Origin: an uncultured SAR116 cluster alpha proteobacterium
Lineage (GTDB): Bacteria; Pseudomonadota; Alphaproteobacteria; Puniceispirillales; Marisalimonadaceae
Assembly: GCA_902619805.1 (NCBI GenBank)
Contig: CACNGC010000002.1
Coordinates: 202,678 to 266,677 of the forward strand
Direction of reading: 5' to 3'
DNA: 64,000 nucleotides
How positions within the stretch are numbered: position 1 is the stretch's first letter; every line of letters starts with the position of its first letter. Of this stretch, positions 1 to 64,000 are shown piece after piece. A model generated the notes under the pieces. The model did not search any database. It was given only the letters and a program-made list of their open reading frames with translations, and was not told the origin of the DNA. The position numbers and the translations under genes are program-made.

Positions 1-2235
<2,235 letters not shown>

Positions 2236-2236
2236 A

Positions 2237-3469
2237 TTAATTTAAGACATTATCCTTTCTCATGATATGGTCTGAAATTTGTTGAGAAGTGAATGCGCTT
2301 AGTGTCCATCCAAGGTGTCCGTGACCAGTGTTGTAAAATACACCGGGTAACTTTCCACTTCCAACTTTTGGTACCATACTTGGTGTCATAGGTCTTAAAC
2401 CAGCCCATGGAATAGCGTGTTCGGTAGACACTTTAGGAAAAAGCTTATTACACCACTTAATAAGAGGATTAATTCTATCAGCCCTTATGTCTTTGTTATA
2501 ACCATTAAACTCAGCGGTACCAGCAACTCTAAATCTATTTTTTCCTAATCTACTCGAAACAATTTTAGCTTTATCATCTAGTAAAGACACATAAGGAGCA
2601 TTTTCTATGCTTTCTTTATCATCAAGCAATATTGTAATAGAATACCCTTTTACAGGATATATATTGATTTTGTCACCCAAGTTATTTGCTATAAATTTAC
2701 TGTTAACACCAGCACAAACAACAATCCCGTCATAATTTTGTTTCTGAATTTCATTTGATTGATTAAAGGTAAGTATTGGTTGTTTTTTGTCATGATTAAC
2801 ATCAACAATTTCTGTTTCGTAAAAAAATTTTACACCTTTCCTTTCACAAGCATCAGCAAGTAATTTTGTAAATTTATGAATGTCACCAGACATATCGCTT
2901 TTTGTATAAAATCCACCAATAAAATTCTTAAGATTTAGAGTTGGTTCAATAGACAACATTTCATCTATAGAAATTTCTTTTCTATCTAATCCAGCCTCCA
3001 AAAGCCATTTATTAACTTCTCTACCATGTTTTAATGATGCATCACACTCACATAAATGCATGATACCTTTCTCTTCAAGATCTAGTTCAATATTTTCTTT
3101 TTTTAGTATCCTTTTGAACTCATCTCTACTATTGATAGCCATTTTAGCGGTTAAAATTGTATTTTTTTTGTGGTTTGGAATATTACATATAAAATCCATT
3201 ATCCAGCTAATTTTATGAAAGTTTAGTTTTGGGTTGAATAGCAAAGGTGCATCTTTTTTTAACATCCATTGAATACCTTTTCCTATTGTTGACCAACTAT
3301 TCCATACTTCAGCGTTGCAAGCAGATAATTGACCACCATTTGCGAAACTTGTTTCCATAGCTGCATAACGGTTTTTATCAAAAACAGATACAATATACCC
3401 TCTTTCTAAGAGTTGGTAAGCAGTGGTTATCCCAGTTATGCCTGCTCCTACGATTGCTATATTTTTCAT
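2237..3469 (-). CDS. dadA: D-amino-acid dehydrogenase (small subunit)-like FAD oxidoreductase
   Basis: N-terminal dinucleotide-binding MKNIAIVGAGITGITTAYQLLERGY, SFANGGQLSACNAEVWN, C-term GLRPMTPSMVPKVG..FYNTGHGHLGWTLS. Confidence 0.85.
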   Translation of the reverse strand: MKNIAIVGAGITGITTAYQLLERGYIVSVFDKNRYAAMETSFANGGQLSACNAEVWNSWSTIGKGIQWMLKKDAPLLFNPKLNFHKISWIMDFICNIPNHKKNTILTAKMAINSRDEFKRILKKENIELDLEEKGIMHLCECDASLKHGREVNKWLLEAGLDRKEISIDEMLSIEPTLNLKNFIGGFYTKSDMSGDIHKFTKLLADACERKGVKFFYETEIVDVNHDKKQPILTFNQSNEIQKQNYDGIVVCAGVNSKFIANNLGDKINIYPVKGYSITILLDDKESIENAPYVSLLDDKAKIVSSRLGKNRFRVAGTAEFNGYNKDIRADRINPLIKWCNKLFPKVSTEHAIPWAGLRPMTPSMVPKVGSGKLPGVFYNTGHGHLGWTLSAFTSQQISDHIMRKDNVLN

Positions 3470-3502
3470 AATAAACTCCGTGACAAAGTTTTTGTAAATT
3501 AA

Positions 3503-3675
3503 ATATTACCCCATCTGTCACGGAACCTGAAAGATTGACCAAAATTGGCTTACCCCTTCGGTGGATGATAAAATCATCACTCTCCAGATTATCAACTTTT
3601 TGTGTTTCGGGTGCCTGAGAGTTTCCGGGGTGGTTGCTCCTTCGGCGGTTATAAATAACACTCTCACACAAAAAG
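3503..3675 (-). promoter_or_regulatory. Tandem glycine riboswitch (two aptamers) upstream of dadA-like gene
   Basis: Reverse complement reads GTGTGAGAGTG..CCGCCGAAGGAGCAA..CCCCGGAAACTCTCAGGCACCC then CTGGAGAGTG..CCACCGAAGGGGTAA..TCTTTCAGGTTCCGTGACAGATGGGG: two copies of the gcvT-type core. Confidence 0.92.
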
Positions 3676-3731
3676 ACTTTGATAAACTTAGACTAACAAT
3701 GTTTTAAAATAAAAACAATAGTGTAAACTCT

Positions 3732-4670
3732 TTAAATTTTTATTTGCTTTTTTGAAACCATAAATACACCTAGACATGAAAGAGACAAACCCAAAAAGTC
3801 AAAAGAAGTGAATGTTTCTTCTAATATTAAAAAAGCAAGTAAAGCAGATATAGGAGGTACTAAAAAAAATAAAGTAGCTGTTTCATTTGCTTTATTCTTT
3901 GCTAGTAAATACATCAAAATTAAAAATGCACCAAGTGAAACAGCAAATATTTGCCATGACATGGCTAAAATAAAATCATTTGAAAAATTTATAAAAAATT
4001 TTTCAAAGCAAAGTGCTAATACAAGATGAAAAATTGCGGCGCTTAATGCTTGCAAAAAATTATTTCCAGACAAAGACAAATCGGATCCTATTTTTTTTTG
4101 CCAGATAATACCTAGTGAAGAAGAAACTAGTCCAACTATTCCAGCAAAAAAGGCAACTATGGTCAGACCATCAATTAGATCAGAAATTATAATTATCAAT
4201 GCACCACTAAATCCTAAAATAATTCCAAGCCACTGAAATTTAGTTAAAGTTTCATTCAAATAAATTTTTGCTAGAAATGATGTTAAAATAGGTTGTAATG
4301 ATACCATTAACGCTATAAGGGTAGCTGATATACCTCTAGATAAAGCAAAAAAAACTCCACCTAAATATAAGCCATGAAATAATAACCCGCTAATTGATGC
4401 ATTTTTGAAAGCCTTAAAAGAAATATATTTGTCTTTTGAAAAAAAAATAAAAAATAGGAAAAATAATGAAGCAACTATCCCAAATCTTATTGAAAGCGAA
4501 AGAAAAGGTGGGGCATTATCAACTATTATTTTGCTAGTAATAAATGCTGAAGACCAGAGTAATACAAAAATTATTGGTATTATATTATTAATATTAATAA
4601 CTTTCTTATTTGAAAAACAATTATAATAAATTATCTTGGATTTTCGATTGGACCTTTTTCTTCTAACCAT
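3732..4670 (-). CDS. EamA/DMT-family transporter
   Basis: About 10 hydrophobic helices; FVLLWSSAFITSKIIVDNAPPFLSLSIRF, PILTSFLAKIYLNETLTKFQWLGIILGFSG; N-terminal start uncertain. Confidence 0.85.
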   Translation of the reverse strand: MVRRKRSNRKSKIIYYNCFSNKKVININNIIPIIFVLLWSSAFITSKIIVDNAPPFLSLSIRFGIVASLFFLFFIFFSKDKYISFKAFKNASISGLLFHGLYLGGVFFALSRGISATLIALMVSLQPILTSFLAKIYLNETLTKFQWLGIILGFSGALIIIISDLIDGLTIVAFFAGIVGLVSSSLGIIWQKKIGSDLSLSGNNFLQALSAAIFHLVLALCFEKFFINFSNDFILAMSWQIFAVSLGAFLILMYLLAKNKANETATLFFLVPPISALLAFLILEETFTSFDFLGLSLSCLGVFMVSKKQIKI

Positions 4671-5062
4671 TTATTAAAACCCCCAACTAGATGAGAGGTG
4701 TTTAAAAGCCCAATTTCCATTGCTGAAAGTGTGGCGAGTGCCGATCTCCAGTCAGATGCACAATAAAAAATGAAATGATAATTATCATTAAAAAAATTTT
4801 TATGATATGGGCTCTCAGGATCTATCCAAAACTCTAACATACATCTTGGAACATGTTTTGCTCCAAATATGCGACCAGATTTTTGAATTTCTCTTATATC
4901 CCTTACGTCAATGAATAAGTTAGTTTTGTTGGAATGCATTTTAATAGCATCGCCTACTTCTAAATTATTTATTTGTTTCTTAGCATTTTCTACAAGTTTT
5001 ATAACTGAGGTTTTTATTTTAATCATATTTATTCTTTCTCTAAAAATAAATGAAACAATCAA
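4631..5062 (-). CDS. Rhodanese-like domain protein
   Basis: FIDVRDIREIQKSGRIFGAKHVPR and active loop CASDWRSALA; true start may be the internal ATG (MIKIKTS). Confidence 0.8.
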   Translation of the reverse strand: MIVSFIFRERINMIKIKTSVIKLVENAKKQINNLEVGDAIKMHSNKTNLFIDVRDIREIQKSGRIFGAKHVPRCMLEFWIDPESPYHKNFFNDNYHFIFYCASDWRSALATLSAMEIGLLNTSHLVGGFNKWLEEKGPIENPR

Positions 5063-5063
5063 T

Positions 5064-5996
5064 TTACTTTAATCTATTAAAAATTAAATTAGCTGCTTTA
5101 TTTCCTGAAATAAACGCAGCCTCAACATTTGGCCCCTCCAAAAAATCTCCTGCAATTGCAACTGGGTATTTTGGATCAATCTGAGGTCCTAAGCACTTTT
5201 TTGCTACCTTAGCATATCTCCAAACATGTAAACCATGAAACTTTATCTTTGAGCTAGAAAAAAACTGTTTTATTGAAGACATTATTTTTTCTGTCAAAAA
5301 ATTTTTGTTTTTATGATAATTTAAATCTGAAAATTTTTCATTGGTATGAGCAGTCCAAACATTTAGGTTGCTACCAGAGGCCATCCAACTCAATATTCCT
5401 GGTTTTTTATAAAAATCATAATAAGTTTTTAGACCTTGTGGAATTTCATCAAAAGTAAACATAAGTGCTATGCATGCGTGATATGATCCTGTATTGAGAG
5501 TTTTCTGTAATGAAGGAAATTGATTTAATAATTCACAGTTTTGAGGTGCTGGAAGTGTTGAAATGACACCATCGTAACTTATCCATTCTTTTATTTTATT
5601 ATCAAGAACTTTAATTTTATTATTATCTGATTTAATTCCAATAATTTTCACTTTTTGTTGGATGTGTAATTTTTTTGATAGATTTAGCAAAAAATCTCTC
5701 ATTGTTTTGTTTCCCCTATATCTTTTAGGATCAAAATTTCCAAATTCTTTTATATATTTTCCATTAACTCCGGTACTAATAATTTTTTTAAATTCATGTG
5801 TTTTGGCAGTAAAAAATTGGGCACCATGAAAAAAATAATTTGAACTAGAACCGATCTTTACTTCTCTAGTGCTTATTCTTCCACCTATAAAATTACCTTT
5901 ATCTAGAATGATTGAATTTATACCATAAGATTTTAGCTTTAATGATGAAGAAATTCCTGCTATTCCTGAACCTATTATTATCACTTTTTTTGACAT
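5064..5996 (-). CDS. Renalase-like NAD(P)/FAD-binding amine oxidase family protein
   Basis: MSKKVIIIGSGIAGISSSLKLKSYGINSIILDKGNFIGGRIS; C-term YPVAIAGDFLEGPNVEAAFISG. Confidence 0.75.
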   Translation of the reverse strand: MSKKVIIIGSGIAGISSSLKLKSYGINSIILDKGNFIGGRISTREVKIGSSSNYFFHGAQFFTAKTHEFKKIISTGVNGKYIKEFGNFDPKRYRGNKTMRDFLLNLSKKLHIQQKVKIIGIKSDNNKIKVLDNKIKEWISYDGVISTLPAPQNCELLNQFPSLQKTLNTGSYHACIALMFTFDEIPQGLKTYYDFYKKPGILSWMASGSNLNVWTAHTNEKFSDLNYHKNKNFLTEKIMSSIKQFFSSSKIKFHGLHVWRYAKVAKKCLGPQIDPKYPVAIAGDFLEGPNVEAAFISGNKAANLIFNRLK

Positions 5997-6042
5997 TTTT
6001 ATCCTTTCAAAAATAGTTATAATTTAGAGGATTTAAAATAAA

Positions 6043-7038
6043 ATGAAAAATTTAAATATAAAATCTGAATTTGTATTAGAAAAATTTCAATTTGATAAAA
6101 AATTTATAATTCCATCAGTCAAAGATATCAATGCAGACTCTGTCATAAATATTTATGAAAGTATGCGAGATTTTTTTCCAAAATATCAAGAAAATAATCA
6201 AGACATAATTTTAGCCCCCAGATTAGAAAATATTTTAGATAATTTTGAAGCTTTATTATTGGATGCGTTTGGCGTATTAAATGTTGGTTCTACCCTAATT
6301 CCTGGAATCATTGAAACACTAGAAAAAGCTAGACAAAAAAATATTACTCTTCTTGTTGTAACCAATGGTGCAAGTAATAATTCATTTAAAAAAAGAGATC
6401 AACTTGCTTCATTAGGATTAGAATTTTCAAATGATGAGATAATCTCAAGCAGAGAAACAGCTGAAATATTTTTGTCATTTAATCAACCTGAAGGTCCTTT
6501 GGGTGTTTTGGGTAATGTTGGTAATAATTTTAACATACCCAACCTTAGCAGTTTTGAACTTGAACAAGACCTAGATATGTTTGATGAAATGAATTCATTT
6601 ATATTACTAGGAACACTCCAATGGGATACTGTATGGCAAGAAATTTTGTTTAATTCTTTAAAAGCTAATCCAAGACCTTTATTTGTAGCTAATCCGGATT
6701 TAGTTGCTCCACATGAAAAAAAATTTAGTATGGAGGCCGCATATTATATATCGCATCTAATAAAAAAAGGCATTCATCTCCCTTTTTGGTTAGGAAAACC
6801 TTTCCCAATAATTTTTGAACTGGCTATAAATAGACTAAATGAGCTGTCTGGAAGACATATTCCTTTATCTAGAATAGGTATGGTTGGAGACACTTTGCAT
6901 ACAGATATTTTAGGTGCTAATAGTTATGGATTGAAATCTATTTTAATGACAAAATTTGGTTTATTAAAAAACACAAACGTAGGTAGTATAATTAAAAAAA
7001 CTAAAATTTCTCCAGATTATATTGTCGAGGCTCCATAA
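6043..7038 (+). CDS. HAD-superfamily class IIA hydrolase-like (TIGR01459-type)
   Basis: LLLDAFGVLNVGSTLIPGIIETLEKARQKNITLLVVTNGAS; WLGKPFPIIFELAINRL; MVGDTLHTDILGANSYGLKSILM. Confidence 0.75.
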   Translation: MKNLNIKSEFVLEKFQFDKKFIIPSVKDINADSVINIYESMRDFFPKYQENNQDIILAPRLENILDNFEALLLDAFGVLNVGSTLIPGIIETLEKARQKNITLLVVTNGASNNSFKKRDQLASLGLEFSNDEIISSRETAEIFLSFNQPEGPLGVLGNVGNNFNIPNLSSFELEQDLDMFDEMNSFILLGTLQWDTVWQEILFNSLKANPRPLFVANPDLVAPHEKKFSMEAAYYISHLIKKGIHLPFWLGKPFPIIFELAINRLNELSGRHIPLSRIGMVGDTLHTDILGANSYGLKSILMTKFGLLKNTNVGSIIKKTKISPDYIVEAP

Positions 7039-7041
7039 GAT

Positions 7042-7839
7042 ATGAATACAGATCAAATAAATGATTTAATTTTAAAAAACATATCTTTCTCATATTATGA
7101 AAAAAATAATAAAAACATTATCTTGGATAATTTTAATTGTAAAATTAAAAAAGGTAAATTTACTAGTATTATTGGCCCTTCAGGCACAGGAAAATCGAGC
7201 TTGTTAAAGTTAATAGCTGGGTTAATGGTACCTGAAAAAGGAGAAATAAAGTTTGAAAATAAGACTTTGATTAGAGTAATCGACCAGATAACTTTAATTC
7301 AACAAAATCCTTCCTTAATGCCCTGGTTAAGTGTTTATGATAATATTATATTAGCTAACTCTAATAATAAAAAAACAAACTATAAAAATATAGATAAACT
7401 TATAAAAAATATTGGGTTAGGTGAGTTTTCTTCATACTTTCCTCATAAATTATCAGGAGGTTTATTACAAAGGGTTGCAATTGCGAGAGCATTGCTTTTT
7501 TGTCCTAGTTTATTGTTGTTAGATGAACCATTTGCGGCCCTAGATAATTTAAGTAGAGAGATTATTTCAACTGAACTTGTTTCAATAATTAAAAAAAATT
7601 CCCTTACTGTGTTAATGGTCACACATTCTATAGAAGAAGCAGCTTTATTAAGTGATGAAGTTTTGGTAACAGGAATGGCGCCACTTAGAGTTATAAATAA
7701 ATTCAATCCTCCCAAAAGTTTTAATAACCAGTCTTGGCAAAATTTAGGTCTCAGAAAATCATTGCAAGATAAATCTTTTAATGGCTATTTAAAATCAATT
7801 AGAGATACTTCATATTCTGTTCTGCAAAAGGAAAAATAA
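7042..7839 (+). CDS. ABC transporter ATP-binding protein (nitrate/sulfonate/taurine-type)
   Basis: Walker A GPSGTGKSS, signature LSGGLLQRVAIARAL, Walker B LLLLDEPFAALD, H-loop THSIEEAALLSDEV. Confidence 0.88.
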   Translation: MNTDQINDLILKNISFSYYEKNNKNIILDNFNCKIKKGKFTSIIGPSGTGKSSLLKLIAGLMVPEKGEIKFENKTLIRVIDQITLIQQNPSLMPWLSVYDNIILANSNNKKTNYKNIDKLIKNIGLGEFSSYFPHKLSGGLLQRVAIARALLFCPSLLLLDEPFAALDNLSREIISTELVSIIKKNSLTVLMVTHSIEEAALLSDEVLVTGMAPLRVINKFNPPKSFNNQSWQNLGLRKSLQDKSFNGYLKSIRDTSYSVLQKEK

Positions 7840-7841
7840 GT

Positions 7842-8615
7842 TTGGAAATTAAAAATAAAACAATACTCGTTACAGCTTCAGCAAAAAGATTAGGAAAATT
7901 TATAGCTATTGATTTAACAAAGAAGAACTGGAAAATAGCTATTCATTACAATAAATCAAAAACATTGGCTGAAGAAACAGCACATTATTTATTTAAAATT
8001 GGTGGAAATGTAAGCACACATCAAGCTGATTTAACTTGTATTTCAGATATTGAAAAATTAGTAAAAGAAATTGAAGCACAAGATTCAAAGTGGGTTGGAT
8101 TAATTAATAATGCGGGTTATTTTAATTATGATAATGGGAATAGTTTTAGAGTGGAAGAGCTTCATCGTCACATGTCAGTGAACTTTATTGCTCCTACACT
8201 TTTAACTAAAGCATTAGCTAAATACACTACGAAGATGAAAAAACAGGAAAATAGCTCTCAAGGCTTTGTAATAAATATTCTCGATGCAAAAATTTTTGGA
8301 TTAAATCCAGATTATTATACTTACACATTATCAAAACAAGCAATGTATGGTCTTACAAAAATGTCAGCACTTACCTATGCCTCTTTTTTAAGAGTGAATG
8401 GTATAGCACCTGGTATAACTTTGTTAGCGCCAGGACAAGATCAAAAAGCTTTTGAAAAATCTCATAAAAAAAACTTGTTGAAGTCATCCAGTACAGTTGA
8501 AGAAATTTTAAATGCAATTCAACTCATTATAAATACTAAATCTATGACTGGACATGTAATGGTTCTTGATGGTGGAGCGCATCTTGCTCCTCCAAGAAGA
8601 GATGTTGGATTATAA
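7842..8615 (+). CDS. SDR-family oxidoreductase, pteridine reductase/FolM-like
   Basis: N-term ILVTASAKRLGKFIA (R in the TGxxxRxG-type position), NNAG, YTLSK catalytic motif; immediately upstream of folB; TTG start. Confidence 0.7.
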   Translation: MEIKNKTILVTASAKRLGKFIAIDLTKKNWKIAIHYNKSKTLAEETAHYLFKIGGNVSTHQADLTCISDIEKLVKEIEAQDSKWVGLINNAGYFNYDNGNSFRVEELHRHMSVNFIAPTLLTKALAKYTTKMKKQENSSQGFVINILDAKIFGLNPDYYTYTLSKQAMYGLTKMSALTYASFLRVNGIAPGITLLAPGQDQKAFEKSHKKNLLKSSSTVEEILNAIQLIINTKSMTGHVMVLDGGAHLAPPRRDVGL

Positions 8616-8628
8616 TAAGAATATTAGC

Positions 8629-8985
8629 ATGAAGGTAAGAAATAGAAAAATACTTATAAATAACTTAATTATACAAGCATCGGTTGGTGTTTATGAATAC
8701 GAAAAAAAAAATAAACAAAAATTAATAGTAAATGTAGAATTACTACTTTCAAATGATTCTGAGCCAAAACAGGATAACCTAGAATCGACGCAGGATTATA
8801 GTCAATTTAGAAAATGTCTGATTGACATTATCCAAAGTCAACATTTCCAGTTACTAGAAGTGCTAGTAGAAAAGATACATTCAACTTTGATGATAAATAG
8901 TTATGTTATTGGTGCAAAAGTAAACATCTCTAAACCTAATATTTTTAATGATTGTGAAGTTGCTTACGAGTTATCAAATATTTAA
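8629..8985 (+). CDS. folB: Dihydroneopterin aldolase
   Basis: MKVRNRKILINNLIIQASVGVYEYEKKNKQKLIVNVEL..; ORF-track start 8566 overlaps the SDR, so ATG 8629 is preferred. Confidence 0.75.
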   Translation: MKVRNRKILINNLIIQASVGVYEYEKKNKQKLIVNVELLLSNDSEPKQDNLESTQDYSQFRKCLIDIIQSQHFQLLEVLVEKIHSTLMINSYVIGAKVNISKPNIFNDCEVAYELSNI

Positions 8986-9746
8986 AAACTATCCTTTTTA
9001 AGCCTAATCTCTGCAAAAGATTCAGAAGAATTATTGTTATTTAAACCAACTGATTTTATAAAATTATCATCGTCTGCTCTTAAAAATGGATTAATTTTTT
9101 TTTCTACTCCCAAATTAAATGGAACAGTTGGTAATCCTTTTTCTCTTTTATTTTTAATTTCTAAGCTTATTCTATTTAATAAAGCATTGCTAGTATCAAT
9201 ATTATTAGCGAATTTCATATTAGATAAAGTATATTCGTGACCACAATATACAGATGTATTATCTGGCAAAGATTTAAGTTTCATTAAACTTGACCACATT
9301 TGATCCATAGTACCTTCAAAAACTCGACCACAACCTAAATAAAATAAAGTATCTCCTGAAAACAAACATTTCTCATCCGGCATATAAAAACATACATGAC
9401 CTAATGTATGACCTGGTGTATGAAATACTTTTGTAGGTATACCTGTAATATTGATGGTTTCATTGTCTGAAACAAGAATATCAATATTTGAAATACGGTT
9501 TTTTTCATAAAAAGGAGCTATTAACGTTGATTTATAAATATCTAAAAGCTCTCTATTTCCCCCAACATGATCATGATGATGGTGAGTATTAATAACCTCG
9601 TCTAAATGCCATCTCTTATTATTTAAAAAATTTATTACTGGTTCCGCTTCTCCTGGATCTATCACGCTTGTTATATTTTTATGTTCATTTCGTAATAAAT
9701 AAATATAATTATCTGATAAAGCATTAATAATGAAGATTTTTAGCAT
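8982..9746 (-). CDS. gloB: Hydroxyacylglutathione hydrolase (glyoxalase II)
   Basis: THHHHDHVGG, TPGHTLGHVCFY, FSGDTLFYLGCGRVFEGT, YCGHEYTLSN. Confidence 0.92.
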   Translation of the reverse strand: MLKIFIINALSDNYIYLLRNEHKNITSVIDPGEAEPVINFLNNKRWHLDEVINTHHHHDHVGGNRELLDIYKSTLIAPFYEKNRISNIDILVSDNETINITGIPTKVFHTPGHTLGHVCFYMPDEKCLFSGDTLFYLGCGRVFEGTMDQMWSSLMKLKSLPDNTSVYCGHEYTLSNMKFANNIDTSNALLNRISLEIKNKREKGLPTVPFNLGVEKKINPFLRADDDNFIKSVGLNNNNSSESFAEIRLKKDSF

Positions 9747-9876
9747 TTGAGTCCTTTGGAAATTGAAAAATTATTAAATGACTATTAAAAATTATCGTAT
9801 TATAAAAATTAATTTTATCAAAAAGTTTATTTTATTTTATTAAAGTATATATATGTACTTAAAGAAAAGGCGAAAT

Positions 9877-10410
9877 ATGAATAATATAGAATTAAATGAA
9901 CTTAGGTCTAGAATTGATGAGATTGACAAAAATTTATGCCAATTAATAATAGATAGGCAATCCTTGGCCTCTAAGATTATGGATGCTAAAAAAGGCAGCT
10001 TCCCATTTGATCCAAAAAGAGAAGAAGTTTTAATTAAGAAATTAGTAAATTTAGGCTTAGATAAATTTTTAGTTGAAAAAGTTTGGCGTCAAATTATTTC
10101 CTCTAATTTGTCAATGCAGAAAATCATTAAAATTGGTGTTGCTGGGAATGACGACGAAATTAAATCTGCTTATTTAGCTCATTTCGGAAATTATTTTAAA
10201 ACTACTTATTTTTCAAGCGTTGTCAGTTTACTTGCTTCATTAGAAAAACAAGACATAGAACTTGGATTTATTGATAGCCAAAGTATTAATAAACTAACAA
10301 AACAAACAGAAATGAGAGTTAATTTCGATGTTATTGCAAATGTACCACTTTATAAGGATATTAATCAAAAAGATTATAGCATTGTAAAATTAAAAAAAGA
10401 AGACGCTTAG
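9877..10410 (+). CDS. Chorismate mutase (AroQ-type) with C-terminal extension
   Basis: LNELRSRIDEIDKNLCQLIIDRQSLASKI..FDPKREEVLIKKL; start moved from 9853 to ATG 9877. Confidence 0.75.
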   Translation: MNNIELNELRSRIDEIDKNLCQLIIDRQSLASKIMDAKKGSFPFDPKREEVLIKKLVNLGLDKFLVEKVWRQIISSNLSMQKIIKIGVAGNDDEIKSAYLAHFGNYFKTTYFSSVVSLLASLEKQDIELGFIDSQSINKLTKQTEMRVNFDVIANVPLYKDINQKDYSIVKLKKEDA

Positions 10411-10418
10411 GACAATTC

Positions 10419-11507
10419 ATGGATTTCCCTACTCCAAAATCAAATATTGAAAAATTAAATACCTACAAACCAAATTTTGGTAAAAGTAAAATAAATAATC
10501 TAATTAGATTATCTGCAAATGAAAGCGCGTTGGGTGCATCTTTGAATGCTATTCAAGCTCTTAAAATTTTTTCTAACGATCTAAACAGATATCCGCCACA
10601 GGTAAGTGATGAATTAGTAAGCGCAATATCTAATAGATATTCACTTAATAAGAAAAAAATTATTTTAGGTAATGGTTCAGATGAATTAATATCAATTGTT
10701 GCTCAAACTTTTTTAAATTATAATGATGAAGCAATATATACAGAATTTGGATTTCTTCAATTTCCTCAAGCCATTTCCATAGCTGGTGCCATAGGTGTTA
10801 TAGCTAATGATGTAAATCATACAGCTAGTGTTGATAACATTCTTTCAAAGATAAGTAAGAAAACTAAGTTAATTTTTTTAGCTAACCCTAACAATCCCAC
10901 AGGTACATTTATAACTAAGAAAGAAGTTCTTAGACTACACGAATCAATTCCAAAAAATATTCTTTTAGTTTATGACGCTGCTTATTCAGAATATGTTATT
11001 AATGATGATTATATAGATGGTAGTGAACTAGCAGGAAAATATGAAAATGTGATAATGTTAAGAACATTTTCAAAATTACATGGTTTAGCCTCTCTTAGAT
11101 TAGGCTGGGGTTATGCTTCAGAAAATATTATTGAAAACCTTATGAAAGTACGTGGTCCGTTTAGTGTAAATGCTGCTGCTATTATGGCAGGTGTTGCAGC
11201 CTTAGAAGATTTAGAGTTTCAAAAAAAATCTGTTCAACATAATCTCAAATGGATGTCTTGGTTAGAAAAAGAATTGAAATTACTTAACTTGGATTTTAAG
11301 AGTTCAATTACTAATTTTCTATTAATAAAGTTTCCTGTTGAGCTTGAGTATAGCGCAGAGAATGCAGAAAGATTTTTGGCTTCAAAAGGAATATTAGTTA
11401 GGGGAATGAAAGTTTATGGCTTATCAACTTATCTAAGAGTTTCTATAGGTACTAAAGAAGAAAATATAAAATTTATAAATGAATTGAAAAGTTTTTTTAA
11501 TAAATAA
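10419..11507 (+). CDS. hisC: HisC-like (histidinol-phosphate/aromatic) aminotransferase
   Basis: LSANESALGAS, LGNGSDELI, NPNNPTGTFI, RTFSKLHGLASLRLGWGYA. Confidence 0.85.
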   Translation: MDFPTPKSNIEKLNTYKPNFGKSKINNLIRLSANESALGASLNAIQALKIFSNDLNRYPPQVSDELVSAISNRYSLNKKKIILGNGSDELISIVAQTFLNYNDEAIYTEFGFLQFPQAISIAGAIGVIANDVNHTASVDNILSKISKKTKLIFLANPNNPTGTFITKKEVLRLHESIPKNILLVYDAAYSEYVINDDYIDGSELAGKYENVIMLRTFSKLHGLASLRLGWGYASENIIENLMKVRGPFSVNAAAIMAGVAALEDLEFQKKSVQHNLKWMSWLEKELKLLNLDFKSSITNFLLIKFPVELEYSAENAERFLASKGILVRGMKVYGLSTYLRVSIGTKEENIKFINELKSFFNK

Positions 11508-11509
11508 AG

Positions 11510-12388
11510 ATGAAATCAGATTTTAAAAAAATTTCTATTATTGGGTTAGGTTTAATTGGAACCTCTATTTTACATGCAATTAATACAAAACTAAAAGAAA
11601 GAGTTACAACATTTGCATATGATGTAAATTCGGAACATAGAGAGATTGTATCAGAAATGAAAATAGCCACTTTTGTTTGTGATGAAATTAATGATGCAGT
11701 AAAAGATGCTGATTTAGTGATACTTGCAGTACCAGTTGGTTCTATGAAATCGGTAGCAAAATCAATTACGTCCTCATTAAAAGAAGGTGCCATAGTTACT
11801 GATACTGGATCCACAAAAAATTCTGTCATAAACGACGTTAATCCTTACATTCCAACTAGAGTTAATTTTATTCCATCACATCCACTAGCTGGAACAGAAT
11901 ACTCTGGACCTAAATCTGGATTTAGCTCATTATTTGAAAATAGATATTGGTTGATAGTAAATGATAAGGAAACAGGTCAAACAAAAAAACTTGCAAACTT
12001 TTTTGAAAATTTAGGTTCTATTGTTGAAACTGTAAGTGCAGAATATCACGACAAAATACTTGCTATCACTTCACATCTACCACACTTGATTGCGTATACT
12101 ATTGTTGGAACTGCTTCTGATTTGGAAAGTGATTTAAAGAATGATGTAATTAAATTTTCTGCTTCAGGCTTTAGAGACTTTACTAGAATCGCCGCTTCAG
12201 ATCCAATTATGTGGAGGGATGTTTTTTTAAATAATTCTGAAGCTGTGCTAGAAATGTTACAAAGGTTTAATGAAGACTTATCAGATCTTCAAAAGGCAAT
12301 AAGAAAAAAACAAGGTCAAAAATTGCATTCTTTTTTTTCGAGAACAAGATCGATTCGTAAAAAAATAATTGAAGCAGGTCAAATATAA
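11510..12388 (+). CDS. tyrA: Prephenate/arogenate dehydrogenase
   Basis: ISIIGLGLIGTSILHAI, VTDTGSTKNSVI, FIPSHPLAGTEYSGP, ITSHLPHLIAY. Confidence 0.88.
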   Translation: MKSDFKKISIIGLGLIGTSILHAINTKLKERVTTFAYDVNSEHREIVSEMKIATFVCDEINDAVKDADLVILAVPVGSMKSVAKSITSSLKEGAIVTDTGSTKNSVINDVNPYIPTRVNFIPSHPLAGTEYSGPKSGFSSLFENRYWLIVNDKETGQTKKLANFFENLGSIVETVSAEYHDKILAITSHLPHLIAYTIVGTASDLESDLKNDVIKFSASGFRDFTRIAASDPIMWRDVFLNNSEAVLEMLQRFNEDLSDLQKAIRKKQGQKLHSFFSRTRSIRKKIIEAGQI

Positions 12389-12399
12389 GAAATAAATTA

Positions 12400-13011
12400 T
12401 TAGCCAAAAAATTTTATCCTTAAGTTTGCAACAATATATTTACAATATTCTGTAAAAACTAAACCAAAAGTTTGATATGAATTAAGCCAATTTTCAATAT
12501 CATGATTTTTAGGTGTAATTCCATATTTATGAATTTTTAAATTTGGCATAATATTCTTGAACTCAAGGTAAGCACGTGGCATATGATAATTACTTGTAAT
12601 TAGTATGAATTCTTTTATATCGTTTTTCTGTGTCCATTTAAAAGTTTCACTGGCATTAGTAATAGTATTTTTGGAAACCTTGTCGAGGTCAATGCAGCAT
12701 TGAATTAACTTAGGATCAAAATTTGATCCTAATTGATTTTTTAGACTATTTTTGGTAAAGCCTATGCCCGTACCACTTACTAGAATTTTATAATTGCTTT
12801 TTTTTGATTTTCTAAAATCTTTTATAATTTTTAAACCATCTTTAATCCTGTTGGTTCCACCAGTCAATATTACAATATTAGGACTTTCTTTTTTATTATA
12901 TTTTGTGAAAGATAAGATATTTTCCTTGAAATTATTTAATTTAATGAAAAAAAGAATAAACGTTGACATCATAAAAAGAATAAAAAAAATTTTAGAAATT
13001 CTGAATAACAT
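12400..13011 (-). CDS. YdcF/DUF218-family protein
   Basis: IVILTGGTNRIKDGLKI, ILVSGTGIG, ASETFKW, LITSNYHMPRAYLEF. Confidence 0.75.
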   Translation of the reverse strand: MLFRISKIFFILFMMSTFILFFIKLNNFKENILSFTKYNKKESPNIVILTGGTNRIKDGLKIIKDFRKSKKSNYKILVSGTGIGFTKNSLKNQLGSNFDPKLIQCCIDLDKVSKNTITNASETFKWTQKNDIKEFILITSNYHMPRAYLEFKNIMPNLKIHKYGITPKNHDIENWLNSYQTFGLVFTEYCKYIVANLRIKFFG

Positions 13012-13041
13012 AAAAACTCAATTCAATTTGACTTAAACATG

Positions 13042-13069
13042 TTGGCAATAAAAGTTATGTTAGTATACT
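13042..13069 (+). promoter_or_regulatory. Candidate sigma70 promoter for the zinc-ribbon protein
   Basis: TTGGCA-N16-TATACT, about 40 nt upstream of ATG 13109. Confidence 0.5.
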
Positions 13070-13108
13070 ATAAACGTTTATTTCAATAATTTCGTAAGGA
13101 ATTTTTAA

Positions 13109-13936
13109 ATGCATGAAAAGTGCAAATCATGTGGAACGATATTTGAAGTGAATGAAAGTATTTTAACGAACAATATACGATGGCTAAAATGTGGAGTTTG
13201 CAATCAAAAATGGGTTTTATCCTCAACCTCAAAAGAAAATCAAATTGAAAATACAAATAAAACTGAAAAAGTTAAACAAGAATTAGCCTCTATAAAATCA
13301 ATAGTGGAAGATAAATCAAAAATCTTAGCTAAAACACCTAATCCTGTACTAGATCAAAAAAATAAAACTGTTGCAGAAATTGCTTCTGAATTATCATTAT
13401 CTAAACTTAATGAGAATAATAAAAACAAAATAGAAAAAACAAAAAAAGCCAATGAAAAAAAGAAAAATAATAAGTTTAACATTTTACCACTTTTTGTTAT
13501 TGCTTTATGTTTAATATTATTTTTAGCGATATTCTTTCGTTCAACACTATTAAGTTATAGTTTTTTTTATTTCCCAAATCATACACAAACTTATATTGAA
13601 AAAATTAATTCTTTGTTTACAAAAATTGATATGCCTATTTTGGCCGACACCAAAAATTTAAACTTGACCAATTTCATTGCTAAAGTTCAAGAACAAGAAA
13701 TAAGATTTACTGGCGCTATAAAAAACATATCAAAAAGACCAATGTTAGTACCTCGAATTAAAATCTTAGGAGTAAGAGAAGATAGAAAAATTATTATGGA
13801 AAAAATATTAATATTAGAAGATAAAATTATCTTTCCAAACTCTGAAATAAGTTTTAACAAATTAGTAAGAGTCAATATTCAAAATCAAAAAGACAATGTA
13901 ACTGTTAAAGCAACGCTGTTAAAAAAGTTATTTTAA
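13109..13936 (+). CDS. MJ0042-type zinc-ribbon membrane protein
   Basis: CKSCGTIFEVNES..WLKCGVCNQKW zinc ribbon, single TM segment LPLFVIALCLILFLAIFF. Confidence 0.75.
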   Translation: MHEKCKSCGTIFEVNESILTNNIRWLKCGVCNQKWVLSSTSKENQIENTNKTEKVKQELASIKSIVEDKSKILAKTPNPVLDQKNKTVAEIASELSLSKLNENNKNKIEKTKKANEKKKNNKFNILPLFVIALCLILFLAIFFRSTLLSYSFFYFPNHTQTYIEKINSLFTKIDMPILADTKNLNLTNFIAKVQEQEIRFTGAIKNISKRPMLVPRIKILGVREDRKIIMEKILILEDKIIFPNSEISFNKLVRVNIQNQKDNVTVKATLLKKLF

Positions 13937-13938
13937 TA

Positions 13939-15201
13939 TTAAATAAAATCTATTATCTTTTCTTTCGATATTATATCTAGGATAGTATCAGTTTTTTTTA
14001 ACTTATATGATTCACCATTATATATCAAAATTTCTACTGCATCTACTCTCGCATTATAATTGGATTTCATTACAGATGCATATGCGCCTGTAGTTCTTAT
14101 TATTAATTTATCATTATTACTAACTTCAGTAATTTTTCTATTAAGAGCAATAAAATCTCCAGTTTCACAAATTGGCCCAACAATATCTGCAATAATTTCT
14201 TTACCTGGAATTTCTTTAACAGGTTCAATTTTATGGTATGCGTCATATAAAGTTGGTCTTATTAAATTATTCATTGCTACGTCAATTACAATAAAATTTT
14301 TATCTTTATTTTTTTTGTTTCTTATAACTTTTGTGACTAAAATGCCAGCTTCCGCTATTAAGCTTCTTCCTGGTTCAAAGCTGAGCTTATACTCAGAATC
14401 TAGAAATAAATCAGAAATAACTTTTTTATAAGTGTCAAAATCAGGATTTTTATTTTGATCATAATATATCCCGATACCACCCCCTAAATCTAAAGTAGGA
14501 ACTTTAAATCCATTGCTTTTAAGTTTGTCAGCAACAGTTTTAAGATTTAAGTAAGCTTTGTCAAAGAAATTGAAATCAAAAATCTGGGATCCAATGTGAA
14601 CACCTAAACCAACTGGATTTATATATTTTAATTTGTGCAATTTTTCATAGATTGAGAGTATATCTTCATTATCAATTCCAAATTTAGTTTCTTTTTCTCC
14701 AGTTGAGATTTTTTTGTGAGTATTTGGCGCAATGTCAGGATTTATCCTTAAACAAATATTTGCTGTTAGCTTGAGCTTTGAAGCAATTTCATAGATATCA
14801 TCAAGTTCTTCTTCTGATTCAATATTAAATTGTAAAATATTATTTCTTATTGCTGTTTCAATCTCATTTTTATCTTTGCCAACACCAGAAAAAATTATTT
14901 TTTCTGGTGTAATTCCAGCCGCAATACATTTGTGAAATTCACCTATAGATACTATGTCAGCCCCAGCACCTAATTTTCCAAAAAATTTTATTATGTTCAC
15001 TGAATCATTTGCTTTTACAGCATAGTGAATATTTCCTTTGACATTTTTAACAGTATTTAGAAAAAGTTCGTATCTTTCTTTCATTAAGCCTGTATCGTAT
15101 ATAAATAATGGTGTACCATACTTCGCAGTAAGAGCATCTATTTTAATGCCTTGAACATTAAGTTCACCATTTTCATCTCTGTAAAAACCTGAAGGGAACA
15201 T
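13939..15201 (-). CDS. lysA: Diaminopimelate decarboxylase
   Basis: HYAVKANDSVNIIKFF, GADIVSIGE, GLGVHIGSQI, LDLGGGIGIYY, EPGRSLIAEAG, GPICETGDF. Confidence 0.95.
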   Translation of the reverse strand: MFPSGFYRDENGELNVQGIKIDALTAKYGTPLFIYDTGLMKERYELFLNTVKNVKGNIHYAVKANDSVNIIKFFGKLGAGADIVSIGEFHKCIAAGITPEKIIFSGVGKDKNEIETAIRNNILQFNIESEEELDDIYEIASKLKLTANICLRINPDIAPNTHKKISTGEKETKFGIDNEDILSIYEKLHKLKYINPVGLGVHIGSQIFDFNFFDKAYLNLKTVADKLKSNGFKVPTLDLGGGIGIYYDQNKNPDFDTYKKVISDLFLDSEYKLSFEPGRSLIAEAGILVTKVIRNKKNKDKNFIVIDVAMNNLIRPTLYDAYHKIEPVKEIPGKEIIADIVGPICETGDFIALNRKITEVSNNDKLIIRTTGAYASVMKSNYNARVDAVEILIYNGESYKLKKTDTILDIISKEKIIDFI

Positions 15202-15208
15202 AATAAAT

Positions 15209-15322
15209 CTAATTTTTTGTAATAAATTGTGGAGGTTTTATAGGTGGATCTTTTCTTCCACAACCATACGAAGAAATAGACGATAAAAATATAACAACTA
15301 GAAGTATGATTTTGAAATTCAT
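15209..15322 (-). CDS. Small lipoprotein, LptM/YifL-like (37 aa), absent from supplied ORF track
   Basis: Translated by hand: MNFKIILLVVIFLSSISSYGCGRKDPPIKPPQFITKN; lipobox SSYG-C followed by G+KDPP; between lysA and argH. Confidence 0.8.
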   Translation of the reverse strand: MNFKIILLVVIFLSSISSYGCGRKDPPIKPPQFITKN

Positions 15323-15328
15323 TCTTTA

Positions 15329-16741
15329 TTATTCCTTTAAAAATCTTTTTTTAGCATTTTTAATAGCTTTTAAAACATTTTTCGGCGCTGTTCCACCATA
15401 AGATGTTCTACTTGATACAGAGTTTTTAATCTTTAAAACTTCTAATATTTTTAAATCTGCATTAGGAACAACACCTTGGATATCCTCTAAGGTTAAATTT
15501 TCTAAAGAAGTCATTTTTGTCTCAGCTAACAAAACTATTTTACCTGTTAAATGATGAGCTTCTCGGAAGGGTATTTCAAGATTTTTTACTAGGTAATCTG
15601 CTAAGTCTGTAGCAGTTGGGAAACCTTTTTGAAGTGCCTCCATCATCGTTTCAGGAATAGGTTCTATATCTCCAATCATACCCTCCATATTTAAAATGCA
15701 TAGTTCAATATTTTTAGCAGTATCAATTATTGGCTCTTTATCTTCTTGCATATCTTTGCCGTATGTCATTGGTAGCCCTTTCAGAACTGTCATTAAACTA
15801 AGTAAGTTACCAAATATTCTACCAGGTTTAGCTCTTATTAATTCAGCTGCATCTGGATTTCTTTTTTGAGGCATAATACTAGAACCAGTTGTAAAGTTTT
15901 CTGGTAATTTAACAAAATTAAACCTGTCAGACGACCAAATAACTAATTCTTCAGCAAGCCTAGATAAATGTATAGCTATTAGCGATGATGCAGACATAAA
16001 TTCAATTGCAAAATCTCTATCAGCAACAGCATCCATTGAATTTTCAGTAGGTTTGCTAAAGCCAAGTTTGTTTGCTACAAAGTGTCTGTCTATTGGATAA
16101 CTAGTACCTGCCAAAGCAGCAGAACCCAAAGGTAACTCATTCATTCTTTTTCTACAGTCAAGTAATCTTCCCCTATCTCTACCAAACATCTCCACGTAAG
16201 CTAATAGATGATGTCCAAATGTAACGGGTTGACCGACTTGAAGATGCGTATAGCCAGGCATAAGAAGATCATGATATATTTCGGATTTTTTAATAAGTGT
16301 ACCTTGCAAATTTTTCAGACTTAATTCTATTTCATCAATTTTTTTCCTAAGCCATAATTTGATATCAGTTGCGACTTGATCATTCCTTGATCTAGCAGTA
16401 TGTAATTTTTTACCAGCATCTCCTATTATTTCCACTAATCTATTTTCAATATTCATATGTATATCTTCTAGTTTAGTTGAGAAATTAAACTCTTTGTTGT
16501 ATATTTCTTTTTTTATTTGTTCTAAACCAGACTTAATAGACAAAAACTCTTTTTTAGAAATAATATTTTGTTTAGATAACATTTCTGAATGTGCTATTGA
16601 TCCTTCAATGTCCTCGATATAAAGAATCTGATCAAATTGAATCGATGAATTAAATTCCTCCATTAACTCGCTAGGAGATGTAGAAAATCTTCCACCCCAA
16701 ATTTTATTATTTTTTTGTTTATCTAAACTACTTTTTTTCAT
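15329..16741 (-). CDS. argH: Argininosuccinate lyase
   Basis: WGGRFSTSPSELMEEFNSS, TARSRNDQVATD, GSSIMPQKRNPDAAEL. Confidence 0.96.
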   Translation of the reverse strand: MKKSSLDKQKNNKIWGGRFSTSPSELMEEFNSSIQFDQILYIEDIEGSIAHSEMLSKQNIISKKEFLSIKSGLEQIKKEIYNKEFNFSTKLEDIHMNIENRLVEIIGDAGKKLHTARSRNDQVATDIKLWLRKKIDEIELSLKNLQGTLIKKSEIYHDLLMPGYTHLQVGQPVTFGHHLLAYVEMFGRDRGRLLDCRKRMNELPLGSAALAGTSYPIDRHFVANKLGFSKPTENSMDAVADRDFAIEFMSASSLIAIHLSRLAEELVIWSSDRFNFVKLPENFTTGSSIMPQKRNPDAAELIRAKPGRIFGNLLSLMTVLKGLPMTYGKDMQEDKEPIIDTAKNIELCILNMEGMIGDIEPIPETMMEALQKGFPTATDLADYLVKNLEIPFREAHHLTGKIVLLAETKMTSLENLTLEDIQGVVPNADLKILEVLKIKNSVSSRTSYGGTAPKNVLKAIKNAKKRFLKE

Positions 16742-16794
16742 TTTATTATCTATATTAAATACTAAGAAATTATTAATCTAAAGTATTACTTAAC

Positions 16795-17328
16795 ATGCTT
16801 ATATCAAATTTTAATAAAAAAATAATAATAATATTATTTCTCACAATTTTGTCTGGGAATACTTATGCTGTCGAATATCTAGATGAAATAAGTGATAAAA
16901 TAAAATTCCCAACTTTGAAGGTTCTGGATAATAAAGAAAAGCCTTTAATATTAAAATTTAATCAGGATTTGAAGAAAAAAGGTTATGTAATTAATTTTTG
17001 GGCCACTTGGTGTGTTCCATGTAAAGAAGAGCTGCCTGATTTAAGTTTATTAAAATCCAAAATTAAAAAATACAATATAGATGTTTTTACTATATCAATT
17101 GATAAAAAAGATATTAAAGATCAACTAAAATTTTTATCTAATAATGGTGCTTCAAATTTAGAACAATTCTTTGATAAAGAAATGAAAATTTTTAAAGCAT
17201 TAAAATTGAGAGGAATTCCTACTACAATAATAGTTAATCAAAATGGTTACATAATTTCAAAACATGAGGGAATTTTAAAATGGGGAGAAGATGCAATAAT
17301 AAATAAGATAAAAAGCTTATTTTATTAG
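16795..17328 (+). CDS. TlpA-like thiol:disulfide interchange protein
   Basis: Signal peptide; GYVINFWATWCVPCKEELPDLSLLK; RGIPTTIIVNQNG. Confidence 0.88.
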   Translation: MLISNFNKKIIIILFLTILSGNTYAVEYLDEISDKIKFPTLKVLDNKEKPLILKFNQDLKKKGYVINFWATWCVPCKEELPDLSLLKSKIKKYNIDVFTISIDKKDIKDQLKFLSNNGASNLEQFFDKEMKIFKALKLRGIPTTIIVNQNGYIISKHEGILKWGEDAIINKIKSLFY

Positions 17329-18246
17329 TTTCTCCATTTCTGGCACAGTTTTAAATAAATCATCAGCAAGCCCATAGTCGGATACAGAAAATATAGGAGC
17401 CTCTTCGTCTTTATTTATTGCTACAATCACCTTACTATCTTTCATGCCTGCTAGATGCTGTATTGCTCCAGAAATTCCAGCAGCTATATATAAATTTGGG
17501 GCAACCACTTTTCCAGTTTGGCCTACTTGCCAATCGTTGGGAACATAGCCAGCATCAACTGCAGCTCTGCTTGCCCCCATTGCTGCTCCTAGTTTATCTG
17601 CCAATTTTTCCAGAACTTGAAAGTTTTCAGATGATCCAAGACCTCTTCCACCTGAAACTACAATATCAGCAGCAGTTAATTCAGGTCTTTCATTTTGTGA
17701 AAGTTCTGAATTAATATATTTTGTTGATTCAGTATTTTTCTCAACTTTAATAGATACAGCTTCAACTTGATTTTCATTCAATGAAGCTTTTTCAAATGCA
17801 GTAGTTCTGACAGTAATAACTTTACATGCATCTTCGCTCTTGCAAGTGGCTATGGCATTACCAGCGTAAATTGGTCTTTTAAAAGTATTTTCATCTATTA
17901 TTTCAATTATATCTGGAACAATCATAACATCTAGCAAAGCAGCTAGACGAGGAGCTGTATTTTTTCCATTAGCTGTATTTGAAAATAAAATGTGAGAATA
18001 ATTTTGTGCTGTAGATTTAATAAGGACAGATAAATTTTCTGCTATTGAATTTTTGTACATTTCATCATTACAATAAAGAACTTGATTGAGACCATCAATT
18101 TTTCTTGCATTGTCAATAACCTCTTGGCAATTATGACCGACAACTAACAAGTCAGTATCGCCAATTTGTTTGGCTGCGTTTACAGTATGTAAAGTAGCAG
18201 GTAAAAGTTCATGGTTATTATGTTCAGCTATCGCAAGTACTTTCAT
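17317..18246 (-). CDS. etfA: Electron transfer flavoprotein alpha subunit
   Basis: VVSGGRGLGSSENF, AAMGASRAAVDAGYVPNDWQVGQTGKVVAPNLYIAAGISGAIQHLAGM. Confidence 0.96.
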   Translation of the reverse strand: MKVLAIAEHNNHELLPATLHTVNAAKQIGDTDLLVVGHNCQEVIDNARKIDGLNQVLYCNDEMYKNSIAENLSVLIKSTAQNYSHILFSNTANGKNTAPRLAALLDVMIVPDIIEIIDENTFKRPIYAGNAIATCKSEDACKVITVRTTAFEKASLNENQVEAVSIKVEKNTESTKYINSELSQNERPELTAADIVVSGGRGLGSSENFQVLEKLADKLGAAMGASRAAVDAGYVPNDWQVGQTGKVVAPNLYIAAGISGAIQHLAGMKDSKVIVAINKDEEAPIFSVSDYGLADDLFKTVPEMEKLIK

Positions 18247-18265
18247 TTTATATTCCTTCAGTTTC

Positions 18266-19015
18266 TTATATTACTTTTGCTTCATTTTTTAATTTATCAA
18301 CTAATTCATCTACAGTTTTTAACATAATCCCTGATTGACGTTTAGCAGGTTCTTCAACTTTTAAAATACTTAAATGTTTTTTTATTTCTATGTTTAGATC
18401 TTCAATCTTAATTTCACTAATTGGCTTTTTCTTAGCTTTCATAATGTTTGGAAGGCTAGCATATCTGGGTTCATTTAATCGTAAGTCAGTGCTAATAACT
18501 GCAGGTAATGAAATTTCAATATTTTCAATTCCACCGTCAACTTCGCGGCTAACCTTGGCTGTTTTTCCTGAAATTTCCACTTTGCTTGCAAAAGTAGCTT
18601 GAGGCCAATTTAATAAGCCTGCAATCATCTGACCAGTAGCATTCATATCATCATCTATTGCTTGCTTACCTAAAATCATCAAATCGATATTTTCTTTTTT
18701 AGCAATAGACGAAATAATTTTTGCTATGTTAAGTGGTTCAAGATTATTGTTGGATTCAACAAAAATCCCTGAATCTGCACCCATTGCAAGAGCATTTCTT
18801 ATAGTTTCTTGAACCTGAGATGCACCGATAGATATAGCTACAACCTCATTTGCTATTCCTTTTTCTTTTAATCTTAAAGCCTCTTCAACAGCTATCTCGT
18901 CAAAAGGGTTCATAGACATTTTAACGTTTTCTAATTCAACACCAGAATTATCATTTTTAACTCTGACTTTTACGTTATAGTCTACCACTCTTTTAACAGG
19001 CACTAAAATTTTCAA
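18266..19015 (-). CDS. etfB: Electron transfer flavoprotein beta subunit
   Basis: [63 protein letters not shown]. Confidence 0.96.
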
Positions 19016-19039
19016 ACTAAACTCCCTTCCGTAAATAAA

Positions 19040-19633
19040 TTATTTTTGATTCAAACCTGGTATCCATAATACATCCTTTAATCCATATTCGTTTAAAACT
19101 CTGCATAATACAAATAATAAATCAGACAATCTATTCAAGTAAATTAAAGATTGTATATTTATATCTTCTATGCTTGAAAGTAAACTAGTGTCTCTTTCAG
19201 CTCTTCTAGCTATTGTTCTTGACTGGTGTAGTAAAGTAGAAGCTTCTGACCCACCTGGTAAAATGAAAGAATTAAGAGGTTTTAATGACTTATTATAATA
19301 GTCTATTTTATTTTCTATTTTATCAATTTGTCCCTTTTTAATTCTAAGTGCTGGATACTTTTCTTTTTCTTTCGATATTGGTGTTGCTAAATCTGCACCT
19401 AAATCAAATAAATCATTCTGAATTTCTCTGATTAAATTTTTAATTTCAATATGAAGTAAGTTTGAATTTTCTTTGTTTAAGCAAAAGTATACCATTCCCA
19501 AGGAGGAATTTAATTCATCAACTGAACCATATGCTTGTGGTCTAGGTGAGTGCTTTGGAACTCTTGTTCCATCGGTTAACCCAGTTGATCCATCGTCACC
19601 CGTTCGTGTATAAATTTTATTTAATTTAACCAT
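19040..19633 (-). CDS. Cob(I)alamin adenosyltransferase, PduO type
   Basis: KIYTRTGDDGSTGLTDGTRVPKHSPRPQAYGSVDELNS; RTIARRAERD. Confidence 0.92.
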   Translation of the reverse strand: MVKLNKIYTRTGDDGSTGLTDGTRVPKHSPRPQAYGSVDELNSSLGMVYFCLNKENSNLLHIEIKNLIREIQNDLFDLGADLATPISKEKEKYPALRIKKGQIDKIENKIDYYNKSLKPLNSFILPGGSEASTLLHQSRTIARRAERDTSLLSSIEDINIQSLIYLNRLSDLLFVLCRVLNEYGLKDVLWIPGLNQK

Positions 19634-19829
19634 TGTAATATCTCTTATATATTAATAAGCATATAAAAATTAATATTGCTATCGCTTGAAAAATTATTCT
19701 GTATCTCATTAAAATATTGCTATGTGACTTGTTGTATTCTCCACCTCTAGCCATTGTTATCAAGCCCCAGGCAAGAATAACAACCACTAATATCATAGAA
19801 AGAAATAAAGTAATGTTTAACCAATCCAT
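19626..19829 (-). CDS. HIG1-domain twin-transmembrane small protein
   Basis: 67 aa, two TM segments flanking GLITMARGGEYNKSHSNILMRYRIIFQ; adjacent to pduO-type gene. Confidence 0.75.
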   Translation of the reverse strand: MDWLNITLFLSMILVVVILAWGLITMARGGEYNKSHSNILMRYRIIFQAIAILIFICLLIYKRYYNG

Positions 19830-20749
19830 TATAAAATTCCTTCTAAGACGTTAATAAAATCATTTTTTTTATTAATATAGGCGGCCTTAACAGTATTATG
19901 CATTAAGCATGCAATTGTCATTGGCCCAACTCCTCCGGGAACGGGGGTAATTTTTTTGGCAATTTTTAAAACTTTTTCAAATTTGACATCACCAACAAGT
20001 ACTCCCTTATTACTAGAATTATCATTATTTTTAGATTCTAATCTATTAATTCCAACATCTATTACAATCGCGCCTGGTTTAATAAATTTTTCATCAATCA
20101 TTTCAGGAATACCCACCGCTACAATTAAGATGTCTGCTTTTCTAGTATATTCTTCAATGTTTTTGCTTTTTGAATGAGTTATTGTCACTGAGCAGTCTGA
20201 AGATAGTAAGAGTGAAGCCATTGGTTTTCCAACAATGTTTGATCTCCCAATTATAACAGCGTTTTTCCCTTTTATATCTTCAATTTCCTGCTTCAACATA
20301 TAAAGACAGCCTAAGGGTGTGCATGGAATAAATTTTGGGTCCCCCATGAAAAGTTTACCAAAATTTTTTGGGTGAAATCCATCAACATCTTTTAATGGAC
20401 TAATCAAATCAATGATCTTCTTTTCTGAAATATGTTTTGGAAGTGGAAGCTGAACAAGAATTCCATCCACATTTTGATCTTTATTTAGTATTGAGATATG
20501 CTTTATTAATTCATCTTCTGTAATATCAGAACTAAGTAAGATTTCTCTAGTTTCTATATCAATTTTTTTGGCTACCAAGATTTTATTTTTTACGTATATT
20601 TTACTTGCGGGATTGTCCCCAACTAGTATGACAGTAAGGCATGGCTTACGATTAAAATTATGTAAAAATTCTTTGCTTAGAGGGTGAATTTCTTTTAACA
20701 GTTTTTCAGCATACATTTTTCCATCAATTATTTTATTTATAATCGTCAT
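19829..20749 (-). CDS. folD: Methylenetetrahydrofolate dehydrogenase/cyclohydrolase
   Basis: VGDNPASKIYVKNK, DGILVQLPLPKHI, DVDGFHP, IGRSNIVGKPMASLL, TPVPGGVGPMTIACL. Confidence 0.96.
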   Translation of the reverse strand: MTIINKIIDGKMYAEKLLKEIHPLSKEFLHNFNRKPCLTVILVGDNPASKIYVKNKILVAKKIDIETREILLSSDITEDELIKHISILNKDQNVDGILVQLPLPKHISEKKIIDLISPLKDVDGFHPKNFGKLFMGDPKFIPCTPLGCLYMLKQEIEDIKGKNAVIIGRSNIVGKPMASLLLSSDCSVTITHSKSKNIEEYTRKADILIVAVGIPEMIDEKFIKPGAIVIDVGINRLESKNNDNSSNKGVLVGDVKFEKVLKIAKKITPVPGGVGPMTIACLMHNTVKAAYINKKNDFINVLEGIL

Positions 20750-20757
20750 TAATTAAT

Positions 20758-21042
20758 TTATAATCCTAATCTATAATCTTGAATTAAGTTTTTTAAAAAG
20801 CTCAATAAAAGAATAACAATTACAGGAGATAAATCTATTCCTGAAAGTGATGGTATATACTGTCTAATTTTTCCTAATAAAGGTTCGTGCAAAGATATTA
20901 ATGCTCTAAAAATTGTATTAATAATTTTGTTATAGCTATTAATCATTTGAAATTGGATTAGAAGACTCATTATAACATATACAAATAATGTATATAAATA
21001 GAGTGTTATAATTTCATTTATCAAGATCAAGAGAGCGTTCAT
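20758..21042 (-). CDS. YggT-family membrane protein
   Basis: LHEPLLGKIRQYIPSLSGIDLSPVIVILLLSFL. Confidence 0.85.
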   Translation of the reverse strand: MNALLILINEIITLYLYTLFVYVIMSLLIQFQMINSYNKIINTIFRALISLHEPLLGKIRQYIPSLSGIDLSPVIVILLLSFLKNLIQDYRLGL

Positions 21043-21155
21043 AATTACATAACTATTTATATGTTGAGTATTTTGGAGATAATAACTATCATTGATATTA
21101 ATATATCTAATATCAATATTTGTCTATTCAAGAACAAACTTTGAGGTAAATCTAA

Positions 21156-22400
21156 ATGTATTTAAAATTAGCAGATAATTTAGCTAAAATAGTTTTAAGG
21201 TGTTTTTTTATTAGTGTTTTTTTTATAATTAGTACTTACACTAATGCCACAGAAAAAAAGAATGATTGGGACATAAAAGCTAACAGAGTTTCTGGGCAAA
21301 CAATTTTTTTTCATGCATGGGGTGGCGCCAAGAATATTAACTCATATATCAAATGGGCTTCAGATAAAGTTAAAAAAAGATATAACATAACAGTTAAACA
21401 CGTAAAAGTAACTGATACTGCTAATGTAGTAGCAAGAATTTTATCAGAAAAAAATGTTAAAAAAGACAATAATGGTGCTGTCGACTTATTATGGATTAAT
21501 GGAGAAAATTTTTCAGTTATGAAGAAAAATAATATGCTTTTTTCTGAAAATTGGATTAGAGACTTACCAAATTCTAAGTATTTAGATTTTGAAAATAACC
21601 CTAGTTTGTTAAATGATTTTGGAGTTCCCACAGAAGGTATGGAAATGCCTTGGGGAGTATCACAGTTAAATTTTTATTACGATAGTAAATACATTAAATC
21701 ACCTCCAAGATCAGCATCTGAATTAAAAGATTATATAATCAGAAACAAGGGTAGGTTTACTTTTCCTCAGCCACCAGATTTTACGGGGACTAGTTTTTTA
21801 AAACAAATTTTAATTGAGTTGATAGATAATAAAAGCTTGTTGAAATCAGAGTATATTATTAATAAACACAAAGATGCTCTTAGCCCATTATGGAAATGGT
21901 TAGATAAGACAACTCCATATTTGTGGAGAGAAGGCAAAATTTACCCCCCTAATTATTTAGCTTTAACAGAATTAGTTGCAGAAAGAGAAATTGACATTGG
22001 AATGGCCTTTAATATAGCACACGCTTCAAATGCAATTTCTGAAGGAAAGTTACCTAACACTATAAGAAGTTTCATACACAAAGATGGAACTCTTGCTAAC
22101 GTCCATTTTCTAGCAATTCCATATAACTCTGATAAAAAAACTGCTGCTAAAATCTTTGTCAATTTCCTTATATCACCGGAAGCTCAATTAAAAAAACAAG
22201 ACAAGACCTTTTGGGGTGACCCAAGTGTTATTTCAGTAGCAAAATTAGATAAAAATTGGAAAAATAAATTTACTTCTCTTCCAAGAGGTCTTGCAACACT
22301 TTCAAATGAAGAGTTAACAATGAAACTGGAGGAGCCACATCCCTCCTGGGTTAAAATCATAGAAGAAGGGTGGATAGAAAAATATGGCTCAAATAATTAG
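21156..22400 (+). CDS. ABC transporter substrate-binding protein, YnjB-like
   Basis: Signal peptide; TIFFHAWGGAKNINSYIKWAS, DLLWINGENF, PWGVSQLNFYYDS. Confidence 0.75.
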   Translation: MYLKLADNLAKIVLRCFFISVFFIISTYTNATEKKNDWDIKANRVSGQTIFFHAWGGAKNINSYIKWASDKVKKRYNITVKHVKVTDTANVVARILSEKNVKKDNNGAVDLLWINGENFSVMKKNNMLFSENWIRDLPNSKYLDFENNPSLLNDFGVPTEGMEMPWGVSQLNFYYDSKYIKSPPRSASELKDYIIRNKGRFTFPQPPDFTGTSFLKQILIELIDNKSLLKSEYIINKHKDALSPLWKWLDKTTPYLWREGKIYPPNYLALTELVAEREIDIGMAFNIAHASNAISEGKLPNTIRSFIHKDGTLANVHFLAIPYNSDKKTAAKIFVNFLISPEAQLKKQDKTFWGDPSVISVAKLDKNWKNKFTSLPRGLATLSNEELTMKLEEPHPSWVKIIEEGWIEKYGSNN

Positions 22401-22407
22401 GTCATAA

Positions 22408-24093
22408 ATGGTAAATAAGTTTTGCCGGCTCCTTTCCAAAGTTTCAATAGTCTTTATTGGAATAATTATCACTCTACCCATATTGTTTGGTTTTTTAGGC
22501 TTTTTTTTACCATCATTTAATTATTTACCAACTTTAGGAAAAGGTGAACTTAGCTTAAATTATTTTTATATATCAATGAATATTCCAGGGATATCTAAGT
22601 CAATATTATTGTCGATATTTACTGGTTTAGTTTCAACTGCTTTAGCGTTATTTTTTTCTCAAGTTATTCTTTTATATTTTTTTAAAAATAAATTTTATAA
22701 TTATCTAAAAATCATCATATCACCTTTAATTGCTCTACCGCATATTACAATGGCTATTGGTTTAATTTTTCTTTTGTCTCCAAGTGGATTATTATTAAGG
22801 TCTGTTTCACCTTGGTTAACAGGTTTTGATAGACCTCCAAACTCTTATTTATTTCCAGATGAATATGGTTTTTTTTTAATATTAGGCCTTATTTTAAAAG
22901 AAATTCCATTCCTAATCTTGGTGTCTTTATCAGCTTTGAGAGAGTTTTCTTCATCGAAATTTTTTGATATGGGCAAATCACTTCAGCATTCGAGTTTTTC
23001 TACTTGGTTTATATTAATATTTCCAATCATTTACAAAAAAATTAGACTTGTTATATTTATAATCATTGCATTTTCGTCATCAGTGGTTGATATGTCTTTA
23101 CTTTTGGCACCATCAACTCCTTCCACTTTATCAGTACGAATTTTGCAAATCTTTCAATCTTCAGATATAGATTCATTCTTCATAGCTTCAAATTTATCTC
23201 TAATTCAATTATTTATAATTATAATTTTACTTATAGTTTGGATTTTTTTTGAGAAAATAATTAAATTAAAATTCTTTTATATTTTTTTTATAAAAATCAC
23301 TTCATTTAAATTAGAATTTTTGAAAATTACTATTTTATGTTTTAATATAATTTTATTTTTATTATCTTTTATGGGTATAATTTGTTCTATTTTGTGGGGA
23401 TTTAGTGAAAATTGGTACTTTCCAAATTTTTTTCCAAATGATTTAAACATAGAAAATTTTTTAAATTTTTATTATCAGAATAAATCATTGATTTTAATTT
23501 CTATTTTTATTCCTTTGATGGTTTCATTACTGTCTATATCGTTGATAATTTTGTGGGTTGAATTATTAGACTATTTAAAAATAACAAAAACTCAATTTGA
23601 ATGGATTATATTTACTCCTTTATTTATTCCCCAAATTTCTTTTTTAATTGGAATACAGAGTTTTATAATATTTTTTAATTTTAGTAGTTTCTTAATACCA
23701 CTTATATTTGTTCAATTATTTTATGTCTTACCATATTGTTTTATCATACTTGCTCCAGCTATGAGAGAAGTTAAAACTGATTATATAAAAGTAGCTTCTA
23801 GTCTAGGAAAAAACAGAATAGTTAGGTTGTTTAAGATAAAAATACCACTAGTCTTACCTTCTCTAATGACTTCATTCGCTATAGGCATGATAGTTTCTTT
23901 TGCTTTGTACGTACCTGTTTATTTTATAGGAGCGGGCAGAGTTACAACTTTGACGGTCGAGGCTCTAAATTTAGCTTTGAGTGGTTCTAAAGAAGATCTG
24001 GGCATTGCAACATTTTTCCAAATATTGTTTCCAACCTTATTATTTTTCACTGTTGCCTTCATAAATAGAAAAACTATGAAGTGGCAAATTTAA
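22408..24093 (+). CDS. ABC transporter permease (two-unit, YnjC-like)
   Basis: 561 aa, about 12 TM segments, two permease units with EAA-like loops (ALREFSSSKFFDMGKSLQHS and AMREVKTDYIKVASSLGKN); follows YnjB-like SBP. Confidence 0.8.
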   Translation: MVNKFCRLLSKVSIVFIGIIITLPILFGFLGFFLPSFNYLPTLGKGELSLNYFYISMNIPGISKSILLSIFTGLVSTALALFFSQVILLYFFKNKFYNYLKIIISPLIALPHITMAIGLIFLLSPSGLLLRSVSPWLTGFDRPPNSYLFPDEYGFFLILGLILKEIPFLILVSLSALREFSSSKFFDMGKSLQHSSFSTWFILIFPIIYKKIRLVIFIIIAFSSSVVDMSLLLAPSTPSTLSVRILQIFQSSDIDSFFIASNLSLIQLFIIIILLIVWIFFEKIIKLKFFYIFFIKITSFKLEFLKITILCFNIILFLLSFMGIICSILWGFSENWYFPNFFPNDLNIENFLNFYYQNKSLILISIFIPLMVSLLSISLIILWVELLDYLKITKTQFEWIIFTPLFIPQISFLIGIQSFIIFFNFSSFLIPLIFVQLFYVLPYCFIILAPAMREVKTDYIKVASSLGKNRIVRLFKIKIPLVLPSLMTSFAIGMIVSFALYVPVYFIGAGRVTTLTVEALNLALSGSKEDLGIATFFQILFPTLLFFTVAFINRKTMKWQI

Positions 24094-24165
24094 TTTTAAC
24101 TAGATTACTTGATAAGCTAATCTAAATCTTCTATAGAATTTAAAACAAAAAATTAGGAGTGCATT

Positions 24166-24723
24166 TTGTCTAATACATCAGCGTTTAAAGGTAAAAAAAT
24201 TGCTGTGATGGTAGCAAGTGGTTTTAATGAAGAACAATTTTTAATAATACAGAAAACAATTTTAGCTGCTGAAGGTTCTTACACTATAATTTCTCGAGAT
24301 ATTGGAACGACTAATGGTTGGGCATCAGAGAAATGGGGATTATCTTATCCTGTTGATCAACCAGTTTCTGAGACATTGGCTATAGATTTTGATGCTTTAA
24401 TTGTGCCAGGTGGAGCAAATCAAATTGAAACTTTGAGCAATGACCTTCATGTAAGAAGAATTTTAAGGGCTTTTCTAAGAGAAAACGAACCAGTTGCTCT
24501 AGCGGGTGTTTCTACAAGTTTACTTACAACTATAGATGCTGCGAAAGGCAGAAAAGTTGCCGCATCAGATGCGGATAGTGCTCTTTTAATTGCCGCTGGT
24601 GCAGAAATTATTGATAAACCAACGGTTAGAGATAATAATTTGATAAGCGCAACCAGCGGTGAGTCAGGTATTTCTGATCTTTTAGAAATGCTTGCGCAAG
24701 CTATAAAAGAAAATAATAAATAA
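24166..24723 (+). CDS. DJ-1/PfpI-family protein
   Basis: KKIAVMVASGFNEEQFLIIQKTILAAEG; DALIVPGGANQIE; TTG start. Confidence 0.75.
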   Translation: MSNTSAFKGKKIAVMVASGFNEEQFLIIQKTILAAEGSYTIISRDIGTTNGWASEKWGLSYPVDQPVSETLAIDFDALIVPGGANQIETLSNDLHVRRILRAFLRENEPVALAGVSTSLLTTIDAAKGRKVAASDADSALLIAAGAEIIDKPTVRDNNLISATSGESGISDLLEMLAQAIKENNK

Positions 24724-24736
24724 AAAAGGATGTGAA

Positions 24737-24928
24737 ATGGGGCAAATGAATAAAATTAGTCCTTGTATTGGAGTTTGCTCAATTGATCCTAAAAGTAATT
24801 TATGTTTAGGATGTCTTCGTTCTTCTGACGAGATTGCTATTTGGCCACAGATAGATAATAAAAAGGCCTTAGAGATTATGAAAGAAATTAAAAACAGATC
24901 TCATAACAAATTTAATTCTAATTTATAG
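24737..24928 (+). CDS. DUF1289-family small cysteine-rich protein
   Basis: SPCIGVCSIDPKSNLCLGCLRSSDEIAIW (CxxxC..CxxC). Confidence 0.85.
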   Translation: MGQMNKISPCIGVCSIDPKSNLCLGCLRSSDEIAIWPQIDNKKALEIMKEIKNRSHNKFNSNL

Positions 24929-24938
24929 GAATTTTTAA

Positions 24939-26708
24939 ATGCATAAATACAGAACACATAAATGTAATGAATTAAGAATTGAAAACGTGAACGACCAGGT
25001 AAAGTTATCAGGCTGGGTTCATAGAAAAAGGGATCATGGACAACTAATATTCATAGACCTTAGAGATCATTATGGATTAACTCAAGTCGTTGTTGATTCA
25101 TCAAATAAGAATTTTTCTATTTTTGAAAGTTTGCCTTTAGAAAGTGTAATAACTATTTCAGGAAATGTTGTGGAACGATCTGATGAAACTATCAATGATA
25201 ATTTACCAACAGGTAGAATAGAAATTAATTTGTCTGACTTGGAAATTATTTCACAATCAAAAGCATTACCTTTGCAAGTTAATTCAGATGAAGATTATGG
25301 TGAAGAAACTAGATTGAAATTCAGATATTTAGATCTAAGAAGAAGTAGGCCTCATGAAAATATTGTTTTAAGATCTAATGTTATTCAAACTATTAGAAAT
25401 AAAATGTTAGAGTTAGGATTTTTAGAATTTCAAACACCAATTTTAACTGCTTCTAGTCCAGAAGGTGCAAGAGATTTTTTAGTTCCCTCTAGACTTAATA
25501 AAGGGAAGTTTTATGCATTGCCACAAGCTCCTCAGCAATTTAAACAACTCATAATGGTGTCTGGTTTTGATAAATATTTTCAAATAGCGCCATGTTTTAG
25601 GGATGAAGATAGTAGAGCTGACAGATCGCCTGGAGAATTTTATCAGCTTGATTTAGAAATGTCATATGTTGAACAAGAAGACGTTTTTCAAGCTGTAGAG
25701 CCCGTGATTAAAGAAGTTTTTAAAAAATATTCAGACAAAAGCATTGATGAGATTTTCCCAAAAATTACTTATAAAGATTCAATGTTGAAATATGGAAATG
25801 ACAAACCTGACTTGAGATTTGCTCTTGAGATTCAAGATGTAACAGAAATTTTTAGAAATTCTGGTTTTACTATTTTTGCAAAATCAATTAAAAATGGATC
25901 TGTAGTAAGAGCTGTTCCTGGTCCAAATTGTGGTTCACGCTCAGTTGCTGATAGAATGAATAGTTGGGCCCAAGGAGAGGGTGCGCCTGGAATGGGATAT
26001 ATTATTTTTAGTGAAAACTCTGCTAAAGGACCAATTGCAAATGCATTGGGAATTGAAAAATCTCTTGAAATGAAGACCTTATTTAACCTTAATGATGGAG
26101 ATGCTCTGTTCTTTTCTTGTGCATCAGAAAGTGAAGCAGCAAATTTAGCAGGGAAAGCTAGAGTAAAAATTGCAACAGATAGAGAATTAATTGAAAAAAA
26201 TATATTTAAATTTTGTTGGATTGTAGATTATCCTATGTTTGAAAAAGACGAAAATACTGGCAAAATAGAATTTTCTCATAATCCTTTTTCTATGCCACAA
26301 GGTGGTATGGAAGCATTGTTGAATGAAAATCCATTAGACATTCTTGCATATCAATATGATTTAGTTTGCAATGGAATTGAACTTTCATCTGGTGCTATAA
26401 GAAATCATGTCCCAGAAATAATGTATAAAGCTTTTGAGATTGCAGGTCATAAATCTGAGGCTGTTGACAACAAATTTCCAGCCATGATTAATGCTTTTAA
26501 ATTTGGTGCACCTCCTCATGGAGGTATAGCTCCAGGTATTGATCGAATTGTAATGTTATTAGCTGATGAACCAAATATAAGAGAAGTAATTTTATTTCCA
26601 ATGACTGGTAAAGCAGAAGATTTGATGATGAACGCTCCAAACGAAATAAATGATCTTCAAATTAAGGAATTAGGCATTAAACTAGACAAAAAAACTAAAC
26701 TCAATTAA
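24939..26708 (+). CDS. aspS: Aspartyl-tRNA synthetase
   Basis: [69 protein letters not shown]. Confidence 0.96.
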
Positions 26709-27711
26709 TTTTTGTTCTATTTAATCTATGCATTATAATTGTAAGAGATATAAATAAAATAACAGCTCCAGTTTGATGAACTGCTCCTAAGAATATTGGA
26801 ACCATATTAATTAAGGTAAATATACCTAAGAAAAATTGGAAACATATTATTGCACTCATAAACAAGGAGTATTTCTTAACAATTCCATCACTACTTTGTG
26901 TAAAGTTTCTATAGCAATATATCAGTACGCAAATTGTAGTGAATAAAGCTACATGTCTGTGATGAAACTGAGCTGACGCAGGATTTTCAAATGGATCTAA
27001 AATACCATATTCACCATAATTTTCTGGAATCAATCTATACCCCATTAAAGGGTATTCGTTGTACATTAAACCAGCGTCCATTCCAGCAACAAATGCACCA
27101 GCAATAATCGTTGTAAATAAAAAACAAAAAATTATGAAACTGAAGTCTAATTTAATTTTAGAGTGACCATTCTTAAACTCCAATAAAGTCCAAATTAAAA
27201 GGAATAATATTAACAATGCATTAGATAAATGAACAGCCAAACGATATTGTGAGACGGTAGGATCATTTACGAGACCAGATTTTACCATCCACCAGCCTAT
27301 TATTGCTTGTAAACATCCTAAAAACAAAATAGCCAATAATTTTAATAAAATTGAATTGGGAATTTTATAAAAAAAATAAAAAATAATTAATGGAATAATA
27401 AAAACTATTCCAATTAACCTTCCCCACAATCTGTGAAAGTATTCCCAAAAAAATATTTTTTTGAATTCTATGATGCTCATTCCTTGATTTTTAAAAATAT
27501 ATTCTGGTGAACTCATATAAAGTGAGAATACTCTTTTCCATTCTTCATCGCTAATGGGAGGTAAGAACCCCCAAATTGGTCTCCATTCAACCATTGATAA
27601 ACCAGAGTCTGTCAATCTAGTAATACCACCAATTATGATCATTAATATTACCATTGAGATGGTAATATATAGCCATAGATTAATATATTTTTGATTTTGG
27701 AAAGAAGTCAT
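26701..27711 (-). CDS. ctaA: Heme A synthase (COX15/CtaA)
   Basis: [57 protein letters not shown]. Confidence 0.92.
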
Positions 27712-27787
27712 TTATTTTAAATTTTTATTTATTAATATGTGAAGTTTTTTTATAAAAGCAATATTTTAAATAATTTTTTTATTTTAT

Positions 27788-27814
27788 CTTGAAAGTTCTT
27801 TTCAAGTACATTAT
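27788..27814 (+). promoter_or_regulatory. Candidate heat-shock (sigma32-like) promoter/perfect inverted repeat upstream of groES
   Basis: CTTGAAA-GTTCT-TTTCAAG (27788-27806); CTTGAA-N15-CATTAT also fits a sigma32-like layout; no CIRCE element seen. Confidence 0.4.
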
Positions 27815-27877
27815 TTAAGCTTCATCAATAATGTATTTATTGTTTAACTTTAACATTTTAAATAAGGGAGAAAAGGC

Positions 27878-28165
27878 ATGAAGTTTAGGCCACTTCACGA
27901 TAGAGTTGTTGTTGAACGTCTTGAAGCAGAGGAAAAAACAGCTAGTGGAATAATAATTCCGGATTCAGCACAGGAAAAGCCTATGCAAGGTAAGATTATT
28001 GCAGCGGGCTCTGGTGCACGTGACGAGACTGGAAAGATTCAACCTTTGGATGTAAAAGAAGGTGATGTTGTACTTTTTGGAAAATGGTCCGGTACGGAAG
28101 TTAAGCTTGATGGTAAAGATCTTTTGATCATGAAAGAAAGCGATATCATGGGAATAATGGGTTAA
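27878..28165 (+). CDS. groES: Co-chaperonin GroES
   Basis: [46 protein letters not shown]. Confidence 0.98.
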
Positions 28166-28204
28166 TTATTCTCCTTAATAAATAATAATTACTTTATAAA
28201 TTGA

Positions 28205-29893
<1,689 letters not shown>

Positions 29894-29915
29894 TTCTGCT
29901 CTATTTTATTATTTT

Positions 29916-29952
29916 AACACCTCTAGCTAAATTAGTTAGGGGTGTTTTTTTT
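29916..29952 (+). terminator. Rho-independent terminator of groESL
   Basis: AACACCTCTAGCT-AAATT-AGTTAGGGGTGTT followed by T-run; 13-bp stem with two G.U pairs. Confidence 0.9.
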
Positions 29953-30027
29953 GTTAATTATTTGATTATTTGTTGCTTAGTATTATTAACTCATATAGCA
30001 ATAAAAAACATTATTTGAAATTAAGTT

Positions 30028-31629
30028 ATGGAAAAATCAGAAATTAAAAAATTTGCAGAGAAATCAAATGCTTGGCCTTTTGTTGAAGCTAGAAATTTAA
30101 GAGATAGATTGGATAAAATTGAGAGTTCTGCTCCCAGGGATAACAATACCCCTGTTCTATTTGAGACTGGATACGGGCCTTCAGGACTTCCTCATATTGG
30201 AACATTTGGTGAAGTTGCGAGGACTAATATTGTACGTAACGCATTTGAAGTTTTAACTGATAGAAACACAAAGTTAATATGTTTTTCAGACGACATGGAT
30301 GGCTTACGTAAAATTCCGGAAAATGTTCCTAACAAAGATTTACTTAAAAAATTTATTGAACATCCCTTAACCAGTGTTCCCGATCCTTTTGAAAAATTTA
30401 ATAGTTTTGGTGATCATAATAATCATAAATTACAAGAATTTTTAGATTACTTTAATTTTGAGTATGAATTTGTTTCAGCTACAGAATGCTATAAAAGCGG
30501 TAGATTTGATGAGACACTCAAAAAGATTTTATTAAATTATGAAAAAATAAAAAACATAATTTTGCCTACTTTGAGCGAAAATCGTAAAAAAACTTACAGC
30601 CCATTTCTTCCAGTCTGTCCAAAATCTGGTAAAGTTTTGCAAATTAATATCACTTCAATCAATACTAAAAACAATACTGTAAGTTATATTGACGAAGATA
30701 CTAAAGAATTAGTAACTGTCTCTATTCTTGGTGGATCATGTAAGTTGCAGTGGAAGTGTGATTGGGCAATGCGTTGGTTTGCTCTAGGTGTAGATTATGA
30801 GATGTCAGGCAAAGACTTATCTGAAAGTGTAATTTTATCTAGCAAAATATTGAGAGTCCTTGGAGGGACACCTCCATCAGGCTTTTCCTACGAACTTTTT
30901 CTAGATAATAATGGTGAAAAGATTTCAAAATCCAAAGGTAATGGTTTATCTATAGAGGAGTGGTTGAGATATGGTTCACCTGAATCTCTAAGTCTGTTTA
31001 TGTATACAAATCCTAAAAGAGCTAAGAGACTTTTTTTTGATGTTATACCTAAAACCACTGATGAATATTTTTCGCATCTGAAAAAATATTCTGAACAAGA
31101 CACTCCTGGAAAAATTGATAATCCAGTATGGCATTTACATAAAGGTTCACCAAAATCTAATGACCTTCCTGTTACTTATACATTATTGTTAAATTTAGTG
31201 TCCGTATGTTATGCCAGTGATCCAGATATAGTATGGGGATATGTCAAGAGTTACTCACCTAATTCAAAAAGAACTAAAGAATTAGGTGATTTAATTGATC
31301 TAGCTGTTAATTATTATAAAGAGAAGATAGAACCTCAAAAGAAGTATAGGCTTCCAAATGAAAAAGAGAAAAAAGGCATTACAGAATTAATAAATACTTT
31401 ATCAACATTAAACAATGAAGCCTCCTCTGATGATATTCAAGCTATAGTATTTGCAATTGGGAAAAAACTTGAATATGAAAATTTACGGGAATGGTTTAAA
31501 GGTCTGTACGAGACTGTTCTAGGACAATCTGAAGGACCTAGAATGGGAAGTTTCATAAAACTCTATGGGATTGAACCAACAAAAAAATTATTAGAAAACG
31601 TTATTCTAGGCAACTTAGTTAAAGAATAG
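30028..31629 (+). CDS. lysK: Lysyl-tRNA synthetase, class I
   Basis: HIGH-like GYGPSGLPHIGTFGEVAR, FSDDMDGLRKIP, KMSKS-like GEKISKSKGNGLSIEEWL. Confidence 0.93.
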   Translation: MEKSEIKKFAEKSNAWPFVEARNLRDRLDKIESSAPRDNNTPVLFETGYGPSGLPHIGTFGEVARTNIVRNAFEVLTDRNTKLICFSDDMDGLRKIPENVPNKDLLKKFIEHPLTSVPDPFEKFNSFGDHNNHKLQEFLDYFNFEYEFVSATECYKSGRFDETLKKILLNYEKIKNIILPTLSENRKKTYSPFLPVCPKSGKVLQINITSINTKNNTVSYIDEDTKELVTVSILGGSCKLQWKCDWAMRWFALGVDYEMSGKDLSESVILSSKILRVLGGTPPSGFSYELFLDNNGEKISKSKGNGLSIEEWLRYGSPESLSLFMYTNPKRAKRLFFDVIPKTTDEYFSHLKKYSEQDTPGKIDNPVWHLHKGSPKSNDLPVTYTLLLNLVSVCYASDPDIVWGYVKSYSPNSKRTKELGDLIDLAVNYYKEKIEPQKKYRLPNEKEKKGITELINTLSTLNNEASSDDIQAIVFAIGKKLEYENLREWFKGLYETVLGQSEGPRMGSFIKLYGIEPTKKLLENVILGNLVKE

Positions 31630-31634
31630 ACTCA

Positions 31635-32759
31635 ATGATTTGGAAATTTATTACTTTTTTTGTAAGAAGACTTGATCCAGAAATTGCTCATAAAATAACT
31701 ATTAAATTCTTTAAACTTGGTTTGCATCCAAGATTAAATAAAATTGGAATTCCTATAAACATTGGTAATTTGATTTTTAAAAATTTTATTGGTGTTGCCG
31801 CTGGTTTTGATAAAAATGCAGAAGTAATAAACAAAATACATTTTTTGAACTTTGGTTTCACTGAAGTTGGTACTATTACCCCAATGCCTCAATATGGAAA
31901 TCCAAAACCAAGAGTTTTCAGGCTTGAAAAAGATAGAGCTATAATAAATAGAAATGGTTTTAACAATTTAGGAATGTTACAGGCAAGTAAAAAATTAGAA
32001 GATTATAGAAAAAAATTCCCAATAGGAAGTAGTTTTCTTGTTGGAATTAATATTGGCCCCAACAAAGATAGTGAGGACAGGTTTAGTGATTACAAAGTAC
32101 TTGCCAAAAATTTATCAAAGTTTGCCGACTATATTTCTATAAATGTTTCTTCACCTAACACACCAAATTTAAGAGAGTTTCAAAATAAGGAGAATTTAGA
32201 AAAAGTTATAAATTTTGTTAAGGATGGGATTGCCACATCCAAAACTTTTAATAAAAAATTGCCAATTTTTTTGAAGATTGCTCCAGATATAAATTATCAG
32301 ACATTGAAATCTATTATTGAAACAGCTCATTCGCAAAAAATTTTTGGTTTGATCATCTCCAATACGACGTTAGATAGAGAAAGAAATCTAAAATCAAAAA
32401 AATCTAAAGAATTAGGAGGCTTGTCTGGGAAACCATTATTTAAAAAATCTACAGATATTTTGTCACAAGCAAATAAAATAATTAAAAATAATAATTATAA
32501 ATTATTTTTAATTGCAGCTGGTGGAGTATCAGACAGTAAAACTGCATATGTAAAAATTTTATGTGGAGCACATTTAGTCCAGTTATATTCTTCTCTAACA
32601 TTTGAAGGACCTTTAGTTGCAAATCAAATAATAAGTGGCATATTGAAATTAATGAAAAGAGATAAAATAGAAAATATTATTGATATAGTTGGTGTTATTG
32701 ATAATCCCAAAGAAGCTATGAGTGTTGCAATTAATGGTTTTAAAAATTATAAAAGTTAG
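31635..32759 (+). CDS. pyrD: Dihydroorotate dehydrogenase (quinone), class 2
   Basis: GVAAGFDKNAEVI, FGFTEVGTITPMPQYGNPKPRVFRL, INVSSPNTPNLR, GGLSGKPLF. Confidence 0.95.
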   Translation: MIWKFITFFVRRLDPEIAHKITIKFFKLGLHPRLNKIGIPINIGNLIFKNFIGVAAGFDKNAEVINKIHFLNFGFTEVGTITPMPQYGNPKPRVFRLEKDRAIINRNGFNNLGMLQASKKLEDYRKKFPIGSSFLVGINIGPNKDSEDRFSDYKVLAKNLSKFADYISINVSSPNTPNLREFQNKENLEKVINFVKDGIATSKTFNKKLPIFLKIAPDINYQTLKSIIETAHSQKIFGLIISNTTLDRERNLKSKKSKELGGLSGKPLFKKSTDILSQANKIIKNNNYKLFLIAAGGVSDSKTAYVKILCGAHLVQLYSSLTFEGPLVANQIISGILKLMKRDKIENIIDIVGVIDNPKEAMSVAINGFKNYKS

Positions 32760-32832
32760 ATTCTTTTACCATTTAACTTGACCTTTGAGGCTTGCTATCT
32801 TATAAATCGAAAGGTTAATTTTGAGGTATATA

Positions 32833-33120
32833 ATGTCTAGAGTTTGTGAAATTTCAGGTAAAAATGTTATGAGTGGCAATAACGTTAGCCATGCAAAAAA
32901 TAAAACCAAAAGAAAATTTTTACCTAATCTTCAAAATGTTAAATTTTTTAGTAAAGCCCTAGATAAATTCATCAGTATGAAAGTATCTGTGAGAGCTTTA
33001 AAGTCTGTTGAAAAAAATGGTGGTTTAGACGATTACTTATCTAAAACTAGTAACAGAGTTTTAGCACCTCAAGCTGTTGCAATTAAAAAATCTATTAAAA
33101 AATTTAAAAAAAGAAATTAG
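32833..33120 (+). CDS. rpmB: 50S ribosomal protein L28
   Basis: MSRVCEISGKNVMSGNNVSHAKNKTKRKFLPNLQ; track start 32821 moved to ATG 32833. Confidence 0.95.
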   Translation: MSRVCEISGKNVMSGNNVSHAKNKTKRKFLPNLQNVKFFSKALDKFISMKVSVRALKSVEKNGGLDDYLSKTSNRVLAPQAVAIKKSIKKFKKRN

Positions 33121-33132
33121 CTCTTCTCAATA

Positions 33133-34956
33133 TCATTCTTCATTGAATAAGTCAGCTAGCTGTTCAGTTACAGCTCCACCCAATTGTTCAGCATCAGTAA
33201 GGGTAACCGCTTTATCATAATAACGGGTAACGTCGTGACCAATGCCAATTGCAACTAATTCTACAGTAGATCTGTTTTCTATAAATGAGATTACTTGTTT
33301 AAGATGAAGTTCTAGGTAGTTACCACTATTAGAAGAAAGTGTAGTGTCATCAACAGGTGCACCATCACTTATGACCATGAGAATTTTTCTATCTTCTACT
33401 CTACCTAATAAACGCTCGTGTGCCCAGATTAATGCCTCACCATCTATGTTTTCCTTTAAAATTCCCTCTCTTAGCATTAATCCAAGTGAATTTTTTGCTC
33501 TTCTCCATGGAGAGTCAGCTGGTTTATAAATGATATGCCTTAAGTCATTTAATCTTCCAGGGTAAGTTGGTTTACCATCATTTATCCATTGTTCTCTTGA
33601 TTGGCCGCCTTTCCAGGCTTTTGTGGTGAAACCCAAGATTTCAACTTTGACTCCACATCTTTCAAGTGTTCTAGCCATAATGTCAGCGCAAATTGCTGCA
33701 ATGGTTATAGGCCTCCCCCTCATTGACCCAGAATTATCTATTAGCAAAGTCACTATAGTATCTCTAAATTTCATATCTTTTTCTTGTTTATAAGAAAGTG
33801 GGAATAATGGTTGAGTAATTACTCTAGCTAATTTTGATGCGTCTAACATCCCTTCTTCAAGATCAAAGTTCCAGGATCTATTTTGTTTAGCTTGTAATTT
33901 TCTTTGAAGTTTATTAGCCAATCTAGCTATAGCACCTTGAAGATTTTCAAGTTGTTTATCAAGTGTCCCTCTTAGCCGGCTAAGTTCGTCTTCTTCACAT
34001 AACTCTGTGGCATTGACAATTTCGTCGTACTTAGTAGAAAACACTTTATAATTATAATTAATATTATTTTTACCTATGTTATCCCCTGATAAAGGATTAG
34101 GAACGATTTCACCCTCACTCTCTCCATCTTCATTATTAGCATCGGCATCTTGAGTTTCACCTTGTATTTCTTGATCATTGTCTTGAGAATCGCTACTACT
34201 ATCTAATCCGGCATCTTCATCATTATCACTTTCACTTTCTGCAGATGAATCATTTTCTTCATTCTCGTCAGGATTGTTGTCTTCAGTATCTTCGTTTTCA
34301 CCATCATTATTAGGATCTCTTTCTCCAATATCCGAATGTAATGCTGATAACAATTCATTTGTATATTTTGCAAAAACTTCTTGATTAGTAGTATTTTCTG
34401 CAAGTTGGTTTAGAAGATTCCCAATTTTGTTATTAATCCAAGGTCGCCATTTCTCCAGAGAAATAGATGTGTTTGGAGGGGAGTTAGAGCCAGTAATTTT
34501 TTCTCTTATTACTAAGTGCAAAGCATTTACTAACGCTTCCTTATCGTCTCCACCCGGAACAGGTAGAATTGTTTCTTTAAATTTTTCAACAACTAAATTT
34601 TGTAAATTTTTCTTAATACCTAGAAGATTCTTGGATCCAACAGCTTCAATTCTAGATTCCTCTGCTAACTGAAAAATTTGTGATGATAAATCTGAAGATG
34701 GTATATATTTATTATGTAAAACAGGATCATGGTACTTAATCTTAAGGGCAATTTTATCTGCTTCACCTCTTAATTTAAATAATTCTGTATCATCTAATTC
34801 TTTTGATATTATTGGCAATCTAACCTCTTTAGACGACAAATAACCTGTAGATCCAGAAAACTTTATTTCCCTTTCTTCAATCATGTTTCCAGAAATTGCT
34901 TTTAAAGTAGAGGCAGTAGCATTTTGGAATTGAGTGTCTTCAGAATTCTTGCTCAT
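33133..34956 (-). CDS. cobT: Cobaltochelatase subunit CobT-like (acidic linker + VWA domain)
   Basis: Acidic Asp/Glu/Asn-rich middle, [50 protein letters not shown]. Confidence 0.9.
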
Positions 34957-34963
34957 TTTAATT

Positions 34964-35974
34964 TTAAGCGTCTATACTTTTTTCAACTTTAATTAATTCT
35001 CTTCCAAAACATCTTTGATAATATTCTGACAAAATTGGTCTCTCCATTTCATCGCATTTGTTAAAAAAAGTTAGTTTGAAAGCTAAATCAATATCTTCAA
35101 TTATATTTGTGTTTTCTGCCCATGTTATAACTGTCCTAGGAGACATTACAGTAGAAAGATCGCCAGACATGAATCCATTTCTTGTTAAATTAGCTATTGA
35201 AACCATGTGTTTTATAGTATCTTTTCCATCCTTAGTATTAAAATTAGGAACTTTAGATAAAACAATCTCTTCTTCCGCTTCAGTTGGTAAATAATTTAAA
35301 GTTGAAACTATAGACCATCTATCCATTTGACCTTGATTTATCTGTTGTGTTCCATGATATAAACCTGTGGTGTCACCGAGTCCAACTGTATTGGCAGTTG
35401 CAAACAATCTAAAATTTTGATGGGGATTTATAACTCGATTATTATCTAGTAAAGTTAGTTTTCCTGAAACCTCCAAGACCCTTTGAATAACAAACATTAC
35501 GTCAGCTCTTCCAGCATCATATTCATCAAATACAATTGCAACAGGGTTCTGCAGGGCCCAAGGAAGGACACCTTCTCTAAATTCAGTTACTTGCTTTCCA
35601 TTTTCTAAAACAATTGCATCTTTCCCTACCAGATCTAAACGGCTTATGTGACTATCTAAATTAACTCTTACACATGGCCAATTTAATCTTGCAGCAACTT
35701 GTTCGATATGCGTTGATTTACCAGTACCATGATAACCTTGGATCATAACTCTTCTATTATAGCAAAATCCAGCAAGTATTGCTTTTGTAGTAGTTTCATC
35801 AAACAAATAAGATTCATCGATTTCAGGTACAAATTTAGTTTTCTCATTAAATCCAACAATTTTCATATTTGTTTTGAAACCAAAGGTTTTCTCTGGATCA
35901 ATAACTAATGTTTGAGAAGATGAAAAAGTTTCAGAATTAAAGTCCATGTTGTTAGTTAAACTAACTTCGTTCAT
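34964..35974 (-). CDS. cobS: Cobaltochelatase subunit CobS-like AAA+ ATPase
   Basis: [66 protein letters not shown]. Confidence 0.92.
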
Positions 35975-35999
35975 ATTATAATCTCCAAAAATATTTATT

Positions 36000-36536
36000 T
36001 CAGTTTTTTGCTGGTTTCGTAAAAGATTCTAGAATAATTTTATAAGCATTTGTTATATCAATAAATTTATCTTTATTAATTTTTGATTGATTTTCATTTT
36101 GTACATCAGGATGCCATTTTTTTGCTAAAAATTTATATTTTGTTTTTACTTCCTTAATACTTGCCTCATGACTTAAGCCTAATACTCTTAGAGCATCTTC
36201 TAACTTTTTATTTAATATTTTTTTTTCTCTTGTGATTTTATTATTTTCAAAAGTATTAAAAGCTTTCTCAAAATCATAATTAATACTTTTTGTCCCAAAC
36301 TTCCAACTTGGTCGATCCCAAGTAACTGATTTTCTTATCTCAACTTCTAATTCTTGTTCGTTTAATCCTTCAAAATAATTCCAAGATTTATTAAATTCCC
36401 TAATACAATTTATACAGAAGTATAAATATTCTCTAAGTTGATTCCTTGATTTAGGTGCAGGAAATACCCCTAATTCGTTGCATTTAGGATTAGAGCAAGT
36501 TCTTTCTTGTTTTTCTTTTTGATTAGTATGCAACAT
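36000..36536 (-). CDS. DnaJ-domain protein
   Basis: C-terminal J domain ALRVLGLSHEASIKEVKTKYKFLAKKWHPDVQ (HPD). Confidence 0.88.
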   Translation of the reverse strand: MLHTNQKEKQERTCSNPKCNELGVFPAPKSRNQLREYLYFCINCIREFNKSWNYFEGLNEQELEVEIRKSVTWDRPSWKFGTKSINYDFEKAFNTFENNKITREKKILNKKLEDALRVLGLSHEASIKEVKTKYKFLAKKWHPDVQNENQSKINKDKFIDITNAYKIILESFTKPAKN

Positions 36537-36629
36537 AAATTTAATTCTTTATTTTAATTATAGAATTATGTAGTAATCCATGCAAGGTAGTAATTATTTT
36601 TTTAAAAATTTTTAATAAAAGAGATCCTA

Positions 36630-36908
36630 TTGAAAAGAAAAACTAATATTGAAAATTTAATCTTAAAAAATTATGAACCAGAATTTTTTTCTGTTATAGA
36701 CGTCTCTGAACAACATAGGGGGCATCAAAACTTTAAAGAAGATGTAGAAAGTCACTTTGAAATTATAATTGTTTCAGAAAAGTTTAAATATTTAAACAGG
36801 ATAGAAAGACATAGAATGGTTAATCAAAGCTTAAGAAAAGAATTTTTATCAGATCTTCATTCAGTAATAATTAAAACTTATACTATAGAAGAATATAAAA
36901 ATACTTAA
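36630..36908 (+). CDS. BolA-family protein
   Basis: FFSVIDVSEQHRGHQNFKEDVESHFEIIIVSEKFKYLNRIERHRMVNQSL; TTG start. Confidence 0.85.
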   Translation: MKRKTNIENLILKNYEPEFFSVIDVSEQHRGHQNFKEDVESHFEIIIVSEKFKYLNRIERHRMVNQSLRKEFLSDLHSVIIKTYTIEEYKNT

Positions 36909-38173
36909 CTTTTATTTTTATTTATTCCGATTTCATTCCATAATCTTAATTGAGAGATAAAATTTGATTTTTTTTGAAGTATTCGGAATCTAATATCAAA
37001 AAATCTAAACTCTTGACCAGGTTCTGGTATTGTTTTTGACTCGTATAAGACTAAACCTGCGATAGTATTTGCATTTTGATCTGGTAGTGACCAACCCAGT
37101 GAACGGTTAATATCTCTAATTGTGACAGAACCATCAACTATAAAGGATCCGTCTGGCTGAGGTTTTAGGCCCTTAACATTTAAATCAGTTTCATCATCAA
37201 TTTCACCTACTATCTCTTCTATAATATCTTCAAGTGTAACAATTCCTCTAAAATCACCATATTCATCAACTACCACTGCAAAGTGCTCTCTTCTAGTTTT
37301 AAAAATTTCTAACTGGTCTAATAATAATGTTGTTTCCGGAGCAAAATATGGCTGTATCATTAATTCAGACAAATTTATGGAATTTATATTTTTAAAGTTT
37401 CTTCTTCTTAAATTTCTAAACAATTCTTTTGCATGTAAAATACCGATTATATTATCAGGATTACCCGAATAAATTGGTATTCTAGTATATGGACTTTCCC
37501 CTATAACCTTAAAAATTAGTTCAGGATCTTCTTTAGAATCTATCATTGTAACTGCCCCTCTGTGAGTCATAACAGCTTCTATAGTAACTTCATCCATATC
37601 AAGCATACTGGACATCATTTTCCCACGCTCTTTGCCACGACTTTCATTACCAGCATGCAATCTGATCATCCCTCTCAGTTCTTCAGTTTTTGCTTCTTCA
37701 TCATTAATTACTGGCCCAGAAACAAATTTTGCGAAATGTTCTGTAATAAATGTGGCGGGTGTTAATAAAAATATAAAAAAGTTAATTATTGGAGCAACAG
37801 TTAAAGCAACTTGATCAGCATGGCTAAAAGCATAAGTTTTAGGAATAACTTCTGCAAAAATTACTAAAACAATTGTTAATAGTATAGTTACTAAAATTAA
37901 ATCAAATTCTCCAAAGTAGATTATAGCAAAGCTTGTTGCATATACTGAGGCTATAATATTAACTAAATTATTACCTATTAATATGGTACTAATCATTTTT
38001 TCTTTTTTAGCTAAGATACTCTCAATGGTTATTGCTTTTTTATTTCCTTGAAGAGCTAACTCATGGATTCTAGCTTCTGAAACGGCTGTTAAAGCAGTTT
38101 CAGAACTTGAAAAAAAACCTGATAAAATAATTAAGAAAAGTATGTTACATAAAAATATGAATATGTCTGGCAT
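36905..38173 (-). CDS. CorC/HlyC-type CNNM + CBS domain membrane protein
   Basis: SGFFSSSETALTAVSEARIHELALQGN, CBS domains TRIPIYSGNPDNIIGILHAKEL, FAVVVDEYGDFRGIVTLEDIIEEIVGEI. Confidence 0.92.
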   Translation of the reverse strand: MPDIFIFLCNILFLIILSGFFSSSETALTAVSEARIHELALQGNKKAITIESILAKKEKMISTILIGNNLVNIIASVYATSFAIIYFGEFDLILVTILLTIVLVIFAEVIPKTYAFSHADQVALTVAPIINFFIFLLTPATFITEHFAKFVSGPVINDEEAKTEELRGMIRLHAGNESRGKERGKMMSSMLDMDEVTIEAVMTHRGAVTMIDSKEDPELIFKVIGESPYTRIPIYSGNPDNIIGILHAKELFRNLRRRNFKNINSINLSELMIQPYFAPETTLLLDQLEIFKTRREHFAVVVDEYGDFRGIVTLEDIIEEIVGEIDDETDLNVKGLKPQPDGSFIVDGSVTIRDINRSLGWSLPDQNANTIAGLVLYESKTIPEPGQEFRFFDIRFRILQKKSNFISQLRLWNEIGINKNKS

Positions 38174-39306
38174 TATATCTCATCATCTAAGAATTTAGTT
38201 AGAATTTTTTTATCCATATTATTTTTTATAAAAGATTTTCCAATTTTTTTATTAAGTATAAATGTGAACTGATTATTTTTATTTTTTTTATCATATTTGA
38301 ATTTTCTTAACATTTTTGATGTTGTAATAGTAAAATTTCTAAACTCTTGTAAAGAGGTAGGTAGATTTAACTTCTTAAAAAAAGTTATTACTCTCTCTGT
38401 TTCAATATTAGGGCAATAACCCATTTTACTTGAAAGCTTGAATGCTAAGCAAATTCCTATTGATACCGCTTCACCGTGAATAATTGTTCCATCATATTTC
38501 CCAAATGACTCAATAGCATGACCAAAGGTATGTCCAAGGTTTAAAAGTGCTCTTTTACCATTTTCCTTTTCATCATTTTTTATTATGCAAGATTTTATTT
38601 CACAAGATTTTCTAATTATTTCGTTTAACATCAAATGGTCATAATTTAGAATATCTTTGTAATTTTTTTCTAAAGTATTGTAAAATTCAACGTCGTAAAT
38701 CAGACCATACTTGATAACTTCAACCAAGCCAGCTAAAAATTCTCTTCTAGGTAATGTCTTAAGTATATCTATGTCTGCCATAACTGCAATTGGTTGATGG
38801 AAGGAACCTATCAAGTTTTTACTTTTACTACTATTAATACCAGTCTTACCGCCTACAGAGCTATCTACTTGAGCTAATAGGGTAGTTGGTATCTGAATAA
38901 AATCTATACCTCTTAGAAGTATTGAAGCAGCAAAACCAGCTATATCACCAATGACTCCGCCGCCAAAAGCAATAATTAAACTACCTCTATCTATTTTAAA
39001 TGATAACGATTCCTCAACTATATATTCTAACTGAGATATATTTTTGGATTTGTCACCTCCTGGAATGCTAATCAAATTTAATGACTCAGTTAATTTTTTT
39101 ATTATTTCAACAAATAAAATAAATTGCTCATTATTTTCGTTATTTAAAGAAAAAAAACTATCATGTATTAAAATGACTTTTCTTTCTGATATAAATCTTT
39201 TCAGAATTTCTTCACAATTTGATAATAAATTATTACCAATAAAAATTGGATATGAAATATTTTTAAATTTATCGTTTAGCGAAACGTTAATTATGTTAGG
39301 TTTCAT
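38173..39306 (-). CDS. aroB: 3-dehydroquinate synthase
   Basis: IAFGGGVIGDIAGFAASILLRGIDFIQIPTTLLAQVDSSVGGKTGIN; NLGHTFGHAIE. Confidence 0.96.
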   Translation of the reverse strand: MKPNIINVSLNDKFKNISYPIFIGNNLLSNCEEILKRFISERKVILIHDSFFSLNNENNEQFILFVEIIKKLTESLNLISIPGGDKSKNISQLEYIVEESLSFKIDRGSLIIAFGGGVIGDIAGFAASILLRGIDFIQIPTTLLAQVDSSVGGKTGINSSKSKNLIGSFHQPIAVMADIDILKTLPRREFLAGLVEVIKYGLIYDVEFYNTLEKNYKDILNYDHLMLNEIIRKSCEIKSCIIKNDEKENGKRALLNLGHTFGHAIESFGKYDGTIIHGEAVSIGICLAFKLSSKMGYCPNIETERVITFFKKLNLPTSLQEFRNFTITTSKMLRKFKYDKKNKNNQFTFILNKKIGKSFIKNNMDKKILTKFLDDEI

Positions 39307-39878
39307 TTTATTGCAATATTAATTTGATTATATATTATATATATTAACTTCTCAATCACTTGATTTTGGTTAAGTTTATCAGTATTAATTTCATTGTGAC
39401 AAAGAGAATAATATTTTGTTCTTATATCCAAAAGTTGAATTATTGACTCTCTAGTACTTCCTTTTATCATAGGTCTTTTTGACCCATCTCCAATTCTTTT
39501 AACTAAAACATCTAAAGGAGTGTTTAACCAAATTACGTTTGTATTATCTAACAGTAACTTTCTTGTATCTTCGTTGTCAAATCCACCACCACCAAGACTT
39601 ATTATTACTTTCTCTTTGTTTTTATTAATTTTCAAAATTAAATTACTAATTGTTTCTTTTTCAATTTTTCTAAAAAAAATCTCACCATGTTTTTGAAAAA
39701 GTTCTTTAATTGTCATATTGAATTCTTTTTCAACCATATGATCTACATCAAAAAAATTGAATTTTAAAATTTTTGCTATTTTACGTCCAATTTTAGATTT
39801 CCCTGTACCCATCATTCCAATCAAAGTAACCTTTTCATGGTAGGGTTTTATTTCTTTAAAATTTAACATATATATCAA
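39303..39878 (-). CDS. aroK: Shikimate kinase
   Basis: VTLIGMMGTGKSKIGRKIAKILKFNFFDVDHMVEKEF; SLGGGGFDNEDTR. Confidence 0.92.
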   Translation of the reverse strand: MIYMLNFKEIKPYHEKVTLIGMMGTGKSKIGRKIAKILKFNFFDVDHMVEKEFNMTIKELFQKHGEIFFRKIEKETISNLILKINKNKEKVIISLGGGGFDNEDTRKLLLDNTNVIWLNTPLDVLVKRIGDGSKRPMIKGSTRESIIQLLDIRTKYYSLCHNEINTDKLNQNQVIEKLIYIIYNQINIAIK

Positions 39879-40004
39879 ATATCATATTAATATTCATCAA
39901 ACATCATATTTTTAGAAACTTTTCTGATAAATATGGTAAATAATATATTTATTTATAGTCAAAAACTCGCCACATTTTATAGGTATTTATGAAAAGTAAG
40001 GATT

Positions 40005-40148
40005 ATGATGAGAAAATATAAATTTTTTTTAATTGTATCAAGTCTTATTGCTCTGGGTGGATTTCTAGTAGTAACTTACTTAGATATACCAGCACCTGAT
40101 AAATTGGAAACAAAAATTTTAGACGTTAACGATGAAAAAATTAAATAG
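40005..40148 (+). CDS. Small membrane protein (47 aa), absent from supplied ORF track
   Basis: Hand translation MMRKYKFFLIVSSLIALGGFLVVTYLDIPAPDKLETKILDVNDEKIK; AGTAAGGATT upstream; overlaps next ORF by 17 nt. Confidence 0.65.
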   Translation: MMRKYKFFLIVSSLIALGGFLVVTYLDIPAPDKLETKILDVNDEKIK

Positions 40149-41814
40149 TAATAATTTATTAAATAAGAATTGTTTATTCTTTTTAAGTCATTACATTTTG
40201 TTTTTTTGTCTTCAATTAAAACTTTGTTTTGCTCAGACTAACGATTTTAACAAAGAAGTTTCCTCAAATAATGTTAATAATGAAATTAAAGTAAGTAAGC
40301 TTGCAAAACCATCTTTGGGCTCCCTCGGTATAAAAACGGAATTAAATAATTTAATGGGTTTAAATATCTGGAACAATTTGAAAGTAGAAGAAATTATTGA
40401 GCATTTAAATTATATTCCAGATAATTTAGCAAGTAAACATTTTCAAGTATTTCTAAATGATCTTTACATAAGCGCTTCCGTCCCACCAGAAGGTGATTCA
40501 AATCAAATTTTGAAACTTTTGGAAACCAGATTATTTAAAATTAAAAATAGTGGACAAAGTAATTATTTATATAAATTAGTCTTACAATTGCCCAAGGGCA
40601 ATCGTTGGGATATATGGAGAAAGTGGCAAATTGAATACGAGTTAATTAATAGAAAAGATAAAAAAGCTTGTGAATTCATTAATGTAGAATCAAAATCTAA
40701 TCTTAAAAATTTTTGGCAAATGGCTCGAATTTTCTGTTTGTCTATTGAGGGAAAAAGAGATCAATCAGAGTTTATGCTGGATTTGATAAAATCCAGAGGT
40801 TTTAATGATGAAATTTTTGAAGAGTTATTTCAATCTATCTACAATAAGGTTAACGAAACAAACATTGAAAATAAAAAAAACAAAATACAACCATTACATA
40901 TAGTAATGATGGACACTCTTAAGATGCCAATAAAAGCAAGTTATATTGCACACCTAGGGATTGAATATACAGACTCTTTATTATCACTTAATTATTTAAC
41001 ACCAAAAGCGAGAGCCTCTCTATTAGATAAGCAATTAAATTACAGCTTTGTATCAGTTGATCAAATAATTGAAAATTATAAATCCGTAGCCGATGGAAGT
41101 ATTGATTTTGATAAGTCTTTTTCTGAATTTTTGAAAGAACCAAATGGTTACAATAGAGCTAACGTTTGGCTAAGTATAATCAATATTAAAGATGAAATTA
41201 AAAAAGTACATTCAATCTTAAAAATGATAAAATCAGAAACTAATAACGGAAGATTCAATGATGTTATAGGGTTATATTTAAATCTTTTAAATGAGATTGA
41301 CAATTCCTCTTTACCACAAGATTTAAATCAAACAATTGAACGACTTAAAATTGCGTCCAATCCAGATTTGTATCCAAACAATAATTTTGCTAATATTATA
41401 TCATTAGTAGAAGGTCAAATTTGGGATTTTAATTTAATTTCAAAAGAAAAGGCTTGGCCATTAATACCAATAATTGAAAAAGCTGGAATGATAGAGCCAA
41501 ATTCAATAAACTGGATGAATCATTTGAGAGATATAAAAGAAATTGATTTAAAAGAAGATAAATATTTGAAATGGGAAAGTAATTATAACTTTAAAAGATT
41601 TCTTTTATCTAAATTAATTAAAGAATCTGCAAAAAATAATAATAAAACTCTAACTATTTTATTGATAGCAAGATTAATAGGGGATAATCCATTGATTGAT
41701 TTTGATTTGGATAGTTTAATTACAATAAGAAATTCACTAAATTCAATTGGATTTGAAAATTTATCTAAAATAATTACACAAGAAATAATGACGTCCAAAA
41801 TTGTAAATCTTTAA
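40132..41814 (+). CDS. Hypothetical secreted/periplasmic helical protein upstream of xerD
   Basis: 560-aa ORF, N-terminal hydrophobic signal (LFFLSHYILFFCLQLKLCFAQ), no recognisable catalytic motif. Confidence 0.75.
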   Translation: MKKLNSNNLLNKNCLFFLSHYILFFCLQLKLCFAQTNDFNKEVSSNNVNNEIKVSKLAKPSLGSLGIKTELNNLMGLNIWNNLKVEEIIEHLNYIPDNLASKHFQVFLNDLYISASVPPEGDSNQILKLLETRLFKIKNSGQSNYLYKLVLQLPKGNRWDIWRKWQIEYELINRKDKKACEFINVESKSNLKNFWQMARIFCLSIEGKRDQSEFMLDLIKSRGFNDEIFEELFQSIYNKVNETNIENKKNKIQPLHIVMMDTLKMPIKASYIAHLGIEYTDSLLSLNYLTPKARASLLDKQLNYSFVSVDQIIENYKSVADGSIDFDKSFSEFLKEPNGYNRANVWLSIINIKDEIKKVHSILKMIKSETNNGRFNDVIGLYLNLLNEIDNSSLPQDLNQTIERLKIASNPDLYPNNNFANIISLVEGQIWDFNLISKEKAWPLIPIIEKAGMIEPNSINWMNHLRDIKEIDLKEDKYLKWESNYNFKRFLLSKLIKESAKNNNKTLTILLIARLIGDNPLIDFDLDSLITIRNSLNSIGFENLSKIITQEIMTSKIVNL

Positions 41815-41823
41815 AGTTTAATA

Positions 41824-42795
41824 ATGAGAAATATAAATCAACCAACACCAGAACTCATCAATAGAATCTTAGGAATTATTTGCCTCGAAAAAGGATTATC
41901 TCAAAACACAAAAACAGCTTATAACAAAGATATTAGTTTAGCTTTTGATTGGTTTAAAAATAAAAATATTGACTGCTTTAGAGCAAACGAAAAAAACTTT
42001 CGTGATTTATTCTTTTTTTTGCAAAGCAAATATTATAAGCCTAGTTCCTTAAGCAGAAAATTATCTTCGTTTAAGCAATTTTATGATGTTCTAAAAGCTG
42101 AGGGATATATAAAAATAAATCCATTAAGCAACTTAGAAAGTTTCAAAAAGATTAAAAATTTACCAAAATCTTTGTCAGAGGGCCATTTGACTTTATTGCT
42201 ATCAGAAGCCAAAAATAATCTTAAAAATGTTGAACAAAATAATCCTACAAAGAAAATAAAATTTCTGCGTATTTTAACTATTTTAGAAATTCTATATTCT
42301 ACTGGTATGAGAGTTTCTGAACTAGTATCTTTGCCATTGTCAGATTTTATTAGAATAAAAGATTTACTTCAGATTAAAGGCAAGGGCGGCATTTATAGAT
42401 ATGTTGCTTTTAATAAAGAATCAAAAAAGATGATAGAGATGTGGTTGTTACATAGGTCCTCTATAGAAAAATTTTTAAAAAATAAGTACGTTTTCCCAGG
42501 TAATAATGGTGTTGGACATATTACCAGACAATCTGTATATATGAACTTGTCGGAATTATCAAAAAGTATAAACATGAATAGTGAACAGATTTCTCCGCAT
42601 AAAATCAGGCATAGTTTTGCAACTCATATGTTAAATCGTGGTGCAGATTTGAGGTCTTTACAAAAACTTCTTGGTCACGCTGATATTAGTACTACTGAGA
42701 TTTATACAAAAGTCCAATCAAAAAGATTGTCAGGTCTTGTAAATGACATTCATCCATTAAATAGAATAAACCTAAAGAAAAAAGAAAGCCTTTAA
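41824..42795 (+). CDS. xerD: Tyrosine recombinase XerC/XerD
   Basis: [50 protein letters not shown]. Confidence 0.93.
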
Positions 42796-42797
42796 AT

Positions 42798-43742
42798 ATG
42801 ATTAAACATTTTTTAGCATTTGAGAAACAAATTGCAGATCTTGAAGGAAAAATAGAAGAGCTTCGTCATTTGTCTTCTGGTAGTGATATTAATATTGCAG
42901 ACGAAATTGGTAAATTACAAGCAAGTGTATCAGAAAAGTTAAAATCAACCTATTCACAATTAAGTCCTTGGCAAAAAGTTTTAGTATCTAGACATCCTGA
43001 AAGGCCACATTTTCAAGATATTATTAACAGTTTATTTCAAGATTATATTTCTTTGTCAGGTGATAGAAATTTCGCTGAAGATAACGCTTTAACTGGCGGT
43101 ATAGCTCGTTTTAGAGGAAAGAGTGTAATTGCTATAGGTATAGATAAAGGTAAAAACACTCAAGATAGAATCCATAAAAATTTTGGTATGGCTAGGCCTG
43201 AAGGCTATAGAAAAGCACAAAGATTAATGCAATTAGCTAATGATTTTTCAATTCCAGTCTTAATGTTTGTTGATACAGCAGGTGCTTATCCTGGAAAAGG
43301 TGCTGAACAAAGAGGTCAAGCTGAAGCCATTGCGAAATGTTTGCAAAAGAGCCTGGAGATTACTGTTCCTTCTATTTCAGTAATTACAGGCGAAGGTGGC
43401 TCTGGAGGAGCAGTTGCTTTGGCTGTTGCAAATACTACACTTATGTTAGAACATGCAATTTACTCTGTTATTTCTCCAGAAGGATGCTCTTCAATTTTAT
43501 GGAGAAGTTCTGATCATGCAGATCAAGCAGCGGAGGCTTTGAAATTGACTGCACAAGATATGGAAAAATTCAAAATTATTGATGAGATAATTCCAGAACC
43601 TATTGGAGGTGCACACAGAGATCCAATAATTACAATAAAAAGTATTGGTGATGTCATAGAAAAAAAATTGAATGAACTGATGGTTCTGAGTAAAGATGAA
43701 TTAATTAAACTAAAAGAAAAAAAATATTTAGAAATTGGTTAA
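42798..43742 (+). CDS. accA: Acetyl-CoA carboxylase carboxyltransferase alpha subunit
   Basis: FLAFEKQIADLEGKIEELR, HPERPHFQDII, GDRNFAEDNALTGGIAR, FVDTAGAYPGKGAEQRGQAEAIA. Confidence 0.97.
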   Translation: MIKHFLAFEKQIADLEGKIEELRHLSSGSDINIADEIGKLQASVSEKLKSTYSQLSPWQKVLVSRHPERPHFQDIINSLFQDYISLSGDRNFAEDNALTGGIARFRGKSVIAIGIDKGKNTQDRIHKNFGMARPEGYRKAQRLMQLANDFSIPVLMFVDTAGAYPGKGAEQRGQAEAIAKCLQKSLEITVPSISVITGEGGSGGAVALAVANTTLMLEHAIYSVISPEGCSSILWRSSDHADQAAEALKLTAQDMEKFKIIDEIIPEPIGGAHRDPIITIKSIGDVIEKKLNELMVLSKDELIKLKEKKYLEIG

Positions 43743-44570
43743 ATAATCTTTTTTTGAATTTAATGCAGGTATAGCTATTCTCGCTTTCATTACTTCATCT
43801 AGATTAATATTAGCATGAATTATTCCAATTTCCTCTTTTGCATCTTTTAAAACCTCTCCCCATGGAGATACAATCAAAGAATGTCCATAACTAGTTCTCC
43901 CACATTCGTGATAACCAGCTTGAGCAGGTGCAATAATGAATGCACCAGTTTCTATGGCTCTGGCCTTAAGCAAAGTATGCCAATGAACCGGACCAGTTAA
44001 ATTTGAAAAGGCAGATGGTACAACAATTATTTCAGCACCATTTACTGCTAAATCTTGATATAGATGGGGAAAGCGCAAATCGTAACAAATAGTCAAACCA
44101 ATTTTAATTTTATTTTTTTTAATTTCTGCAATAATTGCTTTATTTCCACTTTTGTAAGTATCAGATTCTCTATAAACATCGCCATTAGGTAAATTTACAT
44201 CATATAAGTGAATTTTATCATATTTGTATAAAATATCTCCTTTAGGTCCAACTAAAAAAGATCTATTTACTAACTTATCATCTACTTTTATGGGTAAAGA
44301 GCCAATTAAAATAAAGATTGAATTAAGCTTAGCTATTTCTCTTAAAATTTGTAGGCTAAAGTTTTCATCTTCGGTTTTAGCCAATTTATTAGTTAAAAAA
44401 GAATTCTTTTGAAGTGAAGTGGCGCATTCGGGTAAAGTGATCAATTCTGCTTCATCATTAAGTGCTTTATCAATTAAATCTTTTATTGTTTCTAGTGTAT
44501 GCTTTTCATTCTCCGCAGATGAGTATTGGAGACAGGCAATTGACAATTTACGGTTCATATTATTTAACAA
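43728..44570 (-). CDS. Carbon-nitrogen hydrolase (nitrilase family)
   Basis: ELITLPECATSL, YDKIHLYDV, GLTICYDLRFPHLYQDLAVNGAEIIVVPSAF. Confidence 0.93.
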   Translation of the reverse strand: MLNNMNRKLSIACLQYSSAENEKHTLETIKDLIDKALNDEAELITLPECATSLQKNSFLTNKLAKTEDENFSLQILREIAKLNSIFILIGSLPIKVDDKLVNRSFLVGPKGDILYKYDKIHLYDVNLPNGDVYRESDTYKSGNKAIIAEIKKNKIKIGLTICYDLRFPHLYQDLAVNGAEIIVVPSAFSNLTGPVHWHTLLKARAIETGAFIIAPAQAGYHECGRTSYGHSLIVSPWGEVLKDAKEEIGIIHANINLDEVMKARIAIPALNSKKDYLTNF

Positions 44571-44829
44571 AATTTTCTAGGCCATTATCTTCTTCTAACT
44601 TATATAAATCGTCACATCCACCAATATGTTGATCTTTAAAAAATATTTGGGGTACAGAAGTTCTGCCACCAGATTTTTTTATCATTTCATTTCTCTTGGA
44701 ATAATCTAAATCAATATCTATTTCTTCAAAAGGAATATTTTTCTTTTTTAAAAGAGATTTAGCACGATAACAAAACCCACATAGTAAACTGGTATAAATT
44801 ATTATATTTTTATTCATTATAATCCTCAA
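44560..44829 (-). CDS. grxC: Glutaredoxin 3
   Basis: IIYTSLLCGFCYRAKSLLKKKNIPFEEID, TSVPQIFFKDQHIGGCDDLYKL. Confidence 0.92.
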   Translation of the reverse strand: MRIIMNKNIIIYTSLLCGFCYRAKSLLKKKNIPFEEIDIDLDYSKRNEMIKKSGGRTSVPQIFFKDQHIGGCDDLYKLEEDNGLENFVK

Positions 44830-44833
44830 AAAT

Positions 44834-45253
44834 TTATGAAAATAAGTCTTGTATGCAAAAAATCAGGGCATCATCAGCTGGAGGCATTTTATATTTTCTT
44901 AGCATATTTGGTTTAACCCAGATAATTTCATTGTTTTCCATAGATTTTGGCTTGCCCTCCCATCTTCTGCATACATATAAGAGCAAAAGCAACTGAAATT
45001 CTTTATAACTAAATTCACTAAAAGACAAAGGTGCAACACATTTGTTGTTTATGTTAATATCAAGTTCTTCTTTTATTTCTCTTATTAGCGCAATTTCTGG
45101 CACCTCACCAGTTTCAACTTTTCCACCTGGAAATTCCCAAAAACCTGCTAAATGTTTATTTTTGGGTCTTTTTGACAATAAAATTTCATCAGCATCATTA
45201 ATTAATGCTAATGAAACTACAATTTTAAAATTTTTATGATCTGTAATCGGCAT
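44834..45253 (-). CDS. mutT: NUDIX (8-oxo-dGTP) hydrolase, MutT-like
   Basis: GFWEFPGGKVETGEVPEIALIREIKEEL. Confidence 0.9.
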   Translation of the reverse strand: MPITDHKNFKIVVSLALINDADEILLSKRPKNKHLAGFWEFPGGKVETGEVPEIALIREIKEELDININNKCVAPLSFSEFSYKEFQLLLLLYVCRRWEGKPKSMENNEIIWVKPNMLRKYKMPPADDALIFCIQDLFS

Positions 45254-46454
45254 TTATATCTATGTATTTATGGGTTAAGTCACACGTATATACAGTAGAA
45301 CTTGACTTGCCTACTCCAATATCAATCTCAAGAAAAATATTATCTTGTTTTAAATGTTCTGTTGCTCGTAATTCTGAATAGTTTTCACAAACCATTCCAT
45401 TTTGTGTTACTTGTTCATCGCCAATATAAATTTTGATTTTATCTCTATTTGCTGGTTGACCTGATTTCCCAATAGCCATAATTATTCTACCCCAATTTGC
45501 GTCCTCTCCAGCAATTGCAGTTTTAACCAAAGGTGAATTTGCTATAGAAAATGCTATTATTTTTGCTGATTTTTTTGACTTGGCGCCTGTAACTTTAATA
45601 GTTATAAATTTTGATGCACCTTCACCATCCTTAATAATTAATTTAGCAAGCTCTAACATCAAGCTAAATAAATTTTCTTTAAATTCAATTAAGCGGGTGT
45701 CTTTAAAATTATTAATTGGTTTGTGATTTGCTGTTTTTGTGGCTGCTAATAAAACAGTGTCACTTGTTGATGTATCGCTATCTACAGTTATAGAATTAAA
45801 ACTTATCTCATTACTGGATATAATTAATTTTTGAAGAGTATCCGATGATATGTTAGCGTTTGTAAAAATAAAACCTAACATTGTTGACATATTTGGTGCA
45901 ATCATACCCGAACCTTTAGCTATTCCTACAATTTCAATTTCAGCATCATCAATTTTACACACTCTCTTACTTACTTTTGTAAATGTATCAGTAGTTTTGA
46001 TAGCAGTGGCAGCTTTTATCCAATCTGGATTTTTTAGTGGAGTCATTAATTTTATACTTCTTATTACTGCATCAGGATCTAATTGTTCTCCAATAACACC
46101 AGTAGAGGCTGTGTATATTTGATCAATACTACAATTTAATTTTGCTGAAAGATATTTTGAAATTTTTAAAACTGTTTCCTCACCTAGTTTCCCTGTAAAT
46201 GCATTTGCGTTACCTGAATTTACTAAAATTGCCCTTACTAAAGGTTCTTTGTATTTGGTAAGATTTTTTTTGCATTGATTTACAGAAGCACTAGAGGTTA
46301 AGGATTGGGTAAAAACTCCAGAAATAGCTGATTTTTTTTTAAATTCTATTAAAAGAAGATCGTCTTCATTATTTTGTGTCTTTTTAATGCCAGAGTATAT
46401 GGTTGAAACTTTTATGTCTTTCAACAGATGATTCTTTATACTTTCTTTTTTCAT
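45234..46454 (-). CDS. argJ: Glutamate N-acetyltransferase/amino-acid acetyltransferase ArgJ
   Basis: [48 protein letters not shown]. Confidence 0.95.
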
Positions 46455-46473
46455 AGTGCAATTTAAATTGATA

Positions 46474-47328
46474 TTAATTATTTATTTCTTGAACAACTTT
46501 TTTAAAATCTAAAATTTTTATACTTTTATTTTTTCTGAGTTGTTTTTCAAGGTTTGATAAAGAATTTTGTTTTATTCTATTCACAATTTGTTTCCTAATA
46601 TCATTAATTTTTTTTGGTTGAGAACCTCTAATATCATTCAACATTATTATATGATAACCAAATTTAGTTTTAACTGGTTTTTTTGTTGTTTCTCCTTTTT
46701 TTAATTTTAACACTGCCTTTTCAAATTCTTCTACCATTTGACCAGATCTAAACCAACCCAAACTACCTCCATTTTTTTTTGAGGGTCCAATAGAATAATA
46801 TTTTGCAAGTTTTGAGAATTCTGATTTAATTTTTAGTTTTTCTATTATCTGCAATGCTTCATTTTCTTCTTTTACCAAGATATGGCTAGCATTAAACTCT
46901 TTAAAAGTTTTAAAGTTCTCTAGGTATTTTGTATAGAAATCCTGAATTTTTTCTTCAGATGTGTTGTTTGCAAGAAAATTGTTAAGCCAGTATTTTGCCA
47001 TTATTTGATCTTTATTTTTCTTTAATATTTCAATAACCTCTTTTTGCTGATCTAATTTATCTTTGTAAGCTTGTTGAGTGATTAAGTGCTGATTAATTAG
47101 TTCATTTACGACGTTTGGGTATATTTCAGAAAGAGATTTTTCTTTGATTTTTTTTGGCAATCTGTTAGTTGCATTAAGCACATCTTGTGCTGTAATAATA
47201 TGATTATCAACTGTTGCTACAGTGACTTGTCTAGGTTCTTTAGCATTTGCAATTGGTAAAGTAATAGCTAAAAAAAAATTTGTAAGAATAAAAATGATTT
47301 TTAAGCAAGACATTTTGGTATAATCCAA
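46474..47328 (-). CDS. Parvulin-type peptidyl-prolyl isomerase (SurA/PrsA-like)
   Basis: Signal peptide; ASHILVKEENEALQIIEKL, YSIGPSKKNGGSLGWFRSGQMVEEFEKAVLKLKKGETTKKPVKTKFGYHIIML. Confidence 0.88.
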   Translation of the reverse strand: MDYTKMSCLKIIFILTNFFLAITLPIANAKEPRQVTVATVDNHIITAQDVLNATNRLPKKIKEKSLSEIYPNVVNELINQHLITQQAYKDKLDQQKEVIEILKKNKDQIMAKYWLNNFLANNTSEEKIQDFYTKYLENFKTFKEFNASHILVKEENEALQIIEKLKIKSEFSKLAKYYSIGPSKKNGGSLGWFRSGQMVEEFEKAVLKLKKGETTKKPVKTKFGYHIIMLNDIRGSQPKKINDIRKQIVNRIKQNSLSNLEKQLRKNKSIKILDFKKVVQEINN

Positions 47329-47443
47329 TTATAAGATTATTTTTTTACAGGTTTTTTTGAGTCAACACAAGGAATGATGTTTAAAATTTATTGTTATTTT
47401 AGATTTTATTGAAGATTTCTGTAAATAATTGGAGCACTTTTAC

Positions 47444-50038
47444 ATGTTAAGTAAACTTACGTCTAGACTTTTTGGTTCTTCTAATGAGAGACAGATTAAG
47501 AAATATAAACCTATAATTGATCAAATTAACAACTTAGAAAACGAGTTTTCTGATTTGTTAGATGAACAATTAAAGTTAAAGACACAAATTTTTAAAGATA
47601 GATTAACAAAAAACGAAAATTTAAAAAATATTTTGCCAGAAGCGTTTGCGACCGTTAGAGAGGCTTCGAAAAGAACATTAAGACAAAGGCACTTTGATGT
47701 TCAATTGACTGGTGGAATGGTTCTGCATGAGGGTAAAATAGCTGAAATGAAAACTGGTGAAGGTAAAACCTTAGTTGCCACTTTAGCATGTTATTTAAAT
47801 GCTCTAGAAGGTAAAGGTGTTCATGTAGTTACTGTTAATGATTATTTAGCTAGAAGAGATTCAGAGTGGATGGGTCAAATATACAATTTCTTGGGAATGA
47901 CTGTTGGTTGTATTATATCAGAAATGGACGATGAGCAAAGAAGAATTGCCTATAATGCCGATATTACTTATGGAACTAATAATGAATTTGGATTCGACTA
48001 TCTTCGTGATAATATGAAATATAATCTAGCTGACATGGTTCAGCGTCCATTTAATTTTGCTATTGTAGATGAAGTTGATTCTATCTTAATTGATGAAGCT
48101 AGAACCCCACTTGTTATTTCTGGACAATCAGAAGACTCTTCAATTTTGTATAAATCAATTGATAAATTCATCCCATCGTTAAACGAAAATGATTATGAAT
48201 TAGATGAGAAGCAAAGAACGTGTAATCTAACTGATACTGGTATTGAAAACATAGAAAAAGCATTAATGGCAGATAACATTATTAAAGAAGGAAACCTGTT
48301 TGATGTTAAAAATGTTTCCTTATTACACCACATTAATCAAGCATTGAGAGCTCATAAATTATTCAAAAAAAATACTCATTATATGGTCAAGAACGATAAT
48401 GTTATTATTATTGATGAATTTACAGGACGTGCTATGGAAGGTAGACGTTTTGGAGAAGGACAGCATCAGGCAATTGAAGCCAAAGAAAATGTTTCTGTAC
48501 AGCCAGAAAACCAAACCTTAGCCAGCGTAACTTTTCAGAATTATTTCAGAATGTACCCTAAATTAGCAGGAATGACAGGAACTGCCCTAACAGAAGAAGG
48601 TGAATTTTCTGAAATTTACAACCTTCAAGTTATTGAAGTCCCTACTAATTTGAAAATAGCTAGAGAAGACAAAAATGATGAAATTTATAAGACTAATGAA
48701 GAACGAGACGAAGCTGTAATTAAATTAATCGAGCGTTGTCAAAAAAATAATCAGCCTGTTTTAGTAGGAACAGTATCAATTGAAAAGTCAGAAATATTAT
48801 CAAAATTGTTAAATGCTAAAAAAATTAAACACGAAGTACTGAATGCAAAATTTCATGAGCAAGAGGCTCAAATTATTGGTTATGCTGGGATGCCAGGGGC
48901 TGTTACAATAGCTACCAATATGGCAGGTAGAGGAACTGATATTCAATTAGGTGGAAATTTAGAAATTAGACAAGTAAAAGAAATTAAATCATTTGCAGGC
49001 GAAAACAAGGAGGTTAATGATTTAAAAATTGATATCGAGGAAAAGAAAAACATAGCTCTTGCTGCAGGAGGTTTATATGTAATAGGAACTGAACGCCACG
49101 AGAGTCGAAGGATTGATAATCAATTGAGAGGTAGAACTGGAAGACAAGGTGATCCAGGAAGATCTAAGTTTTTATTATCACTTCAAGATGATTTGATGAG
49201 AATATTTGGATCTGAGAGACTTGAAACAATGTTAGGTAAACTTGGATTGGAAAAGGGTGAAGCTATTATTCATCCTTGGATTAATAAGGCAGTTGAAAAA
49301 GCTCAAGCTAAAGTTGAGGCTCATAATTTTGAGATAAGAAAGCAACTTCTTAAGTTTGATGATGTCATGAATGATCAAAGAAAAGTAATTTTTGATCAAA
49401 GAAAAGATATAATGAGATCAGATGATATAAGTACAATGATAACGGACATGCGTCATGAAGTGATAGAAACAATTGTTTATCAATCTATACCTGATCAAAG
49501 TTATCACGATGAATGGGATGTAGAAAGGTTATCTGCAGATGTTAAAAACTATTTAGGTATTACGGTCCAAATTGATGAGTGGGTTAAAGAAGATGGAATA
49601 ATTGAAAAAGAATTTATAAGCCGACTTACTGAATTATCTGACAAATATATGGCAGAGAGAGCGGTTAAATTTGGGGTTGAAGTCTTTAGACAGGCAGAAA
49701 AAACTCTTTTACTACAAGTATTAGATCAAGGGTGGAAAGATCATTTGCTTATGTTAGATCAAATGAGACAATCTATAGGCTTAAGAGCTTATGCACAAAA
49801 GGATCCATTAAACGAATATAAAAGAGAATCTTTTGAATTGTTTGAAGAGATGCTTGATAAATTAAGAAAAACAATTACATCAGTTTTGTCACTCATAGAA
49901 ATAAAACAAGAAGAAAATAAAGAAAAGGAAGATCACAAGGATCCAATAGAGTTTTCAAATAAGAAAATTCCAAGAAACGCTATATGTCCCTTGTGTGATT
50001 CTGGAAAGAAGTATAAGCATTGTCATGGTAAATATTAA
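47444..50038 (+). CDS. secA: Preprotein translocase ATPase SecA
   Basis: [37 protein letters not shown]-terminal SEC-C zinc motif [15 protein letters not shown]; start moved from 47429. Confidence 0.97.
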
Positions 50039-50043
50039 GAGTA

Positions 50044-50520
50044 ATGATTAAATATCAATTAAAGTGTAGATCAAAAATTTGTTCCGACGAAAAAGAATTT
50101 GATGGTTGGTTTAAAAGTATTGATGCTTATGAAAAACAGAAACTACAAAGACTAATTAATTGTCCAATTTGTGGTAGCGACAAAGTTGAAAAATTATTAA
50201 CTACACCAAGTCTAAAAACTAATAAAAACAAAACTTCAGATATTAAAGATAAACTATTTAAAAATTCTAAAAAGAATGAGACCTTCTTAGGTAATGTAGA
50301 TTCAGACAATATCTCAACTCTTTTAAGAACTCTAAAAAAAGAAGTACAAAAAAACTCCACCTTTGTAGGCAATGAGTTCGTTTCTCAGGTTCGTTCTATG
50401 AAAGATGGAAAAATTAAAGAAAAGCCAATACATGGCCATGGAACAAATAAAGAAATAAAGGAATTAAGAGATGAAGGAATTGATGTCATTAATATTCCTT
50501 GGATATCTGAGGATCATTAA
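50044..50520 (+). CDS. DUF1178-family protein
   Basis: MIKYQLKCRSKICSDEKEFDGWFKSIDAYEKQKLQRLINCPICGSDKVEKLLTTPSL. Confidence 0.85.
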   Translation: MIKYQLKCRSKICSDEKEFDGWFKSIDAYEKQKLQRLINCPICGSDKVEKLLTTPSLKTNKNKTSDIKDKLFKNSKKNETFLGNVDSDNISTLLRTLKKEVQKNSTFVGNEFVSQVRSMKDGKIKEKPIHGHGTNKEIKELRDEGIDVINIPWISEDH

Positions 50521-50521
50521 A

Positions 50522-51292
50522 TTATAATTTTATTCCTGCTGCACCATAATTAATCTGCATGTTAGATGAAAGTTTGAAATTTCCAAACTCCTTGTTAATA
50601 ATATTTTTAAATCTAAATGTTGGTGAAAAACCTGTAAAATTATCCAATATTATACCATGCTTCTCAGCTTCTATTGCTAAATTTTCTGGAGAAACAAACT
50701 TTTCTACCTCGTGAGTCCCCACAGGAAGTATTTTTAAAACATTCTCTGCAAAATATTTTCCGAATAATGTACCTAAAAAAGAGTTGTTAATTGTAGTAAA
50801 TACTACCAATCCACCAGGACGACATAAATTAGAAATATCAGATAGAAATGTTTTTCTATCATATACATGTTCAATTACTTCAGAGGCAATTACCAAATCA
50901 AATTTATTTAGATCTTTTTGTTCTTTAATCTCTAGAAGTTTACTTGTCGTAATACATTTGTAATTTATTTCTAATCGACTTTTTTTTGCATGCTCTTGGG
51001 CAATTTCTATTGAGCTTTTTGAAGCGTCAATTCCTGTAACATTTGCACCCAACCTTTTTAATTTCTCAGACAAGATGCCACCGCCACAACCAATATCTAA
51101 ACAATTTATACCATTAAGAAAATTGACATTTTTTTTATCTTTTTTAAAAATTCTGGTTGCATTCTGTTTTATAAACTCAATTCTGACATTTGACATTTTA
51201 TGTAAAGCTGAAAAAGGACCTGACAAATCCCACCATTTGTTGCTTAATGAAGAAAATTGTTCTATTTCTTTTTTGTCTACGGTATTAGTCAT
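50522..51292 (-). CDS. ubiG: 3-demethylubiquinol/polyprenyldihydroxybenzoate O-methyltransferase
   Basis: EQFSSLSNKWWDLSGPFSALHKMSNVRIEFI, CLDIGCGGGILSEKLKRLGANVTGIDAS; track start 51412 would overlap lysC. Confidence 0.93.
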   Translation of the reverse strand: MTNTVDKKEIEQFSSLSNKWWDLSGPFSALHKMSNVRIEFIKQNATRIFKKDKKNVNFLNGINCLDIGCGGGILSEKLKRLGANVTGIDASKSSIEIAQEHAKKSRLEINYKCITTSKLLEIKEQKDLNKFDLVIASEVIEHVYDRKTFLSDISNLCRPGGLVVFTTINNSFLGTLFGKYFAENVLKILPVGTHEVEKFVSPENLAIEAEKHGIILDNFTGFSPTFRFKNIINKEFGNFKLSSNMQINYGAAGIKL

Positions 51293-51318
51293 TATAATTA
51301 TAACTCTATTGATATTAA

Positions 51319-52557
51319 ATGTATAAGGATAACAGAAATTTGAAACTTGTGGTATTGAAATTTGGGGGGACCTCTGTTGCAAATGTTTCTCAAATAAAAA
51401 AAATTGCTTCAAAAGTTAAGGACGAAGTCAATCAGGGTAACAAAGTTATTGTTGTAGTTTCTGCGATGTCAGGTGTCACAAATGATTTAATAGATTTAGT
51501 CAAAACTACGTCAGAAACTCCCTCTTACTCGGAATATGATGTCGTTTTATCTACAGGTGAACAAGTTACTTCAGCATTATTAGCAACTGCCCTAAATAAT
51601 TTGAATATCAAAGCTCGCTCTTGGTTAGGTTGGCAGGTACCAATAATATCTGATAAATCACATGCTAAAGCTCTAATAGAAGAGATTAAAACAGACAACA
51701 TACTAGACTTTTTTAAAAAAAATCAAGTTGCAGTAATATCAGGATTTCAAGGCATATCAAATGAAAATAGGATAACAACTTTAGGAAGAGGTGGCTCAGA
51801 TACTTCTGCAGTTGCAATAGCTGCAGCTTTTTCAGCTGAGCGTTGTGATATTTATACTGATGTGGATGGAGTTTATACTACAGATCCAAGGATAGTGAAA
51901 AGTGCGAAAAAACTTGATTTAATTACATATGAAGAAATGTTAGAATTAGCCTCTCAGGGAGCTAAAGTCCTTCAAACTAGATCTGTAGCATTAGCTATGA
52001 AATATAATGTAAAATTGAGAGTTCTTAGTAGTTTTGAAGATTTGCCTGGAACTTCCATAATTAAAGAGGAAAAAAATATGGAAAAAACTGAAATAAGTGG
52101 TATCGCTCATAGCTTAAATGAGGCTAAAATAACATTGTCGGGTGTTCCAGACCAACCAGGCCAGGCAGCAGAAATTTTTGGTGCTCTGGCAAAACATTCA
52201 ATTAATGTTGATATGATTGTTCAATCTTCTTCTATAAATCAAGAAGCAACTGATATAACTTTTACAATTCCAGAAACTGATCTGATTATAGCTGAAAGTA
52301 CAATAAAAAAAATACAAAAAAAGATTGGTTTCAAGAAATTTATTACAGATACGAACGTAGTTAAAATCTCAGTTGTAGGGAACGCTATGAGAACTCAGTC
52401 AGGCATAGCAAAAACTATGTTTGAAACATTAGCTAATAATCAAATTAACATTCATGTTATCTCAACTAGTGAAATTAAAATTTCAGTTCTTATATCATCA
52501 GACTATTTTGAACTTGCAATGAGGTCACTACATTCAGCTTTTGGTTTAGATGTTTAG
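51319..52557 (+). CDS. lysC: Aspartate kinase
   Basis: LVVLKFGGTSVANVSQI, TTLGRGGSDTSAVAIAAAF, C-terminal ACT domains. Confidence 0.95.
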   Translation: MYKDNRNLKLVVLKFGGTSVANVSQIKKIASKVKDEVNQGNKVIVVVSAMSGVTNDLIDLVKTTSETPSYSEYDVVLSTGEQVTSALLATALNNLNIKARSWLGWQVPIISDKSHAKALIEEIKTDNILDFFKKNQVAVISGFQGISNENRITTLGRGGSDTSAVAIAAAFSAERCDIYTDVDGVYTTDPRIVKSAKKLDLITYEEMLELASQGAKVLQTRSVALAMKYNVKLRVLSSFEDLPGTSIIKEEKNMEKTEISGIAHSLNEAKITLSGVPDQPGQAAEIFGALAKHSINVDMIVQSSSINQEATDITFTIPETDLIIAESTIKKIQKKIGFKKFITDTNVVKISVVGNAMRTQSGIAKTMFETLANNQINIHVISTSEIKISVLISSDYFELAMRSLHSAFGLDV

Positions 52558-52653
52558 TAAATAGTCAGTAAATTTTTTAAGATTTATGCCGTTAAAACAA
52601 ATGTTGATTTAAAATGTGACTCATTATAAAGTATTGCATCATAAGGAGGGCTA

Positions 52654-53643
52654 ATGTCTTTAAAAAATGAAACAAAAAAAAATAATTCATTTTCGGATAA
52701 AGATAAAAATGTTGATATTTTAGTATCAGATGCAATTAATGAAGCATTTGATCATGTTGATTCATCAACTGTTGGTAAGTTGTGTCTTGATGCAAGATTA
52801 AACAAAGGTTTAACGCAAGAACAAGCCGGAGCTTTGTTGAAAGTTAGAGTTAAAATTATAAAAGATTTCGAAAACGGTGAACATATTGATTTACCAGGGC
52901 TAGCCTACAAAGTTGGATTTGTCAGATCTTACGCACGTTTATTAGACTTAGATGGCGATTTACTTGTTAAAGAATTCAAAGAAAGTTTAGAATTAAATTC
53001 ATTTAAGGAAGAATACAAATTTCTTACTCCTGAATTGAATAAAAACAACTTTATTCCTATCGGGGCAGTTGTTTCAGTTTTTATTGCTATTTTGTCTTAT
53101 ACTGGTTGGTATTATAGCGATAGAAGTAATAAAATAGAAGAGGTTTCAGATAAAAAAATAGTAGAAATGTCTTCAAAGATTTCTGAAATCGACAATAATA
53201 GTTATGTTATTATTGAAGAAAATTTTTCTAATGATTTGCTCTCTTCAAAAAGAAATGATGATGAAAAAAAAGTTCAAGAAGTGAACCGCAAAACAAATTT
53301 AAAAGACGATCAAGTTGAAAGCATAACTATAAAAAATACTGAATTATCTGCCACTGCTAATGAAAGAGACCCAAGTACAGAAATGGTCCTCAAAGCTATA
53401 GGAAATAGTTGGGTGGAAATAGAAGATGTCGATGGTAACATTCTTATGACGAGGCTGATGAGACCAGGTGAAACATATGTTGTTCCCAATATAAATGGAT
53501 TGACATTTAATACTGGCAATGCCGGTGCTCTGTCTCTATCACAAGGAAATGTTATAGTACCCAAATTGGGTGAAGTTGGCGAAATTATTACTGCACGACC
53601 ATTAAATATTAAGACTTTTTCAAATAAACAAATACTTGATTAA
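52654..53643 (+). CDS. RodZ-like HTH + TM + DUF4115 protein
   Basis: LCLDARLNKGLTQEQAGALLKVRVKIIKDFENGEHIDLPGLAYKVGFVRSYARLLDLD, TM IGAVVSVFIAILSYTGWYY, GNSWVEIEDVDGNILMTRLMRPGETY. Confidence 0.88.
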   Translation: MSLKNETKKNNSFSDKDKNVDILVSDAINEAFDHVDSSTVGKLCLDARLNKGLTQEQAGALLKVRVKIIKDFENGEHIDLPGLAYKVGFVRSYARLLDLDGDLLVKEFKESLELNSFKEEYKFLTPELNKNNFIPIGAVVSVFIAILSYTGWYYSDRSNKIEEVSDKKIVEMSSKISEIDNNSYVIIEENFSNDLLSSKRNDDEKKVQEVNRKTNLKDDQVESITIKNTELSATANERDPSTEMVLKAIGNSWVEIEDVDGNILMTRLMRPGETYVVPNINGLTFNTGNAGALSLSQGNVIVPKLGEVGEIITARPLNIKTFSNKQILD

Positions 53644-53698
53644 ATTCATTCATAAATCGATTTAACTTTTAAAAATTCTAAAGTTTAAGGATATAATA

Positions 53699-54802
53699 AT
53701 GAACATTAGGCCTTATAGGCAAATAGAACGAAGAAAATCAAGAAAAATCAAAGTTGGGAATGTTTTTGTTGGAGGTGACGCCCCTATTACAGTCCAAACT
53801 ATGACTAATACCAAAACAACTGATATTGATGCTACATTAGAGCAAATCAACTCTACAGTAGAAGCTGGTGTTGATATTATACGTATTTCCTGCCCTGACA
53901 AAGAATCAACTCTAGCTCTAAAAGAAATAATCAAATTATCACCTGTTCCTGTAGTTGCTGATATACATTTTCATTACATGAGGGCAGTTGAGGCTGCGGA
54001 TGCTGGTGCTGCATGCTTAAGAATTAATCCTGGAAACATTGGTAATTCAGAGAAAATAAAAGAGGTTATCAACGCTGCAAAACAAAATAATACTTCCATT
54101 AGAATCGGAGTTAATGCAGGTTCTTTAGAAAAAAATATTTTAGATAAGTATGGTGAGCCAACGCCAGAAGCTCTTGTAGAGTCTGCTTTAAATCATGTGC
54201 GCATTTTAAAAAAATACGATTTTTATGAGTATAAAATTAGTGTAAAAGCATCTGATGTCTTTTTGGCAGTTGCTGCTTATAATCAATTAGCTGAAATAGA
54301 AGATTGTCCTTTGCATATAGGTATTACTGAGGCAGGGAGCCTAAGATCTGGAACTGTAAAATCGTCCATAGGATTAGGAAATTTATTATGGGCAGGTATT
54401 GGAGATACTATAAGAGTTTCATTATCCGCTCCTCCATCAGAAGAAGTGAAAGTTGGATATGAGTTGCTAAAATCATTAGGACTTAGAAGAAGAGGTGTGA
54501 CTGTTATTTCTTGTCCTTCATGTGCAAGACAGCAATTTGATGTAATAAAAACTGTACAAGAAGTTGAACAAAGACTTGAGCATATCTCTGAGTCAATTAC
54601 AGTTTCAATAATCGGTTGTGTTGTAAATGGACCTGGAGAAGCAAAAGAAACAGATATTGGCTTGACTGGTGGTGGAAAAGGTACTCATCAAATTTATGTA
54701 AATGGTATAACAGATCATATAATTAGAAATGAAAATGTTGCTGATTATATAGTAAACTTTGTTCAAAAAGAAATTGAACAAAGAAAAAATAACTCAATTT
54801 AG
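53699..54802 (+). CDS. ispG: 4-hydroxy-3-methylbut-2-enyl diphosphate synthase
   Basis: [61 protein letters not shown]. Confidence 0.96.
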
Positions 54803-54827
54803 TAATTTTTAATCATATAGGCTCATT

Positions 54828-56066
54828 ATGCAAAAATTAAGGACAGTAAGAGGCGTACATGATTTGTTACCTTACGAATTGCATAAACATAATATAGTTG
54901 TAAATGCTGGATTAGAAATCTCAGACAAGTACAATTATTCACAAATAGAAACACCAATATTTGAATTTTCTGAAGTTTTTACAAAGCCGCTTGGAAAGTC
55001 AAGTGATATTGTTACAAAAGAAAATTATATCTTCAAAGATAGAAGTAAAGATGAACTTATGTTAAGGCCTGAAGGAACTTCGGGGGTTGTACGAGCGTTT
55101 TTAAATGCAGGTTTGATTCAAGATTTACCTCAGCGTTTTTCTTATTATGGACCAATGTTTAGGTATGAAAGACCTCAAAAAGGAAGGCTTAGACAATTTA
55201 AGCAACTTGGTGTTGAATGTCTTGGTTTAAGTACCCCCATGGCCGATATAGAGATAATATCTTTAGGGCATGACTTTTTAGATAAATTAAATATTCTAGA
55301 TAAAATCACCTTAAAAATTAATTCCCTCGGTGACTTTGAGAGTAGAAAAAACTATCGAGATTCTCTTGTAAACTATTTAAGGGATTATCAATCTAAATTG
55401 TCCAAAGATAGTCTTAGAAGGCTTTCGATTAATCCTCTAAGGATACTTGATTCTAAAAATGAGGGAGATCAAAAGATTATCCAAAATGCCCCTAATATAC
55501 TTGAATATCTAGATATTGATTCTAAAACAAGATTTGAAGATGTTTGCAAAGGTTTAGATCACTTAAATATAAAATATAAAATTGAGAAAAATCTTGTTAG
55601 AGGGCTTGACTATTATTGTCATACAGCGTTTGAGTTTACAACTAATGAACTTGGTACACAAGGAACTGTGTTAGCTGGTGGAAGGTATGATGGTTTATCA
55701 AAAATGTTAGGCGGCCCAGATGTTCCTGGTGTCGGCTGGGCTGCGGGCATAGAAAGATTAGCATTAATGGTACAAAGTGAATTTGTTAATGCAATTGATG
55801 TAGTCTTGGTAGGTCAATGCGAAAATATTAATTATTTGTTGCTTCCAATTATGAAAAAATTAACTCAAGAAGGTATTAAATCAGAAATTATCTATACAGG
55901 TAATTTTTCAAAAAAATTTAAGAGAGCTAACAAAATAAAAGCCTCATATGCAATAATATTAGGTAAAGAAGAAATTGATAAAAACAATTTTAAATTTAAA
56001 GATTTAACATCTGGTTTTGAGGAATTATTAAATTTAGATCAGATAATAATAAAATTAAAAAATTAA
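54828..56066 (+). CDS. hisS: Histidyl-tRNA synthetase
   Basis: RGVHDLLPYELHKH, LRPEGTSGVVRAFL, MFRYERPQKGRLRQFKQLGVE, LVRGLDYYCHTAFEF. Confidence 0.96.
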   Translation: MQKLRTVRGVHDLLPYELHKHNIVVNAGLEISDKYNYSQIETPIFEFSEVFTKPLGKSSDIVTKENYIFKDRSKDELMLRPEGTSGVVRAFLNAGLIQDLPQRFSYYGPMFRYERPQKGRLRQFKQLGVECLGLSTPMADIEIISLGHDFLDKLNILDKITLKINSLGDFESRKNYRDSLVNYLRDYQSKLSKDSLRRLSINPLRILDSKNEGDQKIIQNAPNILEYLDIDSKTRFEDVCKGLDHLNIKYKIEKNLVRGLDYYCHTAFEFTTNELGTQGTVLAGGRYDGLSKMLGGPDVPGVGWAAGIERLALMVQSEFVNAIDVVLVGQCENINYLLLPIMKKLTQEGIKSEIIYTGNFSKKFKRANKIKASYAIILGKEEIDKNNFKFKDLTSGFEELLNLDQIIIKLKN

Positions 56067-56085
56067 AATATATTTGGAGTAAATT

Positions 56086-57165
56086 TTGAGTTTGGAAAAT
56101 AATATCTCTAAAATTATGATTAGAGAAAAGGAAATTGAGAATATACTTGTGAATTCTTCTAATTTAAAACCATCTGAATTGGCTAATTTATCAAAAGAAT
56201 TATCTGAAATAAAAATAATAACAGATTTGGCTAATAAAAAAGAACATTTAGTAAAAGAAATTTTGGATTTGGGTGAAATTTTAAATGATAAAAATGCCGA
56301 TGCAGATATCAAAGAGATTGCAACAAATGAATTTAATTCTTTAAAAGTAACAATTAGCAATCTTGAAAGAGAAATTCAATTTTCACTATTACCTAGGGAT
56401 AAGGATGATACAAGAAATGTAATTTTGGAGGTTCGAGCTGGAACGGGTGGAGATGAGGCAGGCTTGTTTGCTTCAAATCTTTTTTCTATGTATGAAAAGT
56501 TATCTATTAAGAATAAATGGAAATTTGACATAATGGAGGTATCAGAAACAAGTGTAGGTGGCTATAAAGAGGCACAAGCAAATATCATAGGAAATGGCGT
56601 ATTTGGCAGATTGAAATTTGAATCAGGAGTTCATAGGGTTCAAAGAGTTCCAACCACTGAAACAAGTGGCAGAATTCATACATCTGCAGCAACAGTTGCA
56701 GTTCTTCCAGAGGCTGAAGATTTAGAAATATTCATTGAAGAAAAAGATTTAAGAGTAGATGTTTTTAGGTCAAGTGGGCCAGGGGGGCAATCAGTAAATA
56801 CTACAGATTCAGCCGTTAGAATAACTCATATTCCATCTGGAATTGTTGTAAGTCAACAGGATGAAAAGTCTCAACATAAAAATAGAGCAAAAGCCATGAA
56901 AATTCTTCAATCACGTTTGTATGAATTAGAAAGACAAAAACAACAAGATGAGAGATCTTCAGCAAGAAAAGATCAAGTTGGTACTGGTGATAGGTCAGAA
57001 AGGATAAGGACTTATAATTTTCCACAAGGAAGAGTAACTGACCACAGAATAAATTTAACACTACATAAATTAGAAAAAATCCTAAGTGGTGAGGCTCTTG
57101 ATGATTTAATCGACGCTTTGATAGTTGAAGATAGAATGTTAAAATTAGCTTCAAATGACTTATAA
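56086..57165 (+). CDS. prfA: Peptide chain release factor 1
   Basis: [48 protein letters not shown] start. Confidence 0.97.
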
Positions 57166-58042
57166 AAACACTGATGTTTATACTCTTATTGAGCCTGAGA
57201 TTTTAAAACTGAAGAAAATTGGTATTGATACTGCAAATTTAGACTGCAGGCTGTTACTTTCTGAATCTTTAGATAGATATGAAACAATATATAATCACCA
57301 AAATATTTATATTTCAGAAAAGGAGATGAAAAAATTTAAAAATTTAGTTCAACAAAGATTAAGTGGTAAGCCTATTTCAAGAATTATTAATAAAAGGAGT
57401 TTTTGGAAAAAAGAATTTGAACTTAATGATACGACATTAGATCCAAGGTCTGACTCTGAAACGTTAATTGAAGCCGTAATTGAGTGTTATCCAGAAAAAT
57501 TAGAATTTTTAAAAATTATTGATCTTGGTTCTGGTACTGGTTGTTTGGGTCTATCACTTTTAGACGAATATTCTTGTTCACAGGTTTCGTTTTTTGATAC
57601 ATCCAAAAAGTCTTTAGAAATAGCTAAAAAAAATGCACAAAATTTTGATTTGTTAGAAAGATCAAAGTATATAAATTTAGACTGGAATTTTAGAGATTGG
57701 GGTAAACAATTAATGAAAATTGAAAATAATATGAAATATGATATTGTTATTTCAAATCCTCCTTATATTCCAACTAACGATATTAAGACATTAACAAAAG
57801 AGGTAAAAAAATACGATCCGTTTATCGCATTGGATGGTGGAAAAGACGGGCTTGATTCATACAGATCTATTTTTTTTAATTTGTCCAATATAATTAAATC
57901 GAATGGGAAAATTTTCTTTGAAATAGGCAAAGGTCAAGAAAATGATGTTACAAAAATAGCTATTAAACATGGTTTGTTTCCAAAAGAATATAAAAAAGAC
58001 TTGTCAGGAGTGACAAGGGTAATAATATTTGGTATTAAATAA
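57155..58042 (+). CDS. prmC: Release factor glutamine methyltransferase
   Basis: [31 protein letters not shown]; 11-nt overlap with prfA. Confidence 0.94.
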
Positions 58043-58223
58043 TTTTTTTTTGTGCTTGGCTTGGAAGAAAAAACTTTATATAATTATTCTACTAATTATT
58101 TTTTATATCCAAACCTTAAATTTTATATTAATTGAGTCCATAGGTTGAAATGAGGACTCTTAACCAATTACAAAAAAGCATTGTGTAAACAAAAAATTAA
58201 TTAGCGTAAATTTTAGGAAAATT

Positions 58224-58724
58224 ATGAGACAGCAAAATAATGGACGTCGACGCCAAAATCGTGGATCAAATCGTAGAAATTTTAACAATGGTAACTTAAA
58301 TGGTAACCTTAATAAAAATACTGTGATTGAAAGCTCCGGACCAGATGGTCGTCAAAGAGGTTCAGTGTCACAACTAAATGAGAAATATAAATCTTTAGCA
58401 TCAGATGCATCTTCTTCTGACGATAGAATATTAGCAGAGTCTTTTCTACAATTTGCTGATCACTATTATAGGCTTCAAAAAGAAATAGAACTAAATAATG
58501 AAAACAAAGATATAAGAATAAAAACTGAACTAAATTTATCACCAAACAACTCATCAGATTTAGAATTAGAAGACAATGACAAAATTTCAAAAAAAACCTC
58601 AAGGCGTAAGAGAGGTTTTCAAATAAGAGAAGAAGAACTTTCTTCAGTTGACGATAAAAATGAAGGAAATGAAATTAATGATATAAAAAATGATAAAACC
58701 GAAGGTGATAACTTATTAGTTTAA
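58224..58724 (+). CDS. DUF4167-family (Arg/Asn-rich N-terminus) protein
   Basis: MRQQNNGRRRQNRGSNRRNFNNG..SSGPDGRQRGSVSQLNEKYKSLASDASSSDDRILAESFLQFADHYYRLQ; between prmC and clpB. Confidence 0.8.
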   Translation: MRQQNNGRRRQNRGSNRRNFNNGNLNGNLNKNTVIESSGPDGRQRGSVSQLNEKYKSLASDASSSDDRILAESFLQFADHYYRLQKEIELNNENKDIRIKTELNLSPNNSSDLELEDNDKISKKTSRRKRGFQIREEELSSVDDKNEGNEINDIKNDKTEGDNLLV

Positions 58725-58844
58725 TTTGACATATTATATGCACTCTTAACTCAAAACCTGCACTAACATTTTTCTTATTTTATATTGAAATAACCTCAAA
58801 TAATTAACACATATATAAGTGTAAATCAGGTATAGGTCTTTAAA

Positions 58845-61415
58845 ATAGATAATTTAATTAATGAATTTTCAGATAGATCAAAGAAAATATTTAGCTCAGC
58901 ATTTAGCTTAGCTAGTAAATATGAAACAGATGCTACATCCTTACATGTATTATGCATAATATTAGAGGATTCAGAAAAATATATTAATGATATCTTAGGT
59001 GCCTTAACTTATAATGTATATGACTTAAGGTTAAATATATTTGAATTATTAAAAAAGAAGAAGCATTTAAGTCGTACTCAGAAAATTGATAAAAGTATTT
59101 TGTCTCTAATAAACACGTCAAAAATGTTGATGAAAGAGTTTGACGATCAGATAATAACTCAAGAAATATTATTGTTGTCGTTTACTATTATAAATGACCA
59201 AACAAAAGAAATTTTATCAAAATATAATATTAATTACAACTCACTTCTAGAAGAAATCAAGAAATTTAGGAAGGGTAAAAAAGCTATGAATGATAATGCT
59301 GAATCAGGTTTTGACACATTAAACAGATTTGCTGTCAACTTAACAATTAAGGCCTCTAAGGGGCAATTAGACCCTGTTATTGGAAGAGATGAAGAAATAA
59401 GAAGGCTAATACAGGTTTTATCCAGAAGAACAAAAAATAATCCAGTTTTAATTGGAGAGCCTGGTGTTGGAAAGACCGCCGTTGTTGAGGGATTAGCAAT
59501 AAGGGTAGCAAATAAAGATGTGCCTGAGAAATTGAAATCTAAAGAAATATATTCTCTTGATTTAGCAAGTATTTTAGCAGGTTCTAAATTTCGAGGCGAT
59601 TTTGAAGAAAGGTTAAAATCTTTATTAAACGAAGTTGAAAAAGAAAAAGATAAAATTATTTTATTTATTGATGAGCTCCATACACTTGTTGGGGCTGGCG
59701 GTGCAGATGGCTCACTTGATGCTTCTAATATGTTGAAACCTGCTTTGGCGAGAGGTGAACTTCACTGTGTTGGGGCAACCACTTTGGATGAATATAGAAA
59801 TTATATTGAAAAGGACAAGGCATTAGAAAGACGTTTTCAGCAAGTTTATATAGACGAACCAGATATAGAAAACTCCATATCAATGATGAGAGGTCTTAAA
59901 GAAAAATATGAGTTATTTCATGGCATAACTATTACAGATAAAGCACTTTCAGCATCTGTTACTTTATCCTCAAGATATATTAACGATAGATTTTTACCAG
60001 ACAAAGCAATTGATCTTATAGATGAGGCAGCTAGTAGAAAAAGAATTGAAATTGACTCCAAACCTGATTCACTTGATGAGATAGATAGAAGAATTATGCA
60101 ATTAGAAATAGAGAAAAAAGTTCTAAAGAAGGAAAATAATAAAATATCAGATGATAGATTGTCAAAAGTTGAAGATGAATTAAAAGAATTAAAGGCAACA
60201 TCTAAAGAGCAAAATGAAATATGGAAGTTAAGCAAAAGAACTCTTGAAGAAGAGCAACAGAAGAAAATTAATCTAGAAAATGCAAAAAACCAATTGGAGA
60301 TTGAGAAAAGAAATGGGAATTGGGAAAAAGCTGGTGAACTTTCATATCAGATAATTCCAAATTTAGAAAATAATATTTCTAAAACTGAAAATACAGATAG
60401 TCTCTTAAACACAATAGTTTCGGAAGAAGATGTTGCGTCCGTTGTGTCTAAATGGACAGGAATACCAGTTGAAAAAATGATGGAGTATGAACGCACAAAA
60501 TTGCTAAAAATAGAAGATGAATTAAAAAAATCTATTGTGGGTCAAGATCATGTGCTATCCGCTATTTCAAGAACAATTGTTCGTTCAAGAGCAGGCTTAA
60601 GTGATCCATCTAGTCCTTTAGGAACATTCATGTTTTTAGGATCTACTGGAATTGGCAAAACAGAAACTGCTAAATCTTTAGCTAAATTTTTATTTAATGA
60701 AACAGACTCTTTGATAAGAATAGATATGTCTGAATATATGGAAAAACATTCCATATCAAGACTAATTGGCGCTCCTCCTGGTTATATTGGCTATGATGAA
60801 GGAGGCGTTTTAACTGAAGCGGTTAGGCGCAGACCTTATAGAGTAATACTTTTTGATGAAATTGAAAAAGCCCATTTAGATGTTTTAAATTTACTCTTAC
60901 AAGTAATGGATGATGGTAGGTTAACAGATAGTCACGGAAAGACAGTTGATTTTACAAACACAATTATCATAATTACAAGTAATATCGGGACACAACACTT
61001 TAAGTCTGATATAGATTTTAGTTTGAAAAGTGAAAAAAACAATTTTATAAAAAAAGACATTATGAGTTCAGTCAAATCAATACTAAGCCCTGAATTTATT
61101 AATAGATTAGACGAAATTTTATTTTTCTCAAAATTAGGAAAATCTCATATTGGTAAAATTGTTGAAATACAATTAAATCACCTAAGGAAAAGACTGTCTA
61201 ATAATAACATATATGTTAAATGGACCTCAAAAGTTAACGATCTACTAGCCTTAACCGGCTATGATCCAGAATATGGAGCTAGGCCAATTAAAAGAGAAAT
61301 TAGGAATGTTATTGAGGATAAAATAAGCGAATTAATAATAACTAATGAAGTAAAAGATGGTGAAACACTATTTATAGATATAATTGATAACAAAATTGAT
61401 ATAATCATAGAGTAA
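58845..61415 (+). CDS. clpB: ClpB disaggregase; N-terminus extended upstream of track start 59100, start codon non-canonical or broken
   Basis: Walker [10 protein letters not shown] and [10 protein letters not shown]-domain [26 protein letters not shown]..; in-frame upstream [46 protein letters not shown] is Clp N-domain-like, open back to TAG at 58833. Confidence 0.85.
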
Positions 61416-61438
61416 TTAATTTAAAATTAATTTTTTTT
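61414..61438. terminator. Candidate intrinsic terminator between convergent clpB and M23 peptidase
   Basis: Perfect AATTAATTT-A-AAATTAATT followed by T6; AT-only stem. Confidence 0.5.
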
Positions 61439-62798
61439 AGATATTGTGATTATTTATTGCTACTTTATTATTTCGATTTGATTTTTCAAGAGCAAATTTT
61501 AGGTTAATTATCTTTTCAATATGTTTTTTATAATTCTCAATATCAGTCTTTGAAATATTTTTTCTTGCAGGTAATTTTATTCTCATTGGATTTACTTGAA
61601 TGTTATTTTTTATCACTTCATAATGCAAATGTGGCCCAGTTGATCTGCCAGTAGTTCCAACATAGCCAATTATTTTACCCTGTAAAACTCTTTTCCCAAT
61701 CCTAACATTTTTATGAAATCCAGATAAGTGTGCATAGGCAGTTTTATATGTTCCTGTATGCCTAATTCTAATATATTTACCATATGACCCATTCCATCCT
61801 GCTTTTTCTATAACTCCATCTCCAGCAGCAAAAACTGGTGTTCCAGACGGTGCTGCAAAATCAAGTCCTCTATGCATTTTTGTGTATCCTAAGATAGGAT
61901 GTTTTCTGTTTCCATACCTACTCGATAACTTTGCGCCATTTATTGGTGTTTTCATTATTGTTCTTTTTGAAGAATTTCCATTTTCGTCATAGTATTGTGG
62001 TAAGCCGAATTTATCTTTGTAATTGAAAAAATTTAACTTATTTCCTGATAAATTTATAGAGACATATTTTATTGGCTTTGTTTCAGTAACTAAATTACTT
62101 AAAGCATCAATTTTTTTTGTGAATAAAACTTCAAAACTGTCTCCTGAACGGATTTCTCTTTGAAAATCTATTGAGAAGCCAAGTAAACTTATCATTTCTA
62201 ACAAAGTGTTTTCAGGCATTCCTGATTCAAGAGCAGAAATATATAAATTGCTCTTAATTACACCTTTAATTAGTGTTTCTTCCATTCTTGAAGGTCTCAA
62301 AAACACTTGTGAATTATATTTATTATTTATATCTTGCCACACAAAAATGTCTTTAGTTTTGGTATAGTTTAATTTTAGAGCTCCTCCAGTAATACTTGAC
62401 GGATTAGAGTAATGTATTGTCATTCCAACAGGAAGAGAACTAAGTATTTTATGTCCATTATTGAGTTCACCAATTGTGTTTATGATTTTACTGATGTGAT
62501 AATTTTCAAAATTAATTCTTTTTAATGCTATGCTCAGATTCTCGTTTTTTTTAAGTCGTGTTTTTTTTATATTGGCAACTGGTTTTGCGCCAATTTTCTG
62601 TACTAAATTAAAAATTGTGTCTGCTGATTCTTCAAGATTAAAGAGGTTTAATGGTCGTTTGACAGGAATGTTTTTTGTATTGTTTTTTATTTGTGTTGAA
62701 TATGCATCATTAATATCAAAACTAAAAAGCAATATTAAAAACGAACCTAATACAGGAAGAAAATGGTCTAACGATATATTTTTAAATACTTTTTTCAT
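61437..62798 (-). CDS. M23-family (LytM) metallopeptidase
   Basis: SSRYGNRKHPILGYTKMHRGLDFAAPSGTPVFAAGDGVIEKAGWNGSYGKYIRIRHTGTYKTAYAHLSGF; GRSTGPHLHYEV. Confidence 0.93.
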   Translation of the reverse strand: MKKVFKNISLDHFLPVLGSFLILLFSFDINDAYSTQIKNNTKNIPVKRPLNLFNLEESADTIFNLVQKIGAKPVANIKKTRLKKNENLSIALKRINFENYHISKIINTIGELNNGHKILSSLPVGMTIHYSNPSSITGGALKLNYTKTKDIFVWQDINNKYNSQVFLRPSRMEETLIKGVIKSNLYISALESGMPENTLLEMISLLGFSIDFQREIRSGDSFEVLFTKKIDALSNLVTETKPIKYVSINLSGNKLNFFNYKDKFGLPQYYDENGNSSKRTIMKTPINGAKLSSRYGNRKHPILGYTKMHRGLDFAAPSGTPVFAAGDGVIEKAGWNGSYGKYIRIRHTGTYKTAYAHLSGFHKNVRIGKRVLQGKIIGYVGTTGRSTGPHLHYEVIKNNIQVNPMRIKLPARKNISKTDIENYKKHIEKIINLKFALEKSNRNNKVAINNHNI

Positions 62799-62934
62799 AA
62801 TGTGGGCGATATTGACTTTATATTTTTAAAAAGTCAAGAATACAATTTCTGCATTGCATTTTGAGTAATATTTTTATTAAAAAAGTTATTAAAAAAAAAA
62901 AGTTAAATTTTTGCATTATTTTTGTCTTTTAAGT

Positions 62935-62963
62935 TTGACATATGATAATATGCTGAGTATAAA
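62935..62963 (+). promoter_or_regulatory. Strong sigma70-type rRNA promoter
   Basis: Perfect TTGACA (62935-62940), 17-nt spacer, TATAAA (62958-62963), about 230 nt upstream of 16S. Confidence 0.8.
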
Positions 62964-63195
62964 CCCCATTCGATTGAAATTAATCGAAATCTCCTTGTTT
63001 GGAGTTATCTGTTTGATATTGTTAATTAAGAAGAGATTCACAGACGGCGGTTATGTGTTTTGTACAAAATATATATGGTCGTCTACTGAATCGCGCAATT
63101 TACCATAATAATGTAAACAAATTTATTTGTTTGTCAGTAACTTGAGTGTGAAGGTATGATTACCTTTTCGGTTGAATTTTTAATTCATACCCATC

Positions 63196-64000
<805 letters not shown>

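Follow-up and report, generated by a model that had tools for sequence, protein, structure and literature searches.

A tandem glycine riboswitch with a covarying anti-Shine-Dalgarno helix precedes a PRK12409-type gene, probably encoding a glycine dehydrogenase/oxidase, in a SAR116 family that lacks glycine cleavage

What does a glycine riboswitch regulate when it stands ahead of a gene annotated as a D-amino acid dehydrogenase? Published surveys associate glycine riboswitches with gcv genes, glcB, serC, sdaA, serA and transporters (PMC2211319, PMC3766115, PMC12452182). A search of the main text of papers returned none that mentions both "glycine riboswitch" and "D-amino acid dehydrogenase"; an earlier record of this target, in the supplement of a regulon survey for instance, is possible. 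The locus considered here lies on the minus strand of a 64,000-nucleotide stretch of DNA (the window), flanked by an EamA-type transporter gene (3732-4670) and an FAD oxidoreductase gene (2237-3469), in an organism whose named relatives place it in the SAR116 cluster. We consider it probable that the element is a glycine-ON translational switch on a PRK12409-type glycine dehydrogenase/oxidase, which would replace glycine cleavage in the host family. The RNA itself is ordinary; the interest resides in a riboswitch target shared across a whole protein family, and in the re-annotation which that target implies.

The identity of the RNA, originally proposed from inspection of the sequence, was borne out by a profile run. 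Computation establishes both aptamers of the tandem element (window 3505-3678, minus strand), each exceeding the RF00504 cut-off of 32 bits: the scores are 62.3 bits for aptamer 1 (3593-3678, minus strand) and, across the whole model, 56.9 bits for aptamer 2 (3505-3597, minus strand), and this pair of sites is the only one detected genome-wide. The layout is that of a tandem riboswitch with a leader-linker P0 helix, in which the 5' leader strand (3679-3688, minus strand) pairs with the linker strand (3586-3595, minus strand) as an inverted repeat (I3) that is 90% complementary and paired in the minimum free energy fold. Three inverted repeats of at least 9 nt occur in 3440-3700, namely P0, P1 of aptamer 1 (3666-3675/3596-3605) and the helix over the Shine-Dalgarno (SD) sequence discussed below. 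Judged by these features the RNA is a typical representative of the known glycine riboswitch class, and presumably binds glycine. It resembles RF00504 elements before gcvT or gcvTHP in its two aptamers, P0 leader-linker pairing and single platform, and such elements precede gcvT in sister SAR116 genomes; it differs from them in its target, here a PRK12409 FAD oxidoreductase, and in residing in a family without the glycine cleavage system.

The regulated gene (2237-3469, minus strand) is a single gene, the end of which adjoins a convergent gyrB-like ORF, and it encodes an FAD oxidoreductase of 410 aa (Pfam DAO). The original prediction of a DadA-like target can be stated more narrowly: the protein is a member of the NCBIfam family PRK12409 (NF009074, "D-amino acid dehydrogenase"), at 631 bits against a cut-off of 494, and is not a classical DadA (PRK00711), for which it scores 312.4 bits against a cut-off of 383. 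Among solved structures, its nearest matches, whether ranked on sequence or on the fold of an AlphaFold model (mean pLDDT 82.7, weak around residues 31-80), are ThiO glycine oxidases (TIGR02352; PDB 7cyx, 4ysh, 1ng3), and sarcosine oxidases and related enzymes give TM-scores similar to those of the glycine oxidases. At 129.2 bits against a cut-off of 250.8, however, the protein is not an equivalog of ThiO. A second DadA-like protein (G000:C12:10716-11909, minus strand; L179 1669-2949), 27% identical to the riboswitch-controlled one, exceeds no family cut-off.

The distribution of riboswitch and gene was followed in relatives drawn from 101 genomes. Order-wide, 62 riboswitch loci examined sit ahead of an ortholog of this DadA-like protein (50-100% identity). 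In the host family the riboswitch was found in 53 of 58 genomes, adjoining a PRK12409-type dadA gene in every one of the 53: at 52 loci it precedes dadA, and in G020 it stands at the start of a contig and dadA begins 35 nt downstream. The five family genomes without the riboswitch are also missing the dadA ortholog. GcvP was found in none of the 58 genomes, the weak matches being partial and located in proteins of about 600 aa, and the incompleteness of many of these genomes does not account for as many as 58 independent absences. The gene-family link and the absence of GcvP and GcvT are in this sense established by computation. The sole GcvT-like protein of G000, a genome without the glycine cleavage system, is a GcvT-family protein (G000:C2:95741-96670, minus strand; L178 655-1755) that fits the DMSP demethylase DmdA best, at 385 bits, below the cut-off of 410.

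Elsewhere in the order, 43 genomes divide into three with both the DadA ortholog and GcvP, 10 with DadA alone, 19 with GcvP alone and 11 with neither (Fisher P = 0.02, uncorrected for relatedness). In relatives with GcvP, the riboswitch lies ahead of gcvT in 10 of the 10 tested. One genome with both proteins (G098) carries one riboswitch on each gene; in two others (G060, G084) no riboswitch was found in the stretches examined around gcvP, and in G081 the gene is present with the riboswitch undetected.

The association is also seen outside SAR116. Among the best 80 matches of a genome scan, 32 PRK12409-like loci are from other organisms, including Pseudooctadecabacter, Phyllobacterium, Ancylobacter, Bosea, Comamonas and Nitrincola; they were selected by protein similarity, the riboswitch not being a criterion, and RF00504 lies just upstream of 30. 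Five further PRK12409 loci contribute four with the riboswitch (three plasmid copies and G245) and one without (a broken copy in G259), so that 34 of 37 PRK12409-type genes in non-SAR116 alpha-, beta- and gammaproteobacteria, 32 of them from the best 80 matches, are preceded by the element. In classical DadA genes it was found at none of 15 loci, which argues that the riboswitch goes specifically with the PRK12409 family. The broader proposition, that the PRK12409 family as a whole is a glycine-riboswitch-controlled glycine dehydrogenase in alpha-, beta- and gammaproteobacteria, and that the resulting glyoxylate route takes the place of glycine cleavage in one SAR116 family, seems to us evenly poised between true and false.

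Several features of these loci merit separate mention. The broken gene in G259 (G259:C4:29083-30234; L187) has an internal stop and is perhaps a decaying copy. PRK12409-like genes occur in 65 plasmid records; on the conjugative plasmid pBVIE01 of Burkholderia vietnamiensis (L182 2207-5374) the glycine riboswitch and PRK12409-like gene have an alanine racemase gene two genes downstream. In Comamonas (L155 4059-4122, L168 4081-4144, L171 4059-4122) an nhaA-I RNA motif follows the PRK12409 gene at a distance of about 1.4 kb.

In the physiology that we propose, the PRK12409-type enzyme would, as its most likely step, oxidize glycine to glyoxylate and ammonia; glyoxylate would be converted to malate through malate synthase G; and this glycine-to-glyoxylate route would substitute, in the host SAR116 family, for the absent glycine cleavage system. 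Malate synthase G is present in the genome, which makes the passage from glycine through glyoxylate to malate possible. A glycine dehydrogenase/oxidase is favored because of the riboswitch regulation, the phylogenetic pattern, the nearest structures, malate synthase G and one experimental precedent in Cupriavidus necator, whose DadA-annotated enzyme DadA6 is a glycine oxidase according to PMC11879842 and PMC12421819. Unlike the gene described here, DadA6 is discussed in the relevant text of those papers with no mention of a riboswitch. To see whether DadA6 is a PRK12409 protein, a published check primer was sought across one family (401 genomes); every match had two mismatches, and most were a single recurring, unrelated sequence. 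Of the substrates surmised in the original prediction (glycine, sarcosine or a related amino acid), glycine gains strong support from context, namely from the riboswitch on PRK12409 genes across Proteobacteria and from a host family devoid of the glycine cleavage system.

A close parallel is the SAR11 riboswitch before the malate synthase gene glcB (PMC2211319, PMC5069720), which shares with the present case a setting in marine alphaproteobacteria and a logic leading from glycine to glyoxylate to malate; it differs in that the step controlled here would be the one forming glyoxylate, rather than malate synthase, and in that a single riboswitch is found in this genome. If the proposed reading is correct, the glycine switch sits one step before the step controlled in SAR11, and would explain glycine breakdown in abundant surface-ocean bacteria that have no glycine cleavage system. 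It would further mean that the widely used annotation "D-amino acid dehydrogenase" misnames, or describes only in part, an entire protein family, the substrate being revealed by the regulation.

That annotation is itself one of the grounds for a serious rival as to the substrate, in which the enzyme acts as a dehydrogenase of D-alanine, or of D-amino acids broadly, and glycine serves only as a signal, for example of excess glycine disturbing the use of D-alanine in cell-wall synthesis. Such a role would accord with the alanine racemase gene lying two genes from the Burkholderia plasmid copy, and with glycine toxicity via peptidoglycan, a subject cited in the reference list of PMC6944388. It is harder to reconcile with the lack of the riboswitch on all 15 classical DadA genes, with a link at its strongest in genomes that have no glycine cleavage system, with the position of glycine oxidases as the nearest structures, and with the report of C. 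necator DadA6 as a glycine oxidase (PMC11879842). We consider D-alanine the less likely substrate on this evidence, and retain glycine as the preferred one.

How glycine would act on this gene is suggested by the region between aptamer 2 and the start codon, for which the coordinates first proposed are all correct. TCCGTGACA (3516-3524) is complementary to TGTCACGGA (3477-3485) at a spacing of 30 nt, and the GGAG SD (3476-3479) lies 6 nt ahead of the ATG at 3469. The 9-bp helix originally described, thought to cover most of the GGAG, is real and longer than was claimed: the full pairing is of 12 bp with G.U ends, joining the anti-SD strand UUCCGUGACAGA (3514-3525, minus strand) to the SD strand UUUGUCACGGAG (3476-3487, minus strand) and covering the whole GGAG, with an RNAduplex energy of -17.9 kcal/mol (z = -6.3 versus shuffled partners). 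Its upstream strand was correctly assigned to the 3' part of aptamer 2, where it comprises the J3a/1 junction and most of the 3' strand of P1 (CAGAU, 3513-3517, minus strand), the latter being the partner of AUCUG at 3585-3589. Because the anti-SD strand shares bases with this P1 strand, aptamer closure and SD blocking are mutually exclusive. Folding the whole leader to minimum free energy gives the SD-blocked form at -62.8 kcal/mol, versus -50.1 kcal/mol once P1 of aptamer 2 is forced, in models that include neither ligand nor tertiary contacts. With the OFF fold favored in such models by about 12.7 kcal/mol, switching has to take place during transcription or be driven strongly by the ligand.

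Covariation of this helix in orthologous leaders, the test named with the original prediction, is present, and like the helix itself is established by computation. Over 36 distinct host-family leaders, 92.2% of cells are paired, versus 37-47% with one strand slid, and compensatory alternation among G-C, A-U and G-U is evident; one helix pair among these leaders is represented by GC in 22, AU in 9 and GU in 3. The covariation score was matched by none of 500 shuffles, a control that counts sequences rather than independent events, and double changes are carried by few helix pairs. Since the shuffle control leaves relatedness in, two additional tests were added. When SD strands were swapped between leaders with differing anti-SD strands, the duplexes were destabilized in 812 of 873 leader pairs; in a permutation test of 15 representative leaders, the observed sum was reached in 0 of 20000 permutations. 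Order-wide, in a set of 47 distinct leaders, the two positions ahead of GACAG vary, with G-C, A-U and G-U at -2 and U-A, A-U and U-G at -1, in a table whose pairs were picked by RNAduplex and are hence biased towards pairing. The preference for a leader's own partner is also found in 15 distinct leaders from outside the order (other alpha-, beta- and gammaproteobacteria; 2 of 20000 permutations). Exceptions exist: the leaders of G098, G087, G088 and G090 have no clear anti-SD helix of this type, and at the loci of the last three (L072, L073 and L065 for G087, G088 and G090), which retain riboswitch and dadA, the SD may be blocked otherwise. An SD-sequestering platform, in the form of a covarying helix that covers the SD and excludes aptamer closure, is well supported by these comparisons.

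According to the model, in the absence of glycine the J3a/1 and P1 portion on the 3' side of aptamer 2 would pair over 12 bp with the SD region and block ribosome entry, and with glycine aptamer 2 would retain the anti-SD strand and release the SD. No intrinsic terminator was found in the leader, and the translational ON switch originally predicted is therefore the best reading, its direction being suggested by the SD-blocking helix and by modeled accessibility. When the segment downstream of the aptamer was folded alone, holding the anti-SD strand reduced the modeled energy needed to open the SD, on average, from 6.8 to 2.4 kcal/mol, with a lower cost in 59 of 60 leaders. In the leader of this locus the modeled cost falls only from 7.9 to 5.2 kcal/mol because AAACUUUG-UCA-CGGAGUUU can form a local hairpin, which ribosomes may melt. 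An earlier, cruder model of SD accessibility, in which the aptamer could refold, was less consistent, showing a clear rise in 15 of 60 leaders. A promoter scan revealed no informative site. Retention of the anti-SD pairing through compensatory changes provides a clean ON-switch model that is testable by a simple reporter.

The expression platforms of glycine riboswitches vary among lineages (PMC6944388), and the local SD hairpin persists in the ligand-bound model of this leader; both would be compatible with a platform that is an OFF switch, or that acts on transcription instead of freeing the SD. Such a platform is improbable, given a helix that masks the SD and is incompatible with P1 of aptamer 2, the failure to find a terminator, the cheaper opening of the SD with the strand held in nearly all leaders, and a catabolic target that suits ON logic. 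The translational ON switch is thus the reading that we adopt for this platform.

It is highly improbable that the aptamers sense something else, as in the glycine-GGAnGA type, with the target acting on that ligand (for example sarcosine). In favor of such a variant, the RF03166 match spans both aptamers at 67.5 bits and J3a/1 deviates from the consensus (AGGUUCCGUGACAG); against it, the score falls below the RF03166 cut-off of 110, each aptamer singly exceeds that of RF00504, and the same RNA class precedes gcvT in sister genomes. At the far end of the window (63196-64000, plus strand) lies the 5' part of a 16S rRNA gene, which runs past the window end.
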